Position numbers and translations under genes: made by a program | Notes under the pieces: generated by a model | Told to the model about the DNA's origin: nothing | Database searches by the model: none | The model's input: only the letters and a program-made list of their open reading frames with translations | NCBI GenBank assembly: GCA_021299185.1 | Contig: JAJTHZ010000067.1 | Span: 1-64,000, forward strand | Reading direction: 5' to 3' | Length of the DNA stretch: 64,000 bases | Origin: Lysobacteraceae bacterium | GTDB lineage: Bacteria > Pseudomonadota > Gammaproteobacteria > Xanthomonadales > Ahniellaceae | Part shown: positions 1 to 64,000 of the stretch, one piece after another | Layout of the letters: each line of letters begins with the position of its first letter | Numbering within the stretch: the stretch's first letter is position 1

Positions 1-123
1 AGGGCGCGCTACCGAACCGGGAGCCTCGGAAGCCGCAGCAGGCAAAGCAGAATCAACAGCGGGTGACAGGTTCATGAGTCAAGGCTACCTTCAGTAATTG
101 GGAAGAGGTAGCTGTCTCAGGGG
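1..123. other. Unassigned segment at window edge, beyond the broken primase-like gene
   Basis: No gene can be supported here. The stretch is visibly less GC-rich than the rest of the window and begins immediately beyond the run of ten G that ends the primase-like frame. It may be the end of an insertion sequence or simply the continuation of the broken gene out of frame. If one C is removed from the C10 run on the minus strand, the primase frame continues about 26 codons into this segment and stops in a TGA near position 48. No terminal inverted repeat could be recognised with confidence. Confidence 0.3.
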
Positions 124-1329
124 TCATTGGCATGGGGGGGGGGCAGTGCGGACCCGCTTGCCGGCCTCACCCTCAAGCATCAGGTACGAGACGGGAGCGC
201 GCTTGGTGTCGTAGCCGAACCACGAACGACCCTCAGCGATCGCGCAACCAAGGTCCCATGCCAGGAACGATTTTCCGGCAGTACTCACGCCGTAGATGGA
301 CGCAACGCCCTTCATCGGGAAAAGCGTGTCGACTCGCCATTCCGGAAGCGGCTCGGCCAGAATCTCCGCTCCGGTCTGCCCCCGGTAGCGAGGCAGACCG
401 TCGGGCGTCGTCGTGACGGCTGTGGGAGGCGCATGCTGCGCCTCGCGTGTGCGGTCGCGCAGCCCGTTGCGGCACGCGGCGATCTCGCCGTCGAATGCGC
501 GTCGCAGCTCGCCGTCATCGACCGTGCGCGTCCAGCGTCCGCGCGCGCGCTCAGACCGAAGAAAGGCCATGGCGGACTCGTAGTCCGCGCCTCCGAAGTG
601 CACCAGCCTCGCTAGCGACCCGGTGAGTGCGAGCACGTCCTGGTGCCGGTCGACCTGGATCACGGCCGGTCCAGTGGCGGCAGGCGGGAGCATCGAGAGA
701 TTGCCGCCGCCGACGGCGACGAGTTGCAGGGGCTTGGCCGCGGTAGCAGACGCCGTATCGGCGAGGACCTCAGCCAGGCAGATCGAGTCGCCCTCGCAGT
801 GCGTGCTCCAGGCGGCGACGGGTGGCAGGAACAACGGCTGCTCCGGTCGATCGCAGCTCGTATCCCACTTCGGCGAGGCGACACGCTGGGCGATCATCTC
901 GGCATCGATCCGCGCGCGCATCGCAGTCGCAGCGCGGATCAGGTCGGCGCGCGGCGCCGGCTGGTCGAGCTCGAGCACGATTCGCGCGCGCGGCGCGTCG
1001 GGCTTGCTGCTCGCGGTTTCGTAGATGAACCCGGACCAGCGCTGCAGCACGCCGCAGAGAACGGCGAACTCGTCGTTTCGAAGCCCGCCGTCGAGGTCCA
1101 GGCCGAGCCATCGACGCGGCGCGGCATTCGTTGCCGACCGCACAGGCGGATCGAAGGCGCATGCGAAGTAGCCCGGCCCCTTTCCCGGCTGGCGGTCAGC
1201 CAGAACGGCCGCGGCGAAGTCGCGGAAGTCCTGCGCGGCGCAGTTGCGCGGCATGTTGTCGTGGGGACTCGACCCGCGGCTGTACGTGATCGCAGCCGGA
1301 CCGAGCATTGTTGCGGCTTGGTCGCTCAC
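124..1329 (-). pseudogene. Primase/RepA-like helicase of an integrated element, truncated at the C-terminus
   Basis: A 401-residue frame starting ATG at 1329. The N-terminal half (about residues 25-190) has the look of an archaeo-eukaryotic-type or VirE-like primase of satellite elements, with an acidic pair in a WLGLDLDGG context. Residues about 340-380 carry a Walker A-like GVSTAGKSF and a following YLMLEGEAG strand, typical of RepA-family ATPases. The frame ends abruptly after the Walker B-like strand, so most of the ATPase domain is missing. The break falls exactly at a C10 run (minus strand, 134-143), pointing to a frameshift, an insertion junction or an assembly error. It overlaps the upstream gene by four bases and is the last gene of the element operon in view. 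Replication function is inferred from fold-like motifs only. Confidence 0.5.
134..143. repeat. Homopolymer run of ten G
   Basis: Ten consecutive G on the plus strand inside the 3' end of the primase-like frame. Loss of one base would extend that reading frame beyond the stop at 124-126. Such runs are prone both to slippage in the cell and to sequencing or assembly error, so it is the likely cause of the truncation. Confidence 0.9.
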
Positions 1330-1673
1330 GCGGCCCTCGGGGGCGTCGGGTCGGTGTCGGGCTCAGGCCGCCCCGCAGGCTGCGCAGGCGGGGCGCCAGG
1401 GCGGCGCGGGAGCATGCCTACGACGTTGCCCGGGCCGTGGCGCAGGCGTTCGTCGACGCGCTCCAGGCGGGCGAGGGCGGGGCGCAGGATGTCGACCGCC
1501 CGCTCGGCGACCGCCAGCTTCCGGCGCACGGCGAAGGGCAGGCCGCCGGTCGTGCGGTGATTGCGCAGCAGGTAGGCGCCGAGCGCTACGTCATCGGGCA
1601 GGCGCCCGAGCAGCTCGTCGAACCGCTGGAGCTCGTCCCTGATTTCCTGCCAGGCATCGGGGAGGTCGTTCAT
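1326..1673 (-). CDS. Hypothetical protein of the integrated element
   Basis: 115 residues, ATG start at 1673 inside an ATGA overlap with the preceding gene; its own stop overlaps the next start (ATGA at 1326-1329). The N-terminal 85 residues look helical (the sequence DAWQEIRDELQRFDELLGRL is amphipathic). The last 30 are proline- and arginine-rich and probably unstructured. No family recognised. The four-base overlaps on both sides mean it is translationally coupled within the element's operon, between the Mor-like regulator and the primase-like gene. Confidence 0.6.
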   Translation of the reverse strand: MNDLPDAWQEIRDELQRFDELLGRLPDDVALGAYLLRNHRTTGGLPFAVRRKLAVAERAVDILRPALARLERVDERLRHGPGNVVGMLPRRPGAPPAQPAGRPEPDTDPTPPRAA

Positions 1674-2020
1674 CCGGCTAGGCCCTCGCGGCCCTGCGCG
1701 CGGACGATCGCGCGGAAGGCCTCGGACTTCGAGATACCGAGCCGGGCACCGATCTCGCGCAAGCTGGCGCCGGCGCGGTGCGCGGCCAGAGCATGGGCGT
1801 CGCGGCCGTGGCGCTCGGCGATCACGGCGGGGTCGACCGTCGGCACGTAGACCCGCTCGCCGCCGAAGAGCCGGCGCACCTGGTCGACGGCCGACGCGGT
1901 GACCTCGCGCGCGATGGAGGCTTCGAGCCCGGCATCGCGCGCGGCCTGCTCCATCGCCGCCTGCAGCGCGGCCAGTGAGCCGAGAGCGTCAGCCACGGGA
2001 GGCCCTGACCTGTGCGGCAA
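1670..2020 (-). CDS. Mor/HTH-type DNA-binding protein of the integrated element
   Basis: Frame of up to 116 codons. The C-terminal half reads GGERVYVPTVDP, then a helix-turn-helix AGASLREIGARLGISKSEAFRAI, an arrangement like the Mor transcription-activator family of Mu-like phages. The start is uncertain. The longest form begins with TTG at 2020; a GTG nine codons downstream, just after a weak purine stretch, is an alternative. It overlaps the upstream gene (ending at 1989) and its stop overlaps the following ATG. Likely a transcriptional regulator of the element; its targets cannot be told from the sequence. Confidence 0.55.
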   Translation of the reverse strand: MPHRSGPPVADALGSLAALQAAMEQAARDAGLEASIAREVTASAVDQVRRLFGGERVYVPTVDPAVIAERHGRDAHALAAHRAGASLREIGARLGISKSEAFRAIVRAQGREGLAG

Positions 2021-2261
2021 GGGCGTGGCCGAGCTGATCCATGCGCAGCGCGGCCGCTGCGAGCTTGGCGGCTTCGCCCATCATGTCCTTGGCGTACTTC
2101 TCGGCCTCGGCAACGCGCTCGGCGTACTGCGCCGGATCGTCCTTCGCCATGCGGGCGAGCTCCCCGGTGATCACCAGGGCTTCGAACCGGTCGGCGATCT
2201 CGTCCGGCGTCGCGTAGGTCTCGCCGCGCACGCGGTCGACCAAGATTGCGCCGGCGTTCAT
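1989..2261 (-). CDS. Small hypothetical protein of the integrated element
   Basis: 90 residues, ATG at 2261 in an ATGA overlap with the preceding gene. Mostly helical, rich in Ala and charged residues (for example AEAEKYAKDMMGEAAKLAAAAL). No recognised domain. Its place in an uninterrupted chain of overlapping genes argues that it is really translated. Function unknown. Confidence 0.55.
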   Translation of the reverse strand: MNAGAILVDRVRGETYATPDEIADRFEALVITGELARMAKDDPAQYAERVAEAEKYAKDMMGEAAKLAAAALRMDQLGHALAAQVRASRG

Positions 2262-2665
2262 GCGACACCCCGCGGCGGCATGCATGCGCGCTTCCCCGGT
2301 CGTGGGCGCCAGCGGAGCACCTTGCCGGTGGCGACACCGCGCTCGACTGCGACCTGGTGCTCGCGACGGTCCTCGGCGAACTCGGCGAAGATCGCGCACT
2401 GCCGGTAGTGGACGCGGCGCACGCGCGCAGCCTCGGCGACCTCTGCGGCGTGCTCCAGCTTGTGCAGCTGCTGCCCGAACACCCATCCGCGTTCGATGTC
2501 GCGCAGCCAGGGCACGCAGACGCCCATCGCGGCCGCCGCGGCGCGCTTGCTGCCCTTCTCGCGGATCAGGTCGCACAGGCCGTTCATGATCACGCGAGCC
2601 AGGCGCTTGCGTTCGGCGAGCGCGGCCGCACTCGCGTCCGCCTTGACCATCGGGGCGGCGCTCAT
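2258..2665 (-). CDS. Hypothetical phage/satellite protein
   Basis: 135 residues, ATG at 2665, with a four-base overlap with the AlpA-like gene upstream. Residues about 20-60 (ARVIMNGLCDLIREKGSKRAAAAAMGVCVPWLRDIERG) resemble a DNA-binding helix-turn-helix of phage regulatory proteins. The C-terminus is basic. No precise family can be named. The neighbours suggest a role in control or replication of the element. Confidence 0.5.
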   Translation of the reverse strand: MSAAPMVKADASAAALAERKRLARVIMNGLCDLIREKGSKRAAAAAMGVCVPWLRDIERGWVFGQQLHKLEHAAEVAEAARVRRVHYRQCAIFAEFAEDRREHQVAVERGVATGKVLRWRPRPGKRACMPPRGVA

Positions 2666-2895
2666 GCGGCGGCCTGCGGCGTAGCAACCCGGCTCGCGGC
2701 GAAGGCGCGCACGTCCTCGACCCGCACTCGACGCAGCTTGCCAATCTTGAACGACGGCAGTTCGCCGCCGGAAATCAGGAGGAACACCTTCGCTCGGCTG
2801 ATCCCGAGCAGCTGCCCGGCCTCAGCCGGCGAAACCGCGATCCGCTCGACGACCGCGGGCGCGGTCGAACCTGGTACCGCTGCGACGCTCGACAT
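2662..2895 (-). CDS. AlpA/excisionase-type helix-turn-helix protein
   Basis: 77 residues, ATG at 2895. The core VSPAEAGQLLGISRAKVFLLISGGELPSFKIGKLRRVRVEDV is the winged-helix pattern of the MerR/excisionase family (AlpA, Xis-like): a first helix that picks the site, an SRAKVF recognition helix, a P-S-F-K-I-G-K-L-R-R wing and a trailing helix. In satellite prophages such proteins bind the attachment region and switch integrase from integration to excision, or activate integrase expression. Here it is encoded on the same strand as the integrase and downstream of it. The assignment is by motif; excisionase versus regulator cannot be separated. Confidence 0.7.
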   Translation of the reverse strand: MSSVAAVPGSTAPAVVERIAVSPAEAGQLLGISRAKVFLLISGGELPSFKIGKLRRVRVEDVRAFAASRVATPQAAA

Positions 2896-2998
2896 CTCGT
2901 TCTCCCAAGCTCGTTCCGCTGGCTTGCGAAACGTCTTGGATAGGTTCTGATAGTCGATGCCCGCACGGACAGCGGAACAATGCGCCGCCCGGCCGGGC

Positions 2999-3544
2999 CT
3001 ATTCGTTCGCTTGACTCTCGCCGGATCGGAGTTCCGCGAGCCGCGCGAGGTCGTCTCGAATTGAGGCCCGGACGTCGGTGTTGCGCGTGTCCCCGTGGCT
3101 TCGTCCGAAGTCGGCGCGATACACCGCGACCGCGCGCTCGACGAAGCGCTCGTCGCTCGCATCTCCGGCGCCGAGGCCGTGCCGGCGCCACATGGTGGCC
3201 ATCTCGTCGAGCGCCAGCGCGCGGGCGAATCGGGGGGGCCTGCCGGCTCGACGCTCGTGGGTGGCGAGACCCTGCAACCCCGAAAGCAAGCGCCGCAGTC
3301 GCTCGCCCGTCTCGGGCAGGTCCACGCCCTCGGCACGCGCGGCGATCCATAGCGCCGTGACGTTGCCCGCGTCCTCGATCAACGCCAGGGCGGCGCCGAT
3401 GCGCTCTACAGCTGCGCGCCGGTCCTCGCGCAAGCGCTCGGCGAATGGGGCAGGGCCCGCGGCCTCGCGGCGCAGCTGAGCCACCCATTCCGGCCGCACA
3501 AGCGCGAGCTCGGCCTCGAACGCAGCCCGCGCGGCGTCATCCAC
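2999..3544 (-). CDS. Hypothetical protein downstream of the integrase
   Basis: 181 residues from a GTG at 3544, overlapping the last codons of the integrase by eight bases. Largely helical and rich in Ala, Arg and Glu. No domain recognised. It may be an accessory protein of the element. About 100 bases without a gene separate it from the AlpA-like gene, and that gap probably holds the promoter of the AlpA-to-primase operon. Confidence 0.5.
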   Translation of the reverse strand: MDDAARAAFEAELALVRPEWVAQLRREAAGPAPFAERLREDRRAAVERIGAALALIEDAGNVTALWIAARAEGVDLPETGERLRRLLSGLQGLATHERRAGRPPRFARALALDEMATMWRRHGLGAGDASDERFVERAVAVYRADFGRSHGDTRNTDVRASIRDDLARLAELRSGESQANE

Positions 3545-4841
3545 GGCGGCCGATCCTCGTGACCTTGCCCTCGATCTTGATCCCGAGCGGCGGCATGCGC
3601 GCGATGCCGGCGGCGACCTCGTCGGGCAGCAGGGCGGCGTAGTGCTTCCGGGTGATCCGGGAATCGCTATGCCCGAGCGCCTTCGCCACCGTCTCCAGGT
3701 CGTGCGTCGCGAGCAGCAGCAGCTTCCCGTAGGTCGCGCGCGTCGTCTTGAACGTCACGCCCGGCAGGTTCGCGCGCTTCACCGTCTCGCGCATCGGCCG
3801 CGCCTGGTCGGCACGGTCCCACGCGGTTCCGTCCGCACGCCGCAGGATCGGCTCGTTCGCTGCGCGGCCCGCCGTGAGCGAATCGAAGAAGTCGACGCCC
3901 TCGGGCGTGAGGGCCTGCATGAGCACCTTCCCGGTCTTCGTCTGGTGGATCCGCATGCGGCCCGTCTCGGCATCGAAGTCGCGCACGCGAAGCGCTGCGA
4001 GCTCGCCATAGCGCGCGCCGGTCAGCAGCGCGGCGCGCAGCAGGTCGCGGAAATCGGGCTCGGCCGCGTTCAGCAGCCGATCGATCTCGCCCTGGTCGAG
4101 CATCCGCGGCGGCCGGTCGTCCTCGGCGTTCACCTTGGCGAACGGCTGGACCTTGTCCCACTCGGGCGACACGCCCGGCAGGTGATTCCCGCGCCATGCG
4201 TAGTTCAGCGCGGCCTTCACCACGGTGAGCACGCGGTTCGCGCTCGCCTTGCGCCGGCGCACCTGGTCGGGGTCCGTAGGATCGAAGGGCAGGGGCTGCC
4301 GCGAGCCGCCAGGGCCGCGGATCATCGGCGGGCTGGTCGCGATGCCGGCATGCCAGCGGCGCAGCTGCTCGGCGCGCAGGGTGCGCACGCGCACGTCGGC
4401 GATCGGGCCGCCGTGGGTCGCGAAGAACCCGGCCGCGGCCTTGCCGGCGCGCTCGCTCTTGCCGGCTTGCGTGCTGAGCCTCTCGGCCACGTAGAAGGCG
4501 ACGCAGTCGGCGATCGTCCAGCCGTCGGCGTGGTGCCGCGGCGCGTGCACCTGGACGCCGTCGGCGACCTCCTGCGCGCGCTTGAGCGCCTGCCGGTAGG
4601 TGAGGACCGCGACGCCGTCGGCCTCCTGGTAGTCGTCGACCGCGCCGATGCGCTGCTCGGCGTAGGCCTTCACGCCGGCAGCGCGCAGCCAGCGGGCGAT
4701 CCAACTGGAGCCGCGATCGGTGCGGCGGTAGCCGAGGAAGATGCCGGGGGCGACGCGCGTCCAGTGCGCACGCGAGCCGCTCGGCAGGCGCATGCGCGCC
4801 TGCCTGGTGTCGAGCCGCGAGTCGCGGCGAGTCCTGGCCAT
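3537..4841 (-). CDS. int: Tyrosine recombinase (integrase)
   Basis: 434 residues, ATG at 4841. It has the order expected of P4-type phage integrases: a basic N-terminal arm-binding region, a core-binding region around residues 110-200, and a C-terminal catalytic domain. The catalytic set is visible: Arg in LLTGARYGELAALRV, Lys in HQTKTGKV, Arg in FKTTRATYG (the usual His of HxxR is Lys here), His in ALGHSDSRIT, and the nucleophile Tyr in RKHYAALLP. The gene reads away from the tRNA-Glu attachment site about 480 bp to its right, the normal layout when an integrase sits beside its own att. It would catalyse insertion into and excision from tRNA-Glu. Confidence 0.9.
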   Translation of the reverse strand: MARTRRDSRLDTRQARMRLPSGSRAHWTRVAPGIFLGYRRTDRGSSWIARWLRAAGVKAYAEQRIGAVDDYQEADGVAVLTYRQALKRAQEVADGVQVHAPRHHADGWTIADCVAFYVAERLSTQAGKSERAGKAAAGFFATHGGPIADVRVRTLRAEQLRRWHAGIATSPPMIRGPGGSRQPLPFDPTDPDQVRRRKASANRVLTVVKAALNYAWRGNHLPGVSPEWDKVQPFAKVNAEDDRPPRMLDQGEIDRLLNAAEPDFRDLLRAALLTGARYGELAALRVRDFDAETGRMRIHQTKTGKVLMQALTPEGVDFFDSLTAGRAANEPILRRADGTAWDRADQARPMRETVKRANLPGVTFKTTRATYGKLLLLATHDLETVAKALGHSDSRITRKHYAALLPDEVAAGIARMPPLGIKIEGKVTRIGRRG

Positions 4842-4851
4842 GGCAAGCGGC

Positions 4852-5082
4852 TCAGGCGGCGTCGCGTTCGGCGAGGGCCTGCTCGAGCAGGTGCTTCCTG
4901 CCGATCTCGCTCATGCGGACGAGCAGGTCGTGCCGATCGGGCAGGGTGCGGATGTCGAGCTCGACCCATTCGAGGACCTCGCCCGCGGTGTCCTCGCGGA
5001 CCAGGACGAGGTCATAGGCGCCGACGGCGCGCCAGTAGCGGTTGAAGCGATCGGCGGGAGCAGTAGTCTGGACGGTAGCCAT
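4852..5082 (-). CDS. Small hypothetical protein between integrase and attachment site
   Basis: 76 residues beginning MATVQTTAPADRFNRYW at the ATG at 5082, preceded on the minus strand by an AAGGGG ribosome-binding site eight or so bases away. Longer upstream starts in the same frame lack a binding site. The protein is acidic and helical, with no recognised domain. It lies 10 bp before the integrase, so the two are probably co-transcribed from a promoter near the attachment site. It may be an integration accessory protein, but that is only positional inference. Confidence 0.55.
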   Translation of the reverse strand: MATVQTTAPADRFNRYWRAVGAYDLVLVREDTAGEVLEWVELDIRTLPDRHDLLVRMSEIGRKHLLEQALAERDAA

Positions 5083-5224
5083 GATCGAACCCCTTCGTTC
5101 GGTTGTGGTGAGGTCGCCGGCGGCGTTGCAGCGCCGTCGGCGGCCGTTCCTGAGTGCCTCGCGGGCACCGGGGCGGACGCACGGAGGCGACCGCCCGTAC
5201 CGAACCATACCGAACTTCCGTCCC

Positions 5225-5313
5225 TAGATCAACATGGATCGCCATAGACGGATCGCAGGCATTCGGCCGCAAGATCAGCAACATAGATAGATCGGCCCGG
5301 ATCGCCCTAGACG
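5225..5313. repeat. Pair of 26-bp direct repeats next to the attachment site
   Basis: Two copies of TAGATC-N5-GGATCGCC-[A/C]-TAGACG, at 5225-5250 and 5288-5313, have the same orientation and are spaced 63 bp apart (six helical turns). They lie inside the element, just left of the tRNA-Glu junction and upstream of the integrase operon. Tyrosine recombinases and excisionases bind paired direct arm sites in exactly this position, so these are likely arm-type sites. Binding itself is inferred. Confidence 0.6.
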
Positions 5314-5319
5314 CGAAAC

Positions 5320-5368
5320 GCTCCCTTTCACGGAGGCGACCGGGGTTCGAATCCCCGTGGGGACGCCA
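5320..5368 (+). other. Element attachment site: 3' fragment of tRNA-Glu
   Basis: The sequence from the anticodon stem to CCA matches the 3' half of bacterial tRNA-Glu(UUC): loop CTTTCAC with anticodon TTC, T-arm CGGGGTTCGAATCCCCG, acceptor strand TGGGGAC, discriminator G and encoded CCA at 5366-5368. The matching 5' half (acceptor GTCCCCA and D-arm) is absent from the bases before 5320, which are element sequence. This is therefore one att boundary. The complete tRNA-Glu gene should lie at the other end of the element, outside the window to the left. Crossover within the anticodon arm is common for P4-type integrases. Confidence 0.8.
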
Positions 5369-5454
5369 ACTGCGACGTCGACGGGCCCATGCGGGCCCGT
5401 CGCGTTTCCGGCGCCCGTTCCGCGACAATGGTCGCCTCGACCGTGGACCTGGCC

Positions 5455-7182
5455 ATGGAACCGCACGCCGGACTGCCCCATCTGCGCGAGGTCCTGCTGT
5501 TCCTGGTGCTGGCCGGCGTGCTGGTGCCGCTGCTGCAGCGGCTGCGCCTGAACCAGATGCTGGGCTTCCTGTTCGCCGGCGCGTTGCTGGGGCCGCACGG
5601 CCTCGGGCGATTCGCCGACGAAATGCCCTGGCTCGCCTGGATCACCATCCCGCGCGCGGAAGGCGTGCAGGCGCTGGCCGAACTCGGCATCGTGTTCCTG
5701 CTGTTCCGGATCGGCCTCGAGCTGTCCTTCGAGCGCCTGTGGGCGCTGCGGCGCTGGGTGTTCGGCGTGGGATCGGCGCAGGTGCTGTGCAGCGCGCTGG
5801 TGATCGGCGCGGCCGCCGCCGCGCTCGGCCAGCCGGCCGCGGCGGCGGTGCTGCTCGGCCTGGTGCTCGCGCTGTCATCGACCGCGCTGGTCGTGCAACT
5901 GCTCGGCGAGCGCAATGCGATCGCCACGCCGGTCGGGCGTTCGACCTTCGCCGTGCTGCTCCTGCAGGACCTCGCGGTGGTGCCGCTGCTGATCCTGGTC
6001 GGCGTGCTGGCCGGCGATGCGCCGGGCGGCGTGGCCGGCTTGCTGGCGGTCGCGACGGCCAAGGCCGCGCTCGCGATCGTGCTGATCTACGTCCTCGGCC
6101 GCCGCGTCATCCGTCCGCTGTTCCGCACCTTCGTCGCGGCGCGCCAGCCGGAGGTGTTCATGGCCCTGACCCTGCTGTGCACGCTGGGCATCGGTGCGCT
6201 GACGTGGGCGGCCGGGCTGTCGATGGCGCTGGGCGCTTTCCTGGCCGGCCTGCTGCTGTCCGAAACCGAGTTCCGCCATGAGGTCGAGGTCACGATCGAC
6301 CCGTTCAAGGGCCTGCTGATGGGCATCTTCTTCCTGTCGATCGGCATGGGCGTCGACGTGCCGACGACCTTCGGCACCCAGGGCGTGGCGATCGTGGCCT
6401 GCGCCGCGGCGCTGCTGGCGGTGAAGGCCGGCGTGGCGGCCGTGCTGATGCGCGCGGGTGGCCTGCCGCGCGGCCAGGCCTTGCATGGCGGCCTGCTGCT
6501 CGCGCAGGGCGGCGAGTTCGCCTTCATCGTGGTCGGGGTGGCGGCGAGCGCCGGCGTGGTCGCCGCAGCAACCGGGCAATTCGTGCTGGCGATGGTCTGG
6601 ATCACCTTGCTCGCCACGCCGCTGCTCGATCGCCTCGGCTCGCTGCTGGCGCCGCGGCTGGATCCCGCCGAGGCACCGGCCGCCCTCGAGGGCGTGCAGG
6701 ATGCGCCGCCGCTCGACGGCCACGTCGTGGTCACCGGCTACGGGCGCGTGGGGCAGTTGATCGCGCAGGTGCTCGATCGCCAGCAGGTGCCGTGGATCGC
6801 GCTCGACAACCAGGTCGCGGTGGCGGCGCGCTTCCATCGCGAAGGGCGGCGGGTGTTCTACGGCGACGCCTCGCGCGGCGACATGCTGCGCCGCCTCGGT
6901 TTCGACCGCGCGCTGGCCGTGGTGATCACGATGGACGACCCGGCCGCGGCGCTGGCCGCGGTGCGCGCGGTGCGGGGGGCGGCACCGGGCGTGCCGGTGC
7001 TCGCGCGTTCGCGCGACGAGTCGCACGCGGCCGAACTGCGCGCCGCCGGCGCGAGCCTGGTGATCCCGGAAACGCTCGAGACCGGCCTGCAGCTCGCGCA
7101 GAACGTGCTGGTTCGGCTGGAGTTCCCGGTCGCCGCCGCCGCCGCGCTGATCGACGCCGAGCGCGATCGCCGCATGGCGTGA
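5455..7182 (+). CDS. Monovalent cation:proton antiporter, Kef/CPA2 family with RCK/TrkA-N domain
   Basis: 575 residues from ATG at 5455; an in-frame ATG at 5428 would add nine residues. The start at 5455 fits family N-termini, which read x-GLPxLRExL. About twelve transmembrane helices (roughly residues 10-385) form the Na+/H+-exchanger fold. A cytoplasmic NAD-binding domain starts at HVVVTGYGRVGQL (about residue 423), with the Rossmann G-x-G-x-x-G. The family exchanges K+ or Na+ for protons across the inner membrane, and Kef members are gated by glutathione and nucleotides. No KefF/KefG ancillary gene is adjacent, so ligand control cannot be predicted. It begins just after the tRNA-Glu junction, so it is the first chromosomal gene beside the element. 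Confidence 0.85.
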   Translation: MEPHAGLPHLREVLLFLVLAGVLVPLLQRLRLNQMLGFLFAGALLGPHGLGRFADEMPWLAWITIPRAEGVQALAELGIVFLLFRIGLELSFERLWALRRWVFGVGSAQVLCSALVIGAAAAALGQPAAAAVLLGLVLALSSTALVVQLLGERNAIATPVGRSTFAVLLLQDLAVVPLLILVGVLAGDAPGGVAGLLAVATAKAALAIVLIYVLGRRVIRPLFRTFVAARQPEVFMALTLLCTLGIGALTWAAGLSMALGAFLAGLLLSETEFRHEVEVTIDPFKGLLMGIFFLSIGMGVDVPTTFGTQGVAIVACAAALLAVKAGVAAVLMRAGGLPRGQALHGGLLLAQGGEFAFIVVGVAASAGVVAAATGQFVLAMVWITLLATPLLDRLGSLLAPRLDPAEAPAALEGVQDAPPLDGHVVVTGYGRVGQLIAQVLDRQQVPWIALDNQVAVAARFHREGRRVFYGDASRGDMLRRLGFDRALAVVITMDDPAAALAAVRAVRGAAPGVPVLARSRDESHAAELRAAGASLVIPETLETGLQLAQNVLVRLEFPVAAAAALIDAERDRRMA

Positions 7183-7208
7183 CCCGGCGGCGCCCGCCGC
7201 CCGCGGGC

Positions 7209-8282
7209 TCAGGGCACGAGGGTCAGCACCAGGAAGGCCGCGAACACGACCAGGTGCACCGCGCCCTGCATCATGTTGGTGCGGCCCGAGCCGAGCGTGA
7301 TCGCGCCGACCACGAAGGTCAGCGCCAGCAACGCGATGTCCTTGGGCAGCAGGCCGAGGGTCAGCGGCAGGTCGAGCGCGATCGCCGCGCCGACCACCAC
7401 CGGCACCGTGAGCCCGATGCTGGCCAGCGCGGAGCCGATCGCGAGGTTCATGCTGGTCTGCAGGCGGTCTGCGCGCGCCGCGCGCAGCGCTGCCCAGGTT
7501 TCCGGCATCAGCACGATCATCGCGATCACGATGCCGACCACGGCCTTCGGGGCGCCGGCGGCGTCCACCACGCCTTCGATCGCCGGCGAGATCAGCTTCG
7601 CGAGGCCGACCACCGCCACCAGCGCCAGCACCAGCAGGATCGCGCTCACCCATGCCGCGCGCGCGGCGGGCGGCTCGGCGTGCAGCGTTTCGTCGTCGGG
7701 CCGCGCGGCGGGCAGGAAGTAGTCGCGATGGCGCACGGTCTGGATGAAGACGAAGACCAGCCACAGCGCGAGCGAGGACGCCGCGACGAACACCAGCTGC
7801 CACAGGGTGTAGGAGCCGCCCGGCGCACTGGTGGTTAGCCCCGGCATCACCAGCACCAGCACCGACAGGACGGCCAGCGCCGCCAGCCCGGACCCGGTGC
7901 CCTCGATGCGGAACGACTGCTCGCGATGGTGCAGCCCACCGACCAGCAGGCACACGCCGACCACGCCGTTGCAGATGATCATCACCGCCGCGTACACCGT
8001 GTCGCGCGCCAGGGTTGCGGCGTTCTCGCCGCCGGCGAGCATGATCGACAGCACGAGCGCCACCTCGATCACGGTGATCGCCAGCGCCAGCACCAGCGTG
8101 CCGTAGGGCTCGCCGATTCGGTGGGCGACGACTTCGGCGTGGTGCACGGCGCTGACCACGGCGGCGAGCAGGGCCAGCACGGCGGCAGCGACCACAGCGC
8201 CGCCGAACGGCAGCAGCAGGCCGGCCCCGAGCACGCCGGCGGCGAGCAGGGGCAACGCGGCATGGAGATGCTGTCGGGTCAT
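7209..8282 (-). CDS. chaA: ChaA-type Ca2+(Na+)/H+ antiporter
   Basis: 357 residues, ATG at 8282, convergent with the Kef-type gene. About eleven membrane helices. The two internal repeats of the cation/Ca2+ exchanger superfamily each carry an acidic motif: GEPYGTLVLALAITVIEVALV in the first half and a matching stretch around MPETWAALRAARADRLQTSMNLAIGSALASIG in the second. A short hydrophilic loop follows FIQTVRHRDYFLP. ChaA homologues extrude Ca2+ or Na+/K+ in exchange for protons at alkaline pH. Its pairing with a Kef-type exchanger suggests a small cation and pH homeostasis group. The symbol is by family resemblance. Confidence 0.8.
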   Translation of the reverse strand: MTRQHLHAALPLLAAGVLGAGLLLPFGGAVVAAAVLALLAAVVSAVHHAEVVAHRIGEPYGTLVLALAITVIEVALVLSIMLAGGENAATLARDTVYAAVMIICNGVVGVCLLVGGLHHREQSFRIEGTGSGLAALAVLSVLVLVMPGLTTSAPGGSYTLWQLVFVAASSLALWLVFVFIQTVRHRDYFLPAARPDDETLHAEPPAARAAWVSAILLVLALVAVVGLAKLISPAIEGVVDAAGAPKAVVGIVIAMIVLMPETWAALRAARADRLQTSMNLAIGSALASIGLTVPVVVGAAIALDLPLTLGLLPKDIALLALTFVVGAITLGSGRTNMMQGAVHLVVFAAFLVLTLVP

Positions 8283-8456
8283 CGGGCGATGCTCCGCGTC
8301 GGTGGTCGGGTGGGCAGCCGGCGAACGCCGGCAGCGTGGCCGCGGCAACGGCCTGCCCAGTGTCGTCGCGACACGGGCCTCTCATGTCTCACGCTACCCG
8401 CACGCCGGTCGAAGCGACATGAACCGGCCTCGCGCCCCGGGTCGGGAGATGTCGGC

Positions 8457-8813
8457 TCAGCGAAGCGTCGCGGCGCCGGTGGCCAGTTCGGTGCCGCAGG
8501 CTGGGCAGCGCAGGGCCTTATCCGGCGGCGGGAGCGCCGGTTCGTCCAGCACCTGCCCGCACTGCGTGCACTGCAGGCCCACCCAGCGCGCGCCGAAGCG
8601 CTTCCAGCCGCGGACCGCCAGCAGCAGCCAGGCGAGCGGCAGCACGATCATCAACGCCACCACCAGGTGCTTGTGGTCCTGCAGCAGCGGCTTGAGCCAG
8701 CGCGTGTGCACCGCGAAGTAGATCCCCAGCAGCGGCAGGGCGCCGATCGCGAGCGCGACGTGCTCGCCCCGTCGGAACACGCGCAGGCGGCGAATGAACT
8801 CGTCGCGGTTCAT
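8457..8813 (-). CDS. Small membrane protein with C-terminal zinc ribbon
   Basis: 118 residues, ATG at 8813. Two membrane helices (about residues 18-36 and 48-66) are followed by a cytoplasmic C-terminal ribbon with the cysteine pairs CTQC and CPAC, about 20 residues apart, a typical tetra-Cys zinc site. No named family is recognised. The neighbours (ChaA-type antiporter, ssrA) give no clear functional link. It may be a zinc- or RNA-binding membrane protein, but that is speculation. Confidence 0.65.
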   Translation of the reverse strand: MNRDEFIRRLRVFRRGEHVALAIGALPLLGIYFAVHTRWLKPLLQDHKHLVVALMIVLPLAWLLLAVRGWKRFGARWVGLQCTQCGQVLDEPALPPPDKALRCPACGTELATGAATLR

Positions 8814-8930
8814 GGGTGCAGGGTAGCGCAGGCGGCCCGGGCTTGCCGCCCACGCGCGCGCGCGGTTGCCCGGCGGGTGCGCCGCTCGGGAGCCGGTGCT
8901 TGCGGGAGGGGTGATGCTGCGCGTGGGTCG

Positions 8931-8966
8931 GAAACGACGACGGCGCCGTTGAGGCGCCGTCGTCGT
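8931..8966 (-). terminator. Intrinsic terminator downstream of ssrA
   Basis: A perfect 14-bp stem with a five-base loop (8934-8966), followed on the minus strand by TTTC. It lies about 60 bp past the 3' end of ssrA in the correct orientation. The stem is unusually long and fully GC-paired at its centre. Confidence 0.75.
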
Positions 8967-9028
8967 GGGTGACGTCTCCCTGGGGTGCCCGGCGGGTGGG
9001 CTCCGTCGGGCGACATCAGGGGCTGAAT

Positions 9029-9379
9029 TGGTGGAGGCGGGGGGAATTGAACCCCCGTCCGAGAGTGATCCGCCACTGGCACTACATGCTTATCGCATCG
9101 TTGGGTCTCGTCCGTGGCAACACGATGCGCAGGGCGCACCACGGAACCAGCCGGTTAGGAGTTAGCCGGGCGCCGACAGGCGGCGACGACCAGCGATCCC
9201 GTGATCATGACCCTACGCCGCGAGCACGGGCACAAGCGGTTTCGGGGCTAGGCCTTAAGCGGCCAGAGCGTAGACGTCGTCGTTGGCGTCTGAGTTTTTG
9301 CCGCTGGATTAACGAGGAAAGCTGCCCCCTCGGCATGCGCCAGAGAACTTCACTACCCCCGTCGAAGCCAGTCGCCCCC
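9029..9379 (-). ncRNA. ssrA: Transfer-messenger RNA (tmRNA)
   Basis: 351 nt on the minus strand. The 5' end GGGGGCG (9379-9373) pairs with CGCCTCC just before the encoded ACCA, giving a seven-base tRNA-like acceptor stem. The T-arm GGGGGTTCAATTCCCCC is complete. The internal message reads GCC AAC GAC GAC GTC TAC GCT CTG GCC GCT TAA, so the degradation tag is ANDDVYALAA. tmRNA with SmpB rescues stalled ribosomes and marks the unfinished protein for ClpXP/ClpAP. The gene lies directly upstream of smpB's 3' end, on the same strand. Confidence 0.97.
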
Positions 9380-9407
9380 GGGTGTGGTGTCGCCTTCCGA
9401 CGGTGAC

Positions 9408-9436
9408 ACTATGGGGCCGTCGCCGCACCGGCGCAA
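9408..9436 (-). promoter_or_regulatory. Promoter of ssrA
   Basis: On the minus strand, TTGCGC (9436-9431) and CATAGT (9413-9408) are 17 bases apart. Transcription would begin near 9401, leaving about 20 bases of leader to be removed by RNase P to reach the mature 5' end at 9379. The -35 lies within a GC hairpin after smpB that could also end smpB transcription. Confidence 0.55.
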
Positions 9437-9454
9437 GGGTGCGGCGGCGCCGGT

Positions 9455-9949
9455 TCAGGCCTTGTTGTGCGCGCGCAGGGCGCGCTGCTTGTCGCGCTCC
9501 CAGTCGCGTTCCTTCTCGGTCTCGCGCTTGTCGTGCGACTGCTTGCCGCGCGCCAGGCCGATCTCGACCTTGGCGCGGTTGTTCTTCCAGTACATGGCCA
9601 GCGGGACCACGGTGTAGCCCTTGCGCTCGACCGCGCCGATCAGGCGGTCGATCTCCTCGCGGTGCAGCAGCAGCTTGCGCGTGCGGCGCGCCTCGGGGAC
9701 CACATGGGTGGACGCCGACAGCAACGGCATGATCTGGGCCCCGAACAGGAACATTTCGCCGTCCTTGATGATGGCGTAGGCGTCGGTGATCTGGCCCTTG
9801 CCGGCGCGCAGGCTCTTCACCTCCCAGCCCTCGAGCGCGATGCCGGCCTCGAAGCGCTGGTCGATGTGGTACTCGTGGCGCGCGCGCTTGTTGAGCGCGA
9901 TCGTGCCGCCGTCGTCGCCGGCCTTGTCCTTGTCGGGTTTCTTCGCCAT
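9455..9949 (-). CDS. smpB: SsrA-binding protein SmpB
   Basis: 164 residues from ATG at 9949. Full-length family member. Characteristic stretches include [32 protein letters not shown], the loop [25 protein letters not shown] and the lysine/arginine-rich tail [20 protein letters not shown] that enters the mRNA channel. SmpB carries tmRNA to stalled ribosomes. The gene is adjacent to ssrA on the same strand and divergent from ratA, the classical gammaproteobacterial arrangement. About ten extra charged residues at the N-terminus are not conserved. Confidence 0.96.
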
Positions 9950-10021
9950 TTCTTGCCTTCCTCGGCCTAGAATTGTGACCGATCCGGCGCCGCCGTGCGC
10001 GCCGGCCGCAGCGAGTCGCCC

Positions 10022-10453
10022 GTGACCCAGATCCGTCGCAGCGCGCTGGTCGCCCAGCCCGCCGCCCGCATGTACGACCTCGTCGCCGACGTCGAACGCT
10101 ACCCGCAGCGTTTCCGCTGGTGCGCGGCGGCCGCGGTGCAGGTGGTCGACCCGGTGACGGTGGTGGCGCGACTGGACCTGCGGTTCGCGGGGATGAATGC
10201 GTCCTTCGCCACGCGCAACGTGCACCAGCCGGCGGCGCGCATCGACCTGTCGCTGGTCGAGGGACCGTTCCGCAGCCTGCAGGGCGCCTGGACCTTCGAC
10301 GCGCTCGGCGAGGCCGGCTGCCGCATCGGGCTGCAACTGGATTTCGAGTTCGCCGGTCGCTTCCTCGGCGGCGCGCTGGCCAGCGGCTTCCAGGGACTGG
10401 CCGACCGGATGGTGGACGAATTCGTGCGCGTGGCGCGCGCAGAGGCGGCGTGA
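10022..10453 (+). CDS. ratA: RatA-type protein (START/COQ10 family)
   Basis: 143 residues from GTG at 10022. The family hallmarks are visible: an N-terminal [27 protein letters not shown] (helix and strand lining the lipid pocket), a central beta-sheet, and a long C-terminal helix [14 protein letters not shown]. In E. coli the homologue was described as a toxin blocking ribosome subunit joining. The wider family (COQ10) binds ubiquinone, so a quinone-related role is equally possible. It is divergent from smpB and overlaps the next gene by four bases (GTGA). A TAGAAT -10-like box lies at 9968-9973. Confidence 0.85.
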
Positions 10454-10734
10454 GCCGCGTGCGCGCCGAGGTCTGCTACGCCGGGCCGGAGGGACAGTTC
10501 CTGCTGCCGGTCGAACTGCCGCCGGGCGCCACGCTGGCCGATGCGATCGATGCCTCGGGACTGCGTGCCCGCGTGCCGGGGCTGGTGGTCGACGACCGCC
10601 ATGTCGGCGTGTTCTCGAAGCCGCGCGCGCTGGCCTCCGTGGTGCAGGACGGCGACCGCGTGGAGGTCTACCGCCCGCTCAGGATCGATCCGCGCGACGC
10701 CCGCCGCGAACGCGCGGCGAAGACCAGGGGCTGA
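10450..10734 (+). CDS. rnfH: RnfH family ubiquitin-fold protein
   Basis: 94 residues from GTG at 10450, overlapping the ratA stop. The beta-grasp pattern is clear: strand [63 protein letters not shown]. The closing motif YRPLxxDPKExRRxRA is diagnostic for RnfH. The ratA-rnfH pair is conserved beside smpB in gammaproteobacteria. Its role is unsettled; it was first named in the Rnf electron-transport context. Confidence 0.88.
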
Positions 10735-10736
10735 CC

Positions 10737-11162
10737 TCAGCCACCGCCGCCCGGGCGGCGCTTCTCGCGTTCCTTCTGCTCCGCCTCCTCGAGCGGGTCG
10801 ATCGCGCGACCGCGCATGCGCACGGCGTCGTCGAGCAGGGTCTCGTCCTGCTGGCCGAAGTAGTCGCCTTCGATGCGCACCAGCAGGTTGTCCTCGAAGA
10901 ACAGGGTGAGGTTCTTGACCTCCGGCGTCGAACCGCGCCGGCTGATGCTGGCCGCGTAATCCCAGCGGTCCTGGTCGAACGGCGTCTGGATCGAGGGCGT
11001 GCCCATCACCAGCGACACCTGGCGCTTGGTCATGCCGGGTTTCAGGGACTCGACCATGTCCTTCTCGACCAGGTTGCCCTGGTTCACGTCCACCTTGTAG
11101 AGGATGCCGCAGCCGGTGAGGGCGACGAGGGCGAGGGCGAGCAGGGTGGGGCGCAGCAGCAT
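10737..11162 (-). CDS. bamE: Outer-membrane assembly lipoprotein BamE (SmpA)
   Basis: 141 residues, ATG at 11162. Lipoprotein signal peptide with lipobox LTGC (mature Cys about residue 18). The SmpA/OmlA domain follows: GNLVEKDMVESLKPGMTKRQVSLVMGTPSIQTPFDQDRWDYAA. BamE is a periplasm-facing lipoprotein of the Bam complex that folds outer-membrane beta-barrels. The C-terminal 30 residues (EEAEQKEREKRRPGGGG) are charged, longer than in E. coli and probably disordered. Divergent from fur, a conserved pairing in xanthomonads. Confidence 0.92.
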   Translation of the reverse strand: MLLRPTLLALALVALTGCGILYKVDVNQGNLVEKDMVESLKPGMTKRQVSLVMGTPSIQTPFDQDRWDYAASISRRGSTPEVKNLTLFFEDNLLVRIEGDYFGQQDETLLDDAVRMRGRAIDPLEEAEQKEREKRRPGGGG

Positions 11163-11193
11163 GCCGGTTCACTCCGGGAAGCGTGACCCCCGA

Positions 11194-11202
11194 TGATACA
11201 CT
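11194..11202 (+). promoter_or_regulatory. Extended -10 promoter of fur
   Basis: TGATACACT, an extended -10 element, lies 32 bp before the fur start. No convincing -35 at the right distance, in keeping with an extended -10 promoter. No clear Fur box was seen next to it. Confidence 0.45.
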
Positions 11203-11233
11203 GCGGCCCTGAACGAACACCCCGGAGCGCGCC

Positions 11234-11641
11234 GTGGAATCCAAGGACCTGCGCAAGGTCGGCCTCAAGGTGACCCAGCCGCGCATGCGGATCCTCGAGA
11301 TCCTCGAGCAGTCCGACGGCAAGCACCTCACCGCCGAAGACATCTACAAGCTCCTGCTGGCGCAGGACGAGGACATCGGGCTGGCGACCGTGTACCGCGT
11401 GCTGACCCAGTTCGAGGCGGCGGGCCTGGTCGTCAAGCACCATTTCGAGGGCGGGCAGTCGATCTACGAACTGGACCGCGGCGACCACCACGACCACATG
11501 GTCTGCGTCGAGACCGGCGTGGTGGTGGAGTTCGTCGACGAGCGGATCGAGCGCCTGCAGCACGAGATCGCCGACAAGCACGGCTACGAGATCGAGGACC
11601 ACAGCCTGGTCCTCTACGTGCGCCCCAAGCGCAAGCGCTGA
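11234..11641 (+). CDS. fur: Ferric uptake regulator Fur
   Basis: 135 residues, ATG at 11234. N-terminal winged helix (GLKVTQPRMRILEILEQS, then DIGLATVYRVLTQFEAAGLV), followed by the metal-binding, dimerising domain with HHFEGGQSIYEL and DHHDHMVCVETGVVVEF. The structural CxxC zinc pair of E. coli Fur is not complete: only one Cys is present, as in pseudomonad-type Fur. It represses iron-uptake genes when loaded with Fe2+. Divergent from bamE and convergent with recN. Confidence 0.95.
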   Translation: MESKDLRKVGLKVTQPRMRILEILEQSDGKHLTAEDIYKLLLAQDEDIGLATVYRVLTQFEAAGLVVKHHFEGGQSIYELDRGDHHDHMVCVETGVVVEFVDERIERLQHEIADKHGYEIEDHSLVLYVRPKRKR

Positions 11642-11654
11642 CCGCGGCCCGGCC

Positions 11655-13334
11655 TCAGCCGCCGGCCGCCCGCCGCAGCATGTCGCGCGCGTGGGCGCGC
11701 GTTTCGCGCGTGATGTCGACCCCGCCCAGCATGCGGGCGATCTCCTCCAGCCGCTGCGCGTCGTCGAGCAGCAGCAGGCGCGTGCGTGTCGCGCCGTCCT
11801 CGGCGGCCTTCGAGACCGCGAGGTGGCGATCGGCCTGCGCGGCGACCTGCGGCAGGTGGGTCACGCACAGCACCTGCCGGCTGCGACCCAGCTCGCGCAG
11901 CTTGCGCCCGACCACCTCGGCCACCGCGCCGCCGATGCCGGTGTCGACCTCGTCGAAGACCATGGTGGGCACGTCGCCACGGCCGAGCGCCGCGACCTCG
12001 ATCGCGAGGCTGATGCGCGACAGCTCGCCGCCGGAGGCGACCTTGCGCAGGGGGCGCTCGGGCTGGCCGGGGTTGGCGGCCACCATGAACTCCACCGCGT
12101 CGATGCCCTCCGGCGCCGGATCGCGCGACGGATCGGATTCGAAGGCCACCGCGAAGCGGCCGCCGGCCATGCCGAGTTCGCCCATCAGGGCCGAGACCTG
12201 CCGTGCCAGCGCGGCGCCGGCGGCCTGCCGGCGCGTCGACAGGGCCGCCGCGGCCAGGTCGTAGTCGCGCCGCAGCGCGGCCTGCCGCGCGCGCAGGTCC
12301 GCGAGCCGCTGATCGGCGCCGGCGATCGCGTCGTGCTCTTCGCGCAGGGCCGCTTCGCGCGCCTTCAGCTCGGTCGCCGGGACGCGGTGCTTGCGGGCGA
12401 GATCGTGGCAGCGCGCCAGTTGCGCATCGAGTTCGCCCAGGCGATCGGGGTCGAGGTCCATCTGCGCGCGGTAGCGGTCGATCGCCGCCGAGGCCTCGTC
12501 GACCTGCAGCGCGGCTTCGCGCAGCATCTGCGCGCTGGGCGCCAGCCGCGCATCGGTGGCCGCCAGGCGCTCGATCTCGGCCGCGATCCGCGCCAGTTGC
12601 GGGCGCACGGCGCCGTCGTGGTCGCCATCGAGTCCCTCCAGCGCGCGCTCGCTGCCGGCCAGCAGTTCGCCCTGCGCCGACAGCACGCGATGCTCGCGCT
12701 CCAGCTCGGCCAGTGCGGCCGGCTCCAGCGCATGGCGGGACAGTTCGTCGATCTGGAACCGCAGGAACTCCAGCGCCTGTCCGTCGCCGCCGCCGGCGCG
12801 GCCCGCCAGCGCGGTCGCTTCGCGCTGCAGCGACTGCCATTGCGCGGCCAGTGCGGCGACCTGCGCGCGCGCGTCGTCCAGTTCGCCGCAGGCGTCCAGC
12901 ACGGACAGCTGGCGGCTGCGCTGCAGCAGCGCCTGGTGCTCGTGCTGGCCGTGGATCTCGACCAGTTGCGCGGCGACCTCGCGCAGGGTCGCCAGCGTCA
13001 CCGGGCGGTCGTTGACGAAGGCGCGGCTCGTGCCGTCGGCACGCAGCACGCGGCGCAGGCGGCACTCGCTGCCGTCGTCGATCTCCAGTTCGCGCAGCAT
13101 CGCCACCACGGCGGGCAGGGTGGCGAGGTCGAATTCCGCGGCCAGTTCGGCGCGTTCGCAGCCGGCACGCACCATCGCGCTGTCGCCACGCGCGCCGCAC
13201 AGCAGGGCGAGCGCATCGACCATCAGCGACTTGCCGGCACCGGTTTCGCCGGTCAGGGCCGTCATGCCGGCGCCGGGCGCCAGTTCGGCGCGCTCGACGA
13301 TGGCGAAATCCTTGGCGGTGAGGACGCGCAGCAT
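11655..13334 (-). CDS. recN: DNA repair protein RecN
   Basis: 559 residues, ATG at 13334 giving MLRVLTAKDFAIVE, the standard RecN start. SMC-like ATPase: Walker A GETGAGKS near residue 30, a long coiled-coil middle with heptad-rich Ala/Leu/Arg stretches, and C-terminal signature and Walker B parts (KVASGGELSRISLAIEV, TMVFDEVDTGIGG). It acts early in double-strand-break repair with RecA. In many proteobacteria it is in the LexA regulon; I saw no convincing LexA box in the 125 bp before it. Divergent from hrcA. Confidence 0.95.
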   Translation of the reverse strand: MLRVLTAKDFAIVERAELAPGAGMTALTGETGAGKSLMVDALALLCGARGDSAMVRAGCERAELAAEFDLATLPAVVAMLRELEIDDGSECRLRRVLRADGTSRAFVNDRPVTLATLREVAAQLVEIHGQHEHQALLQRSRQLSVLDACGELDDARAQVAALAAQWQSLQREATALAGRAGGGDGQALEFLRFQIDELSRHALEPAALAELEREHRVLSAQGELLAGSERALEGLDGDHDGAVRPQLARIAAEIERLAATDARLAPSAQMLREAALQVDEASAAIDRYRAQMDLDPDRLGELDAQLARCHDLARKHRVPATELKAREAALREEHDAIAGADQRLADLRARQAALRRDYDLAAAALSTRRQAAGAALARQVSALMGELGMAGGRFAVAFESDPSRDPAPEGIDAVEFMVAANPGQPERPLRKVASGGELSRISLAIEVAALGRGDVPTMVFDEVDTGIGGAVAEVVGRKLRELGRSRQVLCVTHLPQVAAQADRHLAVSKAAEDGATRTRLLLLDDAQRLEEIARMLGGVDITRETRAHARDMLRRAAGG

Positions 13335-13459
13335 GGGAGGTTCCGGGGCGGGGCGACACGATAGCGCGCGTGCCGGGTCCGGCCAACCGTCCATCGGGCG
13401 CCGCGAAGGGCCCGGTTGACCCCCACCGGGCGGAACGCTACGGTCATCGGGTCCGGCCC

Positions 13460-14530
13460 ATGCCCCCGCCGCGGATGCCACGCAACGTCGCCGACGCCCT
13501 CGATTCCCGCGCCCGCCACCTGCTGCGCGCCCTGATCGCCGAGTACATCCGCGACGGGCAGCCGGTGGGATCGCGCACGCTGGCGCGCATGGCAGGCATG
13601 GACGTGAGTCCGGCCACCATCCGCAACGTGATGGCCGACCTCGAGGAGATCGGCCTCGTCGCCGCCCCGCACACGTCCGCCGGTCGCGTTCCCACCGCGC
13701 AGGGCTACCGCGTGTTCGTCGACAGCCTGCTCGAGATCAAGCCGCTCGACGCCAAGGAGGAAGCGCGCATCAGCAGCGTGCTGCCGGAGGCGCCGGGCAC
13801 CCAGGCCCTGCTCAGCAATGCCTCGTCCCTGCTGTCGGGCATCACCCACTTCGTCGGCCTGGTGACGGTGCCGCGCCGCGAGCAGTTCGCCTTCCGCCAC
13901 ATCGACTTCGTGCCGGTCGGCGGCAACCGGCTGCTGGTGATCCTGGTGTTCACCGACAACGAAGTGCAGAACCGCGTGATCGAGACCCCGAGGACCTACG
14001 GGCCGTCGGAACTCGAGCAGATGGCGAATTACCTCAACGCGCAGTTCGCGGGCCTGCCGCTGGACGAGATCCGGGCGCGGCTGGTCGCGGAGATGAGCCA
14101 GGCGCGTGCCGACCTCGACCGGACGATGGCGGCGGCGATCGACGTCGCGCAGGCCGCGTTGCGGGTCGAGACCCGCGAGGACGTGCTGGTGTCCGGGGCC
14201 GGCAACCTGCTCGGCGTGCAGGATCTCGCGCGGATCGACCGCCTGCGCGAGTTGTTCGAGGCCTTCCAGCGCAAGCAGGAACTGCTGCGCGTGCTGGAGA
14301 ACTGCATCCACGCCGACGGCGTGCGCCTGTTCATCGGCGAGGAGAGCGGGTTCGAGGCGCTGGGCCAGTGCTCGCTGGTCGCGGCGCCTTACGGCGCCGA
14401 TGGCAAGGTGCTCGGCGTGCTGGGCGTGATCGGGCCCACCCGCATGGCCTACGACCGGGTGATCCCGGTGGTGCAGGCCACGGCCCGCGTGGTGTCCAAC
14501 GCCTTGAATCGCTCTGGCTCGACCCCATAA
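13460..14530 (+). CDS. hrcA: Heat-inducible transcription repressor HrcA
   Basis: 356 residues if started at ATG 13460; an ATG at 13475 is an alternative, and neither has a clear ribosome-binding site. N-terminal winged helix with IRDGQPVGSRTLARMAGMDVSPATIRNVMADLEEIGLV, followed by the GAF-like domain and the HrcA core (TAQGYRVFVDSLL, QMANYLNAQFAGLPLDEIR). HrcA normally binds the CIRCE inverted repeat and represses chaperone genes. No CIRCE element was seen near hrcA, grpE, dnaK or dnaJ in this window, so its target is probably groES-groEL elsewhere, as reported in xanthomonads. A weak TTGACC-N17-TACGGT pair lies at 13416-13444. Confidence 0.93.
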   Translation: MPPPRMPRNVADALDSRARHLLRALIAEYIRDGQPVGSRTLARMAGMDVSPATIRNVMADLEEIGLVAAPHTSAGRVPTAQGYRVFVDSLLEIKPLDAKEEARISSVLPEAPGTQALLSNASSLLSGITHFVGLVTVPRREQFAFRHIDFVPVGGNRLLVILVFTDNEVQNRVIETPRTYGPSELEQMANYLNAQFAGLPLDEIRARLVAEMSQARADLDRTMAAAIDVAQAALRVETREDVLVSGAGNLLGVQDLARIDRLRELFEAFQRKQELLRVLENCIHADGVRLFIGEESGFEALGQCSLVAAPYGADGKVLGVLGVIGPTRMAYDRVIPVVQATARVVSNALNRSGSTP

Positions 14531-14592
14531 GCGGCTGCGGGATTCACCCGAGTATCACATCCGGCCGCCTGCGGCCGCAGCGGACTGTTGCC

Positions 14593-15099
14593 ATGACCGA
14601 ACCGAACCCGACCGGGCCCGCGCCCGATGCTGCCCCGCCCGCGCCCGAAGCGCGCGTGGCCGAACTCGAAGCCCAGCTGGGCGAGGCCCGCGCGGAGCAC
14701 CTGCGCCTGCTGGCCGAGGCCGAGAACCAGCGCAAGCGCTGGTCGCGCGAGGCCGAGGCGGCGCGCAAGTTCGGCGCCGAACGCCTGCTGTCCGACCTGC
14801 TGCCGGTGCTGGACAGCCTGGAGGCCGGGCTCAAGGCGCCGGGCGCCGATCCGGGCAAGCTGCGCGAGGGCATGGCGATGACCCAGCGCCTGCTGGAGAA
14901 GGTGCTCGCCGCCGGCGGGGCGATGCCGATCGATCCGGCCGGTGCCGCCTTCGACCCCGAACAGCACCAGGCGATGAGCCTGGTCGACGCCCCTGGCCAG
15001 GCGCCGGGCAGCGTGGTCACTGTGTTCCAGAAGGGCTGGCGGCTGCACGAGCGCCTGCTGCGTCCGGCGATGGTCGCCGTGGCACGCGACCCGCAATGA
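14593..15099 (+). CDS. grpE: Nucleotide-exchange factor GrpE
   Basis: 168 residues, ATG at 14593, 62 bp after hrcA. Disordered Pro/Ala-rich N-terminus, then the long dimerisation helix (ARVAELEAQLGEARAEHLRLLAEAENQRKRWSREAEAARKFG), and the C-terminal beta-wing with MPIDPAGAAFDPEQHQAMSLVD and VTVFQKGWRLHERLLRPAMVAVA. It opens the DnaK nucleotide site and releases ADP. Shorter than E. coli GrpE (197) because of a reduced N-terminal tail. First gene of the chaperone series with dnaK and dnaJ. Confidence 0.95.
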   Translation: MTEPNPTGPAPDAAPPAPEARVAELEAQLGEARAEHLRLLAEAENQRKRWSREAEAARKFGAERLLSDLLPVLDSLEAGLKAPGADPGKLREGMAMTQRLLEKVLAAGGAMPIDPAGAAFDPEQHQAMSLVDAPGQAPGSVVTVFQKGWRLHERLLRPAMVAVARDPQ

Positions 15100-15111
15100 G
15101 CACCCGCGGCG

Positions 15112-15139
15112 CTTGAAAAGGCGCGCCGCATCCACAGAT
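15112..15139 (+). promoter_or_regulatory. Sigma-32-like heat-shock promoter before dnaK
   Basis: CTTGAAA (15112-15118) and CCACAGAT (15132-15139) are spaced by 13 bases, close to the sigma-32 pattern of CTTGAAA with a CCCCATNT-like -10. It would start dnaK transcription about 45 bp before the ATG, independently of grpE. Confidence 0.6.
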
Positions 15140-15190
15140 CGCTGACATCGCCGGGCAGTGAGCCCGCACCCCGCATCCGGAGACCCGACC

Positions 15191-17107
<1,917 letters not shown>

Positions 17108-17145
17108 GCAGGCGGCCCCGTGCCGGGGCCCTGGTCACGCTGCAC

Positions 17146-17172
17146 CCCGCGGCCGCCTCGTGCGGCCGCGGG
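17146..17172 (+). terminator. GC hairpin between dnaK and dnaJ
   Basis: An 11-bp perfect stem with a five-base loop (arms 17146-17156 and 17162-17172). It is followed by only two scattered T, so it is not a classical intrinsic terminator. It could lower read-through from dnaK into dnaJ or protect the dnaK transcript's 3' end. Confidence 0.35.
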
Positions 17173-17256
17173 TCGTTCCGGGTGTCACGTCGCCGTGGCG
17201 CCCGCGCACACCCGGCCGCGCGAACGTCCGCCGCGGCGCCCAGACGCTGATCCCGC

Positions 17257-18372
17257 ATGTCGAAACGTGACTACTACGAAGTCCTGGGGGTCGGCCGCGG
17301 CGCGACCGAGGACGAGGTGAAGAAGGCCTATCGCCGGCTGGCGATGAAGTACCACCCCGACCGCAACGACGGGGACAAGGGCGCCGAGCAGAAGTTCAAG
17401 GAGGCCAAGGAGGCCTACGAGGTGCTGTCGGACGCCGACAAGCGCCGCCTCTATGACGCGCATGGCCATGCCGCGTTCGAAGGCGGCGGCGGCGCGGGCC
17501 GCGGCGCTGCGGGCGCCGACTTCGGCGACATCTTCGGCGACATCTTCGGGGATATCTTCGGCGGCGGGCGGCAGCGCGCGCGCCGCGGGGCGGACCTGCG
17601 CTACGTGGTCGAACTCGACCTCGAGGAGGCGGTGTTCGGCGCCACGCGCGAGATCGAGATCCCGACCCTCGACGAATGCAAGGCCTGCGACGGCAGCGGC
17701 TCGTCCGACGGCAAGCGCAAGACCTGCGGCACCTGCCGCGGCCACGGCCGCGTGCGCATGCAGAACGGGATCTTCTCCATCCAGCAGACCTGCCCGACCT
17801 GCGGCGGGTCCGGGCAGGTGGTCGAGAACCCGTGCAAGGTCTGCCGCGGCGCCGGGCGCGTCGAAGGCGAGAAGACGCTGTCGGTGAAGATCCCCGCCGG
17901 CGTCGACGAGGGTGACCGCATCCGCCTCGCCGGCGAAGGCCAGGCCGGGGCGCGCGGGGTGCCGGCGGGCGACCTCTACGTCGAGGTCCACGTCAAGCCG
18001 CACCCGATCTTCCAGCGCGATGGCGCCGACCTCTACTGCGAAGTGCCGATCCGCTTCTCGCAGGCCGCCCTGGGCGGCGAACTCACCGTGCCCACGCTCG
18101 GGGGCGAGGCCCTGATCAAGATTCCGGTCGAAACGCAGAGCGGCAAGCTGTTCCGCCTGCGCGGCAAGGGCGTCAAGCCGGTGCGCGGGGGCGAAGCGGG
18201 TGACCTGCTGTGCCGCGTGGTCGTCGAGACCCCGGTCAAGCTGACCCGCAAGCAGAAGGAACTGCTGGAGCAGTTCGAGGCCTCGTTCGAGGATGGCCGC
18301 GAACACACGCCGCGGCAGACGGGCTGGTTCGACGGCGTGAAGCAGTTCTGGGACCGCATGACCTCGGGCTGA
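17257..18372 (+). CDS. dnaJ: Chaperone DnaJ (Hsp40)
   Basis: 371 residues, ATG at 17257. J-domain with the HPD tripeptide (KYHPDRN), then a Gly/Phe-rich segment containing three F-G-D-I repeats. The zinc domain has four C-x-x-C-x-G-x-G units ([36 protein letters not shown]). C-terminal substrate-binding beta-domains follow. Complete type I DnaJ. It delivers substrates to DnaK and stimulates its ATPase. About 150 bp separate it from dnaK. Confidence 0.97.
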
Positions 18373-18394
18373 GGCCCGCGGCCGCGGCGCGCGC

Positions 18395-18703
18395 TCAGCT
18401 GGCGCGCGCCAGTTCCACGTCGGCGGGATCTTCGCGACGCACCTGCGACGGGTCGCCATACATGCGGAAGGCGGTCGGACGCCCGTCGTCGCCCATCACC
18501 ACCACCCGCGACACGGTCTGCCGCAGGCGCCAGGCGTTGGACGCCAGCGTGTGGGCCGCGTCGGCCGCGGCATCGCGATCGGGGAACGACGCCACCGGGG
18601 CGCCGGACTGAACCACCGTCCAGGTGCGACGATCGTTGGCCGATCGCTCGACCCGGAACACCTGCACGCTGGGCGTCTCGCTTCCGCTGGAGAGGGTGAT
18701 CAT
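18395..18703 (-). CDS. Small hypothetical protein
   Basis: 102 residues if it starts at MITLSSGSE (ATG 18703); longer in-frame starts exist up to 18862. The core reads ERSANDRRTWTVVQSGAPVASFPDRDAAADAAHTLASNAWRL, then RVVVMGDDGRPTAFRMYG. This two-strand, helix, strand pattern resembles DUF2188-like small proteins, in which a tail strand reads hxxDGxxxxxxxYG. No signal peptide in the short form. It lies between dnaJ and dapB on the opposite strand, with no operon partners. Function unknown. Confidence 0.55.
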   Translation of the reverse strand: MITLSSGSETPSVQVFRVERSANDRRTWTVVQSGAPVASFPDRDAAADAAHTLASNAWRLRQTVSRVVVMGDDGRPTAFRMYGDPSQVRREDPADVELARAS

Positions 18704-18881
18704 CGTCGTCGTGCAGGCTTGCGGCCCGCCTCCTTGGGGTTGCGCGGCCGACGTCGCGGTCCGCGTAGCCACTATGTCACCGCGGTGGCAGGGCTCCCGT
18801 GTGTTACCGGTAAAACACTTTTTCGGCGCCGCGCCTACCGGGGTGGCGCCACGACTTGTCACAGTGGCGCGCCGACCGGCC

Positions 18882-18887
18882 TACAAT
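18882..18887 (+). promoter_or_regulatory. -10 box of dapB, consistent with a leaderless transcript
   Basis: TACAAT ends seven bases before the dapB ATG at 18894, so transcription should begin at or next to the A of the start codon. A GTCACA at 18858-18863 would serve as -35 with an 18-base spacer. There is no ribosome-binding sequence before the gene. Confidence 0.5.
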
Positions 18888-18893
18888 GACGGC

Positions 18894-19691
18894 ATGACCA
18901 AGACCCGCATTGCCGTGCTCGGCGCGGCCGGCCGCATGGGGCGCGCGACCCTGGCGGCGATCGCCGCCCGCGACGACTGCGTGCTGGCGGCCGCCCTGGT
19001 GCGCCCGCGCGCAGACGGCGCGCTCGCGCTGGATGCCGCGGCGGGCGTGTTCGCGCCCTCCAATACGCTGCGCGAGCGGCTCGACGACGGCGACCCGGTC
19101 GACGTGCTGGTCGACTTCAGCGGACCCGGCGGATTCGACCGCGCCCTGTCGGAGTGCCTCGCGCGGGGCATCCCGCTGGTGAGCGGCAGCACGGGCCTGG
19201 ACGCGGCGCAGCAGACCGCCGCGCGCGCCGCCGCCGCGCGGATCCCGGTCCTGTGCGCCTCCAACTTCAGTCTCGGGGTGGCGCTGCTGCGGCGCCTGGT
19301 GGCGACCGCGGCAACGGCGCTCGGCCCGGCGTTCGAGGCCGAGGTCACCGAAACCCACCACCGGGCCAAGGTCGACGCGCCGTCGGGCACGGCGTTGACG
19401 CTGGGTCGCGCGGTCGCGCAGGCGCGCGGTCAGGACTTCGACCGGGTCGCGCGGTTCGCGCGCGAGGGGAACGCCGGCCCGCGACCGGTCGACGAGATCG
19501 GCTTCGCCGTGGTCCGCGCTGCCGACGTGGTGGGCGAGCACACGGTGCTGTTCGCCGCCGACGGCGAGCGGCTCGAACTGAGCCATCGCGCCACCGATCG
19601 CGCGATCTTCGCCCGCGGGGCGGTGGCCGCCGCGTGCTGGATCGCGGGGCGGCCGCCCGGCTGGCACGACATCATCGACGTGCTCGGTTGA
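18894..19691 (+). CDS. dapB: 4-hydroxy-tetrahydrodipicolinate reductase DapB
   Basis: 265 residues, ATG at 18894. Rossmann nucleotide-binding motif VLGAAGRMGRA at the N-terminus, SGSTGLD, the catalytic segment ETHHRAKVDAPSGTAL (His pair and Lys), and the closing strand. It reduces 4-hydroxy-tetrahydrodipicolinate with NAD(P)H in the diaminopimelate/lysine pathway that feeds cell-wall synthesis. It precedes carA, as in many proteobacteria. The loop after residue 60 (FAPSNTLRERLDDGDPVD) is shorter than in E. coli. Confidence 0.95.
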   Translation: MTKTRIAVLGAAGRMGRATLAAIAARDDCVLAAALVRPRADGALALDAAAGVFAPSNTLRERLDDGDPVDVLVDFSGPGGFDRALSECLARGIPLVSGSTGLDAAQQTAARAAAARIPVLCASNFSLGVALLRRLVATAATALGPAFEAEVTETHHRAKVDAPSGTALTLGRAVAQARGQDFDRVARFAREGNAGPRPVDEIGFAVVRAADVVGEHTVLFAADGERLELSHRATDRAIFARGAVAAACWIAGRPPGWHDIIDVLG

Positions 19692-19851
19692 GGCGCGCGC
19701 TGCGGGCGTCGGTGCCAGGAAGCCGCCGCGGCACGGGAGGCGGCGTCGGCATGCCGTGAAGCCGCGCGCTGGACCGTGGCACGATCGGCGCGGCAGGTCC
19801 GGTCTTGTCGAATCGTGACCGACGACGTGGACACGCAGACCCCTCGAAACC

Positions 19852-19857
19852 TAGAAT
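19852..19857 (+). promoter_or_regulatory. -10 box upstream of carA
   Basis: TAGAAT lies 90 bp before the carA GTG start, giving a leader of about 83 nt. No clear -35. Together with the 255-bp dapB-carA gap it suggests that carA has its own promoter. Confidence 0.4.
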
Positions 19858-19946
19858 GGGGGTCCGCTCGTGGCGCCGTCCGCGTGGCCCGCGGGCCGCG
19901 CCGCCCGGTCGCGCGGGCCGACCGTCCCGTCCGAACGAAGGCCACC

Positions 19947-21098
19947 GTGACCACACCCGCACTCCTCGCCCTCGCCGACGGCAGCCTCTTCCACGGGGTC
20001 TCGATCGGTGCGTCCGGCGAGTCGGTGGGCGAGGTGGTGTTCAACACCGCGATGACCGGCTACCAGGAGATCCTCACCGATCCGTCCTACAGCCGGCAGA
20101 TCGTCACCCTGACCTATCCCCACATCGGCAACACCGGCGTCAACGCGGTGGACGTCGAATCGGGCGCGGTGCATGCCGCCGGCCTGGTGGTGCGCGACGT
20201 GCCGCAGCGCGTCTCCAACTGGCGCAGCGAGGAATCGCTGCCGGCCTACCTGGCGCGCCACGGCGTGGTCGGCATCGCCGAGATCGATACCCGCCGCCTG
20301 ACCCGCATCCTGCGCGACCAGGGCGCGCAGAGCGGCTGCCTGGTCGCGGGCCCGTCGATCGACGCCGAGGCGGCCGTCGCGCGCGCGCGCGCCTGGCCCG
20401 GACTGAAGGGCATGGACCTCGCGAAGGTGGTCAGCGCGCCGCGCCCCTACGCGTGGAGCGAAGGCACCTACGACCTCGACCGCACCGCGTTCGGGCCGGC
20501 CGGCAACCGCTTCCATGTCGTGGCCTACGACTTCGGCGTCAAGCAGAACATCCTGCGCATGCTGGCCGACCGCGGCTGCCGCCTGACCGTGGTGCCCGCG
20601 CAGACCGGCGCCGCGGAGGTGCTCGCCCTGCGTCCGGACGGCGTTTTCCTGTCCAACGGGCCAGGTGATCCCGAGCCCTGCGACTACGCGATCAGCGCGA
20701 TCGGCGAATTCATCCGCCGCCGCCTGCCGGTGTTCGGCATCTGCCTCGGCCACCAGTTGCTCGGGCTCGCCGCGGGCGCGCGCACGGTCAAGATGAAGTT
20801 CGGCCACCACGGTGCCAACCATCCGGTGGTCGACCTCGCCACCGGGCGGGTGATGATCTCCAGCCAGAACCACGGCTTCGCGGTCGACGAGGCGACCCTG
20901 CCGCGCAACGTGCGCGCCACCCACCGCTCGCTGTTCGACGGTTCGCTGCAGGGCATCGAACTGCTGGACGCGCCGGCGTTCTCGTTCCAGGGCCACCCGG
21001 AGGCGAGTCCCGGGCCGCACGACGTGGCGCCGCTGTTCGACCGCTTCATCGAGGCGATGGCCGCGCGGGGCGTGGCCGGGGCCGCTGCCACCGGGTGA
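19947..21098 (+). CDS. carA: Carbamoyl-phosphate synthase small subunit
   Basis: 383 residues from the GTG at 19947, giving [17 protein letters not shown], which matches family N-termini; longer upstream frames are low-complexity leader. Class I glutamine amidotransferase: nucleophile Cys in [13 protein letters not shown] and His/Glu in [14 protein letters not shown]. It hydrolyses glutamine and passes ammonia to CarB, supplying arginine and pyrimidine synthesis. Followed after 4 bp by a membrane-protein gene and then carB, an arrangement found in xanthomonads. Confidence 0.96.
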
Positions 21099-21102
21099 GC
21101 GC

Positions 21103-22875
21103 ATGGCGATCGGGGCTTCGCTGCGACGCGCGTTGACGCTCTGGCGCATGCCTTCCCGCCTGACGCTGGGGATCGTCGGCGTCCTGCTGTTGCTGTTGAT
21201 CGCGGCCTGGTTGTTGGCCTGGCGCACGGCGTCGCGCCTGCCCGACAGCCTGCGCTGGTTCGGCACGCCGGAGTACGCGGCGGTGTCGGTCGGCCCGCTG
21301 GGCACCATCGAGTACCGCGATTTCCGCCTGCGCGATCCGGACCCTCGCGGCGGCGACGTGTTCTCCGCCGCGCGCCTGCGGCTGGAAACGCCGGGACTGC
21401 ACTGGCTGGTTTGGCACGGGCTGTCGGGCGGACCGTCGTCGGGCGGGCTGGCCGATGTGCTCGGCCCGGCGCGTCGTGCGCGCGCCGAGCAGTCCGGCGG
21501 CGTACCGCCGGCCTTTCCGCCGGCCGCGCGCCTGCGCCTGCAGGCCGAAGGCCTGGTCGCGGGGCCCGCGCTCGCGGTGGGCGACCTGCGCTGGATCGGA
21601 TTGACCAGCGGCGCCCCGCTGGACGGCGAGGGCTGCGACGGCATCGGACGCTTCACCGCCGCCCACCTGGTGGAGATGGGCCTCGATGACGTGCCGACGC
21701 AGGCCGAGGCCAGTTTCGTGGTGACCGGCCGCGATGCGGCGCGGATCACCTTCGCGATCGAGCAGCGCGCCGCCTCGCGCACCGAGCTCGACATGCAGCT
21801 TCGCCTCGACGGCGTGCGCGGCCTGCTGGACGCGGACTGGTCGCGCAGCGTGATCCTCGAGCGGCGCTGGACGGTGCGCGACCTCGGGATGGTGTCGGCG
21901 CGCAACCGCTGGTGCGCGCAGCGGATGGGGATCAGTCGCGACGGCTACGTCGATCGCCACCTCGGCGCGATCAAGCGCATGCTGGCCGAAGTGGGCGCAG
22001 CACCGACCCGCGACCTCGAATCGGCCTACCGCCGCTACGCGGCGCGCGGTGGCGAGATCACCTGGGAATCGAAGCCGAGCCTGACCACGCCGGTCGGCCA
22101 GCTCGCGACCTTCGCCTTGCCGGAGCGCCTGCGGATCATGAACGCCACGCTCGAAAGCGTGCGCGGGCGGGCCGCACCGTTCCGCTTCGAGGCCGTGCCA
22201 CTGCCGGTGGCCGCGGCGCCGCTGGAAGCGCCGCCGTTGCCCGGTGTCGCCGACGCCAGCGCTGTCGCAACCCCCGTGCCGGGGACCGCCCCCGCGGCGA
22301 CGCCGCCTGCCGGCGAGGCGCTGCCCGTGCCGGCCCCTCCGCTGGCGTCCGTGCAGGGACCGGACACCGCGCCGCCGATCGCCCCGCCGGCGCCGCCTGC
22401 ATCGACTCCGGAACCGGCCGCCGGCGGCGCGCCCGTGGCCGACCGTTCACCTCCGGCGCCCGCGCCGGAAGCTGCGCCCACCCCCGTGCCCGCGCGCCCG
22501 CTCGCGACCACGGCGCCGCCGGTGGTCGACCCGATCGCCTCCCCGCGCGAAGCGCGTGCGTCGGACCCGCCGGTGCAAAGGGCCCCCGCACCCCGCGAAC
22601 CGGGCACGCTCGCCCGCGTGTCGCCCCCGCCGCCGGCGGCCGGGCCGGTGCGCTACGCCGACCTCGCGCTGCTCGAAGGACGCCGCATCGAAGTGCGCAG
22701 CGTCTACGGCTCGGTGCGGCGCGGCACGCTGGAGAAGTACACCGATACCGCGATCACGCTGCGTCTCGAGCAGCGCGAGCGCGGCCTCAGCGTCACCATG
22801 CCGCAGCAGACCGTGGACAGCGTGCGCCTGCTCGACACCCCGTACGGCGCCGGCGACGCACCACCGCCCGGCTGA
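21103..22875 (+). CDS. Membrane-anchored protein with Sm-like C-terminal domain, between carA and carB
   Basis: 590 residues, ATG at 21103, four bases after carA. It has one membrane helix (about residues 24-44: [19 protein letters not shown]). An AsmA-like beta-rich region follows ([30 protein letters not shown]). A globular middle runs to about residue 365. Next comes a very Pro/Ala-rich linker of about 150 residues. The C-terminal 65 residues read [44 protein letters not shown]. This short five-strand pattern, with a turn G-S-V-R-R-G-T-L, looks like the Sm/Hfq or LSm fold. I know no assigned function. The position inside the car operon is conserved in the order. Confidence 0.7.
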
Positions 22876-22911
22876 GCGCGGCGCGACCTATCGGGACACC
22901 GGCGCAGGCCC

Positions 22912-22917
22912 TACAAT
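22912..22917 (+). promoter_or_regulatory. -10 box upstream of carB
   Basis: TACAAT lies 107 bp before the carB start in the 148-bp gap after the membrane-protein gene. It would give carB a separate transcript with a leader of about 100 nt. The -35 is not recognisable. Confidence 0.45.
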
Positions 22918-23023
22918 TGCGCCCCGGGCTCCGAGCCCCGGCGGGCGCGCCGCCCCCGCAGCACGATCCACCGACCCTTCCCACGCAGCCCTGCGCCGTG
23001 TCCCGGCGCAGCCGAGGCCGGCC

Positions 23024-26254
<3,231 letters not shown>

Positions 26255-26281
26255 CCCGCATCCAGGATTGCATCGCAGACC

Positions 26282-26761
26282 ATGAAACGGACTCCCCTGA
26301 CCGCCCGCGGCGCGCAGCGCCTGCGCGAGGAACTCGAACGCCTCAAGAGCTTGGTGCGCCCGCAGATCATCCAGGCGATCGCCGAGGCGCGCGCGCACGG
26401 CGACCTGAAGGAGAACGCCGAGTACCACGCCGCGCGCGAGCAGCAGGGCTTCACCGAGGGCCGCATCAACGAGCTCGAGGCGGCGCTGTCCTACGCCGAG
26501 ATCATCGACACCAGCAAGTTGAACGCCGGTTCGCGGATCGTGTTCGGCGCGATCGTCGAACTCGAGGAGCACGACAGCGGCGAGCCGGTGAAGTACCAGA
26601 TCGTGGGCGACCTCGAGGCCGACATCCGCGAGGGCCGCATCTCGGTCTCGTCGCCGGTGGCGCGCGCGCTAATCGGCAAGAGCGAGGGCGACGTGATCCA
26701 GATCGAAACCCCGCGCGGCATCCGGCGCTACGAGGTGGTGGCGGTCGCTTACGAGGGCTGA
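26282..26761 (+). CDS. greA: Transcription elongation factor GreA
   Basis: 159 residues, ATG at 26282. N-terminal coiled coil with the acidic tip [28 protein letters not shown] (Asp-Leu-Lys-Glu-Asn-Ala-Glu-Tyr) that reaches the RNA-polymerase active site. The C-terminal FKBP-like domain ends in [23 protein letters not shown]. It rescues backtracked polymerase by stimulating transcript cleavage. Lies 27 bp after carB and 7 bp before rpfE, the conserved order carB-greA. Confidence 0.97.
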
Positions 26762-26768
26762 GCGCGGC

Positions 26769-27698
26769 ATGCCCGCGTCGCTGGTCCTGCTGCTGCCCCG
26801 GCGTGCCGTGCTGGCGGGCCCGGAACGGCTGCCTGCGCTGGAACGCATCCTGGCCCGCGGGGTTCGCCTGCCGTTGGATGCGGCGCGTGGGCATCCGTGG
26901 CTCGAGCATCTCATCGACCTGCCGCGTCGCCCCTGGCCGTGGGCGGCGATCACGCGCGCCGCCGATGCGGGCGACGCGGGGCAGGGCGTGTGGCTGCGCG
27001 CGGACCCTGCGCATGTCCGTGCCGACATCGCGGGCGCGCGCCTGCTCGCGGTGGGCGACCTCGGGCTCGCGGCGCAGGAATCGGCCGCCCTGCAACGCAC
27101 GCTCGCCCCGCTGTTCGGCGACCTCGGCTTCGAGTGCAGCGCGCCGCGGCCGGAACGCTGGTATCTGCGCCTGCCGCCCGGCGCCGAAATGCCGCACTTC
27201 AGCCCGCCATGGCAGGCGCTGGGCGAGGACGTACGCGCCCACCTGCCGCAGGGTGGGCCGGCGGCGCGCTGGCAGCGCGTGATGAACGAATGCCAGGTCG
27301 TGCTGCACGACCATCCGGTGAACCAGGCTCGCGCCGCCGCCGGGCGGATGACGGCGAACAGCCTGTGGTTCTGGGGCGGCGGCAGCGCGCCGACCCGCGT
27401 GAGTGCGCGGATCGATGCGGTGGCGAGCGAAGATCCCCTGCTCAGCGCGCTGGCCGCGGCGGCCGGCGTGCCGGTGTCGCGCAGCGCGACGGCCGGGCCG
27501 GCCCGCCAGCTGCTCGACCTGCGCGCGCTGCGCGACCCGCGGGCGCTGGATGCGGCCTGGATCGAACCCGCGTGGCGCGCCCTCAGGCTCGGCGAACTGG
27601 CGACGCTGGAAGCGCTGTTCGCCGACGGCGAGGCCTTTCGCGTCGGCCGCGCGGCGGCCTTCGCGGCGTGGCGACGGCCGCGCCCGCTCGCGTCGTGA
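26769..27698 (+). CDS. rpfE: RpfE (phosphoglycerate-mutase-like regulatory protein)
   Basis: 309 residues, ATG at 26769. Matches the RpfE family of xanthomonads by position and content: PASLVLLLPRRAVLAGPERLPALERILARG at the start, WLRADPAHVRADIAGARLLAVGDLGL, WQRVMNECQVVLHDHPVNQARAAAGRMTANSLWFWGGG (the best-conserved block). It is encoded between greA and recJ, as in Xanthomonas, where rpfE mutants alter extracellular enzyme and polysaccharide production to a small degree. Biochemical activity unproven. Its stop overlaps the recJ start (GTGA), so the two are translationally coupled. Confidence 0.85.
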   Translation: MPASLVLLLPRRAVLAGPERLPALERILARGVRLPLDAARGHPWLEHLIDLPRRPWPWAAITRAADAGDAGQGVWLRADPAHVRADIAGARLLAVGDLGLAAQESAALQRTLAPLFGDLGFECSAPRPERWYLRLPPGAEMPHFSPPWQALGEDVRAHLPQGGPAARWQRVMNECQVVLHDHPVNQARAAAGRMTANSLWFWGGGSAPTRVSARIDAVASEDPLLSALAAAAGVPVSRSATAGPARQLLDLRALRDPRALDAAWIEPAWRALRLGELATLEALFADGEAFRVGRAAAFAAWRRPRPLAS

Positions 27699-29422
27699 GC
27701 ACGATCCGCATCGTGCGCCGCGACGCCGCGGCGGCGCCACGGCTCGAGGCGCAGGGTGTCGCGCCGGTGCTCGCGCGCGTGTTCGCCGGGCGCGGCATCA
27801 CCGACGTCGCCGAGGTCGATCATCGGCTGCGCCACCTGCATGCGCCGGACCAGCTCGGCGGCATCGAGGGCGCGGCGGCGCTGCTGGCGTCCGCGATCAC
27901 CGGCCAGCGGCGCATCGTCGTCGCCGGCGACTTCGACTGCGACGGTGCCACCGGCTGCGCGGTCGGCGTGCGCGGCCTGCGGATGCTCGGCGCGCATGAT
28001 CCGGACTTCGCGGTGCCGAACCGCGCGATCCACGGCTACGGGCTGGGACCCGCGCTGGTCGAATCGCTGCGTGGGCGCGAGCCGGGCTTGATCGTCACCG
28101 TCGACAACGGCGTCGCCGCGCATGCCGGCATCGATGCCGCCAACGCGCTCGGCATCCCGGTGCTGGTCACCGACCACCACCTGCCCGGCGAGCGCCTGCC
28201 GGATGCCGCCGCGATCGTGAACCCCAACCTGCCGGGCGATCCGTTCCCGAGCAAGGCACTGGCCGGGGTGGGCGTGCTGTTCTACCTCTTGCTCGCCACC
28301 CGCGCGCGCCTGCGTGCCGAGGGCTGGTTCGACGTCGCGCGTCCCGAGCCGGACCTCGGCGCGCTGCTCGATCTCGTGGCGCTGGGCACGGTGGCGGACC
28401 TGGTGCCGCTCGACCGCAACAACCGCGCGCTGGTCGCCGCCGGCCTCAGGCGGATCCGCAACGGCGACGCCTGCGCCGGCATCGTCGCGCTGTTCGAGGT
28501 GTCGGGCCGCGATCCGACGCAGGCCACCGCGTCCGACCTCGGCTTCGCGATCGGGCCGCGCATCAACGCCGCCGGGCGCCTGGAGGACATGGGCATCGGC
28601 ATCCGGTGCCTGCTGGCGCGCGACCGCGCGGACGCCTTGCCGCTGGCGGCGCGGCTCGACGCGATCAATGCCGAACGCCGCGAACTGCAGGCGCAGATGA
28701 CCGACGAGGCGGCGGCGATCGCGGACCGCCTCGATGCGCAGGCCGCCGGCTCGGCGGCCGGTGTTTGCCTGTTCGACCCCGGCTGGCATGCCGGCGTGGT
28801 GGGCCTGGTCGCGTCGCGGATGAAGGACCGCCTGCGGCGCCCGGTGGTCGCCTTCGCGCCCGCCGGCGACGAGCCGGGCATGTTGCGCGGCTCCGGGCGT
28901 TCGGTGGACGGACTGCACCTGCGCGACGTCCTTGCCGAGATCGATGCGCGCCATCCCGGCCTGCTGGCCCGCTTCGGCGGCCATGCGATGGCCGCCGGGA
29001 TGGGGCTCGCGGCGGCGCGGCTGGCCGAGTTCCGCGCCGCCTTCGATGCCGCGGTGGCGGCGCGCCGGCCGGCGCCGACCGACGACATCGCATGCTGGAC
29101 CGATGGCGAACTCGCGGCCTCCGAAGCGACGCTGGCGCTGGCCGAGACCCTGCGCGACGCCGCGCCCTGGGGCCAGGCCTTTCCCGAGCCCCTGTTCGAC
29201 GGCGTGTTCACCGTCGACGAACGCCGCGTGCTCAATGGCCGCCACCTGCGCCTGCGCCTGCGCCACGCCGCCTGCGGCACGCCGGTGGACGCCATGCACT
29301 TCGACGGCGTGGGGCAGGGCGCCGAGGCGCCGGCGATCCGCTGCGCCTACCAGCTGGCGATCGACGCCTGGCGCGGCGAGCGCCGGCTGCGCCTGTTCCT
29401 GCGTGCCGCGCTGCCGGCCTGA
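27695..29422 (+). CDS. recJ: Single-stranded-DNA-specific exonuclease RecJ
   Basis: 575 residues from GTG at 27695 inside the rpfE stop. DHH phosphoesterase motifs: VVAGDFDCDGATGCAV (motif I, Asp triad), IVTVDNGVAA (II), LVTDHHLPGE (III), VNPNLPGD, and the DHHA1 part with GRSVDGLHLRDVL and RFGGHAMAAGMGL. The C-terminal OB-fold domain is present. It digests 5' single-stranded ends in recombination (RecF pathway) and mismatch repair. Followed after 50 bp by prfB, as in most gammaproteobacteria. Confidence 0.96.
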   Translation: MSTIRIVRRDAAAAPRLEAQGVAPVLARVFAGRGITDVAEVDHRLRHLHAPDQLGGIEGAAALLASAITGQRRIVVAGDFDCDGATGCAVGVRGLRMLGAHDPDFAVPNRAIHGYGLGPALVESLRGREPGLIVTVDNGVAAHAGIDAANALGIPVLVTDHHLPGERLPDAAAIVNPNLPGDPFPSKALAGVGVLFYLLLATRARLRAEGWFDVARPEPDLGALLDLVALGTVADLVPLDRNNRALVAAGLRRIRNGDACAGIVALFEVSGRDPTQATASDLGFAIGPRINAAGRLEDMGIGIRCLLARDRADALPLAARLDAINAERRELQAQMTDEAAAIADRLDAQAAGSAAGVCLFDPGWHAGVVGLVASRMKDRLRRPVVAFAPAGDEPGMLRGSGRSVDGLHLRDVLAEIDARHPGLLARFGGHAMAAGMGLAAARLAEFRAAFDAAVAARRPAPTDDIACWTDGELAASEATLALAETLRDAAPWGQAFPEPLFDGVFTVDERRVLNGRHLRLRLRHAACGTPVDAMHFDGVGQGAEAPAIRCAYQLAIDAWRGERRLRLFLRAALPA

Positions 29423-29472
29423 GGGACGGTTCTGCTACGATCGCCGGCTCGTTTCCCGCCATCCGCACGACC

Positions 29473-30601
<1,129 letters not shown>

Positions 30602-30624
30602 GCCCCGTTTCCCGAGGCAAGCCG

Positions 30625-32184
30625 ATGACCGAGCCGCATGGCGCCGACGCGGGCGCACCGATCGATCCCAACCGCCTGGTCGCCGAACGCAGGGCCAAGC
30701 TCGCGGCGCTGCGCGCGTCCGGGATCGCCTACCCGAACGACTTCGTGCCCGACGCGTTCGCCGCCGACCTGCAGCACGAGTTCGCCGACAAGGAGCGCTG
30801 GACGACCGAAGCGCTGGAGGCCTCGGGGCGGCGCGTGCGACTGGCCGGCCGGATGCTCGGCAAGCGGGTGATGGGCAAGGCCTCCTTCGCCCACCTGCAG
30901 GACGGTTCCGACGCGCGGCCGGGCGCGCCGGCCGAGGTGCCGTCGCGGATCCAGTTGTTCGTGCAGCAAGCCGGCGTCGGCGACGCCTACGAGGCCTTCA
31001 AGGGCTGGGACGTCGGCGACATCGTCGCTGCCGAAGGCACGCTGACCCGCACCCGCACCGGCGAGCTGTCGGTGAAGTGCGAGTCGGTGCGCCTGCTGGT
31101 GAAGTCGCTGCGACCGCTGCCGGACAAGTGGCACGGCCTGTCGGATGTCGAGACCCGCTACCGGCAGCGCTACGTCGACCTCGCCATCAGTCCCGAATCG
31201 CGGCGCGTGTTCACCCAGCGCGCGCGACTGGTGCGTTTCGTCCGCGATTTCCTCGAAGCGCCTGAACGGCGCTTCATCGAGGTCGAGACGCCGATGATGC
31301 ATCCGATCCCCGGCGGCGCCACCGCGCGCCCGTTCGTGACCCACCACAACGCGCTCGACCTCGACATGTACCTGCGCGTGGCGCCCGAGCTGTACCTCAA
31401 GCGCCTGGTGGTCGGCGGTTTCGACCGCGTGTACGAGATCAACCGCAATTTCCGCAACGAGGGCGTGAGCACCCGGCACAACCCGGAGTTCACGATGCTC
31501 GAGCTGTACCAGGCCTACGCGACCTACCACGAGGTCATGGACCTCACCGAGGCGATGATCCGCGGCGCCGCGCTCGCCGTCGCGGGCACCACGGCGCTGG
31601 CATGGGAAGGTCGCGACATCGACGTCGGCCCGCGCTTCCGCCGCTGGCGCCTCGACGAGGCGGTGCGTGAGCACAATCCGCAGGTGACGGCGGCCGACCT
31701 GCGCGACCGCGCCGCGCTCGCCGCGCACTGCGCGCGGCTGGGCATCCCGGTCAAGCCGGAGTACGGCTGGGGCAAGCTGCTGCTGGAGATCTTCGAGAAG
31801 ACCGTCGAATCGACGCTGGTGCAGCCGACCTTCATCACCGCCTACCCGGTCGAAGTCAGCCCGCTGGCGCGCGCCAACGACGCCGAACCGGGCATCACCG
31901 ACCGCTTCGAGCTGTTCGTCGGCGGCAAGGAGATCGCGAACGGCTTCAGCGAGTTGAACGATCCCGACGACCAGGAGCAGCGATTCCGCGCGCAGGTCGC
32001 GCAGAAGGAAGCCGGCGACGCCGAGGCGATGGCCTTCGACGCCGACTACATCCGGGCCCTCCAGTACGGCCTGCCGCCGACCGGCGGCCTCGGCGTGGGC
32101 ATCGACCGTCTGGCGATGTTCCTGTCCGGCCAGGACTCGATCCGCGACGTGCTGCTGTTCCCCTATATGCGGCCCGAAACCTGA
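30625..32184 (+). CDS. lysS: Lysyl-tRNA synthetase, class II
   Basis: 519 residues, ATG at 30625, 23 bp after prfB. N-terminal OB-fold anticodon-binding domain ([25 protein letters not shown]), then the class II core: motif 1 [16 protein letters not shown], motif 2 [25 protein letters not shown], motif 3 [13 protein letters not shown]. It charges tRNA-Lys. An insert in the N-terminal domain ([15 protein letters not shown]) makes it somewhat longer than E. coli LysS (505). The prfB-lysS pair leads directly into the rpf locus in xanthomonads. Confidence 0.97.
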
Positions 32185-32192
32185 GCCTTGGG

Positions 32193-32243
32193 GAACCGGT
32201 CGAGAGCGCCGACCGGTTCGCGCGCTGCAACAATGGGTTGCAG
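32193..32243 (+). terminator. Two hairpins after lysS
   Basis: A 10-bp stem with a seven-base loop (32193-32219) and a 7-bp stem CTGCAAC/GTTGCAG (32225-32243) follow lysS by 9 and 41 bp. Neither has a clean T run, but the first is strong enough to end or trim lysS transcripts. They separate housekeeping from the rpfG promoter region. Confidence 0.45.
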
Positions 32244-32350
32244 TCGATTGTTCGCGGGGCTGGGAGGATGCGCTAGGCTTGCAACACCTTCTCGCAGGGA
32301 CGTCGGCTTTCCGCCGCCGTGCGCACCGACGTTCCAGGGAGCGTGACGCC

Positions 32351-33409
32351 GTGAATGTACTGATCGTGGACGACCAACCCTCGGCACGCGCCATGCTGCG
32401 CCATGTGATCGAGGGCATCAGCCCCGACCTCACGGTCGAGGAGTTCGGCAATCCGCACGACGCCCTGCGCCGCTCCGAGGAGTGGGATCCCGACCTGCTC
32501 CTGCTCGACTACCGGATGCCCGACATGGACGGGCTCGAGTTCGCACGTCGCTTCCGCCGCCCGCCGGCCCACCGCGACGTGCCGATCGTGCTCATCACCG
32601 TGGTCGGCGACGAGCCGCTGCGGCAGGCCGCGCTCGATGCCGGCGTGATCGATTTCCTGGTCAAGCCCGTGCGTCCGCGCGAACTGCGCGCACGCTGCCG
32701 CAACCTGCTGACCCTGCGCCAGCAGGGCGAATCGGTGAAGCAGCGCGTGCGCGCGCTGGAGCGCCAGCAGCTCAGCGGCATGCGCGAGGCCGACCAGCGC
32801 GAGCGCGAGATGCTCTACCTGCTCGCCCGCGCCGCGGAGTCGCGCGAGCCGGGGCAGGGCGCGCACCTGCTGCGCATCGGGCGCTACGCGGGCGTGCTGG
32901 CGGAAGCGCTGGGCCTGCCTGACGCCGAGGCGCAGGTGATCGAGGGCGCGGCCCCGCTCTACGACATCGGCAAGATCGGCCTGCCGGACGGGATCCTCCT
33001 CAAGACCGGGCCGCTGGATCCGGTCGAACTCTCCGTGGCGCAGCGCCACGCGCAGATGGGCCACGACATCCTGCGCGGCAGCATTAGTCGCTTCGTGCAA
33101 CTCGCGGCCACCATCGCGCTGCACCACCACGAGCGGTGGGACGGCGGCGGCTATCCGCACGGCCTCGCCCGCGAGGCGATCCCGCAGCCGGCGCGCATCG
33201 TGGCGGTCGCCGACGTGTTCGACGCCATGACGTCCGACCGGCCGTGGCGCAAGGCGCATCCGGTCGACGAGGTGGTGGCCCATATCGACGCGCAGCGCGC
33301 ACGGGCCTTCGATCCCGAGATCGTCGACGCGTTCCATCGCGCCATGCCGCGCATCCTCGAGATCCGGCGCGCCTTCACCGGTCCCGCCGTGGCGGCCGGT
33401 CCGGCCTGA
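32351..33409 (+). CDS. rpfG: RpfG: response regulator with degenerate HD-GYP domain
   Basis: 352 residues from GTG at 32351. N-terminal receiver domain with phosphoacceptor Asp53 ([13 protein letters not shown]), Lys in DFLVKPVRP, then a linker helix and an HD-GYP domain from about residue 160. Most HD-GYP elements are intact: [56 protein letters not shown]. The HD dyad, however, reads [13 protein letters not shown]: Tyr204-Asp205 instead of His-Asp (codon TAC at 32960-32962). In Xanthomonas RpfG, phosphorylation by RpfC switches on cyclic-di-GMP hydrolysis. Loss of this metal ligand may weaken or abolish that. Followed by rpfC after 7 bp. Confidence 0.9.
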
Positions 33410-33416
33410 GGCGGCG

Positions 33417-35561
33417 ATGCGGGTCCCCGCATTCATCGAGCCGATCGCCGCGCGATTCCGCGGCCGACCGGACTCCGAACACCAGCAGGCCTTCGTCCGG
33501 CTGGCGATCGCCGTACTGTTGCTCGCCTACCTGGGCTGGCTGGCTATCCGCTATGGCTTCGACTCGGGCGAACTGGCGCTGGTGTTCGCCATCATGGCGG
33601 CGGAAACCGCGCTCGCCGCCGGGCTGCTGGTGGCCATCGCGCTGCGACCCGGCCGCTCGGACGCGCGACGCATCATCGGCATGCTCGGCGACTACGCCAC
33701 CCTGGCCGGGGTGATGACGATTCACGGCCGCGAACTGGCGCCGCTGTACATCATCTATCTCTGGACCACGATCGGGAACGGCCTGCGCTACGGCGTGCGC
33801 TTCCTGGCCGGCGCGACCGCGCTGGCATGCGGCTCCTTCCTGGTGGTGATCCTCGCCAACACCTGGTGGCAGCAGCAGCCCTACCTCGCCTGGGGCCTGT
33901 TCATCGGCCTGGTCGCGATCCCGCTCTACCAGCGCAGCCTGCTCAACGCGCTGACCCGCGCGATGGAAGAGGCGCGGCAGGCGAACGAGGCCAAGAGCCG
34001 CTTCCTGGCCAACATGAGCCACGAGTTCCGCACCCCGCTCAACGGCATCGTCGGCATGAGCGACCTGCTCGCCGGCACCCGCCTCACCCCGGAGCAGCGC
34101 GAGTGCGTGGACGTGATGCAGGCCTCGGCCCGCTCGCTGCTGATGCTGGTCGAGGACGTGCTCGACATCACGGCGATCGAAAGCGGCAAGCTGCAGCGCA
34201 AGGATGGCCCGTTCCGCCTGCGCGAGATCGCGCGTGGCGTGTCGATCATGCTGCAGCCGATGGCCACCGAAAAGAACCTGCGCTTCTCGACACGGTTCAG
34301 CGACGACGTGCCCGACGCGCTGGTCGGCGACGCGCCGCACCTGCGGCAGGTGCTGGTCAACCTGCTGCACAACGCGATCAAGTTCACCGACGCGGGTTCG
34401 GTCGAACTGTCGGTGTCGCGACTGCTCGAGGCCGACGGCGCCACGCGCCTGCGCTTCGAAGTCGTCGATACCGGCCCCGGCGTCCCCGACCCGATCAAGG
34501 CGCGCATCTTCGAGGCCTTCGAACAGGGCGACCCGAGCATCTCGCGCCGCTTCGGCGGCAGCGGGCTCGGCACCACCATCGCGCGCACGCTGGTGGAACT
34601 GCTCGGCGGCCGCATCGGCCTCGAGGACAACCCCGGCGGCGGCACGCGGTTCTGGTTCGAATTGCCGTTCCAGCGCGACGCGACCGCGGACGGCCAGCCG
34701 GTCCAACCCACCGGCAACGTGATCGCGTTCGACGACCCGTTCGTGCGCCACCGGGCGCGCGTGCGGACCCTGCGCGTGCTGGTGGCCGACGACCAGCCGG
34801 CCAACCAGCTCGTGCTGCACCGCCTGCTCGAGCGCGCCGGGCACCGGCCCGAGGTGGTGGGCGACGGCGAATCGCTGCTCGACCGCCTGGCCGAGGGCGG
34901 CTACGACGCCGTGGTGCTCGACGTGCACATGCCGGGCACGTCGGGCATCGACGTGATCAAGCAGGCACGCTACCTCGAGATGGGCGCGCGGCGCACGCCG
35001 CTGATCGCGCTCACCGCGGATGCGACGCCCGACACGCGCCAGGCGGCGCAGCAGGCGGGCGTGTCGGTGTTCCTGACCAAGCCGGTGGTGGCCGCGGAGC
35101 TGCTCGACGCACTGGCCAGCGTCGCCGGCGACGGTGCGCCGCTGCCCGCGAGCGAGCCGGTGCGGATGCCGCGCGAGGCGGTCGTGCTCGACGAGAGCGT
35201 GCTGGCGGAACTCGCCTCGCTGCGTCTCGGCGGCGACTTCGTGCAGAAGTTCGTCGAGCAGTGCCTGCGCGATGCCGCGCGTTGCCTCGGCGACGTCGAG
35301 ACCTGCGCGCAGCGCGGCGACTGGGACGGGGTGCGCGATGCCTGCCACGCCGCCAAGGGCGTGGCGGGCAACATGGGGGCTTCGCAACTGGCCGCCGCAT
35401 GCAGCGAGGGCATGCGGCCCAACCGCTCCGACCTGCCGAAGGAGTGGCGGTCCTACCTGCGCTCCCTGCACGAGCACCTGGCGCGGGTCAGGCTGCGCGC
35501 GCCCGAGGCGCTGCAGCGCCTGCAGGAACTGGCCGATCCCGGCGACCGCGGAAAAGCCTGA
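33417..35561 (+). CDS. rpfC: RpfC: hybrid sensor kinase for DSF
   Basis: 714 residues, ATG at 33417 with a GAGG site before it. The N-terminal tail contains GRPDSEH (residues 16-22), matching the GRADSEH of the DSF-binding tail in X. campestris RpfC. Five membrane helices follow (residues about 25-180). The kinase His is His202 ([12 protein letters not shown]), followed by a Bergerat ATPase ([25 protein letters not shown]). The receiver has Asp502 (VVLDVHMPG). The HPt domain has His644 ([13 protein letters not shown]). It senses DSF and passes phosphate to RpfG; at low DSF it also restrains RpfF. There is no rpfH between rpfG and rpfC. The last codons lie 18 bp from the end of convergent rpfF. 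Confidence 0.95.
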
Positions 35562-35579
35562 GCCGCGGCCACCGTGCCG

Positions 35580-36497
35580 TCAACGCGCCAGGGTGGCCCC
35601 CGCCTCGGCGTCGCCCACGAAGCGCTTGCGCTGCGCCCGCACCAGCCGCTCCATCGTCGCCAGCGCCTTGTCGCCGAGGCCGAGCGCGGTATCGACCCAC
35701 ACCTCGGTCACCGCGTCCAGTTCCGACCGCGGCACCGGCTGGACCAGGTCGCGCACCGTGCGCATGGCACGCCGCGCGCTGGGGATGCGCCGGTTGCGCC
35801 GCATGACCTCGCGTGCAGCGTCGAGTCCCTCGCCGCGCGGGACGAGGATGTCGACCACGCCCATGCGATGCAGCTCCTCGGCGCCGTAGACGCGACCATC
35901 GAGCATCATCCGTTCCGCCTGCGCGGCCGGAATGCGCCGGCTCAGGAACGAGAACGCACCCATGCCGGGGAACAGGTCGAACAGCACCTCCGGGAAGCCC
36001 ATGCCGGTGCCCTCCTCGGCGATCAGGGTGTTGCAGCACAGGGCCGCCTCGAAACCGCCGCCCAGCGCATCGCCCTGCACCACGGCGATGGTGTGCACCG
36101 GGGCCGCCGACAAGCGATGGAAGCCGACCGCGACGTCGATGCAGCGACGCGCGTAGGCGAGCAGGGTGGCGCGGTCGCGCTGGCGGATCAACTGCGCGAA
36201 CAGCGCGAGGTCGCCACCGAGGTTGAACACTGGCTGGTCGGATGCCAGCACGAGATGCGCCAGCGGCTCCTCGTCGGATTCCGCGCACACGCGCTCGATG
36301 CGGCGCGCCGTCCAGGCCTGGAACGCGGCGAGATCCTCCAGCAGCGCGCCCGAGAAGCACGGCCGCGACGGCGGCTCACCCGCTCGCGGCGCGGGGTGCA
36401 TGTGGCACCAATACGCGTGCTGCTCCGCCTCGACGGCGGCGCGCACGGTTCGGAACGTGGGCAACGGATCGCGATGCAGCAGTTCGACATTGGTCAT
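35580..36497 (-). CDS. rpfF: RpfF: DSF synthase (crotonase family)
   Basis: 305 residues, ATG at 36497 preceded by a GAGGA site. Enoyl-CoA hydratase fold with oxyanion-hole segments HLVLASDQPVFNLGGDLALF and GDALGGGFEAAL. The two catalytic glutamates of DSF synthases are Glu150 (GGFEAAL) and Glu170 (GFPEVLF), 20 residues apart as in X. campestris (Glu141/Glu161). The enzyme both dehydrates 3-hydroxyacyl-ACP and hydrolyses the thioester to release the cis-2-unsaturated fatty-acid signal. Converges with rpfC. Unlike in Xanthomonas it is not adjacent to rpfB: dinB intervenes. Confidence 0.95.
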   Translation of the reverse strand: MTNVELLHRDPLPTFRTVRAAVEAEQHAYWCHMHPAPRAGEPPSRPCFSGALLEDLAAFQAWTARRIERVCAESDEEPLAHLVLASDQPVFNLGGDLALFAQLIRQRDRATLLAYARRCIDVAVGFHRLSAAPVHTIAVVQGDALGGGFEAALCCNTLIAEEGTGMGFPEVLFDLFPGMGAFSFLSRRIPAAQAERMMLDGRVYGAEELHRMGVVDILVPRGEGLDAAREVMRRNRRIPSARRAMRTVRDLVQPVPRSELDAVTEVWVDTALGLGDKALATMERLVRAQRKRFVGDAEAGATLAR

Positions 36498-36641
36498 GGC
36501 ACGGTCCTCACGGCAGGGGGGAGAGGGCTCTCGCGACGGGGCCGGGGTCCGTGGGACACGCCAGCCGTGGCGTCGCCGGCTACACTTTGACACACCTTGG
36601 GGCCCCAGCAATTGGCGTGCCCCACGTGAAGAACCCATCAC

Positions 36642-37823
36642 ATGGAACGCCAAAACGCTGTGATCCACGTCGACATGGACGCGTTCTACGCGTCCGTCGA
36701 ACAGATGGACCGGCCGGAATGGAGAGGGCGCCCGGTCATCGTCGGTGGCGCGGGACCGCGCGGCGTGGTGGCGACCGCCAGCTACGAGGCCCGCCGTTTC
36801 GGGGTGCGCTCGGCGATGCCGGGCGCGACCGCTCGCCGACTCTGCCCGGAAGGCATCTTCGTCGCCCCGCGCATGGACCGCTACGCGGAGGTGTCGGCGG
36901 CGGTGTTCGAGGTGCTGCACGGGTTCACGCCGCTGGTCGAAGGACTTTCGCTGGACGAGGCGTTCCTCGACGTCACCGCCAGCCTGCGCCTGCTCGGGCC
37001 GCTGCCGGGGATCGGACCCCGGGTGCGCGCGGCGGTCCGTGAGCGGACGGGACTGCCGTGCTCGGTCGGGATGGCCCACAACAAGCTGCTGGCCAAACTG
37101 GCCACCGAACTCGCCAAGCCCGACGGGACCTTCCACCTCGCGCCCGAGGACGTGCACGCCGTCCTCGACCCCCTGCCGGTGGGCCGCCTGTGGACCATCG
37201 GCGCGGTGGCCGCGGAGCGCTTGGCCGACGTCGGGATCCGCACCATCGGGGCCTTGCGCACGGCCGACCCGCGGCTCGCGGCGCGCGCGCTCGGCAACCA
37301 CGCCGCCACAGCGCAACGCCTGGCGGCCGGGATCGACGACCGCCCGGTGGTGCCGGATCGCGACGGCAAGGCGATCGGTGCCGAACACACCTTCGACGAC
37401 GATCTGCGCACGCTGGACGCCGCGCGCGGCTGGCTGATGCGGCTCGCGGAGCGCGTCGGCGAACGCGCGCGGGCGAGTGGCGCCAGCGGTCGCACGGTGA
37501 CGGTGAAACTGCGCACTCCGCCGTTCGAGACCAGCACGCGCCAGGCGACGCTGCCGGAAGCGACGGCCGCCACCGCCGACATCTACGGGGCGGGCGAGCG
37601 CCTGCTGTCGCGCTGGTGGCGCGAGGTCCCGGGCCGGCGGCTGCGCCTGCTCGGGATCTCCCTTTCCGGTTTCGAGCAGGCCGCGGGGCCCGCCCAGGAT
37701 TCGCTGTTCGCGCCACGCCGCCGAGGCGCAGGATCCGATCCGGTGCTGGACCGGATCAACGAACGCTTCGGGCGCGGCGCGATCCGTCGCGCCCGCGGCC
37801 TGCCCGCGGACGACGACGGCTGA
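36642..37823 (+). CDS. dinB: DNA polymerase IV (DinB, Y family)
   Basis: 393 residues, ATG at 36642. Y-family signature IHVDMDAFYASVEQMDRPEWRGRPVIVGG at the N-terminus, catalytic acidic pair in GLSLDEAFLDVT, helix-hairpin-helix region and little-finger domain. The C-terminus ends without an obvious QLxLF clamp motif; a QDSLFAP segment near residue 353 may serve. It copies across damaged bases with low fidelity. It is divergent from rpfF and convergent with rpfB, sitting inside the rpf cluster. A TTGACA at 36587-36592 could be its -35. No LexA box was recognised. Confidence 0.93.
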   Translation: MERQNAVIHVDMDAFYASVEQMDRPEWRGRPVIVGGAGPRGVVATASYEARRFGVRSAMPGATARRLCPEGIFVAPRMDRYAEVSAAVFEVLHGFTPLVEGLSLDEAFLDVTASLRLLGPLPGIGPRVRAAVRERTGLPCSVGMAHNKLLAKLATELAKPDGTFHLAPEDVHAVLDPLPVGRLWTIGAVAAERLADVGIRTIGALRTADPRLAARALGNHAATAQRLAAGIDDRPVVPDRDGKAIGAEHTFDDDLRTLDAARGWLMRLAERVGERARASGASGRTVTVKLRTPPFETSTRQATLPEATAATADIYGAGERLLSRWWREVPGRRLRLLGISLSGFEQAAGPAQDSLFAPRRRGAGSDPVLDRINERFGRGAIRRARGLPADDDG

Positions 37824-37833
37824 GCGGCTGCGT

Positions 37834-39513
37834 TCAGCCGGCCTTGGGCGCGCTGTCGCGCAGTTCGCGGCGCAGGATCTTGCCGACGTTGGTCTTCGGC
37901 AGCGAATCGCGGAACTCGACGTAGCGCGGCTGCTTGTAGCCGGTCAGCGACGCCTTGCAGTGGGTGCGGATGTCGTCGGCGGTGAGCGCCGGGTCTTTCT
38001 TGACGATCACGACCTTGACCGCCTCGCCCGACTTGTCGTCCGGCACGCCGACCGCGGCCACCTCGAGCACGCCGGGGTGGGTGGCGATCACGTCCTCGAT
38101 CTCGTTCGGGTACACGTTGAAGCCCGAGACCAGGATCATGTCCTTCTTGCGGTCGACGATGTAGAAGAAGCCGTTCTCGTCCATCCGCCCGATGTCGCCG
38201 GTGCGCAGCCAGCCGTCGGCGCCGAGCACCTTGGTGGTTTCCTCCGGACGCTGCCAGTAGCCACGCATCACCTGCGGGCCGCGGATGCAGATCTCGCCGA
38301 TCTCGCCGATGCCTTTGATGTTGCCGTCGTCGTCCTGGATGCTCAGTTCGGTCGAGGGCGCGGGGACCCCGATCGAACCGTTGTAGTCGGCGCCGAGCAC
38401 GTTGACCGTCGCCACCGGCGCGCTCTCGGTCATGCCATAGCCTTCGATCAGCGCGCAGCCGGTGACCTTCTTCCAGCGCTCGGCCACCGCGCGCTGCACC
38501 GCCATGCCGCCGCCGAACGACATCCGCAGGCGGCTGAAGTCCACCTGGTCGAAGCCCGGCGTGTTGAGCAGGCCGTTGAACAGCGTGTTGACGCCGGTGA
38601 TGCCGGTGAACTTCAGGGTCGAGATCTCCTTCACGAAGCCCGCCATGTCGCGCGGGTTGGTGATCAGCACGTTGAGGCCGCCGACCTTCATGAAGACCAG
38701 GCAATTACAGGTCAGCGCGAAGATGTGGTACAGCGGCAGCGCGGTGATCATCACCTCCTCGCCGACCTTGATCGACGAGCCGAACCAGGCCCCGACCTGC
38801 TGCATGTTGGCCACCATGTTGCGGTGGGTCAGCATCGCGCCCTTGGCCACGCCCGTGGTCCCGCCGGTGTACTGCAGGAAGGCGATGTCCTCGGGACCGA
38901 CGTCGGCCTGCGGCAACCGTGCGGCGGCGCCCCGCTTGAGCGCATCCTTGAAGCGCACCGCGCCCGGGATGTCGAAGTCGGGCACCAGCTTCTTGACGTG
39001 GCGCACCACGAAGTTGGTGATCGCCGCCTTGGGAAAACCCAGCATGTCGCCCAGCGCCGTGGTGACCACGGTGCGTACCTTGGTCTCCGGCAGCACTTCC
39101 TGCACCACCGACGCGAAGTTGTCGAGCACCACGATGGCGGCGGCGCCGGAGTCGTTGAGTTGGTGCTTGAGTTCGCGCGCCGTGTACATCGGGTTGGTGT
39201 TGACCACCGTGAGGCCCGCGCGCAGCACGCCGAACAGCGCCACCGGGTACTGCAGGACGTTGGGCAGCATGATCGCGACCCGGTCGCCCTTCTTGAGCTT
39301 GAGGTCGTTCAGCAGGAAGCTGCCGAACGCCGCGCTCTCGCGATCGATCTCGGCATACGACATGGTGCGGCCCATGTTCGAGAACGCAGGGCGCGAGCCG
39401 AACTGGGCGAACGACTCGGCGAGCATCGCCGCGACCGACGGGTAAGCACCGACGTCGACTTCGGACGGGGTACCCTTCGGGTAGGTCTTCAACCAGATCT
39501 TCTCGGCGCCCAT
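37834..39513 (-). CDS. rpfB: RpfB: long-chain fatty acyl-CoA ligase
   Basis: 559 residues, ATG at 39513 giving MGAEKIWLKTYPKGTPSEV; upstream in-frame starts extend outside the family. Adenylate-forming enzyme: P-loop FLQYTGGTTGVAKGAM, FGGGMAVQ, IEGYGMTESAP, hinge WLRTGDIGRMDENGFFYIVDRKKDMILVSGFNVYP and catalytic Lys in PKTNVGKILRRELR. It activates free fatty acids. In Xanthomonas it recycles or turns over DSF and replaces FadD. It converges with dinB, leaving 10 bp between stops, so it cannot share a transcript with rpfF, and it must have its own promoter upstream of 39513. Confidence 0.92.
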   Translation of the reverse strand: MGAEKIWLKTYPKGTPSEVDVGAYPSVAAMLAESFAQFGSRPAFSNMGRTMSYAEIDRESAAFGSFLLNDLKLKKGDRVAIMLPNVLQYPVALFGVLRAGLTVVNTNPMYTARELKHQLNDSGAAAIVVLDNFASVVQEVLPETKVRTVVTTALGDMLGFPKAAITNFVVRHVKKLVPDFDIPGAVRFKDALKRGAAARLPQADVGPEDIAFLQYTGGTTGVAKGAMLTHRNMVANMQQVGAWFGSSIKVGEEVMITALPLYHIFALTCNCLVFMKVGGLNVLITNPRDMAGFVKEISTLKFTGITGVNTLFNGLLNTPGFDQVDFSRLRMSFGGGMAVQRAVAERWKKVTGCALIEGYGMTESAPVATVNVLGADYNGSIGVPAPSTELSIQDDDGNIKGIGEIGEICIRGPQVMRGYWQRPEETTKVLGADGWLRTGDIGRMDENGFFYIVDRKKDMILVSGFNVYPNEIEDVIATHPGVLEVAAVGVPDDKSGEAVKVVIVKKDPALTADDIRTHCKASLTGYKQPRYVEFRDSLPKTNVGKILRRELRDSAPKAG

Positions 39514-39616
39514 GCGATTCCTCGACGTGTTGCCACAGCCCCTGGGAACGATCGTGCGGCGACGCAGCAAGCGTGCAGCAGATCGCGATATCCATCGGAT
39601 TCCAACACAGGCCTCC

Positions 39617-40060
39617 ATGGGTGACAAGCCGCGTTTCTGGGCTCTTCACGCGGTCTATGCAATCGCGCTCATCTTCCTGCTGACGGCATGCGCGAGCGAA
39701 GGACCGGAGGCCCGCCTGCGGGCCACGGTGGCCGCGATGGAGGCAGCCGTCGAGGCCAAGCAGCCGGGCGACTTCGTCGCCTACGTCACCGAGGACTTCA
39801 GCGGCGGCCGGGAGTCACTGGACCGCCGCACGCTGCGCGGCGTGCTGGCTTCGCAGATGATCGGCGCCGAGACGGTCGAGGTGGTGCTGAGCAGTCCGGA
39901 GATCACCCTGCACGGCGATCGCGCCACCCTGGTGGTGGATGCGACCGTGCTCGGCGGCAGGTACTTCCCCGATCGTGCCGAGCGCCTGCGGATCACCTCC
40001 GGCTGGCGCCTCGAGGACGGCGAGTGGCGGTGCTACACCGCCGATTGGGACCGGCCCTAG
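39617..40060 (+). CDS. Putative lipoprotein, NTF2-like
   Basis: 147 residues, ATG at 39617. Signal peptide with lipobox LLTAC (Cys about residue 25), then a helix-rich start (EARLRATVAAMEAAVEAKQPGDFVAYVTEDFSGG) and a curved sheet (VEVVLSSPEITLHGDRATLVVDATVLGG...GWRLEDGEWRCYTADWDRP). This alpha-beta order is that of the NTF2-like/SnoaL fold, often found as small outer-membrane lipoproteins. Position between rpfB and the aconitase gene gives no clear role. Convergent with acnA. Function unknown. Confidence 0.65.
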   Translation: MGDKPRFWALHAVYAIALIFLLTACASEGPEARLRATVAAMEAAVEAKQPGDFVAYVTEDFSGGRESLDRRTLRGVLASQMIGAETVEVVLSSPEITLHGDRATLVVDATVLGGRYFPDRAERLRITSGWRLEDGEWRCYTADWDRP

Positions 40061-40160
40061 CAGGTACCCACCCCCGCGTTGCTGGTTCGCGCGTCCGCCT
40101 TGCGGCCGGCCGCACAACCTGCGGCGCGGGGGCGGAGACTGGTTCAGAGGTTCCCTGGCG

Positions 40161-40190
40161 CCGGTGGGTGGCCGAACGACCACCCACCGG
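40161..40190 (-). terminator. Hairpin between the lipoprotein gene and acnA
   Basis: A perfect 11-bp stem with an eight-base loop (arms 40161-40171 and 40180-40190), 11 bp past the acnA stop and 100 bp past the convergent lipoprotein gene. It has no T run on either side, so it is terminator-like, possibly serving both strands. Confidence 0.45.
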
Positions 40191-40200
40191 TCGCGGCGCG

Positions 40201-42891
<2,691 letters not shown>

Positions 42892-43016
42892 GGGGGGTCT
42901 CCGTGCGCCGGCGGGCGCGTTCCTGGGCGGGATCGGCGGACCCGGGAGGACCCGCCGCAGCCGACGATTATCGCCGATCCCGGCAGGACCGGGAACTTGG
43001 CGATCGGATTGCGGTG

Positions 43017-43631
43017 TCAGCCGATGGTCGAACGCAGCTCGCGGGCGCGCGCGGCGAGTCGGCGGCGGCCGAAGAACAGCCGCAGGTGGTTGCCACCCAT
43101 CTGGCGCCACAGCACCGCGCCCCGCACGGCCGCCAGCAGGGCGGCGCGGATCCGCGCCACCACCTGCGGCTGGCTCAGGTGCACGCCGTTTCCCTGCACG
43201 ATGACGCGCGGCTTGAGCGTGCTGAGGGTCTCGCCATACAGGCCGCCGAGCCGCTCGGCCAGGCCGTCCGCGGCCAGTTCGCCGCGCCCGAGGTCGCGCG
43301 CCGCGGCCTCGATCCCGCGCCGCAGGCCGGCCAGCATCTCGGGCCGCCGGGCCAATTTGCGCTCGAGGTGCAGCACGGTGACGGCGATCCGGGTCGGCAT
43401 CGCCTCGCGGCCGCCGCCGGCGATCACGTCGCCGAACAGGTCGAGGCCGAGTCGCAGCCCCTCCAGGCCGCCGTAGACCGCAGCCGGCGTCGAGGCGTCG
43501 ATGCGCAGCACGCTGTCCAGGCTGGACTGCATCGCCGCCTCGTCGCATCGGCCCTCGTAGGCGAGGTCGACGACCAGCCGGGCGGCCTGCAGCACGCCCG
43601 CCAGCGCGATGACCTGGCCGTCCTCGTTCAT
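43017..43631 (-). CDS. hflD: HflD homologue
   Basis: 204 residues, ATG at 43631 overlapping the mnmA stop (ATGA). All-helical protein matching Hfl[59 protein letters not shown], and a C-terminal helical half. In E. coli HflD was described as a membrane-associated factor that counteracts lambda CII. Its normal cellular job is unclear. The nudJ-mnmA-hflD order is conserved in gammaproteobacteria; the purB that usually follows is replaced here by acnA. Confidence 0.9.
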
Positions 43632-44776
43632 GCCGCCCTCCCATCGCTGCGCCCGGCCGGAGCGGGCGGCGCATGCAAGCCGCCCCAGGCCGCATCGGTG
43701 GCCTCGATGGTCGCGCCCCCCAGGCAGCGTTCGCCGTCGTAGAACACCACCGACTGGCCCGGTGTCGCCGCGCGCTGCGGCACCTCGAAGTCGACCCAGA
43801 CCGCACCCGCGTCGTCGAGCGACACGGTGCAGGCCTGGTCCGGCTGTCGATAACGGATCTTCGCGGCGGCGGCGAAGCGCGTGGCCGGGGGCGTGCCGGC
43901 AACCCAGTGCGCCGTGCCCGCGCGCAGGCGACGCGCCATCAGGGCCGGGCTGTCGCGGTCCTGGTCGACCCAGAGCGTGTCGTCATCGATCGCCTTGCCG
44001 ACCACGTACCACGGCGCTTCCGAACGCCCGCGAACACCGCCGATGCCGAGCCCGCCGCGCTGGCCCAGGGTATGGAAGGCAAGTCCGTCATGGCTGCCGA
44101 TGCGGGTGCCGTCGAGCGCACGCACCGGGCCGGGGCGCGGCGCGATCCAGCGCGCGAGGAAGGCGCGGAAGTCGCGCTCGCCGATGAAGCAGATGCCGGT
44201 CGAATCCTTCTTGGCGTGGGTCGGCAACCCGGCCTCGGCGGCCAGCGCGCGCACCGCGGGCTTGCGCAGTTCACCCACCGGGAACTCGGTGCGGCCCAGC
44301 GCCTCGTGGCCGACGGCGTGCAGGAAGTAGGACTGGTCCTTGTCGTCGTCGAGCCCGCGCAGCAGGCAGGCGCGTCCCGCGTGCCGTCCGACCCGCGCAT
44401 AGTGGCCGGTCGCGATCCGGCCGGCACCGAGGTCCAGCGCGTGCTCGAGGAAGGTGCGGAACTTGATTTCCCGGTTGCACAGCACGTCCGGATTGGGCGT
44501 GCGACCCGCGCGGTGTTCGGCAAGGAAATGCTCGAACACGCCGTCCCAGTATTCGGTGGCGAAGTTGCGGGTGTGGAAGGCGATCCCGAGGCGCTCGGCC
44601 ACCGCGGCGGCATCGGCGGCATCGCGCTCGGCGGGGCAGGTGCCGTCGCGGTCGTCCTCCTCCCAGTTCTTCATGAACAGGCCGGCGACCGCCTCGCCGC
44701 GCTGCCGCAGCAGCAGGGCGGCGACCGAGGAATCGACGCCACCCGACAGTCCGACCACGATGGGATCACGGGCCAT
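43628..44776 (-). CDS. mnmA: tRNA-specific 2-thiouridylase MnmA
   Basis: 382 residues, ATG at 44776. PP-loop ATP pyrophosphatase motif [14 protein letters not shown] at the N-terminus. The catalytic cysteines are in [13 protein letters not shown] and [14 protein letters not shown]. The characteristic [10 protein letters not shown] and [11 protein letters not shown] segments are also present. It thiolates U34 of the tRNAs for Lys, Glu and Gln, improving decoding and frame maintenance. Upstream nudJ ends 8 bp before it and hflD overlaps its stop, so the three form an operon. Confidence 0.96.
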
Positions 44777-44784
44777 GGCGAGCC

Positions 44785-45258
44785 TCAGGCAGGCACCGCC
44801 GGCAGGCGGTGCAGCAGTGCCAGCGGCCAGCGTGCGCCGGCGAGATAGTCGTCGACCGCACGCAGCACCAGCGGGCTGCGCGGCGCGGCGGGCTGGCGCG
44901 CCGCCTCGTCGCGTCCGAGCCACACCGCGCGTTCGATGCCGGCGTCCAGCGGCCGCGCCGGGTCGTGTGACAGCGGCCGGGCGGCGAAGCAGAAGCGGAC
45001 GAACTCGGCGCCCTCGGCCGGGCTGCGCCACTGGTGGATCGCGACCAGGGCGGTCGGTTCGACCTGCCAGCCGGTCTCCTCCAGCGTCTCCCGCGCGGCG
45101 GCATCGACGAGGTCCTCGCCCGGATCGAGGTGCCCGGCCGGCTGGTTGAGCACCAGCACCCCGCGGATGCGCTCCTCGACGAACAGGAACCGGCCGTCGC
45201 GTTCGACCACGGTCGCCACGGTGACCACCGGGCGGCGCGGCGCGGGGCCCGCGTCCAT
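44785..45258 (-). CDS. nudJ: Nudix hydrolase, NudJ type
   Basis: 157 residues, ATG at 45258, overlapping by one base the stop of the upstream gene. The Nudix box is complete: [23 protein letters not shown] (G-x5-E-x7-REUxEE). The flanking segments [16 protein letters not shown] and LNQPAGHL are typical of the NudJ phosphatase group. In E. coli NudJ removes phosphate from nucleoside di-/triphosphates and from HMP-pyrophosphate (thiamin precursor). Placement before mnmA supports the NudJ assignment. Confidence 0.87.
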
Positions 45259-45722
45259 CAGTACTCGTCCTTGCCGGCGTTGACCTCTTTCTCCGCGGCG
45301 TCGGCGGCGCGTGCGGTGTACTCGAGCGCGTCGGCGAGTTCCTTCGGGTCGGCGTCGGCCGCGATGCGGGTCGCGAACAGCGCCATCGGGCCCTGCCGCG
45401 ACCACGCGCCCATGCGGGTGCGGGCGTTCAGTTCGAGCAGGCGGTTGGCCACCTCGGGCGGCAGCGCCATGGTGGCGCTGCGATAGCCCGCGGAAACCAG
45501 CTCGCGCACCTCGAGGGTCCCGTAGCCGGCGGTCGCCGAACGGACGACGACCACCTGGCTGCGCCCATCGGGCAGCACGAAGGCGACGCGGAAATCGCCC
45601 TGGTCGTCGACCTCGAAAGCCAGCCGCGCGCGTTCCAGCGCCTTCTCGATCCGGCGGTCGGATTGTGGTGCGGCCGAGGCGCCGGCGGCGCAGAGCAGGG
45701 CGGCGAGCAGCAGGATGCGCAC
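45258..45722 (-). CDS. Exported protein of unknown function
   Basis: 154 residues from GTG at 45722, chosen because a GAGG site lies ten bases upstream and the protein then starts with a clean signal peptide ([17 protein letters not shown], cleavage before APQSD). A longer ATG start at 45767 would bury the signal. The mature domain ([50 protein letters not shown]) has the strand and helix order of YbjN/type III secretion-chaperone-like folds. Function not known. First gene of the nudJ-mnmA-hflD operon. Confidence 0.65.
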
Positions 45723-45812
45723 GGATCTTGCACCTCGGGACCATGGCCCCATATCGGACAGGCGCAAGATGGTGCCCGGATCGCCGGGCCGCGTCCATTG
45801 CGCATTTCTTCA

Positions 45813-45840
45813 TTGTCCCTGGTCATCGCGCGCCTATACT
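45813..45840 (+). promoter_or_regulatory. Promoter of clpS-clpA
   Basis: TTGTCC (45813-45818) and TATACT (45835-45840) are separated by 16 bases. The -10 ends eight bases before the clpS ATG at 45849, so the transcript starts at or within one or two bases of the start codon, which means a leaderless or nearly leaderless clpS message. It is the best-matching sigma-70 promoter in the window. Confidence 0.65.
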
Positions 45841-45848
45841 CGACCCCC

Positions 45849-46202
45849 ATGGACCGCTTCATCATCCAGGCCGCCAGCGGCGGACCGGAGCGCGCGCAGG
45901 AGGAGCGCGACCGGGGCATCGCCGTCGAGGAAGCCCGACCCGGCCTGCAGAAGCCGCCGATGTACCAGGTGCTTCTGCTCAACGACGACTACACGCCGAT
46001 GGAGTTCGTCGTATCGGTCCTCGAGACGTTCTTCCAGATGGACCGCCAGAAGGCCACCCAGGTCATGCTCCACGTCCACACCCGCGGCAAGGGGGTGTGC
46101 GGCGTCTTCACCCGCGAGGTGGCCGAGACCAAGGTCACCCAGGTCAACGAGTTCTCGCGTTCGCACCAGCACCCGCTTCTCTGCACCATGGAGAAGATCT
46201 GA
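45849..46202 (+). CDS. clpS: ATP-dependent Clp protease adaptor ClpS
   Basis: 117 residues, ATG at 45849. Disordered N-terminal tail, then the ClpS core: [27 protein letters not shown] (substrate pocket with the N-D-D-x-T-x-M-x-F-V signature), [24 protein letters not shown], and the tail. ClpS recognises N-degron residues (Leu, Phe, Trp, Tyr) and hands substrates to ClpAP. The transferase that adds such residues, Aat, is encoded 9 kb away (54820-55554). 39 bp before clpA. Confidence 0.95.
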
Positions 46203-46241
46203 CCGCCGTCGCGCCACCCGCCCCCCGAGGAGGAGGCAGCC

Positions 46242-48515
<2,274 letters not shown>

Positions 48516-48666
48516 GCCCCGGCACTGCGGCCGGCGCCTCGCCGGGCGAATGCATCCAGCCGCCGAACGGCGCGGGCCGTCATGGCGGCCGCCGGGACCT
48601 GCCTGTTAGTCTCGCGCTCTGTATGGGGCGTAAGCGCTCGCCCGTCAGATCCTCGGGGTCTTCACG

Positions 48667-50676
48667 ATGCGTCACATCCTGCTTGCGGTCGTCGTCGGCG
48701 TAAGCCTTGCGTCGACGGTTGGCGCTGCTACGCCACCCGCGGTGCCGGAGGGCCCGTCCGCGATGCTCGCGCCGCCGTCGTCGAAGGCGCTCGACCCCGG
48801 CAAGGACCGGATCGTGGCCCGCGGCGGCGAACTCGCGATCCGCTGGAACGACGAACTGCTGCGCGACATCGGCCTGCAGCGCCGCGACGCAACGTTCGGC
48901 CGCGACACCACGATCGCGGTGCCGCTGTCGAAAGCCAGCTGGTTGGAAGCCGATGTGGTCGGTCGATCGATCCGTCCGTTCGCCTCCGGCAGCGGCGAAC
49001 TGCTCGGCGGCTTCGATTTCGCCCTGCGGAACGGCCGGTCGCTGGCCTGGCGCCACCCGCGTTTCGTGGTCCGGCCGGGCGACGCACTGCGGCTCGATTT
49101 CATCACCAGCGACGGCAGGGCGCTGTTCTACGGTGACCACCTGATGTACGGCCTTGCCGCGGACGGCAGCGCAGTCCAGCTGCGCAGCTTCGACCTGCGC
49201 ATCGCCCCGCAACTGGCCGGGCTGCTGGGCCAGCCCGAACTCGCGGGCATCGCGGTCGCCGAGATGCGTGGCCACGTGCCGGTCGCTTCGCGGGTCGAAG
49301 CGAGCGTGCCGAAGGCCTGCGGCGACCCGAACTGGCCGGGCGAGCCGGTGGCCGGCGTGCCCGGTGCGACCTACCAGGCGGACGTCTTCACGACGAGCTT
49401 CACCGCCCAGTTCTCGCGCTGCCGCAGCAACCCGGCCGGTGGCACCTGCGACGGCCCGGCCGGCGCGACCGACGGCGAGATCGTTTTCACCCCATCCTCG
49501 ACCCTGATCAACAACGTCAACCAGGGCAGCGCCGTGGCGGTGGTGCCCGGTGACCCGCTCGGCACCAGCACGGCGTTGCACACCGCCGACGTCGAGTGGG
49601 AGACCAAGTTCACCAACGCGGTGGCCGGGCCCTATCCGAGTGCCGACCAGCACCCGTATCTGATCTGGAACCTGTACCGGATCGACGCCAACGGCGCGAT
49701 CACGCAGGTCGGGCGCTCCGGCGTCAAGCATGCCTGGCGGACGATCAACGTCGGCGCAGGCTGCGAGTCCTGCAACGGCGGCCATGTCCTCGGGCGCGCC
49801 TGCAGCGACACCTATGGCACCGGCAACAACGACAACGCCAGCGATCTCGGGCCGCGCCGCGAGATCATCCCCGCCACCGGCCAGTGGGGTCGTTGCCGTT
49901 CGATCTACGACCTCAACTGCGACGGGGCGCAGAACGCCGGTGGCAACGGCAACTACGACCAGCGCATGCGGGTCAGGGAATCGGCGGTCGATGCGGCGGC
50001 CAACCCCGGCGCCACCTGGCTTTTCGAATCCTGGTACATCGTGCGCGACGACATCAACATCTACAACACGATGGCGACGCTCCCGTTCCAGGCCGCCTGG
50101 ACGGGTTCCGTGTGGCAGGTCACCAACGGCACGCCTTACCGGCTCGGCTCGGCGGTCAGCCGCTGGGTCGCGTCCGCGCCGTCCGGGTCGGTCGCCCGGC
50201 TGGTCGAACTCGACGTGGCCGAGGGCCACGCGCAACTCGGACTGCGCGTCACCGATCTCGGTGGTGGCAACTTCCGCTACGAGTATGCGTTCATGAACCA
50301 CGATTTCGCGCGCGCGGCCACCAGCGGCGCGGAACCCAACCTCGAGGTCCTGCGCAACAACGGCTTCGACGGGTTCGTGCTGCCGCTGGCCCCCGGCGCC
50401 ACCGCCACCCAGGTCGTGGTCGCCGACGGCGACAGCGATCCGGCCAACGACTGGATCGTCACCCAGTCCAATGGTGCGCTGGCGGTCCGCGCACCGCAGG
50501 ACTCGGCCAGCCTCAACTGGGGTTCGATGTTGCGCATCGGCTTCGCCGCCGCCATCGCGCCGGTCGAAACGGTCGCCACGCTGGAGGTCACGGAACCGGG
50601 CACTCCCGCCAGCCACGGCGTCGCCACCCTCGGCCCGGGCGTGACGGACGGGGTGTTCCAGGACAGCTTCGAGTAA
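48667..50676 (+). CDS. Exported protein A of a cytochrome-linked gene triad
   Basis: 669 residues, ATG at 48667; signal peptide MRHILLAVVVGVSLASTVGA. All-beta, Cys-containing protein with a conserved core LYRIDANGAITQVGRSGVKHAW, CESCNGGHVLGRACSDTYG, DLGPRREIIPATGQWGRC, LNCDGAQNAGGNGNYDQRM, and ends in VFQDSFE. It is paralogous to the protein encoded at 52568-54517. The core resembles an unnamed family of exported proteins that I recall from planctomycetes and myxobacteria; no activity is assigned. The calcium-loop-like DLNCDG segment may bind metal. It lies 14 bp before the pentaheme cytochrome gene, so it is co-transcribed with it. The 151-bp gap after clpA must hold the promoter. Confidence 0.75.
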   Translation: MRHILLAVVVGVSLASTVGAATPPAVPEGPSAMLAPPSSKALDPGKDRIVARGGELAIRWNDELLRDIGLQRRDATFGRDTTIAVPLSKASWLEADVVGRSIRPFASGSGELLGGFDFALRNGRSLAWRHPRFVVRPGDALRLDFITSDGRALFYGDHLMYGLAADGSAVQLRSFDLRIAPQLAGLLGQPELAGIAVAEMRGHVPVASRVEASVPKACGDPNWPGEPVAGVPGATYQADVFTTSFTAQFSRCRSNPAGGTCDGPAGATDGEIVFTPSSTLINNVNQGSAVAVVPGDPLGTSTALHTADVEWETKFTNAVAGPYPSADQHPYLIWNLYRIDANGAITQVGRSGVKHAWRTINVGAGCESCNGGHVLGRACSDTYGTGNNDNASDLGPRREIIPATGQWGRCRSIYDLNCDGAQNAGGNGNYDQRMRVRESAVDAAANPGATWLFESWYIVRDDINIYNTMATLPFQAAWTGSVWQVTNGTPYRLGSAVSRWVASAPSGSVARLVELDVAEGHAQLGLRVTDLGGGNFRYEYAFMNHDFARAATSGAEPNLEVLRNNGFDGFVLPLAPGATATQVVVADGDSDPANDWIVTQSNGALAVRAPQDSASLNWGSMLRIGFAAAIAPVETVATLEVTEPGTPASHGVATLGPGVTDGVFQDSFE

Positions 50677-50690
50677 GGACCGGGCTGCCC

Positions 50691-52571
50691 ATGATGCAGG
50701 GCAGGGATTTCAGCATCGGCTTGCTGTGCCGCGCCGCGCTCCTCGCGGTGCTCGCGCTCGCGTCCCAGGCCGCTGCGGGTGGGGCACCGATCGACTTCAC
50801 GCCGCACGGCACGCAGCCCGGCCTGCAGTTCGAGCACGAAGCCTCGAACAACTGCCTGAACTGCCATGGCGGCTTCAACGCCACCGAGCGTCGCTACATG
50901 CCGTGGAACACCTGGGCCGGGACCATGAAGGCGAATGCGGCGCGCGACCCGCTGTTCTGGGCCGCACTGGACGTGGCCAACCGGGACGCCCCCGGCGTCG
51001 GCGATTTCTGCCTGCGTTGCCATACGCCGTCCGCCTGGTACGGCGGGCGCGTCGCCAAGGCGGCCACCGGAGCGCCGATCGACGGCGCTGACGGCTGCAA
51101 GATGCAGGGCGACGCCGACGACCAGGACGAACTGGGCAACGATTTCGACGGCATCGGTTGCCACTTCTGCCATCGACTGCGCGAGACGGGACCCAACGGA
51201 GAGGTCGCGCGCAAGCACAACGGCAACCTTTGGGTCGACGACCAGAACTGCGACAACGACGGCGACGGTCAACCGGACAGCTTCGGCCCGTGTCGCATCG
51301 GGCCCTACAAGTATCCGGAACCCGGAATCGATGCCGCGCCCCACCCGGCGGCATTTTCGACCTGGGTCAAGCGCAGCGAGATGTGCGCGGCCTGCCACGA
51401 CATTTCGACGCCGGTGACCAGCGTCGGGCCGCTGAAGACGCTGATCCTGCCCGACGGGACCGACTCGCAACTGCCTTTCCCGATCGAACGCACGTACTCG
51501 GAGTGGCGCGCAAGCGCGTTCGCCGACCGGATCTTCGCCGACGGGATGGCGCTCGACGAACCGCGCGGGGACACCGCGCGCTGGGGCGAGACCTGCCAGG
51601 CCTGCCACATGCCGCAGACGCCCGAGCCACAGGCGCGCTCGTGCCAGCAGAACATGGCTGGCTCCCGCGCCGGCAACCTGGGCATCCACGAGTTCGCCGG
51701 CGCCAACGCCTGGATGCCCGGCGTGATCTCCGGGCTCTACGGGGCCAACCTGGGCAGCGGCCGCCAACAGGCGTTCGCCCAGGCAGCGGCCGCCGCCACC
51801 GCGATGCTCCAGCGCAGCGCCAGCCTCGACCTGTCGTTGTCGCCGCTGGCAGCGGCGCCCGGCAGCTTGCGCGCATCCGTTCGACTGACCAATCTCGCCG
51901 GGCACAAGATCCCGTCCGGATACAGCGAGGGACGCCGCATGTGGCTGGAACTCGAGGCGCGCGATGCGGCAGGCAACGTGTTCTGGCGCAGCAATCCTTA
52001 TGATGCCGCCACCGGCAACCTCACCATCGATCGCGACGACGCGGTCTACGAGGTCAAGCAGGGGACCTGGAACGCTTCCGCGACGCCACCGGCGTGCGAG
52101 ACCAACGACGCCCAGGGCCGCCCGGCGTTTCACTTCGTGCTGAACAACTGCATTGCCAAGGACAACCGGGTCCCGCCGCGCGGCTTCGCCGGTGGCAACG
52201 ACCTCGAACTGCGACCGATCCCGGTCGGACGCTATCCACCGGCAGCCCCCGGGGCCAGCGCTCTCGCGAACTGGGACGATCGCACCTGGGACATCGCGGT
52301 GCCCGCCGGCACCAGCCTGCCGGTGACGGTCCAGGTCCGCCTGCGGCACCAGGTGGCGACGCGCGAGTACGTCGAGTTCCTGCGCAACCAGGCGGTCGAG
52401 CGCGCCGTGCCGAGCGAGAACATGATGTGCGCGGACGATCGCGCCCCCCTGGCGACCGGTCCGCGCACGCAGACGCGCGGCCAGTTCGCCTACGACCAGT
52501 GGGTCGCCTCGGGTCGCTCGCCGCCCGTGACCATGGCCACGACCCAGTCTGCGAGCGGGCCGGGCCAGTGA
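50691..52571 (+). CDS. Exported pentaheme c-type cytochrome with Ca-binding loop
   Basis: 626 residues, ATG at 50691 (a second ATG follows directly). Signal peptide ending LALASQAAAG. Five heme-binding CxxCH motifs: CLNCH 55-59, CLRCH 107-111, CHFCH 157-161, CAACH 232-236, CQACH 302-306. A thrombospondin/EF-hand-like loop DNDGDGQPD (188-196) lies between hemes 3 and 4. After residue 370 there is a heme-free beta domain opening NLAGHKIPSGYSEGRRMWLEL, a block found in several multiheme cytochromes of uncertain function. It should act in the periplasm or at the cell surface as an electron carrier or oxidoreductase. The stop overlaps the next gene start (GTGA), so the triad is translationally linked. 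Confidence 0.85.
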   Translation: MMQGRDFSIGLLCRAALLAVLALASQAAAGGAPIDFTPHGTQPGLQFEHEASNNCLNCHGGFNATERRYMPWNTWAGTMKANAARDPLFWAALDVANRDAPGVGDFCLRCHTPSAWYGGRVAKAATGAPIDGADGCKMQGDADDQDELGNDFDGIGCHFCHRLRETGPNGEVARKHNGNLWVDDQNCDNDGDGQPDSFGPCRIGPYKYPEPGIDAAPHPAAFSTWVKRSEMCAACHDISTPVTSVGPLKTLILPDGTDSQLPFPIERTYSEWRASAFADRIFADGMALDEPRGDTARWGETCQACHMPQTPEPQARSCQQNMAGSRAGNLGIHEFAGANAWMPGVISGLYGANLGSGRQQAFAQAAAAATAMLQRSASLDLSLSPLAAAPGSLRASVRLTNLAGHKIPSGYSEGRRMWLELEARDAAGNVFWRSNPYDAATGNLTIDRDDAVYEVKQGTWNASATPPACETNDAQGRPAFHFVLNNCIAKDNRVPPRGFAGGNDLELRPIPVGRYPPAAPGASALANWDDRTWDIAVPAGTSLPVTVQVRLRHQVATREYVEFLRNQAVERAVPSENMMCADDRAPLATGPRTQTRGQFAYDQWVASGRSPPVTMATTQSASGPGQ

Positions 52572-54517
52572 GCGTCCGGCGTGCAGCGGCGGCGCTCGCG
52601 CTGGTCCTGGGCGCCGCCAGCGGCGCCGCGGTCGCAGCCTCCGCGGCCTGGAACCCGGCGCCGGTGCCCGGCGAAAGGGCATGGTCGGCGCAGGGTGGCG
52701 AACTGCGCCTGCGCATCAACCACGACTTGCTGCGCCAGTACGGCGCGCGTGTCGATCCGCATCCCGCGCAGGACATGCACGGCGCGGCGGCCTACGGGCT
52801 GCGCGACGACACGCTGGCATTCAGCGCAGCCTGGGGCAACATCCGTGGCTTCGGAGCGGGCGCGCTCACCACCCGCGCTGGCTTCGTCGCGCGGCGCGGC
52901 GCGCACCGCATCGACGTGCCCTGGCTCTCGGTGCAGGCCGGGGGTTCGGACCCGCCGGCCCTGGCGCTGCGGGATGCGCGGGGACGCACCTGGTTCGTCG
53001 TCGAGCGGATGATGTACCGGCTCGACGAATCCGAAGGCCGTCTGCGGATGCCGACCGCCGACCTGCGCGCGGGCCCGGCGCTCGCCGCGTTCCTCGGCGA
53101 CCCGGACGCGGCGGGGCTGGTGTTCGGCGGCCTCGCGCTGGACAGCGGCCTCGCGCCGGCGGGCCCGGCGCCCGATCAGCCGAAGACCTGCGCCGTGCCC
53201 CAGTGGCATGGCACCGGCGGCCGCCTGACCGATGTGTTGCTGGTCTCGCTGACCGTGCAGCAGCTGCGCTGCCGGCTGAGTACCGACCGCGTGCAACCGT
53301 TCGACCTCTGCGACGGCCCCGGCGGCACCGACGACGGCGAGGTGGTCTTCGCCCCCAGCGCGTTCCTGCGCAACAGCGACACGGATTCGACCGCCGACGT
53401 ACCGTGGTACGAGAAGTTCATGGCCGGCACCCCGCGGCCGCCCTACGGCAACGACCAGCACCCGATCCTGGTCTGGAACCTGTACCGCGCCAGCGCCGAC
53501 GGCCGCATCCGCCAGATCGGCCGTTCCGGCGCCAAGCACGCATGGTTCAGCGCCAATCTCGGGTGCAACGACCCGACCTGCGGCACGATGGGCGGGAACA
53601 TCCTCGGCCGCGGCTGTGCCGACGAGTACAACGTGGACAGCAACGACCTCGACTACTACCTCGCCCCGCGCAGCGAGATCGTGCCGGCGCGCGGCCTGTG
53701 GGGGCGCTGCGGCTCGACCTGGGACCGCGCGCTCGCGAGCGGCGCGCCCGGCTGCGACGGCGTGCACGATCCCTGGACGCCGCCGCCGGCGGCCGAGCAG
53801 GGTTATCGCCAGCGACTGGTGACCCGGGAATCCGACCTCGAGTCGACGCCGGGCGACGGCACGCGATGGTTCTTCGAGGCGTGGTACGTCGTGCGAGACG
53901 ACGTCGATATCCTCAACACCATGGGGCGCATCGAGGTCGAGCCGCGGTGGACCGGATCCCAATGGCGCCTGCACGCCCTCGCGTCGTTCGCGAACGGGCC
54001 TGCGGTCGACGGCTGGGTGGCGCCCGGCGCGTCGCCGCAGGCGCGCAACGACACGCTGGCCACGCCCGAGGGCACGCTGCGGATCGTCGCGCGCGCTACG
54101 CCGGTCGGCGCGCGCTGGCGCTACGACTACGCGGTGATGAACCTCGACTTCGCGCGCGCGCTGACCGAAGGCGCGGAGCCGGACCTGCGGGTCGTGGACG
54201 CGCGCGGCATCGGCGCGATCTCGGTCCCGCTGCCCGCGGGCGGCGGTACGAGCGCGATCCAGGCCTTCGACGTCGACCGCGACGCGACCAACGACTGGCG
54301 CTGGGCGACCGCCGGCGGCGCGCTGCGCTTCGAGGCGCCCGACGGCGCCAACACGCTCGACTGGGGAACGCTGCACGCGTTCTCGTTCGAGTCCACCGCG
54401 CCGCCGCGCGAAGGCGTGGTCGACGTGGTGCCGGCGCGTGCGGGCAGTCCCGCGTCCTACGCCGTGCCGAGCCTGGTGCCCGGCGTGCCGCCGCTGTTCG
54501 CCGACGGCTTCGAGTGA
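52568..54517 (+). CDS. Exported protein B of the cytochrome-linked triad
   Basis: 649 residues from GTG at 52568 in the cytochrome stop. Signal peptide (LALVLGAASGAAVAASA). Paralogue of the protein at 48667-50676: shared blocks are WNLYRASADGRIRQIGRSGAKHAW, GGNILGRGCADEYN, LAPRSEIVPARGLWGRCGSTW, the FEAWYVVRDDVDILNTMG stretch, and YDYAVMNLDFARALTEGAEPDLRV. It ends in LFADGFE. Several paired Cys suggest disulphides in the periplasm or outside the cell. Role unknown; the two paralogues flanking a cytochrome imply a joint complex or a related pair of substrates. Confidence 0.75.
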   Translation: MSVRRAAAALALVLGAASGAAVAASAAWNPAPVPGERAWSAQGGELRLRINHDLLRQYGARVDPHPAQDMHGAAAYGLRDDTLAFSAAWGNIRGFGAGALTTRAGFVARRGAHRIDVPWLSVQAGGSDPPALALRDARGRTWFVVERMMYRLDESEGRLRMPTADLRAGPALAAFLGDPDAAGLVFGGLALDSGLAPAGPAPDQPKTCAVPQWHGTGGRLTDVLLVSLTVQQLRCRLSTDRVQPFDLCDGPGGTDDGEVVFAPSAFLRNSDTDSTADVPWYEKFMAGTPRPPYGNDQHPILVWNLYRASADGRIRQIGRSGAKHAWFSANLGCNDPTCGTMGGNILGRGCADEYNVDSNDLDYYLAPRSEIVPARGLWGRCGSTWDRALASGAPGCDGVHDPWTPPPAAEQGYRQRLVTRESDLESTPGDGTRWFFEAWYVVRDDVDILNTMGRIEVEPRWTGSQWRLHALASFANGPAVDGWVAPGASPQARNDTLATPEGTLRIVARATPVGARWRYDYAVMNLDFARALTEGAEPDLRVVDARGIGAISVPLPAGGGTSAIQAFDVDRDATNDWRWATAGGALRFEAPDGANTLDWGTLHAFSFESTAPPREGVVDVVPARAGSPASYAVPSLVPGVPPLFADGFE

Positions 54518-54527
54518 CCCGAAGGGG

Positions 54528-54746
54528 TTACTTCATGCGGTAGGTGATCCGACCCTTGGTCAGGTCGTAGGGCGTCATCTCCACCTTCACCTTGTCGCCG
54601 GTGAGGATGCGGATGTAGTTCTTGCGCATGCGCCCGGAGATGTGGGCGGTGATGACATGGCCATTCTCGAGCTTGACCCGGAACATGGTGTTCGGGAGGC
54701 TCTCGAGGACCGTGCCTTCCATTTCGATCTGATCGTCTTTGGACAT
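54528..54746 (-). CDS. infA: Translation initiation factor IF-1
   Basis: 72 residues, ATG at 54746, stop TAA. Standard OB-fold protein: [66 protein letters not shown]. It occupies the ribosomal A site during initiation. Encoded downstream of aat, on the same strand, 73 bp apart. It converges with the end of the triad, leaving 10 bp. Confidence 0.97.
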
Positions 54747-54819
54747 CGGGGCTGGCTTGGGGGTGCCAAAGCGGCGGCGGATTATTCCACGGTTGCCCCG
54801 TGGGCGAAAGTTCGGCCGC

Positions 54820-55550
54820 TCAGGCGCTTGCGAGGGCCGCCACGGGCAGTTCGCCGAACCGTGCTCCCCACGGGCCGGGCGGGTCGTGCGCGCCGACCGC
54901 GGCCGGCAGGCAGCGCAGGAACTCCGCACGCGGCAATTCCTGCGCGCCGAGCGTGGCCAGATGCTCGGACGGGACCTGGGCGTCGACCAGCGGCCACCCC
55001 CATTCGCGCAGGCGTCGCGCCAGGCCGAACAGCGCGGCCTTGGAGCCGCCGCTGCGCGCGCTGTACATCGATTCGGCGAAGAACATCCGCCCCACGGCGA
55101 CGCCATACAGCCCGCCGACGCGCTCCTCGCCGTCGTAGGCCTCGATGCTGTGCGCGTAGCCCGCGCGATGCAGGGCCACGTAGGCCTCGCGCATCTCGCG
55201 CACGATCCAGGTGCCGTGCGAGCCGGGCCGGGGCGCGGCGCAGGCGTCGATCACCGCGGGGAAGTCGCGGTCGGCCACAACCCGCCAAGTACTGCGCGCG
55301 AAGCTGCGCGCCTGGCGCCGCGGCAGGTGCATGCGGTCGGTGTGGAACACGCAGCGCGGGTCGGGCGACCACCACAGGATCGGCTCGCCCGGCCCGTACC
55401 ACGGGAAGATGCCCTGCGCGTAGGCCTTGAGCAGGCGCGGCAGCGACAGGTCGCCGCCGGCGGCGAGCAGACCGTTGGGGTGGCGCAGCGCCTCGCTGGC
55501 GGGCGGGAAGGGCGCCAGCGGCTCGTCGCCGAGCCAGGGCAGGCGAAGGG

Positions 55551-55554
<4 letters not shown>
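54820..55554 (-). CDS. aat: Leucyl/phenylalanyl-tRNA-protein transferase
   Basis: 244 residues from GTG at 55554, which overlaps the upstream gene's stop (GTGA). L/F-transferase motifs: [73 protein letters not shown] and [23 protein letters not shown]. It adds Leu or Phe to proteins with N-terminal Arg or Lys, creating degrons read by ClpS. ClpS and ClpA are encoded 6-9 kb away on the plus strand. Upstream of infA. Confidence 0.95.
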
Positions 55555-57757
<2,203 letters not shown>

Positions 57758-57766
57758 TCACCACCA

Positions 57767-57824
57767 CGGCGCGCCGACCACGGCGCCGACCAAGCCACGC
57801 GCCGCGCGAGCGGCGTTTTCTTTT
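57767..57824 (+). terminator. Intrinsic terminator with competing pairing segment in the ald leader
   Basis: The stem CGCCGC/GCGGCG (57800-57805, 57810-57815) with a GCGA tetraloop is followed directly by TTTTCTTTT (57816-57824). It stands 15 bp before the ald ATG, and no plus-strand gene ends nearby. The upstream segment CGGCGCG at 57767-57773 is complementary to 57798-57804 and would break the terminator stem if it paired. This is the layout of a transcriptional attenuator. It is inferred from sequence only; no known riboswitch was recognised. Confidence 0.55.
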
Positions 57825-57838
57825 GGGAGGGTGTATCC

Positions 57839-58906
57839 ATGCGTATCGGTGTGCCGCGCGAGACCAAGACCCTGGAGGGCCGCGTCGCCCTCGTGCCCTC
57901 TGCCTGCGCCGACCTCGTGCGCCGCGGCCACGAGGTGTGGGTGGAGGCCAGTGCCGGCATCAAGAGCGGCTTCGCCGATGCCGACTACACGCGGGTCGGC
58001 GTGAAGATCGCGCCGGACGCCGCGGCGCTTTACGAGAAGGGCGAACTCATCGTCAAGGTGAAGGAGCCGATCGCCGGCGACCTCAAGCACCTGCGCAAGG
58101 ACCATCTGCTGTTCTGCTACCTGCACCTCGCGCCGGAGCCGGAACTGACGCGCAAGCTGCTCGACATCGGCCTGACCGGCGTCGCCTTCGAAACGGTGGA
58201 ACTGGACAACGGCGATCTGCCGCTGCTGGCCCCGATGTCGATCATCGCCGGCCGCATCGCGGTGCAGATCGGCACCCATCTGCTGCACCAGCCCGCCGGC
58301 GGCAAGGGCAAGCTGCTCGGCGGCCTGCCGTCGACCGAGCGCGGCAAGGTGGTGGTGCTGGGCGCCGGCGCGGCCGGCGGCAACTCGGCCCAGCTCGCCG
58401 CCGCCGGCGGCGCCAACGTGGTGGTGTTCGAGAAGCGCCAGGACCGCATGGCGCAGATGATGGCGCTGGGCTCGAACGTGACCACGCTGTACCCGTACGA
58501 GGAAGCCGTGGCGCGCGAACTGCGCGACGCCGACCTCGTGATCGGCGCGGTGCTGGTCACCGGCGCCAAGGCCCCGCACGTGATCAGCGCGGAGATGGTC
58601 AAAGGTATGGAGCCGGGCTCGGTGATCGTCGACATCTCGGTCGACCAGGGCGGCTGCGTCGAAACCACGCGCCCGACGACCTATGCCAACCCGACCTATG
58701 TCGAGCATGGCGTCACCCACTTCGCGGTGACCAACATGCCGGGCGCGGTGCCGCAGACCTCCTCGCACGCGATCTGCGCGGCGATCCTGCCCTTCGTGCA
58801 GAAGCTGGCGGCCGGCAACTGGCGTGAGAACAAGCCCCTGCTGCGCGGCATCAACGTCGAGGGTGGCCAGCTCGTGCATCCGGCCCTGCAGGGCATGCTG
58901 GGCTGA
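57839..58906 (+). CDS. ald: Alanine dehydrogenase
   Basis: 355 residues, ATG at 57839 after GGGAGG. Alanine-dehydrogenase features: RIGVPRETKTLEGRVALVP, ELIVKVKEPIAGDL (substrate Lys), LLFCYLHLAPEPELT (catalytic His), nucleotide motif VVVLGAGAAGGNSAQLAAAGGANV, and SVIVDISVDQGGCVETTRPTTY. It reversibly deaminates L-alanine to pyruvate with NAD. Transcription probably starts in the 186-bp gap with trxB and passes the attenuator-like terminator. Followed by ftsK after 52 bp. Confidence 0.95.
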   Translation: MRIGVPRETKTLEGRVALVPSACADLVRRGHEVWVEASAGIKSGFADADYTRVGVKIAPDAAALYEKGELIVKVKEPIAGDLKHLRKDHLLFCYLHLAPEPELTRKLLDIGLTGVAFETVELDNGDLPLLAPMSIIAGRIAVQIGTHLLHQPAGGKGKLLGGLPSTERGKVVVLGAGAAGGNSAQLAAAGGANVVVFEKRQDRMAQMMALGSNVTTLYPYEEAVARELRDADLVIGAVLVTGAKAPHVISAEMVKGMEPGSVIVDISVDQGGCVETTRPTTYANPTYVEHGVTHFAVTNMPGAVPQTSSHAICAAILPFVQKLAAGNWRENKPLLRGINVEGGQLVHPALQGMLG

Positions 58907-58958
58907 TATCGCAACAGGATCATTGCGTTACGACGCACACTGAAGGTAAGTTCTCCTG

Positions 58959-61271
58959 GTGGCGCGACCCAAGGACACCGTCCAGCCGGCTTCCGGCCTC
59001 GACCGCCGCCTGCGCGAGGCGGCGGCCCTGCTGCTGTTGCCGCTGGTGGTCTGGCTGCTGGTCTGCCTGGTGAGTTTCGACCTGCGCGATCCCGGCTGGG
59101 GCCAGAGCGCCCCGGCCGGCGATGTGCGCAACATCGGCGGCCTGGTCGGGGCCTGGACCGCGAGCACCGGACTGTATTTCATCGGGGTGTCCGCCTTCCT
59201 GCTGCCGCTGCTGCTGCTGTTCGGCGGCTGGCGGCTGCTGCGCGGTCCGGACGACGGCGATGCCCTGAAGGTGGACCCGCCGGTGCGGCTGGTCGGCACG
59301 GTGGCCCTGCTGGTGAGCGCGTCCGGCCTGGGCTGGCTGCACACGCGCAGCGGCGGGGCGTTCGGCGAGGGCCACGGCGGCATCTTCGGCCAATTGCTCG
59401 GCGCGCTGCTGGAACGCGGTTTCGGCCAGCTCGGCACCACCCTGTTCCTGCTCGCGCTGTTCCTGGTCGCGCTGACCCTCACCACCGGCATTTCGTGGTT
59501 CCGGGTGATGGACCGCACGGGCGCGCTGGCGATGGCCGCCGCGGCCGGACTGCTGCGGATGTTCCGCGGTGCGCAGGATTGGAACGAGGCGCGCCAGATG
59601 CGCGTCGAGCGCGAGGAAGTGCGCAAGGTCGAGATCGTCAAGCAGAGCAAGCGCGAGCCGATCAAGATCGAGCCCAAGGCCGAGCCGATCGAGAAGAGCG
59701 AGCGCGCCGCGCGCGAACTGCAGATCCCGCTGTTCGCGGCCCTGCCCGAGGGCGCGGTGCCGCCGCTGTCGCTGCTCGACGAGCCCAAGCAGCAGGTCAA
59801 GGGCTATTCGCCCGAGACGCTGGAGGCGCTCTCCCGCCAGGTCGAGATCAAGCTCAAGGACTTCCGCATCGAGGCGCAAGTGGTCGGCGTCTACCCGGGC
59901 CCCGTGATCACCCGCTTCGAACTGCAGCCCGCGCCCGGCATCCGCGGCAGCCAGATCAGCAACCTCGACAAGGACATCGCACGCGGCCTGTCGGTGGTCA
60001 GCGTGCGCGTGGTCGACGTGATCCCCGGCAAGACGGTGATCGGGCTGGAGATCCCCAACGCCAACCGCGAGACGGTGTACCTGTCCGAGATCTTGCGCTC
60101 GAAGGAGTACGACAAGGCGTCCTCGCCGCTGTCGCTGGCGCTGGGCAAGGACATCGGCGGGCGGCCGGTGGTGGTCGACCTAGGCCGCATGCCCCACCTG
60201 CTGGTCGCCGGCACCACCGGCTCCGGCAAGTCGGTGGCGCTCAACGCCATGGTGCTGAGCCTGCTGTACAAGGCCTCGGCCAAGGACGTGCGGATCCTGA
60301 TGGTGGATCCGAAGATGCTGGAACTGTCGGTCTACGAGGGCATCCCGCACCTGCTCGCGCCGGTCGTCACCGACATGAAGGATGCCGCCAACGCGCTGCG
60401 CTGGTGCGTGGCCGAGATGGAGCGCCGCTACAAACTGATGGCCGCGGTCGGCGTGCGCAACCTCGCCGGCTTCAACCGCAAGGTCAAGGACGCGCAGGAT
60501 GCCGGCCAGCCGCTGATGGACCCGCTGTTCGTGCCGCGCGACGACGCTCCCGGCGAAACCGCGCAGCCGCTGGACCCGCTGCCCTACCTCGTCGTCCTGA
60601 TCGACGAGTTCGCCGACATGATGATGATCGTCGGCAAGAAGGTGGAGGAACTGATCGCGCGCCTGGCGCAGAAGGCGCGCGCGGCCGGCATCCACCTGAT
60701 CCTCGCCACGCAGCGTCCGTCGGTGGACGTGATCACCGGCCTGATCAAGGCCAACATCCCGACCCGCATCGCCTTCCAGGTGTCGAGCAAGATCGACTCG
60801 CGCACCATCCTCGATCAGTCCGGCGCGGAAACCCTGCTCGGCCACGGCGACATGCTCTACCTGCCGCCCGGCACGGCCACGCCCGAGCGCGTGCACGGCG
60901 CCTTCGTCAGCGACGAGGAGGTGCACCGCGTGGTCAAGCACCTGAAGGAACGCCAGGGCAAGCCCGAGTACGTGCACGGCGTACTGGAGGAAGTGCAGGA
61001 CCTCGGCAACGGCATGATCGTCGGCCCCACCGGCCTGCCCGAGCAGTCGGCGGAGGGCGAGGGCGGGGAGCTGGATGCGCTGTACGACATGGCGGTCAAG
61101 ATCGTGACCGAAACGCGGCGCGCCTCGATCTCCGGTGTGCAGCGCCGGCTCAAGATCGGCTACAACCGCGCCGCGCGCCTGATCGAGGAAATGGAAGCCG
61201 CCGGCATCGTCAGCCCGCCGGAACACAACGGCAACCGAACGGTGCTCGCGCCGCCACCGCCCAAGGACTGA
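58959..61271 (+). CDS. ftsK: DNA translocase FtsK
   Basis: 770 residues from GTG at 58959. Four membrane helices in the first 185 residues, then a charged linker ([32 protein letters not shown]) that is short compared with E. coli FtsK (1329). The alpha-beta motor has Walker A GTTGSGKS at 418-425 and Walker [15 protein letters not shown]. The C-terminal gamma winged helix ([51 protein letters not shown]) reads KOPS. It pumps DNA and activates XerCD at the division septum. Upstream of lolA, the usual order. Confidence 0.96.
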
Positions 61272-61330
61272 ACCGCTCGCCCGGTGCGCGGTCTGACCCC
61301 GGGCCACTCGAAACCACGGAAACCCCCGCC

Positions 61331-61984
61331 ATGCGCTTCGCCGCCGTTCTCGCCGCCGTCCTTCTCGCCTCGCTGCCCGGCGCTGCATGTGCCGACGCGC
61401 GCGCCCAGCTCGATGCCTTCGCCCGTGGCCTCGACGGCCTCACCGGCCGCTTCGAGCAGACCGTCAGCGACCCTTCGGGCAAGCCGCTGGAGACCAGCAC
61501 CGGCACGTTGGCGCTGCAGGCGCCGCGCCAGTTCCGCTGGGTGTACGAGGCGCCGTATGCGCAGGTGATCGTCGCCGACGGCCTGAACGTCTGGATCCAC
61601 GACGTCGACCTCGAACAGGTCACGGTACGCGGCCAGTCGGGCGCGGAATCGCAGAGTCCGCTCACGGTGCTTACCGACCTCGCGATGCTCGATCGCGATT
61701 TCAAGGTCACGCCGCGGCCGGATGCGGATGGCGTGCAGTGGCTGCGCCTCGAATCGAAGGCCGAGGAACCCGCGTTCCAGTCCTGCGACCTCGGCTTCGC
61801 CGGCAACGCGCTGGATCGCATGGTGCTCACCGACCATCTCGGGCAGCGCAATGAAATCCGGTTCAGCGGATGGCAGCGCAACCCGGCCTTTGCCGCCGAT
61901 GCCTTCGCGTTCAGCGTTCCCGAAGGCGTGGACCTCGTCGGCGAGCCGGTCAAGGGCGCCGAGGCGTTTCCGATCCGCGATTGA
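61331..61984 (+). CDS. lolA: Outer-membrane lipoprotein carrier LolA
   Basis: 217 residues, ATG at 61331. Signal peptide MRFAAVLAAVLLASLPGAACA. The mature unclosed beta-barrel carries LDGLTGRFEQTVSDPSGKPLETSTGTLALQAPRQFRWVYEAPYAQVIVADGLNVWIHDVDLEQVTV. A LolA-family tail follows. It carries lipoproteins from LolCDE through the periplasm to LolB. Cotranscribed with ftsK (59-bp gap) as in most proteobacteria. Confidence 0.93.
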   Translation: MRFAAVLAAVLLASLPGAACADARAQLDAFARGLDGLTGRFEQTVSDPSGKPLETSTGTLALQAPRQFRWVYEAPYAQVIVADGLNVWIHDVDLEQVTVRGQSGAESQSPLTVLTDLAMLDRDFKVTPRPDADGVQWLRLESKAEEPAFQSCDLGFAGNALDRMVLTDHLGQRNEIRFSGWQRNPAFAADAFAFSVPEGVDLVGEPVKGAEAFPIRD

Positions 61985-62054
61985 TCCGGAAGGGCTCGAC
62001 TCCGATCGCATACGAACGGTCGGCGGGGCCGACCGGGCTGCGCTTTATCGCGCT

Positions 62055-62232
62055 GCACGCAGCGCTCCCACAATGGACGCTCTGCCATGCGCCTCATCGC
62101 GGCGAAGGCTGGTGGGAGTGGCGCGTGCGCCGCGATCCCTTCAGCCTGCCTCGCACGCAGCGCTCCCACCCCACACGCACTGCCATGGGCCTCGTCGCGG
62201 CGAGGCCTTGTGGGAGCGGCGCGTGCGCCGCG
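62055..62232. repeat. Two tandem 98-bp units with inverted REP-type palindromes
   Basis: Copies begin at 62055 and 62153 with the same GCACGCAGCGCTCCCA and end GCGCGTGCGCCGCG at 62121-62134 and 62219-62232, giving an exact 98-bp period. Each unit has a REP element on the minus strand (GCGCTCCCAC) and one on the plus strand (GTGGGAG-[C/T]-GGCGCGTGCGCC), i.e. a head-to-head pair with a 35-40 bp spacer (TGCCATG-[C/G]-GCCTC-[A/G]-TCGCGGCGA). The 303-bp lolA-rarA gap contains nothing else. These belong to the REP family mobilised by RAYT transposases; no RAYT gene is in view. Confidence 0.8.
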
Positions 62233-62287
62233 CGCTTTTCATCCCACCGATGAGCCCCACGCGCCGACCCTGCGGTAACCTGCGCCC

Positions 62288-63628
62288 ATGTCCACCAAGC
62301 GCCGACCCTCGACGCCCTCGCTGTTCGCCGAACCCGAGGGCCTGAAGCCGCTCGCCGAGCGCATGCGCCCGCGCACGCTGGACGAGATCGTGGGTCAGGA
62401 GCGCCTGCTCGGGCCCGGTACCGCGCTGCGCCGCGAACTGGAGGCCGGGCGGGTGCATTCGATGGTGCTGTGGGGGCCGCCGGGCTGCGGCAAGACCACG
62501 CTGTCGCTGCTGCTCGCGCACTACGCGAAGGCCGAGTTCGTCGCGCTGTCGGCCGTGCTGTCGGGCATCGCCGAGGTGCGCGCGGCGCTGGCCGAGGCCG
62601 AGGCGCGCTTCGCCGCCGGCCAGCGCACGGTGCTGTTCATCGACGAGGTGCACCGCTTCAACAAGGCGCAGCAGGACGCCTTCCTGCCGCATGTCGAGCG
62701 CGGCGTGGTGGTGCTGGTGGGGGCCACCACCGAGAACCCTTCGTTCGAGCTGAACTCCGCGCTGCTGTCGCGCTGCCGGGTGCACGTGCTCGACGCGGTG
62801 TCGCCGGAAGCCATCGCGCGCGCCCTGCATCGCGCGCTGGACGATCCTCAGCGCGGGCTCGGCGGACGCGGGCTGGCGGTCGACCCGGACACACTGGACG
62901 AGATCGCCCGCGCGGCCGACGGCGACGTGCGTCGCGCGCTGACCCTGCTGGAGATCGCCGCCGACCTCGCACAGGACGACCGCATCGCGCGCGAGACGCT
63001 GGCCCAGGTGCTGGCCGACCGCACGCGGCGCTTCGACAAGGGCGGGGAGCAGTTCTACGACCAGATCTCGGCCCTGCACAAGTCGGTGCGCTCGTCCGAC
63101 CCGGACGCGGCGCTGTACTGGTTCGCGCGCATGCTCGACGGCGGCTGCGACCCACACTACCTCGCGCGGCGCCTGCTGCGGATGGCGATCGAGGACGTGG
63201 GCCTGGGCGATCCGCGCGCGCTGGCGATGGCGATCGACGCCTGGCAGGCCTTCGAGCGGCTCGGTTCGCCCGAGGGCGATCTCGCGCTGGCGCAACTCGT
63301 GGTCTACCTCGCGCTCGCGCCGCGCAGCAACGCGGTCTACGCCGCGCTCGGCGCCGTGCGGCGCGACATCGTGGCCACTGGCACGCTGCCGGTGCCGCTG
63401 GCGATCCGCAATGCGCCGACGAAGCTGATGAAGGAACTCGGCTACGGCCGCGACTACGTCTACGACCACGACCTCGCGGGCGGGGTGGCGATCGGGCAGC
63501 AGTGCCTGCCGGACGAACTCGCGGGCCGCCAGTGGTACCAGCCGGTCAGTCGCGGGCTGGAACAGAAGATCAAGGAAAAACTCGACGCCCTGCGCGCCGC
63601 ACGCGCCGCCGGAGCCGACGAGGCGTGA
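62288..63628 (+). CDS. rarA: Replication-associated recombination protein RarA (MgsA)
   Basis: 446 residues, ATG at 62288. AAA+ clamp-loader-like ATPase: PLAERMRPRTLDEIVGQERLL, Walker A LWGPPGCGKTTLSL, Walker B TVLFIDEVHRFNKAQQDAFLP, sensor I GATTENPSFELNSALLSRC. The C-terminal tetramerisation domain follows (YDQISALHKSVRSSDPDAALYWFARMLDGG). It acts at stalled replication forks. It is followed by crcB with a GTGA overlap, and the ftsK-lolA-rarA-crcB order is conserved. Confidence 0.95.
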   Translation: MSTKRRPSTPSLFAEPEGLKPLAERMRPRTLDEIVGQERLLGPGTALRRELEAGRVHSMVLWGPPGCGKTTLSLLLAHYAKAEFVALSAVLSGIAEVRAALAEAEARFAAGQRTVLFIDEVHRFNKAQQDAFLPHVERGVVVLVGATTENPSFELNSALLSRCRVHVLDAVSPEAIARALHRALDDPQRGLGGRGLAVDPDTLDEIARAADGDVRRALTLLEIAADLAQDDRIARETLAQVLADRTRRFDKGGEQFYDQISALHKSVRSSDPDAALYWFARMLDGGCDPHYLARRLLRMAIEDVGLGDPRALAMAIDAWQAFERLGSPEGDLALAQLVVYLALAPRSNAVYAALGAVRRDIVATGTLPVPLAIRNAPTKLMKELGYGRDYVYDHDLAGGVAIGQQCLPDELAGRQWYQPVSRGLEQKIKEKLDALRAARAAGADEA

Positions 63629-64000
63629 GCCCCGGCATCGGCCTGCAACTCGCGGTGGTGATGGCCGGCGGTGCGATCGGCGCGGCGGGCCGGTTCCTGG
63701 TCGGCCAGTGGCTGATGCGGCACGCCGAGGGCGGGTTCCCGTGGGGCACGCTGGTGGTCAACCTGCTGGGCTCGCTGGCGGCCGGGTTCCTGCTCGGCGT
63801 GCTCGACGAGCGTCACCCGCAGTTCCTGTGGTGGCGGCTGTTCCTGATGGTCGGGGTGCTGGGCGGCTTCACCACCTACTCGGCCCTGATGGTCGAGGTC
63901 CTGCTGCTGGCGCGCGCACCGAAGCCGCCGCTGCTGGCGGCCTATCTCGGCGCCACCCTCGTCGGCGGCCTGCTGCTGGTCTGGCTGGGCTTCCGCGCCG
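63625..64000 (+). CDS. crcB: Fluoride channel CrcB/FluC, truncated by the window end
   Basis: GTG start at 63625 overlapping the rarA stop; 125 codons visible, running off the window. Four membrane helices in about 120 residues. Family motifs: GAIGAAGRFLVGQW, GTLVVNLLGSLAAGFLLG (the Asn lining the pore) and GVLGGFTTYSALMVEV (Phe-box). Dual-topology dimers export fluoride. No fluoride riboswitch is expected inside the rarA overlap, and none was seen. Confidence 0.9.
   Translation, partial: MSPGIGLQLAVVMAGGAIGAAGRFLVGQWLMRHAEGGFPWGTLVVNLLGSLAAGFLLGVLDERHPQFLWWRLFLMVGVLGGFTTYSALMVEVLLLARAPKPPLLAAYLGATLVGGLLLVWLGFRA

Follow-up and report, generated by a model that had tools for sequence, protein, structure and literature searches.

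The gene lodged between carA and carB in this Lysobacteraceae bacterium encodes a 590-residue protein that is probably membrane-anchored and periplasmic, and whose C-terminal tail, predicted to adopt the Sm/Hfq fold and carried on a flexible linker, would act as an interaction or assembly module; the alternative of an RNA clamp is unlikely. The argument draws on the predicted fold of the tail, its constant fusion to the same body domain, the export-like signals of its short relatives, the clustering of tails from the car operon, and the membrane domains to which the tail is fused or adjacent in sister proteins.

Gene and operon position

In the window (the whole stretch of DNA analyzed, 64,000 nucleotides of contig JAJTHZ010000067.1), carA, the open reading frame (ORF) of 590 amino acids and carB lie on the same strand, with 4 nt between the carA stop codon and the ORF and 148 nt between the ORF and the carB start (Table 1). 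These coordinates, together with the NCBIfam names of both neighbors, bear out the placement of the gene between carA and carB in a preliminary description of this DNA. The names of carA, carB and, further on, greA all lie well above the cut-off, and greA is followed by a 309-residue gene without an NCBIfam match at E ≤ 1e-20. The ORF reads as coding because the shape of its codon-position G+C (0.764/0.610/0.897 for the ORF and 0.759/0.532/0.911 for its tail) is the same as in carA and greA. A scan of positions 21040-23100 revealed no promoter-like site and two terminator-like sites, both within the coding region (mean of 0.4 in shuffled sequences), and Rfam at the gathering threshold gave no match over positions 18000-27000.

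Table 1. Features of the carA-carB region and of the 590-residue protein, in window positions
Feature	Position	Strand	Basis or remark
Tail-protein gene (whole)	21103..22875	+	590 aa, ATG start; predicted membrane-anchored, with C-terminal Sm-fold domain
carA	19962..21098	+	19962 is the edge of the query stretch; stop 21096-21098; NCBIfam
carB	23024..26254	+	ATG 23024, stop ends 26254; NCBIfam
N-terminal signal anchor	21103..21252	+	Four K/R, then membrane helix; modeled helix 19-50
Body domain (about residues 51-360)	21253..22182	+	Strands mixed with helices; resembles lipoprotein JlpA weakly in fold
Codon of conserved Cys178	21634..21636	+	The 590-aa protein has just two cysteines, this and Cys271
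Codon of conserved Cys271	21913..21915	+	Second of only two cysteines in the 590-aa protein
Pro/Ala-rich linker (about residues 361-511)	22183..22635	+	Composition; modeled as disordered
Sm-fold tail (residues 512-578)	22636..22836	+	Helix, then five strands (predicted)
recJ, gene next after the 309-residue gene			Named by eye

Domain organization

Neither Pfam nor NCBIfam returned a model above cut-off for the full 590-aa protein, and the matches over 26 long homologues were weak throughout. The strongest hydrophobic 19-residue segment comprises residues 20-38 (mean Kyte-Doolittle value 2.78, the highest later value being 1.09) and is preceded by four K/R and zero D/E. In the AlphaFold2 model, ten-residue blocks of the body have pLDDT values of 38-87 and contain both strands and helices, those of the linker have values of 29-37 and are disordered, and the tail forms one helix and five strands. 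The structure-prediction alignments, for the protein and for the tail alone, were limited to 6 sequences each because the five loci found by scanning contigs encode proteins identical to ones already known from G021, G030, G059, G066 and G073. Of the anatomy first proposed, the membrane anchor, the Pro/Ala linker (152 residues, 30% Pro and 25% Ala) and the Sm-like tail stood, and the supposedly beta-rich body proved in the model to mix strands and helices over about residues 55-352.

The body, as modeled within the full protein, resembles the lipoprotein JlpA (3uau; Z 10.2, rmsd 5.4 Å over 246 residues, 6% identity; Foldseek E 8.1e-4), which is the one body match among the structural matches listed. 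The likeness spans model residues 28-369, leaving the tail outside, and JlpA differs in being a lipoprotein, whereas the 590-aa protein has no lipobox and only Cys178 and Cys271 as cysteines. Pfam yielded no DUF945/YdgA match for the 590-aa protein, and DUF945 appeared in one of the 26 long members at E 0.012. The modeled resemblance to JlpA is a weak lead, short of an assignment.

Predicted fold of the tail

When folded alone from its 6-row alignment, the tail was again predicted as a helix plus five strands, with a mean pLDDT of 84.5. The best structural match of this model in VIA-align 2 was the C-terminal domain of RimP (Z 10.4, 1.6 Å, 69 residues aligned), followed at Z of about 9 by Hfq (from E. 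coli and others), Gemin6, archaeal Sm and GerQ; Hfq of M. jannaschii superimposes at 1.1 Å over 54 residues. The best Foldseek hit had E 2.2e-3 at a probability of 1.00, and none fell below 1e-3. At the sequence level, a profile of 32 tails gave its three strongest matches among PDB sequences to LSm8 (E 8.4e-5), KLLA0A11308p (1.4e-4) and an archaeal Sm homologue (1.9e-4); of its 93 matches, 60 are listed, and most of these bear an Sm/LSm or RimP name. The LSm8 alignment covers profile positions 7-37, corresponding to the helix and the first strands, and includes the Sm1-type sequence motif. Single tails gave Pfam matches at E ≤ 1 to RimP-C (DUF150_C) in 19 of 32 cases, to LSM in 10 and to SM-ATX in 7.

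By prediction, therefore, the tail has the Sm/Hfq fold, in which a bent sheet of five strands forms a barrel after an N-terminal helix. The resemblance to Sm/LSm that had been read from the raw sequence was right as to fold: the predicted structure proved to be of Sm type on comparison with LSm folds, with pLDDT, RimP and Hfq Z scores and the LSm8 E value in agreement. Small beta-barrels resemble one another, and chance resemblance was considered and rejected on the profile match to LSm8, the pLDDT and the structural Z scores.

Among known systems, the RimP C-domain (PF17384; SH3/Sm-like) is the closest in structure and the commonest weak Pfam match, but the window tail scores 14.6 bits against a Pfam gathering cut-off of 26.3, and no RimP N-domain occurs in the 590 residues among Pfam matches at E ≤ 10. 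Members of the Sm/LSm/Hfq superfamily share the predicted helix and five-strand barrel and the Sm1-type match; unlike them, the tail proteins are membrane-anchored or bear an export signal, the tail of the 590-aa protein follows a long linker, and the RNA-contact positions are not conserved. A third parallel is the 'nose' domain of the diheme cytochrome c Kustd1711 (7zs0, 7zs1; structural match Z 8.9), an Hfq fold whose protein likewise bears a signal sequence, but which is strongly acidic and interrupts a cytochrome domain; its authors note both the Hfq likeness and the opposite charge of this exported cytochrome (PMC11791136). Kustd1711 serves as a known precedent for an Hfq-fold domain in an exported protein. 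Beyond PMC4619228 and PMC11791136, no publication on this gene or on an exported Sm-fold class was found among the matches listed.

RNA-contact positions and charge

Sm proteins hold RNA through an Asn in loop 3 and an Arg-Gly pair in loop 5. The tail column matching the Sm Asn (column 40) is occupied by L, I, V, A or M in all 32 tails, and Asn at column 41 and Gly at column 59 occur in at most 2 and 3 of the 32, respectively, when the nine commonest residues are counted and the LSm8 alignment is continued manually to map the columns beyond position 37. The net charge of the tails is slightly positive (mean +1.3; +2 for the tail of the 590-aa protein), a charge compatible with nucleic-acid binding. 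The RNA-binding-like role that the preliminary description had attached to the fold is nevertheless not supported and appears unlikely, in view of the unconserved Asn and Arg-Gly positions and, as indirect evidence, the export-like signals on relatives in the car slot and the cysteine pair present in 26 of 26 long homologues.

Distribution and fusion of body and tail

Of 200 genomes sampled from the order, 33 gave matches with the 590-aa protein as query, some of these matches being tail-only proteins, and a body-only profile identified 57 places in 50 of the 200; the gene is therefore more than a chance ORF. A tail search of the same genomes gave 79 places in 58 genomes, 23 of which lack a body. 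At 56 of the 57 body places, a tail lies just downstream on the same strand, and the lone exception (G026:C183) begins at base 12 of its contig; close homologues thus keep the tail, and the suggestion that it might be absent from them was not borne out. Counts leave out tandem second copies that are truncated where a locus ends, the incomplete locus L222, and L100, in which the gene after the tail gene is ambiguous. No relative of the tail was found on viral contigs.

Two long-form genes stand in tandem in three genomes of one family, f3 (G002:C16, G014:C21 and G024:C41; loci L016, L024 and L022). The window genome itself carries one more long-form paralogue, unlinked to the car genes, at positions 1460-3205 of L034 (G000:C39), its start being approximate.

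Cellular location

The short, body-less tail proteins provide a view of where the domain operates. All 21 of those examined, with start codons chosen by hand and export signals judged without a dedicated predictor, start with a hydrophobic, signal-peptide-like stretch, and two, both in the car slot, carry a lipobox (LTAC and IGAC). This set comprises 18 of the 23 body-less places plus 3 from an earlier sample (11 in the car slot and 10 elsewhere), and leaves out five weaker short matches (E 1.9e-5 to 7.9e-4; G031:C1:2664692, G090:C1, G125, G156:C21 and G197). In the long forms, both body cysteines are kept in 26 of 26 homologues and are the sole cysteines in 23; the extra cysteines of the remaining three are confined to the N-terminus and the membrane segment.

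Because of this cysteine pattern, the positive charges before the membrane helix and the export-like signals of relatives, the body and tail of the 590-aa protein are probably periplasmic, a topology derived from charge, hydropathy and relatives. The same conservation suggests a Cys178-Cys271 disulfide in the body.

Other architectures and DUF2167-like neighbors

Across the class Gammaproteobacteria, the tail was detected at E ≤ 1e-3 in 42 of 276 genomes. Twenty-nine loci were read from this search: 9 have the same body, 19 combine an N-terminal multi-transmembrane domain with the tail (assigned by eye), and 1 is incomplete. Within the order, short tail proteins outside the car slot that have a D-E-A-x-I-E-like start are directly followed, at 9 of 10 loci, by a membrane protein of 333-395 residues, forming a two-gene unit (L040, L087, L089, L092, L093, L094, L096, L098 and L099). 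Judged from sequence, the tail is present in three membrane or exported architectures across Gammaproteobacteria.

The neighboring and fused membrane domains are similar: profiles built from 7 of 9 neighbors and 13 of 19 fused proteins match each other in hhalign with a probability of 95.7 and E 1e-8. Among eight neighbor proteins scanned for the Pfam family DUF2167, three scored over the cut-off, three below it and two had no match. The DUF2167 link rests on sister proteins of the window gene, and no DUF2167 match was found in the window genome, nor in 14 control genomes, which makes this absence uninformative. As a rule, two proteins interact when certain genomes encode them as a fusion and others as neighbors. 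It is mainly because the tail is fused to, or adjacent to, a matching membrane domain in its sister proteins that it is read here as an interaction module; the interaction role, and any partner, are proposed by analogy.

The carA-carB slot

When the tail search is combined with a carA search (197 of 200 sampled genomes of the order matched), 13 of these 200 show a tail gene in the car slot, distributed over three families: 5 of 6 sampled genomes of the family of the window genome, f1, 3 of f2 and 5 of f12. The f1 exception, G003, has no carB within 4.2 kb after carA, and in G025, where the contig ends, the call rests on the carB side. Elsewhere, the gap holds S9-peptidase-like, DUF2059-like, IVS-type, GxxExxY-type (by eye) or other small genes, or nothing; it is under 80 nt in nine genomes from two f12 genera (g42, 5; g57, 4). 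Across the order, genes seem to have been inserted into the carA-carB gap repeatedly, as at a hot spot. The preliminary remark that the gene has no obvious link to carbamoyl phosphate stands, the gap in relatives being filled by unrelated genes or by none.

Genes identified by eye in the gap include IVS-type (L117, L148, L159, L160, L166 and L168), GxxExxY-type (L165 and L169) and S9-peptidase-like ones (L135, L140, L146, L150 and L158). At L045 (2167-4735), two genes likewise identified by eye, one S9-peptidase-like and the other for an exported protein of DUF2059-like type, lie between carA and the tail gene.

In the tail tree, which is built on 67 columns and has few resolved forks, a 95/99 branch sets the 16 car-slot tails (5 from long and 11 from short forms), along with 4 non-car tails among them, apart from the rest; the figure of 98% of bootstrap trees refers to car-slot tails against 8 DEAxIE-type tails only. 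The body tree groups the body of the 590-aa protein with 12 non-car proteins in a set of 13 rows (97/96), and the four other car-linked long forms group with the non-car paralogue of the window genome at C39 (94/92); on this tree the car-slot label needs three changes, at least two of them forced by well-supported branches. That the slot received the whole gene by one inheritance is rejected, as the body tree splits the car-linked bodies; the car-slot tails, by contrast, group together, although with weak resolution. The simplest reading of these trees is that what is inherited in the slot appears to be the tail, with front halves exchanged.

Operons of similar layout have been described: in Xanthomonas citri, carA-orf-carB-greA-rpfE is a single transcript with an orf in this slot, and P. 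aeruginosa has the order carA-orf-carB-greA (PMC4619228). The X. citri orf (444 bp) and the P. aeruginosa orf are stated by the authors not to be alike, with data not shown (PMC4619228). Most likely, the car linkage reflects shared transcription and not shared chemistry.

Alternative interpretations

In one alternative, the tail would be a true RNA-binding Sm domain, tethered to the membrane and facing the cytoplasm, that localizes RNA at the membrane. The Sm1-type match to LSm, the Hfq-like predicted fold and the slightly positive charge would suit such a role, but it needs the topology opposite to that indicated by 21 of 21 export-like short relatives, two of them with a lipobox, and by the cysteine pair conserved throughout, and it also meets a hydrophobic residue at every Asn-matching position and an unconserved Arg-Gly (with the mapping made by hand). 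We regard it as very improbable. A direct function in the operon is, if anything, slightly more improbable still: a tail protein that senses or regulates carbamoyl-phosphate synthase, or the supply of pyrimidine or arginine, would account for the same-strand slot in 13 of 200 genomes and three families and for the co-transcription of an orf with carA and carB in Xanthomonas citri (PMC4619228). It is opposed by the unrelated genes, or none, found in the slot elsewhere, by the seemingly extracytoplasmic tail, and by the three label changes, at least two well supported, on the body tree.

Two further readings were considered. As an SH3-like cell-wall module, the tail would tie the protein, or its lipoprotein forms, to peptidoglycan; small-barrel folds overlap SH3-like ones, Pfam calls the RimP C-domain SH3, and export-like signals, a long linker and lipobox forms in the car slot are in keeping with this. 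It is unlikely; no cell-wall-binding family is recognized among 25 of 28 Pfam families listed for the tails, and no such chain among 50 structural matches listed, absences that weaken this reading short of excluding it. JlpA has a lipid- or ligand-holding groove, and the body could instead be the working part, holding such a groove with the tail as an accessory, as the 3uau and Foldseek matches and the DUF945 match in one long member would suggest. This reading is less doubtful than that of a cell-wall module but still rather unlikely, considering the high rmsd and low identity of the JlpA match, the body pLDDT of 38-87, and the 11 short car-slot forms that keep the tail without a body.

Proposed model and significance

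Under the favored reading of the tail as a periplasmic interaction or assembly module, the anchor would leave the N-terminus in the cytoplasm and the rest of the protein in the periplasm, at the inner membrane. The body would stay near this membrane, probably held by one disulfide, and the long Pro/Ala linker could let the tail reach partners or other envelope layers, where it may mediate self-assembly or contacts between proteins. Relatives in the car slot have this tail preceded by a signal peptide, by a lipobox or by a body with a membrane anchor, and the tail would be the unit inherited there.

Cytosolic Sm proteins assemble in rings. We tentatively propose, as a possibility held with less confidence than the reading of the protein itself, that Gammaproteobacteria keep a widespread, hitherto undescribed extracytoplasmic 'envelope Sm' class, found on signal-anchored bodies, on multi-transmembrane membrane proteins and on small proteins that are exported or lipid-modified, which could form scaffolds from the inner membrane to outer layers, perhaps as rings, and of which one lineage resides in the car operon.

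The Sm/Hfq fold is known above all for RNA binding in the cytoplasm. In many Gammaproteobacteria, it has apparently been moved outside that compartment; the fold is already known, and the setting is new. For annotation, this explains what these bacteria have as a 'hypothetical' gene between carA and carB. For function, it opens to testing what an Sm barrel does without RNA, and the DUF2167-type membrane proteins offer a candidate partner from which to start.
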